In this document: positions 1-50,965 of the stretch, piece by piece
Position numbering within the stretch: the stretch's first letter is position 1
Layout: every line of letters begins with the position of its first letter
From: a virus
Strand: one strand, 5' to 3'
IMG/VR virus record: IMGVR_UViG_3300017706_000434
Location: 1 to 50,965 of that record
DNA length: 50,965 nucleotides
The notes under the pieces: generated by a model
The model's input: only the letters and a program-made list of their open reading frames with translations
The model's database searches: none
Told to the model about the DNA's origin: nothing
Translations under genes and position numbers: made by a program

Positions 1-89
1 CAGACGCTGTTGATAAAGTTAGAGAAGCCGCTCCAGAGTTGATTGCTTTAAACCTAGTAGACATCATCAAAGAAAAAATCTGGTTCTAA
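1..89 (+). CDS. 3' end of an unidentified gene (partial)
   Basis: The window opens inside a plus-strand reading frame whose codons start at base 3 and which ends with TAA at 87-89. The visible 28 residues (ending KEKIWF) form an amphipathic helix-like tail. The stop overlaps the next start as TAATG, the tight spacing seen throughout this phage, which supports a real gene. Too little is present to name a product. Confidence 0.6.
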   Translation, partial: DAVDKVREAAPELIALNLVDIIKEKIWF

Positions 90-286
90 TGAAGATAAGT
101 GATCGATTAGTAAACTACTTCAACAAGAAGAAGTCAAAGAGTTCTGACAAGAACCACACACGATATCGCAATGATATCTGCAATCACTGGGATTTAGATT
201 ATGTTTCAGTTGAGGAACTTGAAGAACTTCTCAAGCAAGACAACATAGAAACTACATTGCCTCGCAAGAAGAAAGATATCTATTAG
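89..286 (+). CDS. Hypothetical 65-aa charged protein
   Basis: I do not recognise this protein. It is 65 aa, with a Lys-rich N-terminal third (NKKKSKSS at about 12-19), an acidic patch (VEELEELLKQD at about 41-51) and a basic end (PRKKKDIY). No membrane segment is visible. It overlaps the preceding stop by one base (TAATG) and so is probably translationally coupled to it. Its stop (TAG, 284-286) overlaps the stop of the minus-strand tape-measure candidate (283-285), so the two genes converge with no room for a terminator. Real gene likely; function unknown. Confidence 0.6.
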   Translation: MKISDRLVNYFNKKKSKSSDKNHTRYRNDICNHWDLDYVSVEELEELLKQDNIETTLPRKKKDIY

Positions 287-1932
287 AAGCCTTGCTGTAC
301 AGGTAGATGTCCAGAATTTTTCAGGGAATTGCCACCGTTATTGATTATGTTGAATGTAGTACTTGAACCACCAACATTGGTAGAGTTAGTAGTATTGCCT
401 CCCTTAGCAACATTGATGTTACCGCCTCCATTAGCTAGAACAGCCTGAGTTCCTTCAGTCATTATAGACACTTTAGATGAGGAAGCATCAGATTGTCCAC
501 TACTACTAATTATACTTACATTGCCGCCACTTTCAGTCATGGTACCAGGAGAGCCTGATACTGAGACTTTAGACTTAGTTGCTCCTGATGGTTTACCATT
601 TCTGCGGTTCGTAGCACTTTTTACTTGACTAGGATCTAAATCATTACCGCTAAGAACTGCTTCAGCGATTGTCTCTGCTAAGTCTTCCCCTAAGATTGCT
701 CCGCCCGTCATACCGATTAGACCACCGATGAGACTGCCTACTCCAGGGAATATTCCAGTTCCAAGTGCCGTACCAGCTAGTCCACCGAGTGCTACCCCAC
801 CAACAGTTCCTAGTGCTCCTACAACTTGCTTCATGACCTCGTCAAATGGCTCTTCATTGTATATAGCCATTAGAGGATCGATAAGCGCAGGCACAACAGC
901 CAATGCAGGACCTGCAAATTTAAAGAACTTCGCATACTTCGCAACTTTAGCCAATCTACCTTCTGCCGCCATTGCTTTTGCTATATCATCAGCACTAGCA
1001 AATCTACCAGTATTGGCATGAATCATTCTTCCTGCACTGTTGACTCTCATACCGCTCGGCACACTTCCTGGTCTGACTGGCGGAGCTCCGGGTGCTCCTG
1101 CTGGTCCTGCGGCTGCTGGTCCGCTTACTACACTTTTAACAAGACCTCCCGCTAATGCCGCACCACCGGTCACCATCTTGAGTGCGAGTTTAGCTGTTCC
1201 AGTGATTGCTTTCTTGAGTAGCAATGGTACAAAGAGTCCTAAGGCAGCTCCAACAGCGGCTACTACACCACCAAGAGTTCCTTTATCCATGCCGTATTTC
1301 TCTAGAGTTTCTTCTGATATTCCATCAACTAACTTCTTACCCAAAACTCCCATAATTCCTGCAAAGAATAACGGAAGAATCGCCATTGGTCCGAACAACA
1401 GTCCACCGACAATAGCCATTATTCCACCAACTTTAATCATACCGCCATATTTCTCTGCGGCTTCTTTACCAAAAGCTTCTTCGATAACTCCATCAATAAG
1501 ACCACCTACGAAATCTACTATGATTGGAGCTATAATTGCTATACCTAAACCTTTTGTGATAAACTTAGCGATACCGCCTAAGTCTATACCCTTAACTTTT
1601 TCTGTAGCACCGCCAACACTATCACTCAATCTTTCACGAATAGATGGACTCTTTTCACCAGCTTGACTAGCTTGTTCACGCCTCTTCTCGGCTCTATCTT
1701 TACGTCTCTGCAACAATTCTTCAGCACTCGAAGACCTAGTAAAGTCTAAATTATCTTGGAATGTAGCAAGCATTGAACTGAAGACGCCATCATATCTAGG
1801 ATCTTCCATTGGCTCTGGAGCAGGAGCAGGTTCAGGTTCTGTTTTGTTAGCCTTCTTCTGCTCTTCGATTAACTGCTTGAGCAGATCGTTAGTTTGATTT
1901 TGAGCATCATTATTATTGTTGTTATCAGCCAT
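283..1932 (-). CDS. Candidate tail tape measure protein (gp29-like)
   Basis: 549 aa, close to T4 gp29 (about 590 aa). The N-terminus is polar and helical (DLLKQLIEEQKKANK), followed by a Pro/Glu linker and a charged helical stretch (about 65-110). Then come several hydrophobic Gly/Ala-rich segments (about 120-260), a second Gly-zipper hydrophobic block (about 365-425), and a Ser/Asn/Gly-rich C-terminus ending in a beta-like Asn-rich stretch. Helical start, glycine-zipper membrane-like blocks and a low-complexity end are typical of tape measure proteins, which fill the tail tube, set its length and enter the host envelope. It is the last gene of the minus operon, downstream of gp26 and its frameshift extension, where a tape measure is expected. 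The assignment rests on architecture and order, not on recognised T4 gp29 sequence; another membrane-active virion protein is possible. Confidence 0.55.
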   Translation of the reverse strand: MADNNNNNDAQNQTNDLLKQLIEEQKKANKTEPEPAPAPEPMEDPRYDGVFSSMLATFQDNLDFTRSSSAEELLQRRKDRAEKRREQASQAGEKSPSIRERLSDSVGGATEKVKGIDLGGIAKFITKGLGIAIIAPIIVDFVGGLIDGVIEEAFGKEAAEKYGGMIKVGGIMAIVGGLLFGPMAILPLFFAGIMGVLGKKLVDGISEETLEKYGMDKGTLGGVVAAVGAALGLFVPLLLKKAITGTAKLALKMVTGGAALAGGLVKSVVSGPAAAGPAGAPGAPPVRPGSVPSGMRVNSAGRMIHANTGRFASADDIAKAMAAEGRLAKVAKYAKFFKFAGPALAVVPALIDPLMAIYNEEPFDEVMKQVVGALGTVGGVALGGLAGTALGTGIFPGVGSLIGGLIGMTGGAILGEDLAETIAEAVLSGNDLDPSQVKSATNRRNGKPSGATKSKVSVSGSPGTMTESGGNVSIISSSGQSDASSSKVSIMTEGTQAVLANGGGNINVAKGGNTTNSTNVGGSSTTFNIINNGGNSLKNSGHLPVQQGF

Positions 1933-1936
1933 CTAC

Positions 1937-2053
1937 TTAATCCTTAAACTTGCTATCTATCCAGCATTTGCCATAGTACAGCACTCCTAGCCAGACAGTG
2001 AACAATACACCGTCTAGATAAGATAGTGAGTTCCATGCTTCTACCGGATCCAT
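1937..2053 (-). CDS. 38-aa single-pass membrane microprotein
   Basis: Read from the minus strand: ATG at 2053-2051, TAA at 1939-1937. It encodes 38 residues starting MDPVEAWNSLSYLDG and ending IDSKFKD. Residues about 14-32 are hydrophobic (VLFTVWLGVLYYG) and flanked by charges, so a single transmembrane helix is likely. It begins one base after the EF-hand membrane protein gene stops and ends four bases before the tape-measure candidate starts. A purine-rich GAAGAAG precedes the start. Tight packing on both sides supports translation. Function unknown; a holin or accessory lysis role, or a membrane partner for tail assembly, are only guesses. Confidence 0.6.
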   Translation of the reverse strand: MDPVEAWNSLSYLDGVLFTVWLGVLYYGKCWIDSKFKD

Positions 2054-2054
2054 G

Positions 2055-2378
2055 TTACTTCTTCTTCATTGCTTGTGTGCCAAAGAATGCCGCAACGATA
2101 CCAGCTACAGCGACAAAGTATGTCGGTGCCATATCACCTAGCGTTTCTTGTGCTTGATTTAATCCTGCGAGAGATGCTAGAACAACAGCAAATGGATACA
2201 ACAATAGACCACCAAGAGCAAACCAGGTCATGTTACGCTGTGCGTCACGCATAGCATCAGCATCTTCTAGTTCTTTGCGTCTAAATTCAAGATACAACGC
2301 TTCTTCTTGCTTACTTACTTGTCCATCACCATTTGTGTCAGCAGGGTGAAATACTTCTGCTTTTGTTTCTTCTGACAT
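2055..2378 (-). CDS. EF-hand membrane protein, two TM helices
   Basis: 107 aa. Near the N-terminus is a canonical EF-hand calcium loop, DTNGDGQVSKQE (residues 14-25), with the acidic and polar ligands at D14, N16, D18, Q20, S22 and E25. A charged helix follows (about 27-48), then two hydrophobic segments (about 50-72 and 86-103) and a KKK end. Two membrane helices with a basic tail in about 100 residues is holin-like, but nothing proves lysis. I recall similar small EF-hand/TM proteins near tail genes of marine T4-like phages. It lies between the gp26 frameshift ORF and the 38-aa membrane gene. Calcium may gate a membrane step, but that is inference. Confidence 0.75.
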   Translation of the reverse strand: MSEETKAEVFHPADTNGDGQVSKQEEALYLEFRRKELEDADAMRDAQRNMTWFALGGLLLYPFAVVLASLAGLNQAQETLGDMAPTYFVAVAGIVAAFFGTQAMKKK

Positions 2379-2388
2379 ATCTACTCCA

Positions 2389-2556
2389 TTATTTTTGTCT
2401 TGTTTTTTGCTCTTCTACGAAATCGATAAGCATATCTACATACAAATCTCTTTCATATGGTAGCAAATTCTCTAATTCTGCTATACTATATTTATGATGT
2501 TGAGCCATTGAGAAGATTGTTTGATAATAATTTCCCAGACTGCTATGACTCAACAT
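2389..2556 (-). CDS. 55-aa frameshift extension of gp26 (tail chaperone T-like)
   Basis: This 55-aa frame (MLSHSSLGNYYQTIF... ending EEQKTRQK) starts with an ATG overlapping the gp26 stop (TAATG, at 2558-2554). It is in the -1 frame relative to gp26 and stays open back through a run of seven T at 2568-2562. A -1 slip on T TTT TTT would join gp26 residue 232 to Ser-Leu and then these 55 residues, giving a fusion of about 289 aa. No Shine-Dalgarno is visible before the ATG (the upstream bases are a pyrimidine run), which favours frameshifting over separate initiation. Residues about 24-45 resemble the small helical proteins found after tail chaperone genes. Independent translation by coupling cannot be excluded. 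Confidence 0.65.
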   Translation of the reverse strand: MLSHSSLGNYYQTIFSMAQHHKYSIAELENLLPYERDLYVDMLIDFVEEQKTRQK

Positions 2557-3257
2557 TAAAGAAAAAAAGTTTCAGTACCTTCTAGAGTAACTTCTTTCTC
2601 TTCACCCTCACTATTAATATACTTAGACTTGAATCTAAGCTTAGGCATAGTCTCGAAGAACTTCTGAAGAGCATCAATCGTGCCTCCAGGGAATGTTTCT
2701 ACGAAAGACATAACCTCATCTTTAGTGAAGTCTTTTAGTTTTTGTGTCTCATCGCCATTTACAACGCAATCAATGCAAGATATCATCACATCGAATAGAG
2801 ACTCTGTTGGACTCTCTACTACATTAAGAAACATACTGACTTCTTCGAGTCTTGGGTAACGCATCATCAAATACATATCATCCGTAACAACAATCTCTTT
2901 CGTATGTTCTTCGTCTATCACTATATCTACTTCATCGATATCTAGCTCCAATGCAACTGGATTATTTGTATCTGGATCAGTAATCGTGAATGAAACTTTA
3001 TTATCAATAGATTTTGCTCTGACCTGTAGCATAATATACTCTAGGTCAAACATAGGTAACTGGTCTATATCTATATTTGGACAGCAATTCGTAGCGATCT
3101 GCCTCATTGCTAGTACCATTTGATTTGGATCTTTTGACTCTTGAGCGACCAGAAGAATCTTTTCTTCTTTCACTGTAAAGGGTCTATACTTAACAGTCTC
3201 ACTAGTTGACGGTAAAGTTAATTCGAATAGAGGTAAATCTATTTTTGGTAAAGCCAT
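2556..3257 (-). CDS. 26: gp26-like baseplate hub assembly / tail chaperone protein
   Basis: 233 aa (T4 gp26 is about 208). The N-terminal pattern TVKYRPFTVKEEKILLVAQE (about 16-37) is characteristic of the T4 gp26 baseplate protein family. Start ATG is preceded by TAGGAGT. In T4, gp26 is needed for hub assembly but is not a major part of the finished baseplate, consistent with a chaperone. Here it ends on a T7 slippery run (2568-2562) followed directly by an overlapping -1 ORF, the arrangement of lambda G/GT-type tail assembly chaperones, and a tape-measure candidate lies downstream. I infer it coats or escorts the tape measure. It is 30 nt downstream of gp54. Confidence 0.8.
   Translation of the reverse strand: MALPKIDLPLFELTLPSTSETVKYRPFTVKEEKILLVAQESKDPNQMVLAMRQIATNCCPNIDIDQLPMFDLEYIMLQVRAKSIDNKVSFTITDPDTNNPVALELDIDEVDIVIDEEHTKEIVVTDDMYLMMRYPRLEEVSMFLNVVESPTESLFDVMISCIDCVVNGDETQKLKDFTKDEVMSFVETFPGGTIDALQKFFETMPKLRFKSKYINSEGEEKEVTLEGTETFFL
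2562..2568 (-). promoter_or_regulatory. Putative -1 ribosomal frameshift site
   Basis: On the minus strand the gp26 frame reads ACT TTT TTT CTT TAA. The seven-T run fits the X XXY YYZ slippery rule, allowing both tRNA-Phe to re-pair after a one-base slip. The stop codon lies one codon further on, which often promotes slipping. The -1 frame continues TCT TTA ATG into the 55-aa ORF without a stop. I did not identify a clear downstream pseudoknot by eye. Confidence 0.6.
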
Positions 3258-3287
3258 TGCACTATACTCCTATAATATAATAATTAT

Positions 3288-4049
3288 TTAAAATGATTCA
3301 ATTATGTTGTTTATGTTATTAATCTGATTCACTGCATCCTGTACACCGCTAGGCTTTGTTATGCTTTCTATCGTGTTGACTGCATTATTTATTGAAGAGA
3401 ACCATTTCAGTAATTTTCCTGTTGTCGATCCCGGTCTGTCAGACAGCACTGCACCAGTTCTTGCGCCAGTTAATTTCATCTCATCATAGGTGAATCCCAC
3501 AGGCAGTGTCATTACTTCACCGCCATTGCTCCAAGATGCCTCTATGTTGCCCACATTGATTGGATATAAACCACCGAACTCGTATACATATTCCACTGAT
3601 TTTGATCCGTGAGAGTATACTGCTACTTGCATTGTTGCTTGATAATCTTCTTTATATCCCATTTCGAATGGCAATTGATTATTGACTCCTGCAAATCTAC
3701 CACCACTTGTATCGTAGTTACACACTGCCTGAGACCATCTATGAAATAGTTTCATAACACCGAAATTAGAATCTACCATAAACGTAGCAGGTAATACAGG
3801 AAAGTTCATTCCTTGTGGTCTACGAACATTTGGTCCAAATCCCTGAGGCTGAACTTCTCCGGTATCTATCGCTATTTCGGGTAGAGTTACACCCTTACAG
3901 AAGAACTCCAGGTCTCTAACAATAGGAGATATACTCAACAACTCGTTAGTGATTGATTTGGGTAAAGTGATTCTAGCAAAGAATAGGTTATCTTTTGCTA
4001 CACCATGCTTGTTTAACTTCGAACTGAAGTCGCTTATATTGAACGACAT
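3288..4049 (-). CDS. 54: gp54-like baseplate tail tube initiator
   Basis: 253 aa, versus about 320 in T4 gp54. It begins MSFNISDFSSKLNKHG and contains a tail-tube-like pattern: LEFFCKGVTLPE (about 47-58), a GPNVRRPQG segment, and FMVDSNFGVMKLFHRW (about 90-105), typical of the tube/initiator family related to gp19 and gp48. In T4, gp54 binds the top of the baseplate with gp48 and starts polymerisation of the gp19 tube. Its start follows the previous gene's stop directly (TAA then ATG), so coupling is likely. A gp19 tube protein is the main alternative, but gp19 is usually shorter and lies next to the sheath gene gp18, which is not in this window. Confidence 0.65.
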   Translation of the reverse strand: MSFNISDFSSKLNKHGVAKDNLFFARITLPKSITNELLSISPIVRDLEFFCKGVTLPEIAIDTGEVQPQGFGPNVRRPQGMNFPVLPATFMVDSNFGVMKLFHRWSQAVCNYDTSGGRFAGVNNQLPFEMGYKEDYQATMQVAVYSHGSKSVEYVYEFGGLYPINVGNIEASWSNGGEVMTLPVGFTYDEMKLTGARTGAVLSDRPGSTTGKLLKWFSSINNAVNTIESITKPSGVQDAVNQINNINNIIESF

Positions 4050-4643
4050 TTATATCTTCCCTCTGGATTCTGACCAGACTTTTGATTTCGATGCACCAAC
4101 AAATCTCTCTGTTGGCAAGAATAATGCTATATCCCACTCGGAGGGGTAAACATACATAAACTTACTTGTAACCTGTGAGGTGAGATACCTCTTTACACAG
4201 GGCTTAAACGCCTCAAACCTAGACGCACCCTCTAATATCTTATAACTAATTTTTAACTTAGTAGTCTCATCATAACTTTTATTGTTTGCTGTCTCATACA
4301 GGGCGTCCATCAACTTAGCACGAAGAGGTAATGGCAAATAATGCATATTTAATCCGTAAAAACCCCCCTTCACGGTCTTAAACGGAAATATTAGAGGTAG
4401 TCTATCATAGTAAGGCAATGTTGCTTTATGCTTTGCCACATACTCGTACATATACATACCGCCAAGAAGAGGTCGATTCGTCATTCTATCTTTAGAGCCT
4501 TTCTTACCGAAGAAATCGTTCTCTTTTACTCTCGTATATTCTTTTGCTTGATTACGATACCAATCACGAGCCTTAGTTGTCTGGGCAGGTATTTTACCCT
4601 GCCTAACGCCCTTAGTGAGAATCTCATCAAATATTACTGCCAT
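4050..4643 (-). CDS. Conserved T4-like phage protein, possible gp2 (DNA end protector)
   Basis: 197 aa. The centre carries GGMYMYEYVAKHKATLPYYD followed by LPLIFPF and GGFYGLNMHYLPLPLRAKLM, a motif set I associate with a conserved virion-assembly protein of many T4-like phages, often labelled DNA end protector. In T4, gene 2 lies near genes 4 and 53; here it lies two genes after gp4, next to a nuclease. If it is gp2, it would cap packaged DNA ends and protect them from RecBCD. It is shorter than T4 gp2 (about 274 aa), and I cannot confirm the identity from sequence alone; a baseplate hub component is the alternative. Start ATG is preceded by AGAGGTG. The N-terminal codons overlap the upstream 40-aa frame by 17 nt. 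Confidence 0.45.
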   Translation of the reverse strand: MAVIFDEILTKGVRQGKIPAQTTKARDWYRNQAKEYTRVKENDFFGKKGSKDRMTNRPLLGGMYMYEYVAKHKATLPYYDRLPLIFPFKTVKGGFYGLNMHYLPLPLRAKLMDALYETANNKSYDETTKLKISYKILEGASRFEAFKPCVKRYLTSQVTSKFMYVYPSEWDIALFLPTERFVGASKSKVWSESRGKI

Positions 4644-4749
4644 TACGCACCTCTTTTTTACCCGCCTGTCTTTCTTTAGCTTTCAAACGCTTCTTCAATC
4701 GCTTTTCCCACGATTTACTTAAACAATCGACTTGCTCTCTCTTAGACAT
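4627..4749 (-). CDS. 40-aa basic protein
   Basis: ATG at 4749-4747 overlaps the thermonuclease stop (TAATG), and TGA is at 4629-4627, inside the next gene. The 40 residues (starting MSKREQVDCLSKSWEKRLKK, ending RNGSNI) are strongly basic and probably helical through residue 35, so nucleic acid binding is possible. The overlap with both neighbours suggests translational coupling from nuclease to this ORF to the gp2-like gene. It could instead be merely a ribosome relay or a spurious frame; no family is recognised. Confidence 0.45.
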   Translation of the reverse strand: MSKREQVDCLSKSWEKRLKKRLKAKERQAGKKEVRNGSNI

Positions 4750-5192
4750 TATAGCGTAACAATTCCTTCAGCGATTAATCGATCTCTATTAGCTAAATGT
4801 TGAGCATCAACATCGTCTTTTGATCCACCAAAATATGGCACAGCATGACCCTCTTCAACTAATATTTGAGTAGCTGGTCGCCATGCGTCAGTTGTAGCAC
4901 AATATACATCAAAGTCTCCAAGCACACGACCAAACTTACCACGCATATCTTCGCCTTTCTTGCTGATCTGCGTCTTTAATATTGGGTTCTTACCGAGTAG
5001 TGACTTTAGTCTTGCTTTAGCCGCTAATCCAAACTTCTTCTCAACCTTATCTCTCGTTCTTGATTCTGGTGTATCAATACCCATGATGCGTACACGCTCA
5101 TTATATAGCCAGATACCAAACCCTAAATCAATATCTACGTCTACTGTATCGCCATCAACTATCTTCACTACTTTTGTTTTATACTCATACAT
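4749..5192 (-). CDS. Thermonuclease (staphylococcal nuclease family)
   Basis: 147 aa, a single SNase domain. Visible hallmarks are DGDT (13-16), VRIMGIDTPE with R35, D40 and E43 at the positions of the classic catalytic Arg, Asp and Glu, and KFGRVLG with R89, matching the second catalytic Arg. All catalytic residues are therefore present, so an active Ca-dependent DNA/RNA endonuclease is expected. There is no signal peptide, so it works inside the cell or is packaged. It lies between gp4 and the gp2-like gene and has its own late promoter 28 nt upstream, suggesting a role in DNA end processing at head completion or late host DNA breakdown. Similar nucleases occur in marine T4-like phages. Confidence 0.9.
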   Translation of the reverse strand: MYEYKTKVVKIVDGDTVDVDIDLGFGIWLYNERVRIMGIDTPESRTRDKVEKKFGLAAKARLKSLLGKNPILKTQISKKGEDMRGKFGRVLGDFDVYCATTDAWRPATQILVEEGHAVPYFGGSKDDVDAQHLANRDRLIAEGIVTL

Positions 5193-5219
5193 TATTTAAT
5201 ATTCCTTATGTTTATAGAC

Positions 5220-5227
5220 TATTTATA
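5220..5227 (-). promoter_or_regulatory. T4-type late promoter TATAAATA
   Basis: Exact TATAAATA on the minus strand, 27 nt before the thermonuclease ATG. It lies between gp4 and the nuclease gene, so late transcription of the tail part of the operon can start without gp4. Confidence 0.7.
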
Positions 5228-5236
5228 CGTTAGATA

Positions 5237-5689
5237 TTATTTTATTCCTAACTCTCTTTCTGTTATGATAGAGAACTTCCATCCCTTATCTTTACAATAC
5301 TCTTCTGCGGCAGTCCACTTAGCTGAGTTAGTTCCATAAGTCTTGACTTCGTTTATATAACGCTTAGTAGGCTTATTCTTTTTAGTGTTCTGTACCTTAG
5401 GTGCTTGAGTCTGCGCCCATGGTTTTACTTCAATCAATATCTTTTCTTTCTTTCCGTGAAATGTTTTCTCGACATAGAAGTCTGGAAAATATCTATGCAT
5501 CTTCCCATCAATGGGTGAGCGATATGGTATAATTATTTCTTCACTGTTCCATTTAGTGACGTGCGGGTGCTTATCTAAATAGCGCATGAGTTTAAGTTCC
5601 CAACCACTTCTGTAGATAATATTAGAGGGGTCGCCCTTATATTTCTGGGGGTTCTCAGGTTTAAATCTTCCCTGATAATACTTTGCCAC
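5237..5689 (-). CDS. 4: gp4-like head completion protein (PD-(D/E)xK nuclease fold)
   Basis: 150 aa, the same length as T4 gp4 (gp50/65). It shows GRFKPENPQKYKG then IIYRSGWELKLMRYLD (about 24-39), the gp4 signature, and a PD-(D/E)xK-type set: E31, D70 in YFPDFYV, and E87 with K89 in LIEVKPW. In T4, gp4 is required to complete the packaged head so that it can join the tail. The start is GTG with GGAG six nt upstream. It is the first gene of the minus operon and is read from the late promoter at 5733-5740. High confidence from length and motifs. Confidence 0.88.
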   Translation of the reverse strand: MAKYYQGRFKPENPQKYKGDPSNIIYRSGWELKLMRYLDKHPHVTKWNSEEIIIPYRSPIDGKMHRYFPDFYVEKTFHGKKEKILIEVKPWAQTQAPKVQNTKKNKPTKRYINEVKTYGTNSAKWTAAEEYCKDKGWKFSIITERELGIK

Positions 5690-5704
5690 AATATCTCCAA
5701 TACA

Positions 5705-5712
5705 TATAAATA
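5705..5712 (+). promoter_or_regulatory. T4-type late promoter TATAAATA for the baseplate operon
   Basis: Exact TATAAATA on the plus strand, 44 nt before the gp48 start, in the divergent gap between gp4 and gp48. In T4, gp55 recognises this -10-like element with gp33 and the sliding clamp; the same system is inferred here. Confidence 0.7.
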
Positions 5713-5732
5713 ATTACCATAGACTAACTTAT

Positions 5733-5740
5733 TATTTATA
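5733..5740 (-). promoter_or_regulatory. T4-type late promoter TATAAATA for the minus operon
   Basis: Plus-strand tatttata, hence TATAAATA on the minus strand, 43 nt before the gp4 GTG. It faces across the plus-strand late promoter at 5705-5712, so the two start sites would lie within about 10 nt of each other and the 5' ends of the transcripts may overlap. Confidence 0.7.
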
Positions 5741-5756
5741 TAAAGGTTTAAGAAAG

Positions 5757-6995
5757 ATGTCAGACGGATTATTAAAAGTAAACCCACTCGAAGCTATGGC
5801 TCAGCGTAAAGTAGAGCAGAAGGGTCCAACAAGTATCATGAAGTTTCCTAGAAACTTGGGTGCTCATGGAACTCTAATGCGATTTTTCGAATACAAATAT
5901 GGAGGTAAAAGAGGTTCTGAAATGACACCTCTTGCTGAAATATTATTGCCTCTACCTAAGCAGATTCAAGATAACTTTAAGATTAATGTTGGTGGTAATG
6001 AATTGCAACTTTTGGGCACAACAGCGGCTCAGTTAGCAGGAAATCCAAATGCCGCTGGCAGTATAGGTAAGAATCTAGGTGAAGCAGCCGTAAAAGCAGT
6101 AGACACATTATCAGATGGATTAGGTGATGCTATAGGGGGTGACTTCAGTGGAGTACAAAAAGCACTCGACAGTGCAACAGATTCTGCTCAGTTTTTAGCT
6201 AGAGCCGGCATGGGAACAGTAAGCCCAGATATAGCAAATGGTATCGGTGTTGGTCGTGGTACAGCAGTAAACCCGTTCGCAACTCTCGTATTTAGTGGTG
6301 TTGATCTTAAAGTACACTCACTAGAGTGGCTATTATCACCAGAGAGTGAGAAAGAATCAAAGCAATTAAAGAAGATTATTCGTACACTTCAGAGAATGGT
6401 ATTGCCTAAAGCAGAGGGAGTTCTTGGTCAGGATACTGGTGCCACAGTACTTGATCGTGGTATATTAAGATATCCAGCAATGGTTGATACATACTTTCAG
6501 GGCATTGATCAGTCTTACTACTTCAGATTTAAAACATCAATGATATCTCAGTTGTCAGTTGATTATACACCTAATGGTGTAGCGATCAATAAAGGTGGTA
6601 AACCATCTGCTATTCGTATCACAATGACTCTTAATGAGGCATATATTCACACCGCTGATGATAATTCCGCAGCCGATTTACTCGAAGAAGCTATTCAAGA
6701 GAAGATCGATGATGAAATTACCAGTAACTTAGCGTCAACTGACGGTGAATTTTCTCCTTATGATGCTTCGGTTGTATATAATTCAGAGTATGCCGCTACG
6801 TTTGAGGGTAATCAACAAGTTGGTGTGTCAGAAGATGAGGTTAAGATTGTCACAATCACCTCTGCTGGTACATCATCTAGTAAGATTGTTACTAAAGAAT
6901 ACCTTAGAAGTCAAGGCTATAGCGAGGCACAGATAAATGGTACAGTGCCAACAGGTGCTAATGGCGTGACATTTACTCCAGGATCAGGATCATAA
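5757..6995 (+). CDS. 48: gp48-like baseplate tail tube cap
   Basis: 412 aa (T4 gp48 is about 364). N-terminal LLKVNPLEAMAQRK and TSIMKFPRNLGAHGTLMRFF (about 26-45) followed by EYK are the gp48 signature. An Ala/Gly-rich insert runs from about 80 to 185, and the conserved beta-rich body resumes with NPFATLVFSGVDLKVHSLEW (about 180-199). In T4, gp48 sits on the gp5-gp27 hub and, with gp54, templates tail tube growth. It is the first gene of the plus-strand operon. The C-terminal 60 residues (Ser/Thr/Gly-rich) exceed the T4 protein and look like a phage-specific extension. Confidence 0.88.
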   Translation: MSDGLLKVNPLEAMAQRKVEQKGPTSIMKFPRNLGAHGTLMRFFEYKYGGKRGSEMTPLAEILLPLPKQIQDNFKINVGGNELQLLGTTAAQLAGNPNAAGSIGKNLGEAAVKAVDTLSDGLGDAIGGDFSGVQKALDSATDSAQFLARAGMGTVSPDIANGIGVGRGTAVNPFATLVFSGVDLKVHSLEWLLSPESEKESKQLKKIIRTLQRMVLPKAEGVLGQDTGATVLDRGILRYPAMVDTYFQGIDQSYYFRFKTSMISQLSVDYTPNGVAINKGGKPSAIRITMTLNEAYIHTADDNSAADLLEEAIQEKIDDEITSNLASTDGEFSPYDASVVYNSEYAATFEGNQQVGVSEDEVKIVTITSAGTSSSKIVTKEYLRSQGYSEAQINGTVPTGANGVTFTPGSGS

Positions 6996-6997
6996 CA

Positions 6998-7633
6998 ATG
7001 TATTTTTCTTCATTTCCAACAACAAAAGTTAATGGTGTAGAACTACTTGACATCACTCGTAAATTTAATTTAAGTGCCATATCAGATCAGGACAATGTTC
7101 TTACCTATATGAATTATAGTGTTCAAGAGGGTGAAAGGCCAGAAGACATAGCATTTTATTACTATGACGACCCTGCTCTAGCATGGTTGGTGCTATTATC
7201 TAATAATATTATTGATCCCTATACGCATTGGCCTAAGTCTACTCATGAGTTTGAGAAGTATTTAATCAGTGAGTACGAAAAAGAATCAGGAAAGACTGGA
7301 CAAGAAGTTATAAATTGGACACAGAGTAGAACAATTGGTACGAATATAGTTGAATATCGAGCAATAACTGACCCGAATATATCAGTTAATCGTAGTACAT
7401 GGCTCGAAAAGCCTCTGACAGCCGCAGAAAATCTTGTCGAACCCAAAGCTTCAGAGTATGGTACGTTTGATAATGGTAGAACAATACTAGACTTCCAGAA
7501 TGGCTATAGCCCTATTCGTATATATGACTATGAATCAGAGTTAAACGAAAGCCGCCGAAACATAAAGCTAGTAAACAAATCATTATTACCTTCTATACTA
7601 GCACAGTTAGAGACAATTCTCAATGACGGATAA
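6998..7633 (+). CDS. 53: gp53-like baseplate wedge protein
   Basis: 211 aa (T4 gp53 is 196). The pattern EGERPEDIAFYYYDDPALAW followed by LVLLSNNIIDPYTHWP (about 46-82) is the typical gp53 core, where a short LysM-like fold links wedges to the hub. It starts two bases after gp48 stops, and its last 11 nt overlap the gp27 start. In the T4 baseplate, gp53 joins the gp6-gp25 core bundle to the central hub. Confidence 0.88.
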   Translation: MYFSSFPTTKVNGVELLDITRKFNLSAISDQDNVLTYMNYSVQEGERPEDIAFYYYDDPALAWLVLLSNNIIDPYTHWPKSTHEFEKYLISEYEKESGKTGQEVINWTQSRTIGTNIVEYRAITDPNISVNRSTWLEKPLTAAENLVEPKASEYGTFDNGRTILDFQNGYSPIRIYDYESELNESRRNIKLVNKSLLPSILAQLETILNDG

Positions 7634-8987
7634 CTTATCAAACGCAGGCTATCATAAGGTCAACTACATGAGGATAAAACCCATGTATAGTGACAACGAA
7701 ACAGCGACGAGCCGCAGATTAAACAGATCAAATCTACCTGATTATATCGATGTCACAAGAGTATTGACTAATTGGTTCATTGAGGAGAGTATCGACAGCA
7801 CAGCAGTCTCGGGTTATGCGATTCTTTCTGAGTCTGACAATCTCCTTCAAGACGTTCCGCTCCGCGGAGAAGAATATATCGACATATCTTGGACAGATTT
7901 CTACGGAGTTACAAAGAAACAAACATTCTTTATATACGCAATAGAAGATATCAAACCAGGAAGCAGTATTAATGATCGAATGGTGCAATATACATTAAAG
8001 TTTACAACAGCACAAAAGCTTATATCAGACACTAAAGAGATAAGAAGATCATTCAATAAGCAGAAAGTATCTGATATAGCTAAAGCCATATACGAAGAAT
8101 ACTTTATTACTGGCAATAAAGACTTAGATAAAGAGATAGAAGTAGAAGAAACAGATGGAGAACAGACTGTAGTCATACCTAATCTAAGGCCAGATGCCGC
8201 AATGCAGTTTTTATCTAGAAGAGCCTATAGTAGTAAGAATAAAACATCTTTATATAGATTCTTTGAGACAAGAGAGAAGTATTATTTCTGTACGCATGAG
8301 TATCTAATCAATAAATACAGTGGTTTTGAGGGGCTGGACGCAGAGGCCAGGAATCGCTTTATTTTTAATTACCTTGTGTTAGATGACAACACAGGCACAG
8401 GCCAGTTACGGGCTCAACAAGCTATAAACGATGTGGCCTATGGCAACAAGGTGGACTCGTTCGCTGATATCAAAGAGGGTGCCTATAGACGTAACGTAGT
8501 GGAGCTTGATATCAACTACAGAACTAGGATAGCTAGGACCTATGACTACACAGATGAATACAAAGACTACAAGGCGCCAGAGGACCTAAAGCTAACACAT
8601 TCTAAAGAGTTTGTCAACCAGTATATGCCTGCCGATTTGGCACCTAGAACGACTTTGATTACTGACTTTCCGCAGATAGGCCAGAACAAAGGCACTGATA
8701 ATATGCTGAAGCCGTATCAACACTTCTATGAGAACTATACTACTAAGCCTACTGTAGAGTATCATCTAAGAAAGAATGCTTTCCAGATTACTGTGAATGG
8801 TAGACATGATCTATATCCAGGCCAAGTTATTGTATTGAACCTATATAACTTTAGTAATACATTGTCTGGTACTAAGAAGAATGATAAGCAGAGAAGCGGT
8901 AAGTATCTTGTGATGAGTGTGAATAACACCTTCTCTGGTGATGACTTTAAGCAGACGATTGTCGTAACGAAGGGTGGTTTATCATGA
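7623..8987 (+). CDS. 27: gp27-like baseplate hub protein
   Basis: 454 aa (T4 gp27 is 391). The beta-rich N-terminus with ISWTDFYGVTKKQTFFIYAI and TLKFTTAQKLISD, then a helical linker and a C-terminal domain with GRHDLYPGQVIVLNL and SGKYLVMSVNNTFSGDDF, matches the hub fold (gp27/gpD/VgrG N-terminal). Trimeric gp27 forms the torus below the tail tube and holds gp5. It overlaps gp53 (11 nt) and the next microprotein (ATGA). Codon use and GC rise visibly in 8320-8660 (for example GAGGGGCTGGACGCAGAGGC), unlike the flanks, suggesting a recombined patch. Confidence 0.82.
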   Translation: MTDNLSNAGYHKVNYMRIKPMYSDNETATSRRLNRSNLPDYIDVTRVLTNWFIEESIDSTAVSGYAILSESDNLLQDVPLRGEEYIDISWTDFYGVTKKQTFFIYAIEDIKPGSSINDRMVQYTLKFTTAQKLISDTKEIRRSFNKQKVSDIAKAIYEEYFITGNKDLDKEIEVEETDGEQTVVIPNLRPDAAMQFLSRRAYSSKNKTSLYRFFETREKYYFCTHEYLINKYSGFEGLDAEARNRFIFNYLVLDDNTGTGQLRAQQAINDVAYGNKVDSFADIKEGAYRRNVVELDINYRTRIARTYDYTDEYKDYKAPEDLKLTHSKEFVNQYMPADLAPRTTLITDFPQIGQNKGTDNMLKPYQHFYENYTTKPTVEYHLRKNAFQITVNGRHDLYPGQVIVLNLYNFSNTLSGTKKNDKQRSGKYLVMSVNNTFSGDDFKQTIVVTKGGLS

Positions 8988-9064
8988 GTCCTGACCTAAT
9001 TGGAATATTGTTAATCATATCAATAAGTTACACGATATATTTGAAACTAGAGGATAAAGATTAA
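8984..9064 (+). CDS. 26-aa membrane microprotein
   Basis: Start ATG at 8984-8986 overlaps the gp27 stop (ATGA), and TAA at 9062-9064 overlaps the gp5 start (TAATG). The product is MSPDLIGILLIISISYTIYL followed by KLEDKD. Residues about 5-20 form one hydrophobic helix with an acidic/basic tail, so a single membrane-spanning peptide is likely. Coupling at both ends is what one expects of a translated gene rather than a spacer. No known function; it could help membrane-localised hub assembly, or serve mainly to relay ribosomes from gp27 to gp5. Confidence 0.6.
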   Translation: MSPDLIGILLIISISYTIYLKLEDKD

Positions 9065-10629
9065 TGAGTGGATTTAATAACATGATGCACTTCGCTGGTG
9101 TCGTAGAAGATAATATGGATCTTACGAACAGTGGCCGTGTGAGAGTACGAGTGTTTGGTATTCATCCACCACGTGATTCTGCTGATGATGGAGATAGTGT
9201 ACCGACAGATGACTTGCCATGGGCTACTGTATTAGACGCTTCTTATGGTACATCACCAGTTATTCCTAGTGTTGGTGACTGGGTATTTGGTTTCTTTATA
9301 GACGGAAGAGAAGCACAGCAACCAGTTGTTATGGGTAGATTACCTGGTATGCATCTACAAATGCCTGGTGGTAGTGGTGAGCCTGGAGAAGATGGCTATT
9401 TACCACCAGAAGCAGTCAATAAATTCGGTAAGCCAGACTTACACAGATATCAAGGGGGTGAAGGAGCTGGCCAAGGACAGACTCTTGCTCAACGTACACT
9501 AGCAAACATTAATATAATGCAAGCAAATGGTGAGACGTTTGATGAACCACCGATTATGATGCCTGAGAATAACTATAACAATCGAGTAGTCAAGTCTAAA
9601 GACGGTGATAACTTTATTGTACTAGGATCTGGTGAAGATGGTGAGTCAAGTGATTACTTTCTTATCTCCCACTCCTCTGGCTCTGTATTCCAGATAGATG
9701 CGAATGGTACTATCTTTGTTAAAGCATTTGCTGACAAGTATAACACAACTCAGGGTATTGAGTCAAACTATGTGAGAGGTTCACAGCACAGTACGATAGA
9801 TGAAGACTATACATTAAAGGTTGGTAAGTCTGGTAAGATATGTGTGAATGGCCGATTGGATATCGAGTGTACAGACTTTAATGTACGTGCCGCTAGAAAC
9901 ATTAATCTCGATGCGGGGGTGAAAGTTAATGTATCTGGTGCTGGTATAGGAATGTTTGCTTCAGCAGATGATATCAACCTAGTTGCACACACGAATCTAA
10001 AAGCATTAACAACTCTAGGCGGTATGTACTTTAAGTGCTTATCACCAGGTATACCAGGAGTCAGTGGAGGTGGTGATTTCCATGTTGACTCATATAAGAC
10101 AAATCTGTATAGTATATCATATACGAAGATACACAGCACAGGTACACCAGCAATATCTACACAAACATTACCGTATCCTGACGTAGGCCATCTTGGTGTA
10201 GACATTAGTAGTAAGACATCTATGAGAATAGACTCATTAGCTACGATGAACATCAATGCAACAGGTATTCTAGGCATAAACAGTGGTGCCGCACTTGGTA
10301 TTAAGAGTGTTGGTACATTAGACATTCATTCAACAGCACAGCTTGGAATTGGTGCTGGTGCACTTCTGAATCTAGACGGGACACTAGTCAATGTAGGTAA
10401 TGGAACAGCAAGTGCTACAGGTGGACTAGCAACTGGTTCAGTGACATCATCTATAGCACCGCAGTTAGTACAGAAGACACTAGGAGCAGTACCTAATATA
10501 TCAATCGAGTTAGCAAAAGCAGTAGCACCACAAGAGATCACAAACGTAGTGAATCCCGAGATGCCAGTTCAGACGAAGAGATGGTGGCATCCTATTACTA
10601 GCTTCATGCGATCAGATGATGATGAATAA
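9064..10629 (+). CDS. 5: gp5-like baseplate hub / spike protein without lysozyme domain
   Basis: 521 aa (T4 gp5 is 575). The N-terminal OB-fold domain is seen in GVVEDNMDLTNSGRVRVRVF (about 12-31) and PSVGDWVFGFFIDG, as in gp5/VgrG proteins. From about 170 to the end there are repeated short beta strands (SGSVFQIDANGTIFVKA, NINLDAGVKVNVSGAG, MNINATGILGINSGAALGIK) typical of the triple-stranded beta-helix spike. The central T4-lysozyme domain is missing, as in marine T4-like phages. It forms the membrane-piercing needle with gp27. Cell wall digestion, if any, must come from another protein, perhaps the next gene. Confidence 0.85.
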   Translation: MSGFNNMMHFAGVVEDNMDLTNSGRVRVRVFGIHPPRDSADDGDSVPTDDLPWATVLDASYGTSPVIPSVGDWVFGFFIDGREAQQPVVMGRLPGMHLQMPGGSGEPGEDGYLPPEAVNKFGKPDLHRYQGGEGAGQGQTLAQRTLANINIMQANGETFDEPPIMMPENNYNNRVVKSKDGDNFIVLGSGEDGESSDYFLISHSSGSVFQIDANGTIFVKAFADKYNTTQGIESNYVRGSQHSTIDEDYTLKVGKSGKICVNGRLDIECTDFNVRAARNINLDAGVKVNVSGAGIGMFASADDINLVAHTNLKALTTLGGMYFKCLSPGIPGVSGGGDFHVDSYKTNLYSISYTKIHSTGTPAISTQTLPYPDVGHLGVDISSKTSMRIDSLATMNINATGILGINSGAALGIKSVGTLDIHSTAQLGIGAGALLNLDGTLVNVGNGTASATGGLATGSVTSSIAPQLVQKTLGAVPNISIELAKAVAPQEITNVVNPEMPVQTKRWWHPITSFMRSDDDE

Positions 10630-10632
10630 ATA
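10625..10632 (+). promoter_or_regulatory. Possible weak late promoter (AATAAATA)
   Basis: One mismatch from TATAAATA, overlapping the gp5 stop region, about 95 nt before the 643-aa gene. The spacing is longer than at the exact late promoters, so this is a weak call. Confidence 0.25.
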
Positions 10633-10672
10633 TACTAGGTGGGATGGAACAAATCCTTTAGTTGCCACTACT

Positions 10673-10700
10673 ATTATAACATAAATTTGCCGTTTGTCAA
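10673..10700 (-). promoter_or_regulatory. Consensus sigma70-type promoter, antisense to gp5
   Basis: On the minus strand: TTGACA (10700-10695), a 16-nt spacer, then TATAAT (10678-10673), all 12 bases matching consensus. Transcription would start near 10666 and run leftwards, first through the 40-nt end of the gap and then antisense to gp5. The predicted leader contains short complementary segments (GGAU/AUCC). No convincing ORF or RNA gene was found downstream. The 98-nt gap 10630-10727 holds nothing else I can recognise. Confidence 0.5.
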
Positions 10701-10727
10701 CAATTAATTTAAAGAAAAGAGAGTAAT

Positions 10728-12659
10728 ATGTCCATACAATGCGATAACACAACAGCGATAGTTAGCGGGTTCTCATTAGAGGCTGCACCGATTGCTGGTG
10801 AGTTAATCGATTTATCAGCACTATTAGCAGAAGCAGATCCGCTTGATAGTGTACAGATAGATCGTGCCACTGCTGTAGGCATTACAGACGGCTTAAATAA
10901 CTTCATACTATCAACAGCTAACTTAGATGCATTTCCTACACTCAAAGAAAGATTTGGTCAATTCCCGCTCACATATACTGAAGTAGCAGGTTATATGCTC
11001 AACAACAATGTGAACGGTGCTGATGTACTAGATTCTATTAACAAGTATGACTCTACTCTGGGACCAGAAGTTACGTTGACTAATACACTATCTGATCTAG
11101 ACTTATTCTATAATACTAACTATGGTGCTTCTATAGCTGGTGGTCTTTGTGGCTCATTTGGTAACACATTGATGCAACTGATAGGTCTATTCAGCTTGAT
11201 AGACTCTACCGCAACTAAACTAGCAAACTTGGATATAAAGCATCTAGATCCAGCTAAACTAGCAACTGCTATAGCAGAGAAGTTAAAGCTTAAGGCCATT
11301 AAAGATAAGTTACTTGAGATTATAGACAAACTCATTGAGAAGATAAAGAAGAAAGTTAAGGATGCCATTGAGTCTGCTATAGACACAGTTAAAGGTTTTG
11401 TTGGAGATCCAAAGGGTACATTACTTAAACATCTAGATAAGATTCGAACTGAAGTAGAAGAGTTCTTCTCTAGTGATACAGTTAATCGTATTAGAGCCAA
11501 CGTAGAAGCATTCATTGCTGAGATGGTCGCTATGTTTGAGGCACCTACTATTGCTAACGTACAGTTAATGATGTATAAGCTTTGTAGCTTTACTGAGACA
11601 ATCACTGGAATACTATTTGGACCTGCTGATGAAGTTGCTGAGATAGCTAAGACTGCTGAGAAAGAGAAAGCAGTTATCGATACAGTAGAGAAGATAGAGC
11701 AAGCTAACGCAGAAAAGGCTGGTGCCATACGAGTAGAGAAAGAAGTTGCTGAAGAGATTAAAGAGAAGTCTGCTGATAAGATCAACGAAGCCGCAAATGA
11801 TAATAATCCAAATCGCTATGTTGAACGAGTAGGTATTAAGAATGCTCGTGGTCAGACTTCATCATTTAGAGAAGAAGTAAAGTATCGTCAGCCTGGTGAT
11901 CTAGGCTATATAGATCCTTCTACTGGTACTCTGTCTATACCTACTAATGTTGATTATATCACAAGCAGTAAACTTACTGATCAAGAAATAGACGCTATCA
12001 GTAAGATAGATGAGAACGGCTTCGGGCCAACTAGACTCATTACATTCAGTGATGCAGTAATCAAAGGCAAGCAGTGGAAGGGTATTGACAATTCTGTGCT
12101 TGCTAAGTTACTTAGATTATCACAGTTAAGTGGTGAGAAGTATGTACTAAGACAAGGTACTGTCATTGCAGTAACGAATAGATACTCTGCTCAAGAGTAT
12201 AATAATGTTAAGAAGCAAGGTGCCTCTATGTATCATCATAAGTATTCTGGCTTTGCTGTAGAGTTAAACGTAGAAGATAGTGTACGAGATAAGACCATTA
12301 TAGCCGCTAGTAGAGCAGGCTTCACTGGCATTTCTGTGGGTAAGACGTATCTTAGACTTCATGTGGGTGCTCGTGAAGGTGCTGTAGCAACACAAAGTAA
12401 CACACGCTGGAAGAAAGATGAGAGATTTGATGACACTATGGCCGAGCATTATACTGCTATGATGACTACACATCGTGTAGATGGCTATAGAAAGAAGAGA
12501 AAAGCTGATGAAGACTTCCGATTCTTTGATAAGTCTACACACAAAGAGAAAGAAAACAATGATGGCACGTTTAGCTTTGTAGATAATAATAGCATACTAG
12601 GTACTAATAGTCAAGAAGAATCTTCGCAACCATTTAGTCTACTAAGGCCAGAGAGTTAG
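10728..12659 (+). CDS. Baseplate-associated protein with M15-peptidase-like C-terminal domain
   Basis: 643 aa. The N-terminal 150 residues are unassigned. Residues about 180-260 are Lys-rich amphipathic helices (coiled-coil-like) and 300-360 are a charged helical stretch. The C-terminal domain (about 440-560) resembles M15/VanY-like DD-peptidases: a strand, then ASMYHHKYSGFAVEL (499-513), like the SxHxxGxAxD zinc motif, and TYLRLHVG with H545, like the closing HVD motif. Possible ligands are H503 or H504, E512 (Asp in the family) and H545. The changes leave activity uncertain. Lying just after a lysozyme-less gp5, it is a candidate for the missing peptidoglycan-cutting function, or a pseudoenzyme with a structural role. 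SD AAAAGAGAG precedes the ATG. Confidence 0.5.
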   Translation: MSIQCDNTTAIVSGFSLEAAPIAGELIDLSALLAEADPLDSVQIDRATAVGITDGLNNFILSTANLDAFPTLKERFGQFPLTYTEVAGYMLNNNVNGADVLDSINKYDSTLGPEVTLTNTLSDLDLFYNTNYGASIAGGLCGSFGNTLMQLIGLFSLIDSTATKLANLDIKHLDPAKLATAIAEKLKLKAIKDKLLEIIDKLIEKIKKKVKDAIESAIDTVKGFVGDPKGTLLKHLDKIRTEVEEFFSSDTVNRIRANVEAFIAEMVAMFEAPTIANVQLMMYKLCSFTETITGILFGPADEVAEIAKTAEKEKAVIDTVEKIEQANAEKAGAIRVEKEVAEEIKEKSADKINEAANDNNPNRYVERVGIKNARGQTSSFREEVKYRQPGDLGYIDPSTGTLSIPTNVDYITSSKLTDQEIDAISKIDENGFGPTRLITFSDAVIKGKQWKGIDNSVLAKLLRLSQLSGEKYVLRQGTVIAVTNRYSAQEYNNVKKQGASMYHHKYSGFAVELNVEDSVRDKTIIAASRAGFTGISVGKTYLRLHVGAREGAVATQSNTRWKKDERFDDTMAEHYTAMMTTHRVDGYRKKRKADEDFRFFDKSTHKEKENNDGTFSFVDNNSILGTNSQEESSQPFSLLRPES

Positions 12660-12667
12660 TATAAATA
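12660..12667 (+). promoter_or_regulatory. T4-type late promoter TATAAATA for gp25 onward
   Basis: Exact TATAAATA directly after the stop of the M15-like gene, 20 nt before gp25. It would boost the wedge genes gp25-gp6-gp7-gp8. Confidence 0.7.
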
Positions 12668-12687
12668 CTCTATAAAAGGTAATAGAA

Positions 12688-13098
12688 ATGAGTTTATTAA
12701 CACCACGCACAAGATCATCAGAGTTCTTCTCTGATATCACTAGAAATTTAGATGTGATACCAGGTCGCACAGATTTGTCTCGTGTAGTCAACGAGAATGC
12801 TGTGAAAGAAAGCATCTACAATCTCATTATGACTGATCGTGGTGAGAGACTGTTTCAGCCTAATATTGGCTGTGACATAAGAGGCTCTCTGTTCGAGAAT
12901 ATAGATCCGAACAGTATACTCATATTACAAGAGAATATCAAGACTACAATCAAGACTTATGAGCCAAGATGTAATCTAAAAGCAGTAGAAGTATTTGGCG
13001 ACATAGATAAAAACGAACTAGGTGTACGAATAGTATTCAGTGTAATAAATAGCACTAATACTTCTACACTCACAATTGATCTCAATAGGGTAAGATAG
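12688..13098 (+). CDS. 25: gp25-like baseplate wedge protein
   Basis: 136 aa (T4 gp25 is 132). The GPW/gp25 family pattern is clear: NENAVKESIYNLIMTDRGER (about 35-54), then LFQPNIGCDIRGSLFENID. Gp25 forms the core bundle of each wedge with two gp6 copies and links to the sheath. It is followed by gp6 after 2 nt, the conserved T4-like order in marine phages. Confidence 0.92.
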   Translation: MSLLTPRTRSSEFFSDITRNLDVIPGRTDLSRVVNENAVKESIYNLIMTDRGERLFQPNIGCDIRGSLFENIDPNSILILQENIKTTIKTYEPRCNLKAVEVFGDIDKNELGVRIVFSVINSTNTSTLTIDLNRVR

Positions 13099-13100
13099 AA

Positions 13101-14861
13101 ATGACAGACTTGTCACCGACAACACAATTAGACTTCAACGAGACTAAAGAACAACTCAAGACGTTTCTGAAGAATCAGGATCAATTCAAAGACTTCGACT
13201 ACGAAGGCTCTAACTTGAATGTTCTTCTAGATGTACTATCATATAATACACATTATAATAGCTACTACTATAATATGATGATAGGCGAGATGTTCCTTGA
13301 TAGTGCTACTCAGCGTAATAGTGTATTGAGCCATGCAAAAGAACTAAACTATCTACCTACAAGTAGAAGAAGTTCAGCAGTCAGTGCAACTGTTAGTATC
13401 ACAGCCGCTAATTTAGATAGTAACTACTTCAGCATACCTGCGAATACTGCATTTATTGGTCGATGTGGCAACAAGACATATAACTTTCTTACGAACAAAG
13501 CACATACTGCAATTAAGAGTTCAACGAATGATAACGTCTATACTGTATCAGATGTTGATTTATTTGAAGGTCGTATTATCACTGAGATATTACCACCACA
13601 TCTTACCATAAGTAACAGCGATATAGACACTCGTAGTCTTATTGTTACTGTAAATAAAGATGATGTATACACATATAGAAGTGATATCTTTGGTGTAACA
13701 GCGACTGATAAAGTATTCTATCTACAAGCCGAGAAAGATGGTAAGTACTCAGTACAATTCGGAAGAGATAAGTTTGGTAAACAGCCAACTATCACTGATA
13801 CTATTAGCGTTACCTATAGAGTTACTAACGGGCCCTCTGCGAATGGGGTTGGCTCTTTAACGATAGGTAATTTTGGCGGCTCGTCTTCGATCAGCGTGAC
13901 TCTAGAGAATAACTCATCTGGCGGTTCTGTGGCGGAAGACATTGAGTCGATTAGAACTTTTGCTCCGAAGGCTTTGCAAGTTCAAGAAAGAGCAGTCACG
14001 AAACGAGACTATGAAGTTCTACTACGTTCTCGCTTTCCAAATATTCAAGCTATCTCTGTATATGGTGGTGATGAAGTAATACCTCCTCAGTTTGGTAAGG
14101 TCATCATCTCAGTTGATGTTACTGGTGGTCAAGGTGCGGCTGATTACGAGATTGCTAACTTTAAATCTTATCTACGAGACAAGACTCCTTTAACGATTGA
14201 GCCTGTCTTTGTTGTTGCTAAGTTCTTGTATGTTGATGCTGTAGTGAACATTAGATACGATGCTAACTTAACTACAAAGTCAGCTTCACAGATTCAGACT
14301 GAAGTGAATGATGCCATTAGTGTATATCAAGAAGAGAATCTAAGCGACTTTAATAAGACATATCGTCAATCAAGACTAGCGGCACATATAGATGCATTAG
14401 ATAGTTCAATACTCTCTACTGATATTGTGGCTAAGCCTATCATTGAGTATATCCCGATTCTGAACTTTGCTACTAGTCCGTCATTCTCATTTGAGTCTTC
14501 ACTAGTGCAACCATATCCGTTTGATGCATCAACGGGCTTTGCTACATTCAAGCCTGCTATACAATCAACTAAGTTTACAGTAGATGATAACCTTGTGTTA
14601 GCGAAAGATGATGGTAAAGGCAACATTATGCTTGTGACTGCGAATGCTGATGTTGAGAGTGTGTTTAAGTCTTCAGTTGGTACTGTTGATTATACTACAG
14701 GTGCTATCAAGTTGTCAAACTTAAATGTTAAGTCTTTCGAGGGTAAAGCAATTAAGTTCACTGCAACTACTTCGAATAAAGATATCAGACCACCTAAAGA
14801 TAGAATCATTATCATTCGTGGTGAAGATGTTACTGTAACTGTAAGTCCTCTGGAATCATAA
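13101..14861 (+). CDS. 6: gp6-like baseplate wedge protein (J-like)
   Basis: 586 aa (T4 gp6 is 660). The N-terminus shows the J/gp6 pattern: FLKNQDQFKDFDYEGSNLNV (about 17-36), LLDVLSYNTHYNSYYYNMMI, FLDSATQRNSVLSHAKELNY, and LPTSRRSS. The centre has RTFAPKALQVQERAVTKRDY, the conserved baseplate J motif. Gp6 dimers form the iris-like ring that opens when the sheath contracts. Base composition rises in GC in 13820-13990, unlike the flanks. Confidence 0.9.
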   Translation: MTDLSPTTQLDFNETKEQLKTFLKNQDQFKDFDYEGSNLNVLLDVLSYNTHYNSYYYNMMIGEMFLDSATQRNSVLSHAKELNYLPTSRRSSAVSATVSITAANLDSNYFSIPANTAFIGRCGNKTYNFLTNKAHTAIKSSTNDNVYTVSDVDLFEGRIITEILPPHLTISNSDIDTRSLIVTVNKDDVYTYRSDIFGVTATDKVFYLQAEKDGKYSVQFGRDKFGKQPTITDTISVTYRVTNGPSANGVGSLTIGNFGGSSSISVTLENNSSGGSVAEDIESIRTFAPKALQVQERAVTKRDYEVLLRSRFPNIQAISVYGGDEVIPPQFGKVIISVDVTGGQGAADYEIANFKSYLRDKTPLTIEPVFVVAKFLYVDAVVNIRYDANLTTKSASQIQTEVNDAISVYQEENLSDFNKTYRQSRLAAHIDALDSSILSTDIVAKPIIEYIPILNFATSPSFSFESSLVQPYPFDASTGFATFKPAIQSTKFTVDDNLVLAKDDGKGNIMLVTANADVESVFKSSVGTVDYTTGAIKLSNLNVKSFEGKAIKFTATTSNKDIRPPKDRIIIIRGEDVTVTVSPLES

Positions 14862-14864
14862 TAC

Positions 14865-17800
14865 ATGAACATTAGAAACAGCATATACTCATCGATAGCG
14901 GAACAGTTTCCTGCGATATATAGGGATGAGGGCGACTTTCTTGTTAGTTTCATTGAAGCATATTATAAGCATAATGATGCTGTTATGGATCGTGATGTTC
15001 CCAAGCTTCGTGATATCGATACTACAATCACTAAGTTTCTTATCTACTATAAGAAGAAGTATCTAGCTGACTTACCTATTGATGGAAGTCTTGATGTACG
15101 ATATATCATCAAACACATTCGAGATATGTACAACCGTAAGGGTACAGAAGAAAGTCTTCAGCTACTGTTTAGACTATTCTTTGATGAAGAGATTGAAGTG
15201 TTCTATCCTAGTACTGCTGTTCTAAGACCGTCTGATTCGATCTGGGGTGGTGATGCTTATCTTGAAATGGTACCAGTCTTTACAGTCGATGATTATCCTA
15301 TTAAGAAAGGTGATAGAATCAGAGGCGACATATCATTGTCCTCAGCATTCGTTGACGAAGTAATCTTTGTTAACTTTGGTGGAGCTTTGTCTCCTATCGT
15401 ATACATCTCTAATGTAGCAGGCTCTTTTACAAGTGATGACTCTATTGTTATCGCTACCTTAGATAGTAACGGAAATGAATTTCTAAATAATGTTGGTAAA
15501 CTGATTTCTGGATCTATGAGTTCTGTGTCAATAAATCAAAACAGTAGAAAGGCTGGCCAATCTGTAGGCAGTAAGGTAAAGGTTGTCTCATCTATAAGCG
15601 GTGTTGAAGGAGAAGCAAGAGTCCTTAGCACATCAGATACAACAACAGGCACAATCTCTTTTGACATCGAAGATGGTGGATTTGGCTATGTAGAACCCAA
15701 CTCATTGAGTGCTAGAAATGTCTTGGGAATTAGTAATCAGGTACTGATCGTTAAGTCAACAACTCCTATAGACGTAAAAGCTGGCGATGAACTATATGCC
15801 GCTGGTGAAGAGATTACACATGACAGTACAGATATAGCATATAACTACTCTTTATCTGGCTCTGCTAAAGTTATAGATTACAGACACCCCCTCATATTTG
15901 TACAATCGTCTTCTGCTAAACAAGTTATCGACATAGATAGCGAATTTTTTGATCAGACAACATCACCGGGCAGCTTTTTTGAAGTGCCCTATTTTATAAA
16001 TGGTGGGGTTCTGTCGGCTTCTGACGTACCGTGGATTGAAGAAAAATATCCTGACGGATTAAACGAAGCGTTCTCTGAAGGAAAGTATGATAGTAAATTG
16101 GCATTTAATATAGCAGGTCAAAGTGGTAGTCTGTACTCCCAGTCTGTCTATGGCCTCTCAACGCATAATGACTATATTGAAAGCCTACTCGGTAAGGGTT
16201 TATGGTATAATCCAAGCCTTATGCAGAACCATTATACGCAATCCGAAATCGATGACTTCACCAATCTTATTATCGCAAGCAGACCTCAATGGTATAATCA
16301 ACTTACTCCATTAATAGGCACAGAAATTCTGCCTGGAATATCTCCTTATTTTAAGAGTAGTGCATATACAGGAGTAACTCCACTATGGTATGAGCGACTA
16401 TATAGACTATATGGGTACTATTCTATTATTGATGTATATCCTAAGCTAACTGTTAATGTTGAGTATCAAGGTGGTCAGTCGTGGAGTGACTTAGGATACA
16501 CGGACTCACTTGATCCTGATCTAAGCACCTACCCACTACAGCCATTAGAGGTAGGGGCTTATGATAATCCTGCTCTACGACCTCAAACCACACCGCCATA
16601 TCTTATTAGTAATAGTAGTAATATCTCTAGAGTAGACGGTATACCATACCTTCTTCCTAGTGACCTAATTAATACGACTGTTAGCTTGAAAGTTTGGAGA
16701 GAGGGAAGAAAAATATCTACAGCTCCTTATATAGAGATATCTGCTTTAGGTAACGTCAACTCCGGAGCAAACTTTGAAGTAGCTTCAATTTCAGATGTAG
16801 AAACCGTTAGTTTGATCACTGATCAAATTGGAGACTTCTCTGGTGTCGTGCTTGATCCTCCAGGATCAAATGACGATTACGGTATGTCAGGACCCGGCGC
16901 TGAAGATTTAAGCACAACTCTATCAGACGCATTCACCTCGATAACAGTAAAGATAGGAAGCATATCATCCTTGAATACATTGTCTGAAGGCTCAGATTAT
17001 CAAAACGATGTTGCGGCTTCTATCACGCATAATAATATCACTAAGTTCAATAAGAAAGATGTTATAGTTACGTTTAATGAAGTGAGTTTCAATATAGAAG
17101 CAGGTACTGTAATTACTCAAAATATAGTTATACCCGGAGTAGAAATAAACCAATCTGGCAATATTACTGAAGCCGAAATAGAGGGTATGGGCTCAGATAC
17201 TTCTGGTGCTGGATATAAAACCAGTTCTACTGAGTTTCAGTTCACTTCAGGAAGCGATATTGATTATGTTGCTAAAGCTAGATTCTTGAAGCGTGAGGGC
17301 AACGACTTCTATTTCAGACCAATGAGTTTCTATGGATTAGAGACTAACGTAGGAATAATGATAGGCGGAGCGAGCAGAACTCCAGTAACAATAATTGATG
17401 ACGCAGACTCTTTACCGATGGGAGGAAATGCTAGAATTGTTGGTAGAGCATCTTTCGAATCTGGTAGAATTGAAGAGGTTGTTGTTACGAATACCGGATA
17501 TAAGTACACAGACCTTGAGCCTGTTGATCTAATAAGCTTAGACCTCACTAGTCAGGACTATGACACTGTTGTTGCTAAAGGTGCCGTTAGAGTTCTAGGA
17601 CAAGGAAAGACACAGGGCAGATGGGAATCTAACACATCGTTCATAAGTGATTCATCTAAGAAGATACATGACAATCATTATTATCAAGAGTATTCTTATG
17701 ATATATCATCTATAGTTGATCCTAAGTTGTACGAAGGTCTTATAGGAGAAACAGTAGGCGTAGCAGGAACAAAACTATTCAGTACGCCTCTGATAAATAG

Positions 17801-17966
17801 TATTAATGATTTAGAAAGCGACTTAGAAGTTGAGTTCAGCTTTTATGATATCTCTTCAAAGCAAATGGTGACATACGATGGACTTAATTATGTTGCTACA
17901 GATGCTGGAGCTGACGGAGATAATCTTCATGCTGATACTATAACAGAAATAGAAGGACCAGTATAA
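14865..17966 (+). CDS. 7: gp7-like baseplate wedge protein
   Basis: 1033 aa, nearly the length of T4 gp7 (1032). The position directly after gp6 and before gp8 agrees with gp7. The N-terminus (SIAEQFPAIYRDEGDFLVSF, about 9-28; then FIEAYYKHND; LRDIDTTITKFLIYYKKKYL) is helical and resembles the N-terminal region I know from gp7-labelled proteins of marine T4-like phages; the RKGTEESLQLLFRLFF motif (about 92-107) fits tail wedge proteins. The remainder is a string of beta-rich Ser/Asp/Gly domains. In T4, gp7 begins wedge assembly by binding gp10 and then gp8. Direct similarity to T4 gp7 is weak, so the name rests on order and size. Confidence 0.6.
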   Translation: MNIRNSIYSSIAEQFPAIYRDEGDFLVSFIEAYYKHNDAVMDRDVPKLRDIDTTITKFLIYYKKKYLADLPIDGSLDVRYIIKHIRDMYNRKGTEESLQLLFRLFFDEEIEVFYPSTAVLRPSDSIWGGDAYLEMVPVFTVDDYPIKKGDRIRGDISLSSAFVDEVIFVNFGGALSPIVYISNVAGSFTSDDSIVIATLDSNGNEFLNNVGKLISGSMSSVSINQNSRKAGQSVGSKVKVVSSISGVEGEARVLSTSDTTTGTISFDIEDGGFGYVEPNSLSARNVLGISNQVLIVKSTTPIDVKAGDELYAAGEEITHDSTDIAYNYSLSGSAKVIDYRHPLIFVQSSSAKQVIDIDSEFFDQTTSPGSFFEVPYFINGGVLSASDVPWIEEKYPDGLNEAFSEGKYDSKLAFNIAGQSGSLYSQSVYGLSTHNDYIESLLGKGLWYNPSLMQNHYTQSEIDDFTNLIIASRPQWYNQLTPLIGTEILPGISPYFKSSAYTGVTPLWYERLYRLYGYYSIIDVYPKLTVNVEYQGGQSWSDLGYTDSLDPDLSTYPLQPLEVGAYDNPALRPQTTPPYLISNSSNISRVDGIPYLLPSDLINTTVSLKVWREGRKISTAPYIEISALGNVNSGANFEVASISDVETVSLITDQIGDFSGVVLDPPGSNDDYGMSGPGAEDLSTTLSDAFTSITVKIGSISSLNTLSEGSDYQNDVAASITHNNITKFNKKDVIVTFNEVSFNIEAGTVITQNIVIPGVEINQSGNITEAEIEGMGSDTSGAGYKTSSTEFQFTSGSDIDYVAKARFLKREGNDFYFRPMSFYGLETNVGIMIGGASRTPVTIIDDADSLPMGGNARIVGRASFESGRIEEVVVTNTGYKYTDLEPVDLISLDLTSQDYDTVVAKGAVRVLGQGKTQGRWESNTSFISDSSKKIHDNHYYQEYSYDISSIVDPKLYEGLIGETVGVAGTKLFSTPLINSINDLESDLEVEFSFYDISSKQMVTYDGLNYVATDAGADGDNLHADTITEIEGPV

Positions 17967-18818
17967 ATGGCGACTTTACGAATAATCTCTGATGGTGATC
18001 CTTATCCCGTTAGAGCAGGAACCCCTCTAAAGAACGATGGGTCAGGTAGAGTGTTTAGTGACGGAAACACAATAAATGATCAATCACTGGACTTTAGCTT
18101 TAAGTATAGAGCAGGAAGTAACACGAATGATCCTCATGTCATAACTGCTGATACGGGAGCAATAGGAATAACCCTTTTCGGAGTGCCTATATTCTCGTCT
18201 TTATCTGACAGCAATGTATTGCCGGTTTCTTTACAGGCCGCGGCAGAAGGATTTCACTGGAACACTGTGGTCAACTACAGTGAGTTTTCTGTCGATGCTT
18301 CAGGCGGTAGACCAGAGAATGGTGGACAATATAGATATAGAAGTGGAGAATTTATTAAAGATGTTAAAGAGAATAATATTCTCGCACAATCATCTACATA
18401 TATGGGGACTGGCAGTTTCGGTGCAGATAAGAGTAGACACGCTGATGGACACTCCAAGATAATAGGATATGCTTTTGATGGTTTTCCTATCTATGGACCA
18501 TACGGATATACTGAGCCACTTAATGTGAACTCTCCGATTAAGCAAATTAGAAGTTCTTACAGAGAGAAACCGCTCGAGTCATCAGGAAGAGTTTATACAT
18601 TCTCTGAGGTGCCTAGAGGATCTTTTATTGAAGATTACGAGTTTGTTAATACAATTGGTGATTTGGATCAGCATAATGGCAGATACTGTTATACTCCAGA
18701 TTACGCTACAGGAACATATGCATATTTCTTAACATTCTCTGATGAGGGTGGCAATTTCAACAATCCAGAATATCCATATATAATAGGACCAAGCACTAGA
18801 GAGCAAAGAACAGTTTAA
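17967..18818 (+). CDS. YHYH-domain-like structural protein
   Basis: 283 aa. The hallmark SKIIGYAFDGFPIYGPYGY (about 164-182), preceded by HADGH, and the later DLDQHNGRYCYTPDY with GTYAYFLTF (about 231-255) fit the YHYH family. The name-giving YHYH is YAYF here, so both His are replaced and any metal site there is altered. YHYH proteins occur in marine T4-like phages as virion components between wedge genes; their biochemical role is not established. It starts directly on the gp7 stop (TAA then ATG), so it is co-translated with the wedge genes. Confidence 0.65.
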   Translation: MATLRIISDGDPYPVRAGTPLKNDGSGRVFSDGNTINDQSLDFSFKYRAGSNTNDPHVITADTGAIGITLFGVPIFSSLSDSNVLPVSLQAAAEGFHWNTVVNYSEFSVDASGGRPENGGQYRYRSGEFIKDVKENNILAQSSTYMGTGSFGADKSRHADGHSKIIGYAFDGFPIYGPYGYTEPLNVNSPIKQIRSSYREKPLESSGRVYTFSEVPRGSFIEDYEFVNTIGDLDQHNGRYCYTPDYATGTYAYFLTFSDEGGNFNNPEYPYIIGPSTREQRTV

Positions 18819-18835
18819 TAATACGGACAAAACTA

Positions 18836-20848
18836 ATGGCAAAAGTAATTACAGAAAATTTTAGAGTAGAAACCGCTAACGAATTGTTTAACTCGTTTAA
18901 GAGTTTAAACTCGTCTTTGGGTGACAACTTCTTAACTCAGCTACAGGCTTACGATGATGGACAATCTGGAGCTGGATTCAATCTGGGCTCAGAAGAGGAA
19001 CTAGCAATTAAAAAGTTAGTTGATGACCAGCTTACCATACTCAGACCTGAAGCTGACTACTACATCATGGCATCTTCTTGGTTAAATCCTTCTGACAATA
19101 TAGACAGTGTAGGCAGGATCGAAAACACTCAGAAGCACAAAAGAGAATTTCAGAGAAGAGTTATATTTGGAAACAAAGTTAATTCTGATAGTGCTAGGTA
19201 TATGTTCTATGAGAATGCCTGGAATCAAGGCACAATATACGATGCATTTGATGATGCAGAGAATATCGAAAAGTTGAACAATGTCGTTACTGTTAGAAAC
19301 AGCCAGAACGAATATCTTGTCTTTAAGTGTATAGAAAATAATGGTGGTCGACCTTCTACGGTTAGTCCGCAGAGTATCTCTAATCAGTTCAGTGCTTCTA
19401 ACTATCAATCTCTTGAGACTGAAGACAAATACATTTGGCACTATATGTTTACTGTGACTTCAGATGAAGCTGAGAAGTATAAGACTAGTGATAGTTTGCC
19501 GTTGCCCACATCTTATGGTGATGTCAATGTTATTGCTACTGCGGAAGAGAACATCTCTCAAATAATTATTGAGAGTACTCCTGCAGGTCAGTTCAACCAA
19601 TACCTATTTGGAGAAGCGACCAGTTCGGCTAATGCTTCAGACGTTTTGATCAGTTCTTCTACACAGGTAGGCGATTTTCTTAGTGTGACTTTAAATGTTA
19701 CTAACAAGATAGGAAGAACATTATACAATGATCTTGACTCGTACAAATATATGTACCTTAGATCAAATGAAGGCGCAACTCAAGGTAAGCTGTATGATGT
19801 TGTGAGTAGTTCTTCTGACAATTCTACTAAGCAAATTACTGTGGTTTTACGAACTAACGATGTTCTAGCAGGAGTGGCTCAGTTGGTAATTAAAGTTGAA
19901 GTTTCTTCAAGCACCCTGACAGGAGAAAGATGTAAAGCTTACGGAATCATTGACCAGTTTGGAACTCTAAACCGAATAGCATTCGAGAAAAAAGGAACTG
20001 AGTATAAATATGCTACAGCCAAGATCGTATATCCTAAGAGTCTATCGACTCCAGGAACAACTTCATTGCGGGCCGTAGTTTCTCCTAAAGGGGGTCATGG
20101 ATTTAATCCTATCAATGAGTTATCTATGAGTAGATTGTCTATAGTGACTAACTATTCAGGAGAGGTAGATACTATTCCTGATAGTAATACATATAGCCAA
20201 GTGGGGCTAATTAAGAATCCTAAATTCTTAGACGCTAGTGGAAACATAGTGTCCCCAGAATCTTTCGATAATAGGGTGACTCTTTCTATCAATTCCTCAG
20301 AGGCCTTTCTAGAATCTTCTGTAAACAAAGTTGTAGAGCAGTACATAAGAAGAGTTGATGTTAGAGAGATTCTTGGCAATCAAGATTACGTTATATCAGA
20401 ATTAGGCACACTAGAGGATCTAGACTGGCAAGCACTGGGAGCAACAACTGTTGCTGTTGGAGAGTCGTTTACTTCTGTTGCAAATCCTAGTCCTAGTTTA
20501 GATAAGTCTGGAGTAATTAGCTTCTCTATAGACAATTTAACTCCAGATGGAGACGAGGAGACTATTACGGGAATAGTGCATAGCTATGACAGTAGCGTTA
20601 GTCCTGGCATCATGAAGATCGTCAGCTATTATGGTGATTTCGAAAGTAAGTTTCACTCAGGAAGCATAAAAATAAAAGATACTGTAGACTCCACAACTGG
20701 ATCTACATTTAGTATAAATAGTTTTAGTGATATTAGTTACGGTCAATATTCTCCTTATTCTGGAGAGGTATTACATTTCATAGACTTCTCTCCTATCACT
20801 AGAGAAAAAACAACGAGAGAAAAAATAAAGTTCACATTCGACTTTTAA
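18836..20848 (+). CDS. 8: gp8-like baseplate wedge protein, enlarged
   Basis: 670 aa, double T4 gp8 (334). The N-terminal half keeps the gp8 plan: YYIMASSWLNPSD, YMFYENAWNQGTIYDAFDD, NEYLVFKCIENNGGRPS, and DKYIWHYMFTVTSDEAEKY (about 198-216), which parallels the T4 GYVWEYLFEI segment. The C-terminus GEVLHFIDFSPITREKTTRE then KIKFTFDF matches the T4 gp8 end (GEMIYMENRPPI ... INILFTF). The added length is mostly Ser/Thr/Gly beta-rich sequence in the middle. Gp8 dimers join the wedge by binding gp7-gp10. Confidence 0.85.
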   Translation: MAKVITENFRVETANELFNSFKSLNSSLGDNFLTQLQAYDDGQSGAGFNLGSEEELAIKKLVDDQLTILRPEADYYIMASSWLNPSDNIDSVGRIENTQKHKREFQRRVIFGNKVNSDSARYMFYENAWNQGTIYDAFDDAENIEKLNNVVTVRNSQNEYLVFKCIENNGGRPSTVSPQSISNQFSASNYQSLETEDKYIWHYMFTVTSDEAEKYKTSDSLPLPTSYGDVNVIATAEENISQIIIESTPAGQFNQYLFGEATSSANASDVLISSSTQVGDFLSVTLNVTNKIGRTLYNDLDSYKYMYLRSNEGATQGKLYDVVSSSSDNSTKQITVVLRTNDVLAGVAQLVIKVEVSSSTLTGERCKAYGIIDQFGTLNRIAFEKKGTEYKYATAKIVYPKSLSTPGTTSLRAVVSPKGGHGFNPINELSMSRLSIVTNYSGEVDTIPDSNTYSQVGLIKNPKFLDASGNIVSPESFDNRVTLSINSSEAFLESSVNKVVEQYIRRVDVREILGNQDYVISELGTLEDLDWQALGATTVAVGESFTSVANPSPSLDKSGVISFSIDNLTPDGDEETITGIVHSYDSSVSPGIMKIVSYYGDFESKFHSGSIKIKDTVDSTTGSTFSINSFSDISYGQYSPYSGEVLHFIDFSPITREKTTREKIKFTFDF

Positions 20849-20870
20849 ATAAGGAAAGAGTATATAGCCC

Positions 20871-23800
20871 ATGGGTATCAACACAGACTTAAATGTAGAT
20901 CCGTACTACGATGATTTTGATGAAGCGAAGCAGTTTAACCGTGTTTTGTTCAAGCCAGCAAAGGCTGTACAAGCAAGAGAACTAACTCAACTTCAAACTA
21001 TTCTGCAAAAGCAGGTAGAAAGATTCGGATCTAACATATATAAAGAAGGCACTATCATTAGCGGTATTAACTTGACTGCTCGTGATGATCTGTTCTATGT
21101 AAAATTAAATGATAAGTCTGGATTTTCTGATCCAACTATATATGATCAAGTAAAGAATGACGATGGAACATCTACTACGTTTAGTGTTACCGGACAACAA
21201 TCTCAGTTGAAGGCAGAGATAATCAAAGGACAAGATGGCTTTCAAACTCAAGATCCCGATTTAAAAACTTTCTTTATACAATACTTAAACACCTCTCAAG
21301 ACAATCAGAATGATGTTAAGCAATTCCTTCAAGGCGAAACTCTAGAGATTAGAAATCAGTCTGGAGACCTAATACAGGATGTGAGCGTAGCACAAGTTGC
21401 AGATCATGCCGGCAGGTCTTTCGGGGTATCTTGTGAAGAAGGCGTTATCTACCAAAAAGGACACTTCATATTCGTAGATAACCAATTCATCATCGCATCA
21501 AAATATAGTAATGTGCCAGGTAACGTCTCTGTAGGGTTTTCTATAAAAGAGAATCTTATTGACTCTGATACCGATGCTACTCTACTCGATAATGCATCAG
21601 GGTTCAACAATGAGAATGCTCCTGGTGCTGATAGGCTACAGTTAGTGCCTACACTGGTATCTTACTTAACAGCTTCAGAGCCTACTGAATTCTTCTCGTT
21701 GATTAGATATGTTGACGGTAAGCCAGTCCGTATACGAGACAAAACAGAATTCAATGAATTAGGAAATGAATTAGCACGAAGAACATATGAAGAATCTGGA
21801 AACTATGTTGTAAGCGGTTTAAACCTAAGCTTAGAGAAAGAAGGCAATACTGCATTTGCAGTTGTATCTCCTGGTAAAGCCTACGTTCATGGCAAAGAAG
21901 TCATTAACGTATCTACAACAAAGCTACCTATATCTCCTGTAGAAATCACGCAGAGCAAGCCTCAACAGCGCACAGGCGTAAACTATGGACAATACTTTAC
22001 ATACGCTAACACCGATCAAGGAACCGTAGACGACTTTTTAGTTGACGGATCAAGATACGATCTCTATAATGGCAGTACAGTTATAGGCAGTTGCTCTATT
22101 GCAAATATAACTCCTGGAAGAATATATGTGTATGCAGTAACAAAGCTAAAATCAGGAACAGACTACACAAGCACCGCCGTTACCAAGATAGAGAACACTG
22201 TAATAACTAGTGGTGGTCAATTATTCGAGCCGTCTCAGTCAGCAATGATATTTGACTCTGGAAAAGTTAGTCTTGATTCTGTGAATAATGTTTCTGTAGT
22301 TAAGCGTGTTCGTGAGAGCATAGGTGATGGATCTACCACTACATTCGTTATTCCTTCAACTGCAACAACAACTCCTGTGACTGGAGATGTATTGGCAATT
22401 GCATCTAATAATGTCCTACATACAGTATCTAGCACATCTTATCATGGCAGTGGTGGAATATCTGTCGTATTTGATACTGCTCCTACATCAGGATCTAGCA
22501 TATACTATAATGCAGTCGAGACTAATGTGCCGCACGACACATTGGGAGAACGAGAAGGTTATGTTAAAACCATATATAACGCTACCAACTTTGGTCAGAT
22601 TGGTGTGCCTAACTGCATAGAAATAATTAGTGTCCAAGATAATTTTGGAGATGCTGATCTCAATTCTGTAGACGTAACTAAAAAGTTTAGATTAGTAAGA
22701 AACCAAAAAGACGGGTACTACGGCAGATCGTTTATTAGACTATACGCAGGAGAATCTTTAGATAATGATAATCTATTGATAAGATTCAGATATCTTAAAA
22801 GAACTTCTACTGTCGGTGGCGGATATTTGATTCCTGATAGTTATGATACTGTAACCAGTAAGAACCTTATACATAGATACACCTCTAAGGCTCTAGACGA
22901 CTTTAATCTACTCAACTCGTTTGATTTCAGACCTTACGCTACTAGACTAGCCACACCTAGCTTGGGTAAAGATGGCGCTCCCACAATAAACTCAGCCACT
23001 ATGGCGAGCGTAAACATTAGTAGAGGACTTACTCCCGCAAACAATGCTACTATCACTGGAGACATGACTTACTATATGTCTAGAATAGATAGTGTTGTAC
23101 TAGATGAGTATTCCAACATCACTCTTCTCAAAGGAGGAGAGAGCGAGAACCCTAGTAGACCTAATGCTCAAGGTCTGTACTCTATAGGAAACGTCACGGT
23201 ACCTGGCAACAATTCAGATATTACAGGCGAAGATAGAATCTCTATAGACAATACATCTACTAAAAACTACACAATGGAAGACATTGGTAGAATACAGAAC
23301 AAAATAGATAGTTTGGTAGATATAGTATCTCTAAGTTTGCTAGAGCAAAAGACTAGTAGTCTTCTGATCACAGACGAGAATGGAAACGACAGATTCAAAA
23401 ATGGTATTCTAGCAGACTCTATTAAAGATTTATCTATAGCAGATATTCGTGATCCAGAATTTATTGCCGCTATAGACAAGGGTAGAACAGTTGCTACTCC
23501 GCTTGTTAATCAGTTTCCTTTAGACTTAAAGGTATCTTCGTCAGGCAGTTCAGGCGTTAATGTGAGTTTTCCAGATTTAGTAACAGTAGCTGATACTGGT
23601 ACAAAGGTCAGCGTGATAAGTCAGCCGTATGCAACAACATTCAGAAACTGCGTATCTAACTTCTATAGCTATAAGGGTAAAACTGTTATAGATCCTCCTT
23701 TCAACTCTGGATATGATGTTATCAAGAATCCAGAAGTGAATATAGAGATTGATATTGCTGGTCCTATGCTGGATCTAGTGGATAACATTCAGCAAATTAT

Positions 23801-26360
23801 GCCTTTAACTAGCGAAACTCTCTTAGAAGAAGAGCGAATAGGCACAACTAGACCTAGACGAAGAGTCATCATGGGTCAGTTTAATCAGACAATTGAGGAG
23901 AAGAGTCTATCTTCTTCCACCAGTAGCCTTAATCAAGCAGTGGGCAACTTCATCACAGATATCAACATGAAGCCTTATCTGCGAAGACAGAAAATCAATA
24001 TTCTCGCTACCGGACTAAGACCTAACACTAGACATTACTTCTTCTTCGATGAGAAATCTGTGGATGCACACGTTTCTCCAGCAAGAATTATTGGATTCGG
24101 AAGAAGAGGAAGCTCCACATTAGATATTAAGCGAGTTAGAAGTGCTTGGCACAGTAGAAAGGGCACAGCAGTAAGAACTGATAGCAAAGGAATATTGTCA
24201 GCTACATTCGCACTTCCTGCTAATACGTTCTTCGTAGGCGAAAATGTGCTAGAAATAGTCGATGTCGATCAGTATGAATCAATAGACTCTGCATCAACTT
24301 CTTATTCTAGAGCGACATACAGAGGATATAATTTCGCTGTAAATAAAACTGACTTGAGTGTTACTACTAGAACTCCAGACTTCGATACTGATGTGAACAT
24401 CATTCAAAGAGAAGTTGAGCGACAAGTAGGAGATCCTATTGCTCAGACATTTAAGGTTAAGAGTTCTAGTACTAAAGGTGCTAACACAATATTACTCAGC
24501 GATATAGAAGTATACTTTAAAACTAAGAGTCCTACTGTTGGCGTAACTCTTCAAGTGAGAGAAGTTATTAATGGATATCCGTCAAAGACTGTACTTCCGT
24601 TTGCTTCAAAACATTTACAGCAAGATCAAGTTTATGTTTCTTCGAATGGCACAATATCGACTACATTTACCTTTGACAATCCCGTTAAACTTGAGGCAAA
24701 TAAAGAGTATGCTTTTGTAGTTATGCCTGACGCAAACTCTCCAGACTATTTAATATACACCTCTAAAGTGGGAGAGAATAGTTTATCCAAAGGAACTACA
24801 GCTTCTTCAGTTCCTGTCACAAACGATTGGGGTGACGGAGTTCTATTTACATCGACTAATGACAGTGCATGGAAATCATATCAAGATGAAGATATTAAAT
24901 TTGACTTGAAGCGTTATGAGTATAATAATGCAACGTCAGCAACTGATTCTTATGCAATAATGGTTCCTAACGATTTAGAGTTTTTAAATATACGAGAGTT
25001 AAGTGGCAACTTCCTATTAGATGAACTTGCTTATATCAAAAAATCTCAGTCTTACACTGCTTCTGTATCTGGTGACGATTTGAATATTCTCAACATATCT
25101 GGCGCAACAGTGTTTGCTGAGGGCGAATATATCTATCTAGAGACTAGCACTGGAGACAACTCTATAGTGGCTAAGATTTTGAATATTGATGTACAAGCTT
25201 CAGGATCAACTATCACGTTAGATACTCCTTTCTTTGAAGCTACGACAACTGCTGTAGCACACGTTTGTGTTGCTGGTAAAGTTTCACACTTTAATCCTAA
25301 CAAGCAAGATAGCTTACATATAAAAGAGAGTTCAGCTAACTCAGCTAACTACATAGATGATAATGCTAATGTATCGATTAATGAACTGATAGCCAAAGAG
25401 TTCTATACGATTACTGATTTGGGTACCGGTGGCGATACTGCTACTCAGTGGAACTCAGTAGGAGCGGGTAGTAGTGCATTTGTTGGGCAGATATTTGAAG
25501 CCACTGGACTAAACTCTGATGGAGATGGTACGGCAAGATTAAACGATCAGACCATAGTCGGCATAGACAGTGGAGCTAGTGCTAAGGTTTCTGCTGTGAC
25601 TAATCAGAAGATATCTTATTTTCAGCCTCAGATTTATACAAGCAATTCTATAAATACATCTATATTTGCGGAGCTATTTGAAGGCAATGTTAAAGATAAA
25701 GATGTGCCTTTGAACTCCAATATCTATACTCAAAATAACATTCGCACAATTCCTAGTAAGAGTAAAATTGTGGATTCTGGAGATTCGACAGTAGAGGACT
25801 TTAGCGTTAGAGTACACTTGAAGAATAACGGATATACTGCTACTTCTCCTATACTTGACGCCACATTATCTGAACTTAATGTATATCAGTATCGAATAGA
25901 TAGCGAAGACGATAAAACGTCTCAGTGGGTAACTAAAGAAGTTAGTTTAACTGATGGACTATATAGTAAAGGTATGAGAGTTCTGCTAAGTGCGTATAGA
26001 CCTCCTGGAACATTCGTTGATGTCTATGCTAGATTCGTCTACCCAGAGAATATAGAAGAGCAGGGCGATTGGATGAAACTTGACAACACTAGTCCTCAAC
26101 TATACTCTAATGTTAGTAATACCAGAGACTATAGAGACTTTGAATATAATTTCCCTGAGGATAAGATGTTAGGTGAAGCCAATGCGGTAGCGCCATATAC
26201 TCTTCACAGAGAATATAGTACATTCCAGTTAAAGTTTGTTTTGAGACATGGGAAAACAGGAGCAGGCCTAGAGTTAGATACTCCTGAACTGAACACTATA
26301 GTTCCTGATATAAATTTATTTACTCATGTGTTCGATTATCGAGCGATTGCGCTAACATGA
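20871..26360 (+). CDS. Giant DUF4815-type baseplate / proximal fibre protein
   Basis: 1829 aa, the largest gene in the window. The start (YYDDFDEAKQFNRVLFKPAK then AVQARELTQLQTILQKQVER, about 12-51) is the DUF4815 signature found in large virion proteins of marine T4-like phages. A FDFRPYAT segment and beta-rich domains follow. Around residues 1510-1550 (nt about 25399-25530) lies a copy of a short beta-module, YTITDLG...W.SVGAG...GQIFEATG, also found in four other fibre genes here. The C-terminus has NISEEQGDW-like beta sequence ending in YRAIALT. Position after gp8 suggests the place of T4 gp9/gp10, connecting fibres to the baseplate. SD AAGGAAAGAG precedes the ATG. Confidence 0.65.
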   Translation: MGINTDLNVDPYYDDFDEAKQFNRVLFKPAKAVQARELTQLQTILQKQVERFGSNIYKEGTIISGINLTARDDLFYVKLNDKSGFSDPTIYDQVKNDDGTSTTFSVTGQQSQLKAEIIKGQDGFQTQDPDLKTFFIQYLNTSQDNQNDVKQFLQGETLEIRNQSGDLIQDVSVAQVADHAGRSFGVSCEEGVIYQKGHFIFVDNQFIIASKYSNVPGNVSVGFSIKENLIDSDTDATLLDNASGFNNENAPGADRLQLVPTLVSYLTASEPTEFFSLIRYVDGKPVRIRDKTEFNELGNELARRTYEESGNYVVSGLNLSLEKEGNTAFAVVSPGKAYVHGKEVINVSTTKLPISPVEITQSKPQQRTGVNYGQYFTYANTDQGTVDDFLVDGSRYDLYNGSTVIGSCSIANITPGRIYVYAVTKLKSGTDYTSTAVTKIENTVITSGGQLFEPSQSAMIFDSGKVSLDSVNNVSVVKRVRESIGDGSTTTFVIPSTATTTPVTGDVLAIASNNVLHTVSSTSYHGSGGISVVFDTAPTSGSSIYYNAVETNVPHDTLGEREGYVKTIYNATNFGQIGVPNCIEIISVQDNFGDADLNSVDVTKKFRLVRNQKDGYYGRSFIRLYAGESLDNDNLLIRFRYLKRTSTVGGGYLIPDSYDTVTSKNLIHRYTSKALDDFNLLNSFDFRPYATRLATPSLGKDGAPTINSATMASVNISRGLTPANNATITGDMTYYMSRIDSVVLDEYSNITLLKGGESENPSRPNAQGLYSIGNVTVPGNNSDITGEDRISIDNTSTKNYTMEDIGRIQNKIDSLVDIVSLSLLEQKTSSLLITDENGNDRFKNGILADSIKDLSIADIRDPEFIAAIDKGRTVATPLVNQFPLDLKVSSSGSSGVNVSFPDLVTVADTGTKVSVISQPYATTFRNCVSNFYSYKGKTVIDPPFNSGYDVIKNPEVNIEIDIAGPMLDLVDNIQQIMPLTSETLLEEERIGTTRPRRRVIMGQFNQTIEEKSLSSSTSSLNQAVGNFITDINMKPYLRRQKINILATGLRPNTRHYFFFDEKSVDAHVSPARIIGFGRRGSSTLDIKRVRSAWHSRKGTAVRTDSKGILSATFALPANTFFVGENVLEIVDVDQYESIDSASTSYSRATYRGYNFAVNKTDLSVTTRTPDFDTDVNIIQREVERQVGDPIAQTFKVKSSSTKGANTILLSDIEVYFKTKSPTVGVTLQVREVINGYPSKTVLPFASKHLQQDQVYVSSNGTISTTFTFDNPVKLEANKEYAFVVMPDANSPDYLIYTSKVGENSLSKGTTASSVPVTNDWGDGVLFTSTNDSAWKSYQDEDIKFDLKRYEYNNATSATDSYAIMVPNDLEFLNIRELSGNFLLDELAYIKKSQSYTASVSGDDLNILNISGATVFAEGEYIYLETSTGDNSIVAKILNIDVQASGSTITLDTPFFEATTTAVAHVCVAGKVSHFNPNKQDSLHIKESSANSANYIDDNANVSINELIAKEFYTITDLGTGGDTATQWNSVGAGSSAFVGQIFEATGLNSDGDGTARLNDQTIVGIDSGASAKVSAVTNQKISYFQPQIYTSNSINTSIFAELFEGNVKDKDVPLNSNIYTQNNIRTIPSKSKIVDSGDSTVEDFSVRVHLKNNGYTATSPILDATLSELNVYQYRIDSEDDKTSQWVTKEVSLTDGLYSKGMRVLLSAYRPPGTFVDVYARFVYPENIEEQGDWMKLDNTSPQLYSNVSNTRDYRDFEYNFPEDKMLGEANAVAPYTLHREYSTFQLKFVLRHGKTGAGLELDTPELNTIVPDINLFTHVFDYRAIALT

Positions 26361-26548
26361 TAGGCGATCACTCTTTCTCAAAGTCTCAGTCTGGCGTAGG
26401 TGTTGTAAATACTGATGTAGAGGCATATAAGAGAGTAGTCGCTAGAAGAAAGCAAGATAAATATATAAAGGATCTAGAGCAGAGGGTTGTGCATCTAGAG
26501 TCCGGACTAAAACTACTACAAGAAACTATCAAAGAGATGAGAAAATGA
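26357..26548 (+). CDS. 63-aa coiled-coil protein
   Basis: 63 aa. Residues 28-62 form a heptad-like helix (KQDKYIKDLEQRVVHLESGL then KLLQETIKEM), a probable oligomeric coiled coil. The N-terminal 25 residues are Ser/Gly/Val-rich. It overlaps both neighbours by ATGA (26357-26360 and 26545-26548), so it is coupled between the DUF4815 protein and the collar fibre. It could be an adaptor or trimerisation chaperone that attaches the short fibre; this is inference from size and place. Confidence 0.75.
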   Translation: MIGDHSFSKSQSGVGVVNTDVEAYKRVVARRKQDKYIKDLEQRVVHLESGLKLLQETIKEMRK

Positions 26549-27990
26549 GTGTTACACTAAACAATATAATCGGTTCAGATACATTTGATTCCTGGAGATC
26601 AAGAACTAATGATCTTATAGAGGTCTCTGCTAAAAGTGTCACCATGAGTGGAGATGCTAACGTAGGAGACATACTACTCACAGGAGATTTTACATTTCAA
26701 AGTGAACTGAATGTTCTTAAGGTTAGCAAAATACAAAAGACTTCTGGCGGAACATTTTTAAGCCTTAATAGCGATACTAAAATAAGTGGACTTCTTACTG
26801 TAGACACAGGTGATAGTTCAGCGGATATTGTATTAAGTAAGTCAGGCTCAGATAAGTGGAAAATTAAAACTAATTCTACACACTCTAAGCTAATGATAGA
26901 AGATGTTGTGAATGCCGAGTACCTACAAATAGAAAATGGAATTATAGATAGTGTAGGATTAGAATTGTCAGAGGGCGTCTTACCAGCAACACTAACTAGA
27001 AGAATAGCACACACAGGAACGGGTGCTAGTGGTTCATCCTTTTCGGATGTAGATATAGGCGCTGGTAACATATCTCCTACAAAATTGACTGCCTCTGGAA
27101 CTTCTACTAATAGGACTGTAATTGCTGAAGCTGATATTAATAGTGGTACTATTGATGGTGCAACTATCGGTGCAACCACTGCCAGCACAGGAAAATTTAC
27201 TACTGTAGATGCCAGTACTTATATTAAGGCTCCACATTTCAGAGGCGATATCGCTCAAGAGGACGGCACTGTAATCTTAGATGTTAGTTCGGCTTCATTT
27301 GCTGGAGAAGCAAATGCGATTAGCGCCTTTGCGATAAACCAAGTAATAGAAAAGATATATCCTATTGGCTCTCTGTATACTTCAACCACCACGACTAATC
27401 CTTACACTATTCTAGGCGTAGGATCTAGTAACGACTCTTGGATTCCTTACTGTGAAGGCGCTAGTCCAATTGGATATCAGCATTGGAACGATATCACCAA
27501 CTCAAGAGACTATGGCGATTATCACACTGAAGTCTATGTTGGAGGTTCTGATGCAGAGGGAGTAAAGGATAGTTCTAAAATTGCACAACATGATATTATT
27601 GAGGTCACTGGCTACAATATGGGTAATGGAACATATACAGTATTGAGTAAATCTGGAGACTGGATAAGAATAAGTCGACCGCAGTCTCTCGGGCACCAAT
27701 TTTATACACCGCCTGGACGCAAGATAAAAAATAGTTATGCGAAAACTCTCGGTGAATATCAAGGTCAGCAGGGAATCACATTAACAACGGCTCAAATGCC
27801 TAAGCATAGACATCAACTTGGTATACCCAGAGACCAATATGGTGCAGGTAATTTCTACACGCTTAACAGCACTAAACAGTCCGATGAGTCAGTGAAGTTT
27901 GAGCATTACTCAGATTACCAAGGTGATAATGAACGTATTAATATCGTAGGTAAAGTGCAGACAATATATATCTGGAAAAGAATAAGTTAA
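26545..27990 (+). CDS. Short tail fibre with phage tail collar domain (gp12-like)
   Basis: 481 aa. Residues about 1-260 are repetitive beta sequence, as in trimeric fibre shafts. The collar domain starts at KIYPIGSLYTSTTTTNPYTI (about 270-289) with an aromatic-rich end. C-terminal hallmarks are LTTAQMPKHRHQL (about 414-426) and VQTIYIWKRIS, typical of gp12-like fibre tips where His residues bind a metal ion. A short module DIIEVTGYNMGNGTYTVLSK (about 350-369) is inserted between collar and tip and resembles a common phage beta-module. It probably binds the host surface irreversibly. The gene closes the baseplate operon. Confidence 0.8.
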   Translation: MSVTLNNIIGSDTFDSWRSRTNDLIEVSAKSVTMSGDANVGDILLTGDFTFQSELNVLKVSKIQKTSGGTFLSLNSDTKISGLLTVDTGDSSADIVLSKSGSDKWKIKTNSTHSKLMIEDVVNAEYLQIENGIIDSVGLELSEGVLPATLTRRIAHTGTGASGSSFSDVDIGAGNISPTKLTASGTSTNRTVIAEADINSGTIDGATIGATTASTGKFTTVDASTYIKAPHFRGDIAQEDGTVILDVSSASFAGEANAISAFAINQVIEKIYPIGSLYTSTTTTNPYTILGVGSSNDSWIPYCEGASPIGYQHWNDITNSRDYGDYHTEVYVGGSDAEGVKDSSKIAQHDIIEVTGYNMGNGTYTVLSKSGDWIRISRPQSLGHQFYTPPGRKIKNSYAKTLGEYQGQQGITLTTAQMPKHRHQLGIPRDQYGAGNFYTLNSTKQSDESVKFEHYSDYQGDNERINIVGKVQTIYIWKRIS

Positions 27991-27998
27991 TATAAATA
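27991..27998 (+). promoter_or_regulatory. T4-type late promoter TATAAATA for the fibre block
   Basis: Exact TATAAATA immediately after the collar fibre stop, 27 nt before the 1008-aa fibre gene. It allows the adhesin block to be expressed separately from the baseplate genes. Confidence 0.7.
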
Positions 27999-28025
27999 AT
28001 TTAATTAATACCTAAGGAAACTAGG

Positions 28026-31000
28026 ATGACAACAAAAAGGTTCGGACAACTACCAGTCCTTGATGAGTTAGCAAATGGTGATATATTTGCGGTAACGGAT
28101 CTCGATACTACAACATCGAAGCAGGTTACAGGCTCAAAGGTTACAGATTTTGTCTTATCAGATAGTAACATAGAGTCAAAGACAAGCACGATTATAACCA
28201 AGATCAATGCGCTTAATCCTACGGTAGGTAATAACCTAAGGGCTACTAACCTTTTCGTTTCCAATGCTTTAGGCTATAAGCCAGCATCCTACTTTTTAGA
28301 TTATACCAATTTAACGAATAGAGAGACCATACCTCAAGATATTACTGACTTGACAAATACGGGTAACTTTATATCTTATGACACAAGCACCGGTAGCGGT
28401 GTAATGAGAGTTTCTGGTACAGGATCTACTCAGCAACAGATGACTTCAGATTATATATCCGAAGGAACAAACAACTTATTCTACACTGATGCTCGTGCTG
28501 ACGAACGAGTAGAATTAAATTTCGGAACGCTTTTCAATGTGTTTAGTAGCACGTTTGATGGTGGCACAGTAACAGAAAGCTTACAAGATGTTCCTGGTAC
28601 ATTTAGGAATATATTGGAAAATCAGTCTAACACTGTTCGTGTTACAGATACAACTATGGCTGATAAATTCTCTGTAGGTCAGACACTTAGGGTTTATAGG
28701 GCTTCTGCTTCTGGCGAAGAAATAACGACAACTCCTACTTTAGCCAGTCCTACGGTATCTGGAGGATTTACTGTTAATGCTTCAGGTGTACAGTTTGCGT
28801 ATAAAGCGGCTAAATTTAATCTAGTGACTGGAGAAATAGGACCATGTACTGCTACTAAATCAGTCAATGTGTATAATAACGGAGATGCTGTTGAGAGTGC
28901 ATTTAACACTACAAAGTTTGTTGAATTAAGTTTTGGTGGATACAATGCTGATCAAGGAATAGTTCTCTATAGGCAAATAGGTGGCGTAGGAGACTTTAAA
29001 CTAATATCAGTTTTAGGTCCTAAAGACTTACAGGTAACTCCATACAAAGACTATAATACCTTTGACTATACTAGCTGGTCGGGTAAGAATGCGGCAGATA
29101 ACTCTTTCACTTCAATCACGCACTTTCCTTTAGTTTCACACGGATCGACAAAACTTAGAGGCTGGGCAGACGCAACTATTTCTAGCATTGACAAGCAAAG
29201 CTCCTTTTTCGATATATCATTTGGGTCAACATACTTATTCGTAAATGCTGACGGAGTTTCTCAGTTAGCACATAATGATACAGCAAAGATCAATGAAGCT
29301 ATTCTCACTAAGTCTGCACAAGGAAGAAAGAGTATCACTCTGAATGCTAAGACTTATAACGCTTCGCATATAACTATTCCGGACAACTTCGGAATACTGG
29401 GCACTGCCAATATAACAAAGGTTAGAAAGTTGCCTTGGACAGGATACAGGACTAACACTCCAGACAATAGTCTATTAACAACAGTTAGTCCTAGTGGAGC
29501 GCAGTCTATATCCCTTGTGGGAATAGATTTTGAAGGTAATGTTGATTCTCAATATCTACACATAGATGACGCTAATCAAGCAGTTAACTACCTTCTGAAC
29601 TTCAACACTGGATCTAAATCGGTATTGATTGAGACTTGCAGAATACAGAGTTTAGTGGGTGGAGGAATATTCGCTTCTTCTCCAGAAGACTTTAAGCTTA
29701 GTACATCAGAGATTACAGATAGTGGTGTGACTGACAGATATTCATTCTCTCCTTTAGTGGTTGATGGCGGTCAAAGCACTATGATTACAAATAATAGAAT
29801 GGAGAATTTCTCTGACGCTATCGACTCATCTGTCTCGAATGAGGTTGCAGTAACGAATAATATTATAAAGGCCTGTGGATCAGGTTTGTACATATATGGC
29901 TCCACATTTATGCTATCTTCTCCTAATGTCTTAATAGGAGCAGCCAACGAGTTCTTGCATACTCCTGATATTTTGAATAGCGAATTTGATATAATCAACA
30001 TATTTAGAGAATCATTCCCTGTTGCTGGTCCATACACTAGTGATAAGTTTACTTACCAAGAGAATGGAGAAGCATGGGATCTAACATATTCCAGCACAAC
30101 TACTCAGCCTGTAATTAGATATAGAGCAAATCTGATTCAGAAGTTAGCAAACGGATCAGAGCAAAAATATGGAAATAGAGTTGGACCTGACGCTGTAGGA
30201 ATCAATGGTGTTGCTTTATCATCGGGCTCTAGTCCTTTTGGGATGACTCAAGGCACAACATATGTGATTGAAGAAGTTGGTAATGTTAACTGGGCAGGCA
30301 TAGGTGCGGCAAACAATTTAGTTGGCACAACATTCACTTACGATGGATCTAGTGTTACTCAATCTGGCGGTAGCGCACCTACTAGCGGCTTAGCTAAGTC
30401 TAGAGCGTTTGTAGGATATGGAGATGTCTCAGTAAATACTCCAGTAACTTTCCAGGGCGATGTGACTAATGTAGTTCCTTCTGAAGGAGGATTTCAATTC
30501 ATATTATCAGAATCCGAAGTTGCTAGACTTGACGATGGAATATATGCGCCAGCTAATCTTCAAACAGTGTATAATGCTGAAGTAGCGGCTGGTAGACAGC
30601 CTGCTGGCTCATCTCACGTAGGCATTTCTTGGTCTGCAAGTCATGTATACTATGCGAAAGCAGGAAACATTGTAGGCACACTGAATACTCCTTGGAATAT
30701 CACAGATTCTACTAATCCTTCATATACTATCAGAGTCGATTTGTCTGTTCTTAGAGTTCCTTTGGTAGCTAGAACAGGAGGCGCTCAAGGCACTATAGTT
30801 CGATTACAAGGACATAACGGATTTTCTCTTTTCACAGGATCAGGCTCTATGAATTATGGAGAAATTACGAACATAGGCGCAGTTGGTGATCCAGAATCAA
30901 GTATAAAGGATATCACGATTAAATTCCACAAAGGAGGAGATCCTAGTGGCTCTGGATCAGAACCTGCTGATTACGGGTTAGCGGCAGGTGCGTCAGAAGG

Positions 31001-31052
31001 AACAATAAATATACTAGACGACTTTGTGATGGCACAAGGGCTTATTAAATAG
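28026..31052 (+). CDS. Tail fibre with right-handed beta-helix domain
   Basis: 1008 aa. The N-terminal region has the fibre motif MTSDYISEGTNNLFYTDARAD (about 139-159). Residues about 425-640 show regular beta-helix-like turns (SITLNAKTYNASHITIPDN, STEITDSGVTDRYSFSP, NNRMENFSDAIDSSVSN, NNIIKACGSGLYIYG), as in pectate-lyase-like tailspikes. Near nt 30252-30405 it holds the shared module YVIEEVGNVNWAGIGAANN ... GTTFTYDG. No catalytic residues of a depolymerase can be singled out. Likely a receptor-binding fibre or spike. SD AAGGAAACTAGG precedes the ATG. Confidence 0.7.
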   Translation: MTTKRFGQLPVLDELANGDIFAVTDLDTTTSKQVTGSKVTDFVLSDSNIESKTSTIITKINALNPTVGNNLRATNLFVSNALGYKPASYFLDYTNLTNRETIPQDITDLTNTGNFISYDTSTGSGVMRVSGTGSTQQQMTSDYISEGTNNLFYTDARADERVELNFGTLFNVFSSTFDGGTVTESLQDVPGTFRNILENQSNTVRVTDTTMADKFSVGQTLRVYRASASGEEITTTPTLASPTVSGGFTVNASGVQFAYKAAKFNLVTGEIGPCTATKSVNVYNNGDAVESAFNTTKFVELSFGGYNADQGIVLYRQIGGVGDFKLISVLGPKDLQVTPYKDYNTFDYTSWSGKNAADNSFTSITHFPLVSHGSTKLRGWADATISSIDKQSSFFDISFGSTYLFVNADGVSQLAHNDTAKINEAILTKSAQGRKSITLNAKTYNASHITIPDNFGILGTANITKVRKLPWTGYRTNTPDNSLLTTVSPSGAQSISLVGIDFEGNVDSQYLHIDDANQAVNYLLNFNTGSKSVLIETCRIQSLVGGGIFASSPEDFKLSTSEITDSGVTDRYSFSPLVVDGGQSTMITNNRMENFSDAIDSSVSNEVAVTNNIIKACGSGLYIYGSTFMLSSPNVLIGAANEFLHTPDILNSEFDIINIFRESFPVAGPYTSDKFTYQENGEAWDLTYSSTTTQPVIRYRANLIQKLANGSEQKYGNRVGPDAVGINGVALSSGSSPFGMTQGTTYVIEEVGNVNWAGIGAANNLVGTTFTYDGSSVTQSGGSAPTSGLAKSRAFVGYGDVSVNTPVTFQGDVTNVVPSEGGFQFILSESEVARLDDGIYAPANLQTVYNAEVAAGRQPAGSSHVGISWSASHVYYAKAGNIVGTLNTPWNITDSTNPSYTIRVDLSVLRVPLVARTGGAQGTIVRLQGHNGFSLFTGSGSMNYGEITNIGAVGDPESSIKDITIKFHKGGDPSGSGSEPADYGLAAGASEGTINILDDFVMAQGLIK

Positions 31053-31061
31053 GGAAAACAA

Positions 31062-34000
31062 ATGTCAAGCATAACAAATATAAACAACAATTCAAGTGTA
31101 GTAAACGTAGGTAGAACTACTCCGGTATCTCCTGGACCACAAACAGCAGATCGATCTATACCTGTTGTAATGGCCACAGACCAAACTGCCATCCCTGTAG
31201 AAGAACAGAATAAGGTACAGTCGGAAGTTGCTCTGTCGCTTTTGGGTATTCCTAGAGCAGAGGTTGCCTTAGGCATCTTCGCTGATGTTAACACTTATGA
31301 TGTTAACCCATCAGAGTGGTCTATGAAGCCAGAGTTTCATATTAACGGAGACGGAGTTAAGCATTTACCTACAGAAGCTGGTGCTCTTGTAGAGGCGACT
31401 AGAAACAACGTATCTGTACTAACATCAAAAAGGTTTTTCCGATATCAGCCAGGTCGTGTGTCAGCGGCCACATTTGGCGTTAAGTCTACCACTAGTGTTG
31501 CACATTTTGCTCAAAACCCTGTAATAAGAAAGTTTGGTATCTATGATAAGTATGATGGATATTACTGGGAAACTAGAAATAGTGGATTAGAAGATAATTT
31601 CTCTGTAGTTCGAAGAACTCAGTCAGTAGCAAATTATCCTGTCAGTCCTTACGGTGTAGCAGGAGCAACTCCTCTTAGAGGAGAATCAAGCACTGTTCAG
31701 TTCGTACCTACTACACAGCTAGATGATTATAGATGTGTAGGATACGGACAGAGCGAGTCTGAAGTGTCAGAGGGCAGTTTTGTTTCAGATAGAAAGGTGT
31801 TAACTGAGAATCGATATGAAATCATAGATAATGTTTTAGGCTATGTTGTTGCTAATTATACCACTAGTGGAGCACAAACAACTACTGATGGTGGCGCTTA
31901 CACGGCAACCGGTAGTTACTATAACGATTTGTCTCTTGCCTTGGCCGCTGATGGTGTAACACTTAGTGCTGGCGAAGTAGAAGCCAAGTGTAAGCGAGAT
32001 TTAGACTACTGGATGGACAACTATATTCTTGATTTGAAGCATGATAGTACTGCTCATACACAGCTTAATAGAACAAACTTTGCATTATCTGACGGATCTG
32101 GAGACTGGGATGCGACAGGCGTAGGACTATTTCCTAAGATACAGCATTTTGAAGAACCTGTACATAAGGCAATACGAGAAGTATTTACCGATGGCCAACT
32201 TTATAATACTAATAATAGTGATGTAGTTACAAACCCAACGGGCGATAGTTTAGGCCTTACTGCTCCTGGTATAACAAAGCTAATTGCTCTTTCTACCATA
32301 ACGTATGAAGGATTTGATGACGGCTCTGGAGTATTTGACGCTGGTAATCCAACAGAAGCATTAATAAAAAGCACAACCGGCACATCATTTGGCGACAAAG
32401 ATCCTTTAGAAACTTTCTTTGACGTTAAGAAAAATTTCTGGGCATACTATGTAACTACCAAAAAAATAGATACGACAACATCAGTGGTTTATGCTGATCC
32501 TGGTGCTGGTCCTAGTTCTGCACTGGGCGCAACTTCGCAAGAAAGAAAGACTAATATTAGATACAAGTGTCAGCGTGATGTTGGATATATTATCGATGGA
32601 TTCAAAAACGACATACTTGGTGGCGGTAACGCAGAAACGACTTACAATGCATCTATGTTTGTTAGAGGTACTGGATTATCAGTATACTCTCAAGAAGATG
32701 GTGGATCGTTAAGCGAACCTTTAAGACACGAACACCTTCGTCTTAGAATACAAAACGATTTAAAAACTTACGGCTATCCTGCTCTCAGCGATCAGTATGT
32801 TAAACTAACCTCGCTTTCTAACAAGATTATCGATAATTTTGGTAGAGAGAATATACAGTCTATGCAGACAGGTAAAAGAGGGTTTGCTGGAAACTTGGTT
32901 GCTATGCGAGACGGACTACTTCACGTTCATGCTGGAGCATATGATCCATCCTTGCTTAAAGACCCTAAGAAGACAAAGGCAAAAGTTACAGCAGAAACTA
33001 CAGCCGCTTCAACTTTCAGCTTAACTGAAGGCATAGTTACCTTTGGACAACACGTTAAGATATCTTGGAAAGGTAGTGCTAGTGATATCACATTGAATAA
33101 TGGCGTTGATGTAGATAAGAATCAAGTTTTACTTGTTAAAACTGTATATGGTCCTAAAGGCAACGAGTTCACTCTTGTTGTTCCCAATACTAGTCCAGAA
33201 GAAGTCATAAGCTTCAGTCAGGCTGATATAAACACTGCTGATACTATCTACATAGACACTGTTGTGCCGTTTATTTTCCCTAAAGATTATGACGTTGAGA
33301 ATCTTAACGGATATGAATCAAGTATAGATACTACTCCAGGAACAGTCACTCTTGATGCTAGTTCTCCTGGTGATGCTTCAACTCATAGAGTACTTAACAC
33401 AAAAGACTCTACTTGGGACATTCAAAATATTCCTAGAGGCGCTGTATTCCCATATATGTACGCTAAAGACGACAATTTGACAGGTACATTCTATGCTGAT
33501 AATGAGTACGCAGGCTTTGTAAACACAGCGATTCAGCCTACAGGTAACTCGAATCTAGATTTAAATATTATTCGCTCTCAGATTGACAACGTAAACTTCT
33601 TTCCAGAGTATGTTAATTGGGTTAAGAATAATGTCAAACCAGAGTACTATGGAGTATACGAATATCGTGTTCCTAGATCTCGGTTCTCGCATGATTCTCT
33701 AGATGGTATAGATCCTTCAGTAGAAGGCGCACCCCTCAAAACTGCAGGCGCTAAAGGAGTAAGAAACAGAGTATATAGTGATCTTGCTACTGGTGTTGCC
33801 GGTACAGTTAGACCAGGTGAAAACTATGTTATTAATGTAGGTCAGCCTGAGAAGCAATCTAGCTTATATGACTTCGACTTCACTAAAGTAACGATGCTTA
33901 AAGTAGAGTTTTCGTGGTACGGTGCTGTTGGTGCATTGTTCCTAGCATATGTTCCAGTAGGTAACGGAGAAGCTAGATGGGTACGAGTACATCACCTAAG

Positions 34001-35300
34001 AGCATCGAATCAGTTGAAGATTGCATCTCTTGGTAACGCAACACTACCAATCACTTACACAACTTATGGTGGAGGAGATAGGTACGCATTAGGTGACTTA
34101 GAAGATCAAGCAGGAAACAGTGTAGAACAAGGTTACGGAAACATATCGCATAACATCGTTAAGTATGGTGCTTCATACTACATCGATGGTGGTGACCGCG
34201 GTACAGTAAGACTGTATAGCTATAATAACGATGCTCAGGTAAACACATATGGTAAGCAGTTCGCAGTAACTACTCCTAATTACAGTGCTACCTCTACAAT
34301 AGATGGAGAAGTAGTGCCGTCTATATCAGTAGATGCGACTGACGACAATGGTGCTGTTATTGATCCTACTTTCTACATGGGAGGAACAGTAGTAACTTCT
34401 AATAGACTTGACCAGAATATAAAGATTGTCTGGGTTGACAACACTGATGCTAGTGCTAGTAACTGGAAAGCATATTTATCAGCTCCATTCCAAAGCGCCA
34501 GTCCTTCTGGAGTTAAGATACTTCCTGACAGAGCCGCAACAGTATATGGATTGGAAACTAAGAAAGTTATTCTTAGTACCAGAGAAGGTAATGCTGTACG
34601 AAACAGAGTGCAGGTGTATCCTACTAAGCTATCAACTTCAAATGGTTCAGCAGACAACACGGTTAGATTGAGATTTAAAAAGACACCTCTTTTCCAAAGT
34701 CTCTATACGCAAACATCTACGGCAATATACTTAGGAGACGAGTTCGTTATTGGATCGGTAAAAACTCCTTTGCCAGTTGATAATGCGAATATGAATTCAG
34801 CTATAGCTAATAACGGTGAACATCTATACGGCTGGTTCAGAGGAAGAATAAACTCTGATAGTGTAACAGTTTTTGGTAAGTTATATAAGGAAGCTGATGA
34901 ACTATACTTTGAACTCTTAGAGTCATATGAAGGAACTGTTGTCTTGAAGAGTGGATCAGCTAACTATTTCATTCGTGATTTACGATTTACTGCTGACGGA
35001 GATTTGTTAGACACAACTGCAACTAAGAACACCGGAGAAATAGAGGGTCTAAGTTCTCTTAAAATTGCAACTGATCCATGTGTGCCTATTCCAAATACTG
35101 GGATTAACGTAGCTACTATATACTTACAGAAAGGTACAGAACAATTTGACCTAGCTACATACTTCGACTACAACAAAGAGTATCTATCTTTTCCATTAAC
35201 TGATATTGCAGATAGTCTTTACTTCGCAGTAGATTCGGACACGGCTCACAATTCAGCCGTTGATCCTGTTAGCTTGGGTGTAACATGGGAAGAGCAGTAA
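31062..35300 (+). CDS. Large virion adhesin, paralogue A
   Basis: 1412 aa. Shared with the next gene: LLGIPRAE near the N-terminus (about 60-67), RFFRYQPGRVSAATFG (about 124-139), SWYGAVGALFLAYVPVGNGE (about 956-975) with ARWVRVHHLRAS, and YGASYYIDGGDRGTVRLY. Two internal copies of a Cys-Arg-Asp module are visible: KCKRDLDYWMDNYILDLKHD and KCQRDVGYIIDGFKNDILGG, a repeat I associate with marine T4-like phage structural proteins. There is no signal peptide. It starts 9 nt after the beta-helix fibre gene. Function is probably part of the long fibre or a baseplate-attached adhesin. Confidence 0.6.
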   Translation: MSSITNINNNSSVVNVGRTTPVSPGPQTADRSIPVVMATDQTAIPVEEQNKVQSEVALSLLGIPRAEVALGIFADVNTYDVNPSEWSMKPEFHINGDGVKHLPTEAGALVEATRNNVSVLTSKRFFRYQPGRVSAATFGVKSTTSVAHFAQNPVIRKFGIYDKYDGYYWETRNSGLEDNFSVVRRTQSVANYPVSPYGVAGATPLRGESSTVQFVPTTQLDDYRCVGYGQSESEVSEGSFVSDRKVLTENRYEIIDNVLGYVVANYTTSGAQTTTDGGAYTATGSYYNDLSLALAADGVTLSAGEVEAKCKRDLDYWMDNYILDLKHDSTAHTQLNRTNFALSDGSGDWDATGVGLFPKIQHFEEPVHKAIREVFTDGQLYNTNNSDVVTNPTGDSLGLTAPGITKLIALSTITYEGFDDGSGVFDAGNPTEALIKSTTGTSFGDKDPLETFFDVKKNFWAYYVTTKKIDTTTSVVYADPGAGPSSALGATSQERKTNIRYKCQRDVGYIIDGFKNDILGGGNAETTYNASMFVRGTGLSVYSQEDGGSLSEPLRHEHLRLRIQNDLKTYGYPALSDQYVKLTSLSNKIIDNFGRENIQSMQTGKRGFAGNLVAMRDGLLHVHAGAYDPSLLKDPKKTKAKVTAETTAASTFSLTEGIVTFGQHVKISWKGSASDITLNNGVDVDKNQVLLVKTVYGPKGNEFTLVVPNTSPEEVISFSQADINTADTIYIDTVVPFIFPKDYDVENLNGYESSIDTTPGTVTLDASSPGDASTHRVLNTKDSTWDIQNIPRGAVFPYMYAKDDNLTGTFYADNEYAGFVNTAIQPTGNSNLDLNIIRSQIDNVNFFPEYVNWVKNNVKPEYYGVYEYRVPRSRFSHDSLDGIDPSVEGAPLKTAGAKGVRNRVYSDLATGVAGTVRPGENYVINVGQPEKQSSLYDFDFTKVTMLKVEFSWYGAVGALFLAYVPVGNGEARWVRVHHLRASNQLKIASLGNATLPITYTTYGGGDRYALGDLEDQAGNSVEQGYGNISHNIVKYGASYYIDGGDRGTVRLYSYNNDAQVNTYGKQFAVTTPNYSATSTIDGEVVPSISVDATDDNGAVIDPTFYMGGTVVTSNRLDQNIKIVWVDNTDASASNWKAYLSAPFQSASPSGVKILPDRAATVYGLETKKVILSTREGNAVRNRVQVYPTKLSTSNGSADNTVRLRFKKTPLFQSLYTQTSTAIYLGDEFVIGSVKTPLPVDNANMNSAIANNGEHLYGWFRGRINSDSVTVFGKLYKEADELYFELLESYEGTVVLKSGSANYFIRDLRFTADGDLLDTTATKNTGEIEGLSSLKIATDPCVPIPNTGINVATIYLQKGTEQFDLATYFDYNKEYLSFPLTDIADSLYFAVDSDTAHNSAVDPVSLGVTWEEQ
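33952..33982 (+). repeat. 31-nt exact repeat, copy 1 (paralogue A)
   Basis: Identical over 31 nt to 36691-36721, within the PVGNGEARW coding segment shared by the two tandem paralogues. Surrounding DNA is clearly diverged, so the identity stands out. Confidence 0.85.
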
Positions 35301-35303
35301 TTT

Positions 35304-38300
35304 ATGTCAAAACAGATAAAGATTGGATTCGACAAAGTACCGGCTCCAGTCACAAAGCAGTACACTCAACTTGTTGATATTGAGGGAACTAAACTCTTTG
35401 ATGCGGCAGGCAATCCTCTTGTAACTGAAGAGGAAGTCTCGCTAGGCGAATTTACATCTAGTTCCAACGGCTTATCTGTACATACTAATAATACTCCAGA
35501 TGATGGTGGTTCCATTCCAGTGGTAGAGCAGTTTCCTGCCACATCTGAAGTAAGCTCCTCTCTTCTGGGTATTCCTAGAGCAGAAGAGCAGTTAAGTTTA
35601 TTTTCTGATGTTGCGACTTATGGTCTTGATGAAGATCAGTGGAGCTACTATACTCACGCAGATGGCATATTTCCCAGAGAGTGGTATAGAAAAGAGAACC
35701 CAGTATACGGCAGAAGAGAGCAACCTAGCTTTAACGAAGGATCTACAGAGCAAGCATTATACTTAAAGTCTTATCCAAGTCAATACACCTTCCCTAGAGG
35801 TACGAGAGAGTCGAGACTACAGTCCGCAACTAAATCAATGGAAAGTTATATGAACTTCATTGCTTTAGGCAGATACCTGTACGATAAGTATGTCAACATT
35901 GACTCAGTATTCGCACACCAATACTTCTTAGATCCCAATATGGCTAATGTCGTAACTAGTGGAGATGTTGTTGTTGGCTATAATTTTGAAATTACTGGAA
36001 CTAAAGGAGTTTTTTCAGGTAACTCAGACTGGTTTGATGTCATATATGGCGGCACAACATTACAAGAATCCTTTGACGCCATAGAAAGATGGACATTCTT
36101 CTTCGATCAGATAAAAGCAGGCACAGCTAAGTTTCCCGAAGAATCTGGCAGTCAGGTGCAGTTTGATACGACTAAAGAGTATAGGTACATAGTTCAGTTT
36201 GCTACATTCGATTGTGTACCCGGCGGTAGTAGTAGAGCGAGAAGAATAGCTGTTTTAGAGAGTAATAGAGCGTTTAGATATCAACCCGGTAGAGCGAGTG
36301 GATTCACATTTGGCGCTAGAATGGGCGCAGAGCCCACAACAACATCTAATTTTTTAGAGTGGGGATGCTCTAACGATACTGACGAGTATATGTTTCAGCT
36401 TAGAGGAAGTCAGTTCAATATAGTGAGAAGAAGTACTATAAAAATGCCAGAAGAACTTCTTTTAAGGCAAGGACTAAGTGTAGACGATCAAACAAATGCT
36501 CCCGTATATCCTCCTGGATTAGGAAACTCTACTCCCCTTTGGGAAACAGTTATACCTAGATCAAAGTGGAATGGAGATGCACTTTTAGGTACGGGCAAAT
36601 CTGGATACATACTATCTTTTGAAGACGTAACTATGTACAAGATAGAATATTCTTGGTATGGAGCTATCGGTGCTAAGTTTTATGGTTATATTCCAGTAGG
36701 TAACGGAGAAGCTAGATGGGTGTTACTACATACATTTGTCATAGAGAATGGTTTAGGCCAGCCAGTACTGGCAAATCCAGACTTTAAGTTCAAGTATCTA
36801 GCATATATCGATGACTCTAGAAATCTACAGGCGCCTATATTCTTATACAAATACGGAAGTAGTTACTATGTTGATGGAGGAGATGAGGGCACAATAAGAC
36901 TATCTACTACATCTACAGACACTAAGCTTTTCCAGAATAGAAGTCCTATACTAGGATTGCACCCCAAGAACTTTATACAGAGTTCTACTGGAGAACTTAC
37001 AAGAAATTACAAGAAGTCTTATCCAGCGAGTGTGTCTGTAAATACCGACACTCCCTGTAGAATTGATATTGAAGAGGTTGTAGGATCTCCCAATGGAGTA
37101 CACTTCACATTTTCTCCGGGTATTAAACAAGGAGTACTTCACCCTAAGACTCGGTATCTGCCGATGAAGTTCTTGAACGACAACACGATCTCTATTCTTC
37201 AAGGAGACGATGTTTTTCAGACAACATCCGTTACTGATTTCATCTCGATAACAGGTCCTTCGACTACTGTCACAGCAGAAACAGGTACCAGCCTTCACGC
37301 CTATAATCCGGGGCAAGGCATCCCTGTGTTTAACGGAATATCGATTAAACTAGGCACTACTGAACATAGGATAGTATCTATAGACACTACTTCTTCTCCA
37401 CATACTATGGAAATATTTCCGGAGTATACTGGACCTGAAATATCGAATCAACCGCTAGAATACGTCTATAAGTTAAACACTAGTGATCAGGATGCACACA
37501 TCATAGCCAATGGTGTATATGGAGTTTACACTAACGCAGGTTATACAGGAAACGGAAAAAGTACCAATATCGTTAGACGAGATCCAGACGCAAGAAATTA
37601 TACTCTAGTATCTAGTTCGATACGAGACTCTCAGAGACAAGACGGCTCTAAGATATTAACTACTGATGAAGAAACTTTCTATGCGAAATTGACAAACTAT
37701 AATGCAATATTCGCATCTAAAACTCCTGTTTACTCGAATAAGTTTAAAATACACTTTTTAAACCCATCTTCAAGAGATAGCGTACGTGCCGTAGACTTTG
37801 CTGATGAAGCCCATGAGGTTAGTGGCAAACACTTCTCAGAGTTTCTAGTAACTATGTCGCCTGATTATCCTATAGAGCCTGGCGCAAGCGATAGTGATGA
37901 TGAAGTCATGTTCGAGTATGCTACAGGCGAATACAAGTACTTCAGTAAAAATGATTATCCATATGTTGAGTATTGTCACCAAAGTACCAACTTCGGACAA
38001 AGAGAACGAGCAGAGAGATATGAGTGGGATCCTAGCTATGGCGATCAGATGTCCGTTGATCCTAGACTGGATAGACCCGAGAATTATGTTAAGGGTATCG
38101 ATAGAGGCTATCAGTCTTGCGTACAAGGAGAAATATCTATCAGCACTTACGGTGTCGATAGTGTTGCTTTAGAAACTGATTCAAATTCCGAATACTTTGG
38201 TTTAATGAAAGTCACATTCTCTGAAGGAATAAATGGACCTAGTAACTCTACAATAAAGTTTGACGATTCAGGTAATCCCTTATCTGAAGTTGGCGTCAAC

Positions 38301-39035
38301 TTTAAGGCCACAGGTAAGTTTTTCAGAAGTCTAGTAATTAGAGATTCTGGTCAACCAGCATACTTCTACACAGATGTTGGCACAGGAACTAGTGGTAAAC
38401 TTATTGCGAATGATATTGCTGATGAAGCAGATTCTGACGGAAATCAATTCTTACAAACTAAAAATCTTATTCTTAGCGATGACTGGCAAGCTAAGTCTTT
38501 TAATGAGAATGGTGAAGAGTTATATACTGATAATCAATTCGCATTCTCTCAAGCGATTGGCTTTAATGACCAGCCGCTATATCCTGTTTTTGCTCTTAGC
38601 GAGAACGCTCAAGTCAATGGAATAGTAGTAGAAGAAATATACGAAGATGGCACGATAAAAACTCATTGTCCAGAGTTTGTAAAAGAGAGCAGTAGTTATA
38701 ATCCGACCGCAGAACTTGTAACATCAGGAGGATCAACTCATCAGAACTCTCCTAACTCATTCAACTCTAACGAGAGACTAGCCAGCTGTAATTATGATCC
38801 TTCTTCCTCTAATCCCCTAAGACCAGGAAACACACTTTATTCTTTCTATGTTTCTCCTGAAGAGCCTGTGCAGATCGATCTATCAAGTGTGTTTAATGTC
38901 GATAGAAAAGGAGTATCTAGAGGCTTACTAAATAATAAGGGGATATTCTTCACAGCAACTAGTATTACTCCTGGTCAGAATCCAGGTTCAACTTCTGGTA
39001 ATGTGGAACTAACTGTAACAGTTAAGGAACAATAA
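35304..39035 (+). CDS. Large virion adhesin, paralogue B
   Basis: 1243 aa, homologous in pieces to the preceding gene: SLLGIPRAEEQLSLFSDV (about 88-105), RAFRYQPGRASGFTFGAR, SWYGAIGAKFYGYIPVGNGE and YGSSYYVDGGDEGTIRL. It lacks the two Cys-Arg-Asp modules of paralogue A and has its own central and C-terminal beta-rich parts. It begins 3 nt after paralogue A stops and overlaps the next gene by one base (TAATG). Probable tail fibre or baseplate-attached adhesin. The pair most likely arose by tandem duplication followed by domain gain and loss. Confidence 0.6.
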   Translation: MSKQIKIGFDKVPAPVTKQYTQLVDIEGTKLFDAAGNPLVTEEEVSLGEFTSSSNGLSVHTNNTPDDGGSIPVVEQFPATSEVSSSLLGIPRAEEQLSLFSDVATYGLDEDQWSYYTHADGIFPREWYRKENPVYGRREQPSFNEGSTEQALYLKSYPSQYTFPRGTRESRLQSATKSMESYMNFIALGRYLYDKYVNIDSVFAHQYFLDPNMANVVTSGDVVVGYNFEITGTKGVFSGNSDWFDVIYGGTTLQESFDAIERWTFFFDQIKAGTAKFPEESGSQVQFDTTKEYRYIVQFATFDCVPGGSSRARRIAVLESNRAFRYQPGRASGFTFGARMGAEPTTTSNFLEWGCSNDTDEYMFQLRGSQFNIVRRSTIKMPEELLLRQGLSVDDQTNAPVYPPGLGNSTPLWETVIPRSKWNGDALLGTGKSGYILSFEDVTMYKIEYSWYGAIGAKFYGYIPVGNGEARWVLLHTFVIENGLGQPVLANPDFKFKYLAYIDDSRNLQAPIFLYKYGSSYYVDGGDEGTIRLSTTSTDTKLFQNRSPILGLHPKNFIQSSTGELTRNYKKSYPASVSVNTDTPCRIDIEEVVGSPNGVHFTFSPGIKQGVLHPKTRYLPMKFLNDNTISILQGDDVFQTTSVTDFISITGPSTTVTAETGTSLHAYNPGQGIPVFNGISIKLGTTEHRIVSIDTTSSPHTMEIFPEYTGPEISNQPLEYVYKLNTSDQDAHIIANGVYGVYTNAGYTGNGKSTNIVRRDPDARNYTLVSSSIRDSQRQDGSKILTTDEETFYAKLTNYNAIFASKTPVYSNKFKIHFLNPSSRDSVRAVDFADEAHEVSGKHFSEFLVTMSPDYPIEPGASDSDDEVMFEYATGEYKYFSKNDYPYVEYCHQSTNFGQRERAERYEWDPSYGDQMSVDPRLDRPENYVKGIDRGYQSCVQGEISISTYGVDSVALETDSNSEYFGLMKVTFSEGINGPSNSTIKFDDSGNPLSEVGVNFKATGKFFRSLVIRDSGQPAYFYTDVGTGTSGKLIANDIADEADSDGNQFLQTKNLILSDDWQAKSFNENGEELYTDNQFAFSQAIGFNDQPLYPVFALSENAQVNGIVVEEIYEDGTIKTHCPEFVKESSSYNPTAELVTSGGSTHQNSPNSFNSNERLASCNYDPSSSNPLRPGNTLYSFYVSPEEPVQIDLSSVFNVDRKGVSRGLLNNKGIFFTATSITPGQNPGSTSGNVELTVTVKEQ
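36691..36721 (+). repeat. 31-nt exact repeat, copy 2 (paralogue B)
   Basis: Identical over 31 nt to 33952-33982. A direct repeat 2.7 kb apart in tandem paralogues can support gene conversion or deletion. Confidence 0.85.
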
Positions 39036-42000
39036 TGGCTATTTACATAGGGCTAAACGTATCTAAAGGCATGGTAGATGTCAACGATCCGGTTAAGGCA
39101 CTTCAGAATTTGGGGTTGAGCAGAGACGACTTTGCGCTCATCTCTGGCTTATCTCAAGCTGGAACAGATGTTGGAATCACAGACTTTCATAATACCGCTA
39201 ATCTATCGTCTGATCAGAAAGTAACACTATTCTCACTATCATCGGCAGCTGATACTACATTCTCTATTCTACAAAACTTCGAAGACATACGATCTCCTTT
39301 ATCTACTAATCTATTCATGGATAACTCTAGATTAGCCGGAGGTTCAATAAGCTTCAAGTACTTAGACTTTGCTTCTACAGAAGTTGTAAATGGCTCAACC
39401 GTTTGGAAGATCAAGAATGCAGATATATCGACTTCTAGAATATCTTCTTGGTCACCTATAGGACCTGTAGGAAACGAAGATTCACATATTATGTTTGGTG
39501 GCCAAGTAGAAGTCATAGGCGACCATGTAGTGTTCGAAGACTTACATACAACTACTCCTCCGATCAAAAAGAAGTTTCGATCTGAAGTGTCAACTCATGT
39601 TCTGAGGCTGAAAACTACTAATAGTAGTGGAACAGTTACTTACAGAAATATGATTGCCATGAAAGGCATACCTCTCACATTCAAAGCGAACTTCCAAGAT
39701 GTTAATTTAAGTGCTAACATATCAGGCGGTGGCAGAGTTGATAGTAACGGCTCAGTAATACCTATGACTTGGCAGATAACTAATAAGAACCCTGAGATAG
39801 GAACGTCTGTTAGACTTTCTTGGAATACTGGAGACGGCACTATAGAAAATCCAGGAAGCTTGGGTCTAGGATCATATGCAAGTCCGGCATCATACCAGTT
39901 TACTGGAACTCAGAATAAAGAGCGAGTTGTTGAGTTCTTTTATGATCCTGCATATATACAGTCCTTGTCTCTTAACTACGCAGGACTAACACAGTGGATC
40001 AACGTAACTCTTCCTGCTTTGCATAAACTAAGCATTGAAGGAAATGATTTACAATTACTTCCCGAGTTTAGAGACGATGCTGATCTAGCAGTCTCTGGAG
40101 TTGACGGAGGTTTAGGACTAGCTCCAACTCTAAGAGAAATAGTGCTTACAGGAAACAATTTAACTAGAGCAACAGCATTTTTAAGAGGAAGATCATCTGA
40201 GTTCTTAGGCTTGACTCCTGCTCAAGAGTATACTGACGCACAAGATAAATCTTGGGCAGAAGGTGCGGGTACAGCATCTGCTCAATTGAATAGACTTCCT
40301 TTGACAATGGAGAAAATAGTTGCTAACGGGTGTTTCTCAGACAGTACGACAATCGACTTAAAAGACTATTTGAGTTTGACTAGCTTCACTATGGTTGCTG
40401 ACTATCAAGAAGAGTTGACTAGAAGACAGCCTAGACAGTTGAGGTCTCCAGAAGTTTATAATCCTGAAGTAACTACAGGACTAATTATCTTGACCGACCT
40501 ATTTCCTAATTCTTCTAGTACAAGCGTGATTACGCATCCAAATACAGTTGAAGGTCAGAGATTTCGAGATAGACTTTATGACGGCGGTGGCACAGGAACA
40601 CAGAAGTATGTTAAAGTTAATTTCCGCAATAAGCCTTCGAATCCCTACACTAGAGGCACTTCTGGATCGGGATTATCAGACGGTGAAGTGATAGTTTTCG
40701 AAAAGACTGCTACACTTAATTCCACTCTGGTTAAAAATCTGGCTGGTACGCAACTCAAGGCCATTAATGCTACCACTGATGGTGGATATTCTTTCACGAA
40801 ATGTGATTCTAGTGGCAACATAATATATGACGACAGCGCATCAATAGTAACTTACAACATTCACGAACAGCTATATACTGGTCTCGCTCCTGGAGTCTAT
40901 AAGGGCATAAACACGAACTATGTTGATATAAGACATAATAATCTTTCAACTAATTCAGAATATCCATACTATGACGCAAACAATACGTCTGCCAGCACTG
41001 CGGATATGGTAATACCTGCATTCAGAAGTACTAATCTAGGGAAATTTTACTCTGAAAACAATAATCACAATATCATAGATATGACCAATAAGACTAAGCT
41101 TACTCATTATAATCATAGACGAAGTATAATAGATAATAGATATAGTACTTCTGAAAAATCATTTGATAATAAGTTCGATGGCTGTACGGCATTACAATAT
41201 TTTAATATGTACTATGTTAGACGAAGTAGAGGCGACTTCAAAACAAATGGTATGTTTAGAAATAAAGCCAATCTTTGGTTTGTTGATTTGAGGTGGGGCT
41301 GGGCTAGAGGATCTTTGAGAGACGATCTCTTTCAAAATAGTCCTAATATAAACTATTTCCTCACAGCCGGAGATAGTTATGGAGAGTTCACGAATGACTT
41401 TTTCGCAACTCAAAATTCAGATGCCAACCATAGAGGCGCAACTTTCAAAGATTGTGATAGACTTAGATACTGGTACTCTTACTATCACACCAAGTCTTCG
41501 GCTAGATTTGATAATCCAGATAATTCTAATTACAATCTGGATCTCAGTGCTTCTAATAGACTATATGGAATGTATCTACGGAAGTCTAACATAAGAGGCA
41601 CTTTGCCTAACCTAAGCACTATACCTACTCTGAGGTGGTTAGATATTCGTCAGCAGAGATTCACGCAAAGTCTTAGACACATTCAGGGAGAAGTGACTTA
41701 TACCATTAAGCAATTGAGAACTGACTCTAACAACAATAAAGCCAGTACGGCTATATGGAATAGTATAGGGTTGACTGGTAGTCCTAATGTCGGAGACACA
41801 TTTGTAGCACAGTTCGTCGATCCTGCTGTGACCACACTTCAGACCGGATTCAGATATATGATACGGGACAAGGGCACAACAAGTGATAGCAATTGGGGAT
41901 CACTGGGTGCAGGTAGTTCACCGTACCAAGGTCAAGTTTTCACTGCCACAGGAGTTAGTTCTGGAGGTATTAGCGGCACAGGCGCTCAATTAATGCCATA

Positions 42001-42517
42001 TTGCTTAGATAAGGTAGAGAGTAAGGGCTTAGAAGGAAATCTTCCTGCGTTCGCTATTCCATATCTTCATACTGTTCGTGCTAATATAAATTCATTTAGC
42101 GGACAATTTCCTGTCTGGGATTGTCCTAGGCTGAAAACTTTATGGATGAATGATAATAAATTCACGGGCAATATTCCAGACTTTAGTAAGTGTAGACAAT
42201 TGAAAATCGTTAGACTTCAGGATAATAGTATCACAGGATATATTCCTGGATCACTGAGAGATAACACTGCTCTAGAGAAATTGAATCTAGATAACAACAG
42301 ACTAAGTTCTAGTATTGCTACAGACCTTATATACGATTTGTATGAGAACTATAACGCTAATCCTAGATCAGGAGTGGTGATTAGTATGATAGGTCAAAGC
42401 GGTGGAGGAACACTTAATAATAATTCTATAGTCAACGATGGTACAGAAGGACCATCTTCGTCAGCAAATAAGTTAGCTAGCCTAAGGAATAATGGCTGGT
42501 CTATAACTTTAGATTAA
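39035..42517 (+). CDS. Leucine-rich-repeat adhesin
   Basis: 1160 aa. LRR-type units occur at about 327-385 (LHKLSIEGNDLQLLP; LREIVLTGNNLTRA), about 725-900 in a looser BspA-like form (FDGCTALQYFNMYYV; LYGMYLRKSNIRGTLPNLS), and about 1033-1095 (LKTLWMNDNKFTGNIPDFSK; LKIVRLQDNSITGYIPGSLR; LEKLNLDNNRLSSS). The GxIP pattern is like plant-type LRRs. Two beta-modules (nt about 41689-41815 and 41842-41995) interrupt the repeat array. The N-terminal 50 residues resemble those of the minus-strand fibre at 44041-46923 (ALQNLGLSRDDFALISGLS). LRRs suit protein or glycan binding, so host recognition is inferred. Confidence 0.7.
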   Translation: MAIYIGLNVSKGMVDVNDPVKALQNLGLSRDDFALISGLSQAGTDVGITDFHNTANLSSDQKVTLFSLSSAADTTFSILQNFEDIRSPLSTNLFMDNSRLAGGSISFKYLDFASTEVVNGSTVWKIKNADISTSRISSWSPIGPVGNEDSHIMFGGQVEVIGDHVVFEDLHTTTPPIKKKFRSEVSTHVLRLKTTNSSGTVTYRNMIAMKGIPLTFKANFQDVNLSANISGGGRVDSNGSVIPMTWQITNKNPEIGTSVRLSWNTGDGTIENPGSLGLGSYASPASYQFTGTQNKERVVEFFYDPAYIQSLSLNYAGLTQWINVTLPALHKLSIEGNDLQLLPEFRDDADLAVSGVDGGLGLAPTLREIVLTGNNLTRATAFLRGRSSEFLGLTPAQEYTDAQDKSWAEGAGTASAQLNRLPLTMEKIVANGCFSDSTTIDLKDYLSLTSFTMVADYQEELTRRQPRQLRSPEVYNPEVTTGLIILTDLFPNSSSTSVITHPNTVEGQRFRDRLYDGGGTGTQKYVKVNFRNKPSNPYTRGTSGSGLSDGEVIVFEKTATLNSTLVKNLAGTQLKAINATTDGGYSFTKCDSSGNIIYDDSASIVTYNIHEQLYTGLAPGVYKGINTNYVDIRHNNLSTNSEYPYYDANNTSASTADMVIPAFRSTNLGKFYSENNNHNIIDMTNKTKLTHYNHRRSIIDNRYSTSEKSFDNKFDGCTALQYFNMYYVRRSRGDFKTNGMFRNKANLWFVDLRWGWARGSLRDDLFQNSPNINYFLTAGDSYGEFTNDFFATQNSDANHRGATFKDCDRLRYWYSYYHTKSSARFDNPDNSNYNLDLSASNRLYGMYLRKSNIRGTLPNLSTIPTLRWLDIRQQRFTQSLRHIQGEVTYTIKQLRTDSNNNKASTAIWNSIGLTGSPNVGDTFVAQFVDPAVTTLQTGFRYMIRDKGTTSDSNWGSLGAGSSPYQGQVFTATGVSSGGISGTGAQLMPYCLDKVESKGLEGNLPAFAIPYLHTVRANINSFSGQFPVWDCPRLKTLWMNDNKFTGNIPDFSKCRQLKIVRLQDNSITGYIPGSLRDNTALEKLNLDNNRLSSSIATDLIYDLYENYNANPRSGVVISMIGQSGGGTLNNNSIVNDGTEGPSSSANKLASLRNNGWSITLD

Positions 42518-42526
42518 GGAAGTTCA

Positions 42527-44026
42527 ATGGCACAAGGATTCGACAGGCAACAAAATTTAGCTGAAAGTAATACTCAGGTATCAGATAGAACTATCCTAGA
42601 CAACTTAGGTGGCGAAAACATCTCTTCGGATTTACTATTGTTTGACGGTAATAGTAATTTCAAAAGTAAGTTGGTTAATAGCGAATACTATCTCAGTCCG
42701 ACTGCCTCTCCTTTCGGTCTGGGATTTACTCCAGGCGTAAGATACATCATTCAAGACTTAGGTAGCGACAGAAACTGGGTTGCAGTTGCTGTAGGCGGTG
42801 AGATAGGAACCCATCAACCCAGTGGCAGAGCAAATTCATTCATAGCGGCTGCTGGTGTTTCCGATTCAGTTCTGAATACTGGTTCAGGCGGTACAGCCCG
42901 AGAAATGGTGGTAAGACAAGACTTTCAGACAGGCGTTGACGATAGTGGTGGTTTCTTTAGATCCATAGGCGTAAATAAGGTAGGATTCACGAACGGAACT
43001 AAACTGTCTATAGATGATGGAAATAGCTATCCGTATATAGTTACTGGCCATGATAGCGAGAACGTATTTAGGTTGGTACTTGCGACAACAACTCCTCCTT
43101 ATGATGTCGCTGATATAATTAATCCTAGTACTTTGGGCGATGTAAACAACTTAACTCTTACACGAAGTGATACTATCACTGTTGAAAATTTAGAGTTTAT
43201 GAATGCGGAAAGATTGATTACGAATGATGAGGTAGGAACAAGTAGTCCAGAAAGCGCAGGTGCCGCTGAAAGTGAGAGTGATGAAATCGATAATGTTGGG
43301 GATGGCTCATTTTTAAGTGCTTATAGCACATTCTCACAAATAGGATATATTCAAAATCTAACGGCCCAGATAAAATTCAAGAAAAGTAGAATACCTAGAA
43401 CATATGAAGACAGCTTTTTTGATGAGAATGTCAAGATCGGCGGTGCTATCCATATAGAAAATAGCAATGAAATTCAGATAGGATATCCCAGAGGTTTGGA
43501 CACTGCTTTGGTTTCAGGAGTAGAGTACGAAATAACTACTAGAGGTAATGCTTCTGTCTCCTTCTTCAATACAGTTTCGGGAGAGTCCAGAACTAGCTGG
43601 GTTTTGGGAGATAAGTTCACTTGTGTGGCGACAACTACTTCTGTTGGATCAACATCACGAGTCAAAGCGACTACTCCTCCAGGACTATTCATCTACAATA
43701 GTTCTACTGGGGCTGAGATTCGTGCTTTCTCTGGAACTGAGCAACCTTGGGAAGAACTAGATGCAGCCCAATCTAACGCTGCCCTAAACAACTACAATAT
43801 AGGAACTGGTTCACTAAGAACAGTAACTGAGAAAATAGATATTAGACGGATGCCTTTCTATATCAATCCTATCTCAAATAACGCTCCTATTTTCATTAAA
43901 GCGACATCTGGAACAAACCAGACAACTACTCCTGTTGATGGTAGCCTAACAGAAGCTGGTTACACTCACAAGATAGGCATAACAGTAAACGGTGTTCAGT
44001 ACTACTTACTAACTGAAAAGCAGTAG
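42527..44026 (+). CDS. Fibre / virion surface protein
   Basis: 499 aa. I recognise no enzyme. It is Ser/Thr/Gly-rich and beta-predicted, with two copies of the dispersed module: YIIQDLGSDRNWVAVAVGG (about 73-91) and YEITTRGNAS...WVLGDKFTCVATT (about 331-370). Between them is an acidic linker (ESAGAAESESDEIDNVGDG, about 244-262). It follows the LRR gene by 9 nt (SD AAGGAAG) and ends the plus-strand fibre block. Its stop lies 14 nt from the stop of the opposite-strand fibre gene. Probably a fibre or fibre-associated protein. Confidence 0.55.
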   Translation: MAQGFDRQQNLAESNTQVSDRTILDNLGGENISSDLLLFDGNSNFKSKLVNSEYYLSPTASPFGLGFTPGVRYIIQDLGSDRNWVAVAVGGEIGTHQPSGRANSFIAAAGVSDSVLNTGSGGTAREMVVRQDFQTGVDDSGGFFRSIGVNKVGFTNGTKLSIDDGNSYPYIVTGHDSENVFRLVLATTTPPYDVADIINPSTLGDVNNLTLTRSDTITVENLEFMNAERLITNDEVGTSSPESAGAAESESDEIDNVGDGSFLSAYSTFSQIGYIQNLTAQIKFKKSRIPRTYEDSFFDENVKIGGAIHIENSNEIQIGYPRGLDTALVSGVEYEITTRGNASVSFFNTVSGESRTSWVLGDKFTCVATTTSVGSTSRVKATTPPGLFIYNSSTGAEIRAFSGTEQPWEELDAAQSNAALNNYNIGTGSLRTVTEKIDIRRMPFYINPISNNAPIFIKATSGTNQTTTPVDGSLTEAGYTHKIGITVNGVQYYLLTEKQ

Positions 44027-44040
44027 TACTAAACAAGCTG

Positions 44041-46923
44041 TTACGTTGATATATTATCGTTGATTAGTGCTTTGTATTCCACATCACCATTACCGTCGTT
44101 ATAATATATAGATAGGTATCTATTCGGATTAGTGTTTGTGTTTGTAGCGTCAGTTAGGGAAACAACGTCTGCATCAGGCACTTTAAGCTTCAAGTTATCA
44201 AACGCTATATCTCTAGCTATCAAGTTTTTAAATAAAGTTGGCGTTATCATTCCAACTTCTGTACTTCCGAAAGGAGGTGCAGTATTTAGAGGAATTACGC
44301 AATACTCTCTATTAAGATATTTTTCGTCACCTGTTCCATAAGAGACAGGAACAACAACTATGGTCGTACCCGCAGTTATTTCTGCTGTTATTGATTTGTT
44401 CAATAATATAAACGGTCCGTCGGTAGCATCTGTCCCGGTGCCACTTATTGTCGTAGAGCCATTCGCTGTACCATCTTCAGGTATAACTGGAGTGCCCGAA
44501 GTTGATCCGTAAAAGTATACTATTGGAGCTCCAGTGAAGGTTGGTAGTTCAGTAACATATATTCGCTGATTGGATCCCATCACAGGACTGTTTACAGATA
44601 CTTCTAATCCAAATACTCCTTGACATTCATTAGCTCCGGTCTTGTCGCTTAATCCTTTACTAGAGTAAATCGCACTGATGCCGTGTTGACCTATAACATG
44701 ATTAGATGAATTTGCTAAACCACCTGGCGAATTAGGAGATTGAGGATGAGCCGAGGTAACAATAGTATTCTCTGTCGCTGATGGTAAAGTTGTTTCAATC
44801 TTTAAAGGATGCTCTTGACTTCTACCTTCATCGCCTCCAGTGCCTCCAGTCCATTGCATATTCGCTATTAGATCGCCAATACTCACATCATTAGTTGACA
44901 CATTCATACAAGGATGAGTTGCATCCGTATTTAGTTGACGCAATTGACAGCCAGTGGGTGCTGCCGCTCCTACTAGCAAGGCTTGCTTCTTAAATATTCC
45001 TACTAATCCTGTATTAGAAACTATCTGTATGTTATGCTCTTCATTTAGAGCGTATCCAGTAACTTGCGAATAACCAGGATCAACAAAGACTTCATAATCA
45101 TTAACCTTCTCCTTTATCTGCCAAGCCCAAGATTTAGAAGCACTATTTGTCCAGTCAGTTGTGAAATTCTTTATGCAGACTATCCAATCGCCAACTTCTG
45201 CTTTGTCAAATCTTTTACCAGTAAGTTGTGTGCTAGATTGCAATCTACCGGTGCCGGCATCGACTAATTTAACTGCTCTTGCTCTACTATATTGAGGACT
45301 AGCACTAGTGACGCTACTAGGCTCGAAATAGTTAAATATATCTTCAACAAATTGAGGCGCTTTATATGTCGAGGTTGCTCTTCCGTCAACAACAAGTTTA
45401 CTATTAGATTCTTGCTTTAAATTATGTAATCTATTGCCTTTAAAGTATGGAAAGGTAAATACTCCGGAAGTTGAAGCCAATCCGTCTTTATAGAAGTTGT
45501 CAAAAGAAAGTCTCTTACTAGAGTCAGTGTCTTCGTAAAATCTCTTCTGACCGTAATTAGCACCGCTAGGCAATTCTGGCCACCAAGCAGTATATCTAAC
45601 CTTTCTTCTTCCTCCACTAGGTGGAACCGTAACGGTAAAACGCTCGGTCGTTATCACATCATTCACTGGATTCCAAAAGAATGACACATATGCTCCAGTC
45701 GTTTCTGATACGGCTAGATCACTGTCTAAATCAGCAAAGTATTGATAATCGTCATTTCCTCCGGCCGCTACACTAACATACTTTTTATACACACTCGACA
45801 CAGTAGACTCTGTTCCTGTGCCCGGTAAAATGATGAACATTTGATTGCAAACTCTTTGATAGTCACTCTCTTCTAAGAATTGTATTCTTGTTACTGCTGA
45901 ATCTGATGTCTCATATAGCACTTTACCGAATGTTGGAACATCCGTCGAAGTAACTGCCTTTAGTAAAGTCCAGTTGTCGTTAGGGTAATTTGGGTCATCA
46001 ATCAAATCTTCTTCTATTATGAAGTAGCAGTTTACTTCCCATTGGGCTAAATATCTTCCAGACTGATATCCTTCCCATCTAACTCCTCCATAAGTGTTGG
46101 TCATTTCTGGGTGTATTTTATCAGAAAAGTTAAATCTTCCGTCTTCCCAAAAAGAGTCGCTAAGAATCAAAGGATCATACACATTTTCATCATCAATTGT
46201 CGTGAATACTTCACTAGCCTTTAATGTATTAGGTGCGCCTGTGCCTGAATTTCCAACAGGAATAGTAATATTTGTGACTTGTGCACCGCTCAAATTGCCA
46301 GAAATACCCGCAGTGGCAAGACTTTTTACTGCTGTGAAAAAACTACCCACAGCATAAGTCACACCAGTCGTACCAGCTAGTTCGTTCCATCCGTTGCTAG
46401 AACTTGTTGCGCTTATGTTGCCTAAATCTTCAATTCTATATCTGTTTCCTATAGTAATATCTACGGTACCGGGATTAAGGTCTAAGACGCTGTATATAGC
46501 ATCTGATGTATTAGCGTTTATTCGGTCAGATGAAAATATAGTCGCACTAGGACCTGTACCGCCATCTACCCAAGGTGGATCGCCAAGTATAACTTTAAAT
46601 CTGTTTATATGATCTTCAATCGTAATTCTAGGCTCTACGTCTAGTAGGGTGTTTGATACAGATGTTGCTTGAGCAGTAGTGCCTGCTAGATCAGTGAACT
46701 CTAAAGGTTGACCAGTAACTGTTACATTATTAGCCAAGCCCTTTTTAGAGAGTCCGATTAAAGGAAAGATATCAGCCGAAGTAAATCTTAATGGATCACC
46801 GTTTTCATCTAGCTGTGCAGAAAGATCATCCAGTATGTTGTTTAGTGCCGCAGTAGCACTAGAGATATCAGATAGATTCTTATCTGCTCTAAGGCCAAAC
46901 TTTAAGTATTTTGTATTTGCCAT
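44041..46923 (-). CDS. Minus-strand fibre-like virion protein
   Basis: 960 aa from ATG at 46923. I prefer this start to an in-frame TTG at 46935 because GGAAAA lies 8 nt upstream of the ATG. The N-terminus MANTKYLKFGLRADKNLSD is a form I associate with large fibre proteins of marine T4-like phages; residues 1-60 parallel the LRR protein start (both have AL.N...DD and a later LI.GLS..G). A copy of the dispersed module is near nt 46300-46455 (YRIEDLGNIS...WNELAGT...GSFFTAV). The rest is beta-rich without recognised catalytic motifs. It is the only gene on this strand in the right half of the window, and it has its own late promoter at 46960-46967. Confidence 0.65.
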   Translation of the reverse strand: MANTKYLKFGLRADKNLSDISSATAALNNILDDLSAQLDENGDPLRFTSADIFPLIGLSKKGLANNVTVTGQPLEFTDLAGTTAQATSVSNTLLDVEPRITIEDHINRFKVILGDPPWVDGGTGPSATIFSSDRINANTSDAIYSVLDLNPGTVDITIGNRYRIEDLGNISATSSSNGWNELAGTTGVTYAVGSFFTAVKSLATAGISGNLSGAQVTNITIPVGNSGTGAPNTLKASEVFTTIDDENVYDPLILSDSFWEDGRFNFSDKIHPEMTNTYGGVRWEGYQSGRYLAQWEVNCYFIIEEDLIDDPNYPNDNWTLLKAVTSTDVPTFGKVLYETSDSAVTRIQFLEESDYQRVCNQMFIILPGTGTESTVSSVYKKYVSVAAGGNDDYQYFADLDSDLAVSETTGAYVSFFWNPVNDVITTERFTVTVPPSGGRRKVRYTAWWPELPSGANYGQKRFYEDTDSSKRLSFDNFYKDGLASTSGVFTFPYFKGNRLHNLKQESNSKLVVDGRATSTYKAPQFVEDIFNYFEPSSVTSASPQYSRARAVKLVDAGTGRLQSSTQLTGKRFDKAEVGDWIVCIKNFTTDWTNSASKSWAWQIKEKVNDYEVFVDPGYSQVTGYALNEEHNIQIVSNTGLVGIFKKQALLVGAAAPTGCQLRQLNTDATHPCMNVSTNDVSIGDLIANMQWTGGTGGDEGRSQEHPLKIETTLPSATENTIVTSAHPQSPNSPGGLANSSNHVIGQHGISAIYSSKGLSDKTGANECQGVFGLEVSVNSPVMGSNQRIYVTELPTFTGAPIVYFYGSTSGTPVIPEDGTANGSTTISGTGTDATDGPFILLNKSITAEITAGTTIVVVPVSYGTGDEKYLNREYCVIPLNTAPPFGSTEVGMITPTLFKNLIARDIAFDNLKLKVPDADVVSLTDATNTNTNPNRYLSIYYNDGNGDVEYKALINDNIST

Positions 46924-46959
46924 CTGTTTTTCCAATTAGTTCAAATAGGGTTATTCTGT

Positions 46960-46967
46960 TATTTATA
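46960..46967 (-). promoter_or_regulatory. T4-type late promoter TATAAATA (minus), half of a palindrome
   Basis: Minus-strand TATAAATA 36 nt before the minus-strand fibre gene. It shares four bases (TATA) with the plus-strand promoter at 46964-46971 inside the palindrome TTATTTATAAATAA at 46959-46972. Confidence 0.65.
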
Positions 46968-46971
46968 AATA
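46964..46971 (+). promoter_or_regulatory. T4-type late promoter TATAAATA (plus), half of a palindrome
   Basis: Plus-strand TATAAATA 26 nt before the 118-aa gene. One late initiation complex could use either strand here but probably not both at once, since the elements overlap. Confidence 0.65.
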
Positions 46972-46997
46972 ACTGTAGTATCTATTGGAGAAAAAAG

Positions 46998-47354
46998 ATG
47001 GCAATTAAAGCAAACATAACTATTGATCAGGGCGCAGACTTTACAGCAAACATTGATGTGAAGTCATCTGACGGTCAAGCATATAACCTTACAGATCATA
47101 CGGTGAGAGCGCAGATGCGTAAAAACTTTACTACTAGTACAGTTACTGCACAGTTCATCGCCAGTCATAATGGAGCAGGTGGCGTGATTACGCTGAGACT
47201 CCCTAACACGAGCGTAGAGGGCGGTCAAAAAGGCACAAACGACATAGAAGCAGGTAGATATCTTTATGACGTAGAGATTGTGTCAACAGCGACCACTGTT
47301 GTAACTCGTGTTGTACAAGGAACTGTTACCGTGTCAGGCGGGATAACTAAGTAA
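46998..47354 (+). CDS. Small Ig-like/BppU-like virion protein
   Basis: 118 aa from ATG at 46998. A longer in-frame reading back to 46911 would cross the late promoter and lacks an SD, while GGAGAAAAAAG precedes this ATG. The pattern (MAIKANITIDQGADFTANID, then AGRYLYDVEIV and VVQGTVTVSGGITK) matches a small beta-sandwich protein common in phages, akin to BppU N-terminal or Ig-like domains that attach fibres or decorate baseplates. It leads a unit of three small genes before gp13, the place taken by fibritin (wac) in T4, so a neck or whisker role is possible. Confidence 0.6.
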   Translation: MAIKANITIDQGADFTANIDVKSSDGQAYNLTDHTVRAQMRKNFTTSTVTAQFIASHNGAGGVITLRLPNTSVEGGQKGTNDIEAGRYLYDVEIVSTATTVVTRVVQGTVTVSGGITK

Positions 47355-47355
47355 T

Positions 47356-48483
47356 ATGAGTGATGCTGACGAGCAAATCACAGCAACCATTGTCGCTGAT
47401 GGCAACTTAGGCGTAACTATTTCTTCGCCTTCCGATAACCTAAAAGCTAATATAGACTCTGAGGGTAATCTAGTTGCGAATAGACTCTCTATAGGACCTG
47501 ATACTCAGATAGATAGTTTAAGCAATGTAAATTTTTCACAGCCTGTTGTGGATAATGCATATCTGCAATATGATAAAAATCTTAACTCTTGGCACAATTC
47601 TACTGAATCAATAGAGCAAACAATTGATAATAGGAAGCCTGAAGTATATGAGTTTGGAAGACATTTTGGATATAGTACAACCACTGCCGGCAATAGCGTA
47701 ACTTTTGGTGCTGGGTATCCAATACCAACTGGCAGTGTTTTTACTGGCCCGACTTTTGCATTTTTCATACCTAAACCAAAAGGTGGGTACGCAAAAAGGC
47801 AGAAACTAAAAATAACTGTTGATTACACCTATTCCGCAGCCGAAACCGCCGCAACCGGTAATCTCTATAATTTTCCACGTATAAACTTTGAAGAGTTGGT
47901 ACAATACAATCAAACTCCGACTTTACCACTGTCGTTCGAGATTGTGGACATACAGCCTTCTGAGCAATTCGGAGCGTTCACTGGCTCTAAGGATTTTTAT
48001 GTCAGAGGAAATCATATAGATAAGTTGAACACTATAACTGGTAGAGTTTCCTTAACATCTAATTCTGGTTCGAATATAAACGCTGTTACTGGACTAAGAT
48101 TTTTAGGTGACAGTGTTTTCGGCACCCTTCAGTCTACAGAAGGATTCACAATTATAACAGCAACAGACAATAATCAATTACTGTCGGTGGGAGACACATT
48201 ATATTATAGCAATACTAATTTTGTCGACAGTAATTTCGTAAGCTTCATTGCTCCTCTTCATAAAAAGTATCGCAAGACTTTTTATCCTGTAAACACCAAT
48301 GCGGCGACAACTGATTTGGTGATTAGTGAGGCTGGCTCTATTCAGCATGAGCATGAAATCATATTACCGGCTACCCAGCAAAGTAGAAATGTTGTTTGGA
48401 GATGTGGCGTTACTTCCAACAATGTGGGGAATTTCTCGAATATATATCTACATAGAATTCACATAGTAGCGGAGAATTTATAG
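47356..48483 (+). CDS. Virion structural protein, unassigned
   Basis: 375 aa; family not recognised. The N-terminal 80 residues form short beta strands (ITATIVADGNLGVTISSPSD; NLKANIDSEGNLVANRLSIG) as in fibre shafts or attachment domains, followed by LQYDKNLNSWHNST. The C-terminal 250 residues are a globular beta-rich region with aromatic clusters (FAFFIPKPKGGYAKRQKLKI; TFYPVNTNAATTDLVIS). It sits one base after the Ig-like protein and overlaps the next gene (TAGTG). Could be a whisker or collar fibre given its place before gp13. Confidence 0.5.
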   Translation: MSDADEQITATIVADGNLGVTISSPSDNLKANIDSEGNLVANRLSIGPDTQIDSLSNVNFSQPVVDNAYLQYDKNLNSWHNSTESIEQTIDNRKPEVYEFGRHFGYSTTTAGNSVTFGAGYPIPTGSVFTGPTFAFFIPKPKGGYAKRQKLKITVDYTYSAAETAATGNLYNFPRINFEELVQYNQTPTLPLSFEIVDIQPSEQFGAFTGSKDFYVRGNHIDKLNTITGRVSLTSNSGSNINAVTGLRFLGDSVFGTLQSTEGFTIITATDNNQLLSVGDTLYYSNTNFVDSNFVSFIAPLHKKYRKTFYPVNTNAATTDLVISEAGSIQHEHEIILPATQQSRNVVWRCGVTSNNVGNFSNIYLHRIHIVAENL

Positions 48484-48830
48484 TGGCGGCTCGATACAAA
48501 CTTAAAACAGTTAATCAGGATGGTGGTATATCTATCTTCGATCAAAGAACCGATACAGGCGACTTAAATAGTAGAATGAGTTTTATTAACAACACCTTGA
48601 ATACTGTAGGTGCCGGTTGGCTACAGTATGGGGATGATTGGCTTGAAAATTCTGTTACTGTTCCTCAACAACACATAATCGAGATGCGTGAAACGTATTA
48701 TGATGATAATGGTAATGTTGTGGGAACCTATCTAGACGAGTATTTCTTCTCTGTAGACATAAAACGTACAGTAAAACAATTTTACGATCCAAATAATCCA
48801 TTCGACTTGAGTGTGGCAGACAGAGTATAA
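48483..48830 (+). CDS. Hypothetical 115-aa protein
   Basis: 115 aa with a GTG start that overlaps the previous stop (TAGTG). Not recognised. Mixed alpha/beta composition with WLQYGDDWLENSVTVPQQH (about 46-64), YYDDNGNVVGTYLDEYFF and a C-terminal DPNNPFDLSVADRV. No membrane segment. Its stop codon lies inside the late promoter for gp13. Translational coupling and position suggest a small neck or whisker accessory protein. Confidence 0.6.
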   Translation: MAARYKLKTVNQDGGISIFDQRTDTGDLNSRMSFINNTLNTVGAGWLQYGDDWLENSVTVPQQHIIEMRETYYDDNGNVVGTYLDEYFFSVDIKRTVKQFYDPNNPFDLSVADRV

Positions 48831-48833
48831 ATA
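48826..48833 (+). promoter_or_regulatory. T4-type late promoter TATAAATA for gp13-gp14
   Basis: Exact TATAAATA, 32 nt before the gp13 ATG. Its bases 48828-48830 are the TAA stop of the preceding gene, so the promoter is embedded in coding sequence. Confidence 0.7.
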
Positions 48834-48865
48834 GATAATATACCAACAAAATTTAGGATATAAAC

Positions 48866-50149
48866 ATGGCACAGCCAACAAGCAAAACACAATTCAAAGA
48901 ATTTTGCCTCAGAAAACTGGGTAAACCTGTCATCGAGATCAATGTCGATGATGATCAAGTCGATGATCGTATTGACGAGGCTCTGTCATATTATCAAGAT
49001 TATCACTTTGATGGTGTTGAAAAGACTTATGTTAAGCATAGAGTAACAAACTCGTCAGTAACTCTTTCGAGTCTAGAAGAAGGCGACTTTGAAGTAGGTG
49101 AGGTTATTTCTGAAAAAGACATAAATTCTCCTTTCGTAAATGAAGCAAATTTAACGAATGTTGTGGCAACAAGCACAGCCGGTGATTTTACTTGTATTAA
49201 CACAACCCTTAGCGTGGGTTATAGAATTGTCGTTAGTGGTACAATCACTGGAGACGGTGACATTGCCGCTGGCACTTATTTAGTAGAGGCTGTTAGTGGT
49301 CAACCTGGTGCTGTGAATGCATTTACGTTAACACAGTTAGATGGAAGTCCAGTGGGTACTCATGGTACTGGAGCGACTACAGGCGGAACATTCACTCCTC
49401 AGAATAATACAGGAAGTCTAGGCGATGATACGGCTACAGCAACTATTATTGCGATAGACTCTACTAACAATAAAATATTTTTTAAGAAACCTAGTAGTGG
49501 AACATTCAACGTAGGTAAGTTTGTTACTAGTCCTAAATTAGTTGCTACAAATGGTACAAATACTAGCAGAACTATCACTGCCACACATCAAGGAACATAT
49601 GAACTTGAATATATTCCTGTGCCAGAGAATATCATAGGTGCTATCAACGTGTTCAGCCCAGAGTCTAATGTCTCCTTAGGCACTGGTATGTTTAGTGCAA
49701 AATATCAGTATGTGCTACATAACTTACATGATATCAATATGGGACCTCTGGTTAATTTTCAGATGTCGATGCAACATCTACAGCTTATGGAAGAACTTTT
49801 AGTTGGAGCAGTTCCAATGCGATTCAATCGACACACAGATAGAATCATGTTAGACGTAGACTGGAACACTTTAACAGCAGGAAACTACATCGTTATTGAA
49901 GCATATCAAGTCGTAGATCCTAACACATATGCAGACGTATGGAAAGATCGTTTCTTGCAAAACTACGCAACAGCAAAAATCAAATATCAGTGGGGGTCAA
50001 ATCTCACTAAGTTCAACGGCATGACACTGCCCGGTAATGTTCAGTTCAATGGAGAACAAATTTTAAACGATGCGAGAGAAGAGATTCAAAAGCTAGAAGA
50101 AGAAATGTCTAATAGCTATTCTCTACCGTCTGTCGATATGATAGGATAA
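48866..50149 (+). CDS. 13: gp13-like neck protein with inserted module
   Basis: 427 aa (T4 gp13 is 309). The N-terminus (TKTQFKEFCLRKLGKPVIEI-like, then DDQVDDRIDEALSYYQDYHF, about 31-50) and the C-terminal half (YIPVPENIIGAINVF, about 251-265; HNLHDINMGPLVNFQMSMQH; VVDPNTYADVWKDRFLQNYA; KYQWGSNLTKFNGMTLPGNV) are clear gp13 features. Residues about 98-178 form an extra Gly/Thr-rich beta-module (FTCINTTLSVGYRIVVSGTI ... GTYLVEAVSG), similar to modules common in marine phage fibres. Gp13 with gp14 seals the portal vertex and forms the collar joining head and tail. Confidence 0.9.
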   Translation: MAQPTSKTQFKEFCLRKLGKPVIEINVDDDQVDDRIDEALSYYQDYHFDGVEKTYVKHRVTNSSVTLSSLEEGDFEVGEVISEKDINSPFVNEANLTNVVATSTAGDFTCINTTLSVGYRIVVSGTITGDGDIAAGTYLVEAVSGQPGAVNAFTLTQLDGSPVGTHGTGATTGGTFTPQNNTGSLGDDTATATIIAIDSTNNKIFFKKPSSGTFNVGKFVTSPKLVATNGTNTSRTITATHQGTYELEYIPVPENIIGAINVFSPESNVSLGTGMFSAKYQYVLHNLHDINMGPLVNFQMSMQHLQLMEELLVGAVPMRFNRHTDRIMLDVDWNTLTAGNYIVIEAYQVVDPNTYADVWKDRFLQNYATAKIKYQWGSNLTKFNGMTLPGNVQFNGEQILNDAREEIQKLEEEMSNSYSLPSVDMIG

Positions 50150-50153
50150 AAAA

Positions 50154-50965
50154 GTGGCTAAGAATTACTATTTTGAGAACTTTGAAAACTCGATGGAGCA
50201 AACGCTCATCGAGGATCTGGTTATTGAGTCGATAAAAATCTACGGAATGGATGTTTGGTATATACCAAGAACTCTCGTAGCCAAAGACGACATCCTCAAC
50301 GAAGATGATCTCTCAACATTCAGTGAAGCGCACATGGCAGAAATGTACGTTAAGAGTGTTGATGGATTTGAAGGCGAAGGAGACTTCTTGTCTAAGTTTG
50401 GTCTTGAGATTCGAGATTCAATCACTATGACAATCGCAAGAAGAACATACGAGTCTGAAGTGGGAGCATATCGTACATCAAATACTAGACCTATGGAAGG
50501 CGATCTAATCTATCTTCCACTCAACAATAAAGCATTTGAGATTCAACACGTTGAGCATGAGTCTATCTTCTATCAGATGGGGTCACTCCAGATGTACGAT
50601 CTTCGTGCAGAACTGTTCGAATATAGTGGCGAAAGATTTAGAACTGGCCAAAAATTCATCGATGAATTGTATAAAAACTTCGACACGTTTGTACCAACAT
50701 ACGAAGTGCAAATTCTTGACGGATATCAGTTCGTCATTAGAGACAACTCTTCGTCTGATACAACGTATACTGCTCAAGCATTAGAACTTAAAAAGGGTAT
50801 AGAGTACACATTCGACCAAAGTCATATTTCTAATCGCCATAGTTATAGTACTGCTAGACTATCTTTCTACAATAATGGAACAACAACTGAAGCAGAAGGT
50901 GTTGTAACTTATAGCGATAAAGATGGTGATGGTGGATATCAAGGAAATGGCGATCAAGTGTATTA
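50154..50965 (+). CDS. 14: gp14-like neck protein (partial, runs off the window)
   Basis: At least 270 aa visible; T4 gp14 is 256, so this protein is larger. GTG start at 50154 with TAGGAT 6 nt upstream, four bases after the gp13 stop. The N-terminus AKNYYFENFENSMEQTLIED (2-21) with VIESIKIYGMDVWYIPRTLV is the gp14 signature; MEGDLIYLPLNNKAFEIQHV and GSLQMYDLRAELFEYSGERF follow as in the family. From about residue 198 the sequence (ALELKKGIEYTFDQSHISNR, then GVVTYSDKDGDGGYQGNG) looks like an inserted fibre-type domain. Gp14 forms the neck ring that accepts the tail. Confidence 0.9.
   Translation, partial: MAKNYYFENFENSMEQTLIEDLVIESIKIYGMDVWYIPRTLVAKDDILNEDDLSTFSEAHMAEMYVKSVDGFEGEGDFLSKFGLEIRDSITMTIARRTYESEVGAYRTSNTRPMEGDLIYLPLNNKAFEIQHVEHESIFYQMGSLQMYDLRAELFEYSGERFRTGQKFIDELYKNFDTFVPTYEVQILDGYQFVIRDNSSSDTTYTAQALELKKGIEYTFDQSHISNRHSYSTARLSFYNNGTTTEAEGVVTYSDKDGDGGYQGNGDQVY

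Follow-up and report, generated by a model that had tools for sequence, protein, structure and literature searches.

Conserved slippery site and flanking RNA signals point to programmed -1 frameshifting of gp26, a probable tail assembly chaperone gene, in T4-related phages

The gp26 gene described here most probably encodes a tail assembly chaperone and is decoded by programmed -1 ribosomal frameshifting, a reading to which we assign a probability of about 0.88. What we infer is that ribosomes slip here, at what rate, and that the products act as chaperones. The DNA examined (the window) is the whole 50,965-base viral contig IMGVR_UViG_3300017706_000434. Its minus strand carries, in order, a tail-tube-like gene, gp26, a 55-aa ORF (2556-2389), a 107-aa ORF (2378-2055) and a 549-aa ORF (Table 1), and each family occurs in a single copy on the record. 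The gp26 gene is thereby placed between a tail-tube family upstream and a weakly matched tape-measure candidate downstream, the latter already picked out in a preliminary description of this DNA, with only the 107-aa ORF intervening. The corresponding tape-measure match is stronger in S-PM2 (phrog_9570, 5e-21). The 107-aa ORF contains an EF-hand-like loop (DTNGDGQVSKQEE) followed by two hydrophobic stretches and is conserved in locus L001; its match to Pfam EF-hand_5 (9.7e-4) is below the cut-off. The structural cluster also holds a 147-aa ORF (4749-5192, minus strand) that by eye is thermonuclease-type (SNase)-like.

Table 1. Features of the gp26 region, in coordinates of the window.
Feature	Position	Strand	Evidence
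gp26, short product, 233 aa; proposed short tail assembly chaperone	2556..3257	-	ORF; PF12322 T4_baseplate 1.1e-53; phrog_150 3.6e-59; aligns to last residues of T4 gp26
Shine-Dalgarno-like GAAGG; proposed upstream frameshift stimulator	2578..2582	-	Ends 9 nt 5' of heptamer; position common to most relatives
Slippery heptamer T_TTT_TTT, gp26 register	2562..2568	-	Conserved in relatives
5' arm (ATGTTGAGTCA) of 11-bp stem, 5 nt 3' of heptamer; includes ATG of 55-aa ORF	2546..2556	-	MFE vs synonymous shuffles; covariation
3' arm (TGGCTCAACAT) of 11-bp stem; 38-nt loop separates the arms	2497..2507	-	Pairing and covariation
-1 frame extension of gp26, 57 codons + stop; C-terminal gp51 domain	2389..2562	-	phrog_634 'baseplate hub assembly catalyst' 1.7e-23; collinear with T4 gp51 C-terminus
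Tape-measure candidate, 549 aa, likely client	283..1932	-	Weak match to phrog_794 tail length tape measure protein, 2e-6; order repeated in L001
Tail-tube-like protein (gp54/gp19 type), adjoins gp26 upstream	3288..4049	-	phrog_45 tail tube 2.1e-36; Pfam Phage_TTP_2 1.6e-7

The gp26 reading frame ends in GAA ACT TTT TTT CTT TAA, in which the seven T residues, one codon before the stop, provide T_TTT_TTT in the X_XXY_YYZ register needed for -1 slippage. A one-base backward slip at this site reads T-F-F-S-L-M and continues through TCT TTA ATG in the frame that the 55-aa ORF occupies. Both the run and the open -1 frame had been pointed out in the preliminary description, and both are present, with the run in register. 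Besides the run at 2568, the window has a single TTTTTTT, at 32466 and also on the minus strand.

The preliminary description had proposed an alignment of relatives, looking for loss of the run or for a 55-aa frame out of register, and the outcome was favourable in 165/165 IMG/VR loci and 15/15 isolates. In a first IMG/VR search, all 80 of 80 loci had an in-register T_TTT_TTT or T_TTT_TTC together with an open -1 frame, and the +1 frame shut within 28 codons. The same in-register heptamers were found in 85/85 IMG/VR loci retrieved in three later searches with the S-PM2, phiAS5 and PhiW-14 gp26 proteins as queries, and in every one of the 15 isolate phages tabulated. The heptamer is common to the Aeromonas phages of Straboviridae and to phages of Stenotrophomonas, Delftia and Rhizobium. 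From the window, the IMG/VR loci and the isolates we assembled a non-redundant set of 65 sequences less than 88% identical to each other, of which 53 have T_TTT_TTT and 12 have T_TTT_TTC. All 65 have T as the base 5' of the Phe codon pair, contributed by ACT, AGT, TCT or GAT. Given the synonymous codon usage of each gene, the joint probability of T_TTT_TTY in 65/65 is ~10^-42, a value that assumes independence; since relatives are not fully independent, the p-values given here are optimistic. Because T_TTT_TTY is kept in register across 65/65 relatives, chance is excluded, and conservation of the putative slip site is confirmed as real and far beyond chance. A conserved X_XXY_YYZ heptamer in the zero-frame register, one mark of a programmed -1 ribosomal frameshift site, is thus present.

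The sole departure among the tandems examined was the more distant Vibrio phage K469 (L083:4660-4760), in which a gp26-like gene overlaps a small second ORF as TAATG and the run is CTTTTTG. This junction may be either another slip site or a case of coupling.

The run of T residues could also join the two frames if the polymerase slipped on it, producing mRNAs of altered length. The window has seven T, and T8 is found in 3/105 sequences, as might suit such transcriptional slippage, but in 52/105 the run consists of six T followed by C, which disfavours polymerase slippage and keeps -1 re-pairing of tRNAs. The SD-like element and the stem described below are, moreover, stimulators of a ribosomal event. 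We consider transcriptional slippage exceedingly improbable and, on account of the six-T runs and the ribosomal stimulators, rejected it as the main mechanism.

All 65 non-redundant sequences have an open -1 extension, 54-66 codons long. In four of the 65, a -1 stop codon stands immediately 5' of the heptamer, so that entry into this frame must be at the slip site. A different route to the gp51 part would be translational coupling, in which ribosomes stop at the TAA and restart at an overlapping ATG, yielding a free 55-aa gp51. The window has such an overlap (TAATG), from which a certain amount of gp51 might additionally arise on its own, and roughly half of the relatives have an ATG near the junction. 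However, ATG is absent from the first six -1 codons in 34/65 sequences, and ATG, GTG and TTG are all absent in 18/65, including Aeromonas 65.2, P-SSM7 and Melnitz-3; in a second set, 14/40 sequences have no start codon of any kind near the beginning of the -1 frame. A start codon kept throughout, the mark of a translationally coupled gp51 gene, was thus not found in this frame. As had been noted earlier, the 55-aa ORF has no SD; none is at initiation distance from its ATG, and the closest run of purines, GAAGG, has its end 21 nt upstream. The ATG in the window is also buried in the conserved stem, T4 gp51 is a single fused chain, and coupling alone gives no reason for T_TTT_TTY, or its spacing from the SD, to be conserved. 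Coupling is therefore very unlikely, and was rejected as the main mechanism because start codons are absent in many relatives.

Programmed -1 frameshifting commonly involves stimulators, defined as an upstream SD at 9-14 nt and/or a downstream structure, and candidates for both are found here, in addition to what the preliminary description had observed. Upstream, the heptamer is preceded in 57/65 sequences by GGAGGG, GAGGG, GAAGG, AAGGG or AGGG, with its end exactly 9 nt away, and an SD-like element is at the same place in most of the second set as well. This spacing falls inside the range of 9-14 nt reported for SD stimulators of -1 frameshifting (review, PMC5009743). Among 60 five-codon windows along gp26, the SD-like site has the strongest predicted anti-SD pairing and exceeds the synonymous null (p = 3.6e-7). 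The excess over what synonymous codons would give is largest there and in the two windows that overlap it, while the remainder of the gene is mostly neutral toward, or avoids, anti-SD pairing. The GAG:GAA ratio at the site is 34:19, compared to 378:922 gene-wide (p = 3e-7).

Downstream, an 11-bp stem begins 5 nt 3' of the heptamer, with 2556-2546 pairing with 2507-2497. Folding of the 60 nt from +5 gave a mean z of -3.8 against dinucleotide shuffles and -3.5 against protein-preserving shuffles, compared to 0.04 for a control region. In 57 sequences, the stem positions were paired in 91% of cells, against 25-48% in slid controls, and 51 cells had two-sided changes, against 22 in shuffles. Covariation is clearest between a Leu TTG/CTG and a Gln CAA/CAG position, both synonymous, where T-A was counted 26 times and C-G 25 times. 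RNAalifold by itself gave a weak consensus of -1.6 kcal/mol, because several outer pairs are broken in some sequences; the tests that proved informative were counting the pairs directly and comparing with protein-preserving shuffles. Taken as putative stimulators, the SD-like element and the stem are shown by these sequence statistics to be under selection. The stem was not seen in its exact register in S-PM2, P-SSM7, Melnitz-3 or the Aeromonas phages. Different hairpins occupy this place in the S-PM2 group, with a mean z of -2.5 against synonymous shuffles and -1.2 for its own control region. In this group (L111-L190), T_TTT_TTC and the SD-like element are kept and the hairpins differ, as though a new stem had taken the place of the old. 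A search of Rfam returned no match, and no description of either the SD-like element or the covarying stem was found in the literature searched, which did not extend to Vladimirov et al. 2022.

A close known parallel to this arrangement is the E. coli dnaX signal, which likewise combines an SD-like element, a slippery heptamer and an 11-bp stem (PMC5009743). The dnaX heptamer is A_AAA_AAG, whereas here it is U_UUU_UUU/C, and the loop here is 38 nt; the shift lengthens the protein here and shortens it in dnaX. A further parallel is the tail chaperone of the Vandenendeviridae phage Adele, reported to have a poly-T slip into the -1 frame and a hidden C-terminal part (PMC12846349). These properties are common to both, although Adele belongs to another phage family and its slip motif is GTTTTT.

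The products of the proposed frameshift correspond to a pair of T4 proteins. A profile of fusion proteins matched T4 gp51 end to end (240 columns, probability 97%, E = 4e-11), and the short form matched T4 gp26 up to its last residues (E = 9e-9). In T4 gp51 itself, PF12322 covers residues 1-201 and phrog_634 matches the C-terminal part; correspondingly, the PF12322 core is found here in both forms and phrog_634 at the C-terminus of the long form, as in the T4 gp26/gp51 family. With the fusion matching gp51 and the short form matching gp26, the phage appears set up to make by frameshifting the 26/51 pair of T4, to which its short product and frameshift product are homologous. In T4, genes 26 and 51 are separate, on opposite strands and without a slippery site at the end of gene 26, whereas here there is one gene and a frameshift. 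The arrangement with a separate, full-length gp51 was found in more than 1,300 phage records. Another layout of the pair is seen in Klebsiella phage RCIP0002 (L110:2501-3795), which has gp51-like and gp26-like genes separately, in tandem on one strand.

The preliminary description had proposed gp26 as a tail chaperone made with a -1 frameshift, and this is supported by the collinearity with T4 gp26/gp51, by the gene order and by the fold comparison. The gp26 structure was predicted with a pLDDT of 84, and the best superpositions of the model were on 3fgx (Z 8.0) and, in second place, on the HK97 tail assembly chaperone 2ob9 (VIA Z 7.2 over 82 residues), with the next unrelated row at 4.7; these Z values are in the range about which the tool warns. 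Both matches are confined to the N-terminal ~90 residues of gp26, of which ~85 superpose on the HK97 protein. Foldseek of the model against the PDB gave no significant match (best E 0.55), and for this reason the fold match is suggestive, not proof. No tail chaperone was listed when a T4-type gp51 model was compared to solved structures, and gp26 had no significant sequence match to a Pfam tail-chaperone family.

As in the lambda G/GT type (with HK97 gp14), short and long forms would be made by a frameshift ahead of the tape measure gene; judged by sequence, the short form and an N-terminally identical long form share one start. Compared to that type, gp26 here is longer (233 aa) and has an added domain. 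Judging from homology, from the order of the genes and from a fold match that is modest, gp26 and the fusion are likely tail assembly chaperones. The historical T4 naming and present database labels would instead make gp26 and gp51 structural proteins of the baseplate hub, with the frameshift merely setting their ratio in the hub. We regard this as unlikely, in view of the gene order, the fold resemblance and the chaperone role attributed by the title of Vladimirov et al. 2022, a paper that reportedly names T4-like tail assembly chaperone genes. The earlier statement that T4 gp26 is usually described only as a hub protein is accordingly outdated. That paper appears already to report both a tail assembly chaperone role for T4 gp26/gp51 and poly-T slippery sites among T4-like phages, and the idea of a frameshifted chaperone is itself not new. 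Literature searches on gp26, gp51 and frameshifting turned up no other direct treatment.

In the mechanism that we propose for the frameshifted chaperone, most ribosomes would stop at the TAA and release gp26, the short form. A fraction would be held at T_TTT_TTT between the SD-like sequence, paired with 16S rRNA, and the 11-bp stem; both Phe tRNAs could re-pair with TTT TTT after slipping back by one base, and the shifted ribosomes would read 57 more codons to give a 289-aa gp26-gp51 fusion, the long form. By analogy with lambda G/GT, it would be the short form that coats the tape measure protein, and the long form that brings in tail-tube subunits.

Frameshifting would also account for gaps in the annotation of gp51. 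In cyanophages, gp51 was reported to be cut to about 20% of its length, and in Aeh1 to be missing (PMC3037559). Public annotations start gp51 16-33 codons late in P-SSM7, S-CAM3, S-RIM2, Melnitz-3, phiAS5 and IG49, and gp51 is unannotated in Aeromonas 65.2, Asswx_1 and Aeh1. In Aeh1 (L193/L196), a gap in the annotation comes directly after gp26, and there a -1 extension with a phrog_634 match (1.1e-13) follows T_TTT_TTC. The "truncated" gp51 of cyanophages and the "missing" gp51 of Aeh1 would thus be explained by an N-terminal part that gp26 supplies via the shift. It follows that databases miss or truncate frameshifted gp51.

We slightly favour a history in which the frameshift is ancestral in the T4 superfamily, and T4-type phages swapped it for a gene duplication that gave gp26 (short) and gp51 (long); elsewhere, the three-part RNA signal would have been kept, with the stem rebuilt from unrelated sequence from clade to clade. 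Frameshifting and separate genes would then offer a natural comparison of two routes to one protein pair. The chaperone reading would give a concrete job to two "hub" proteins whose labels, across hundreds of genomes of marine phages, are a legacy of T4.
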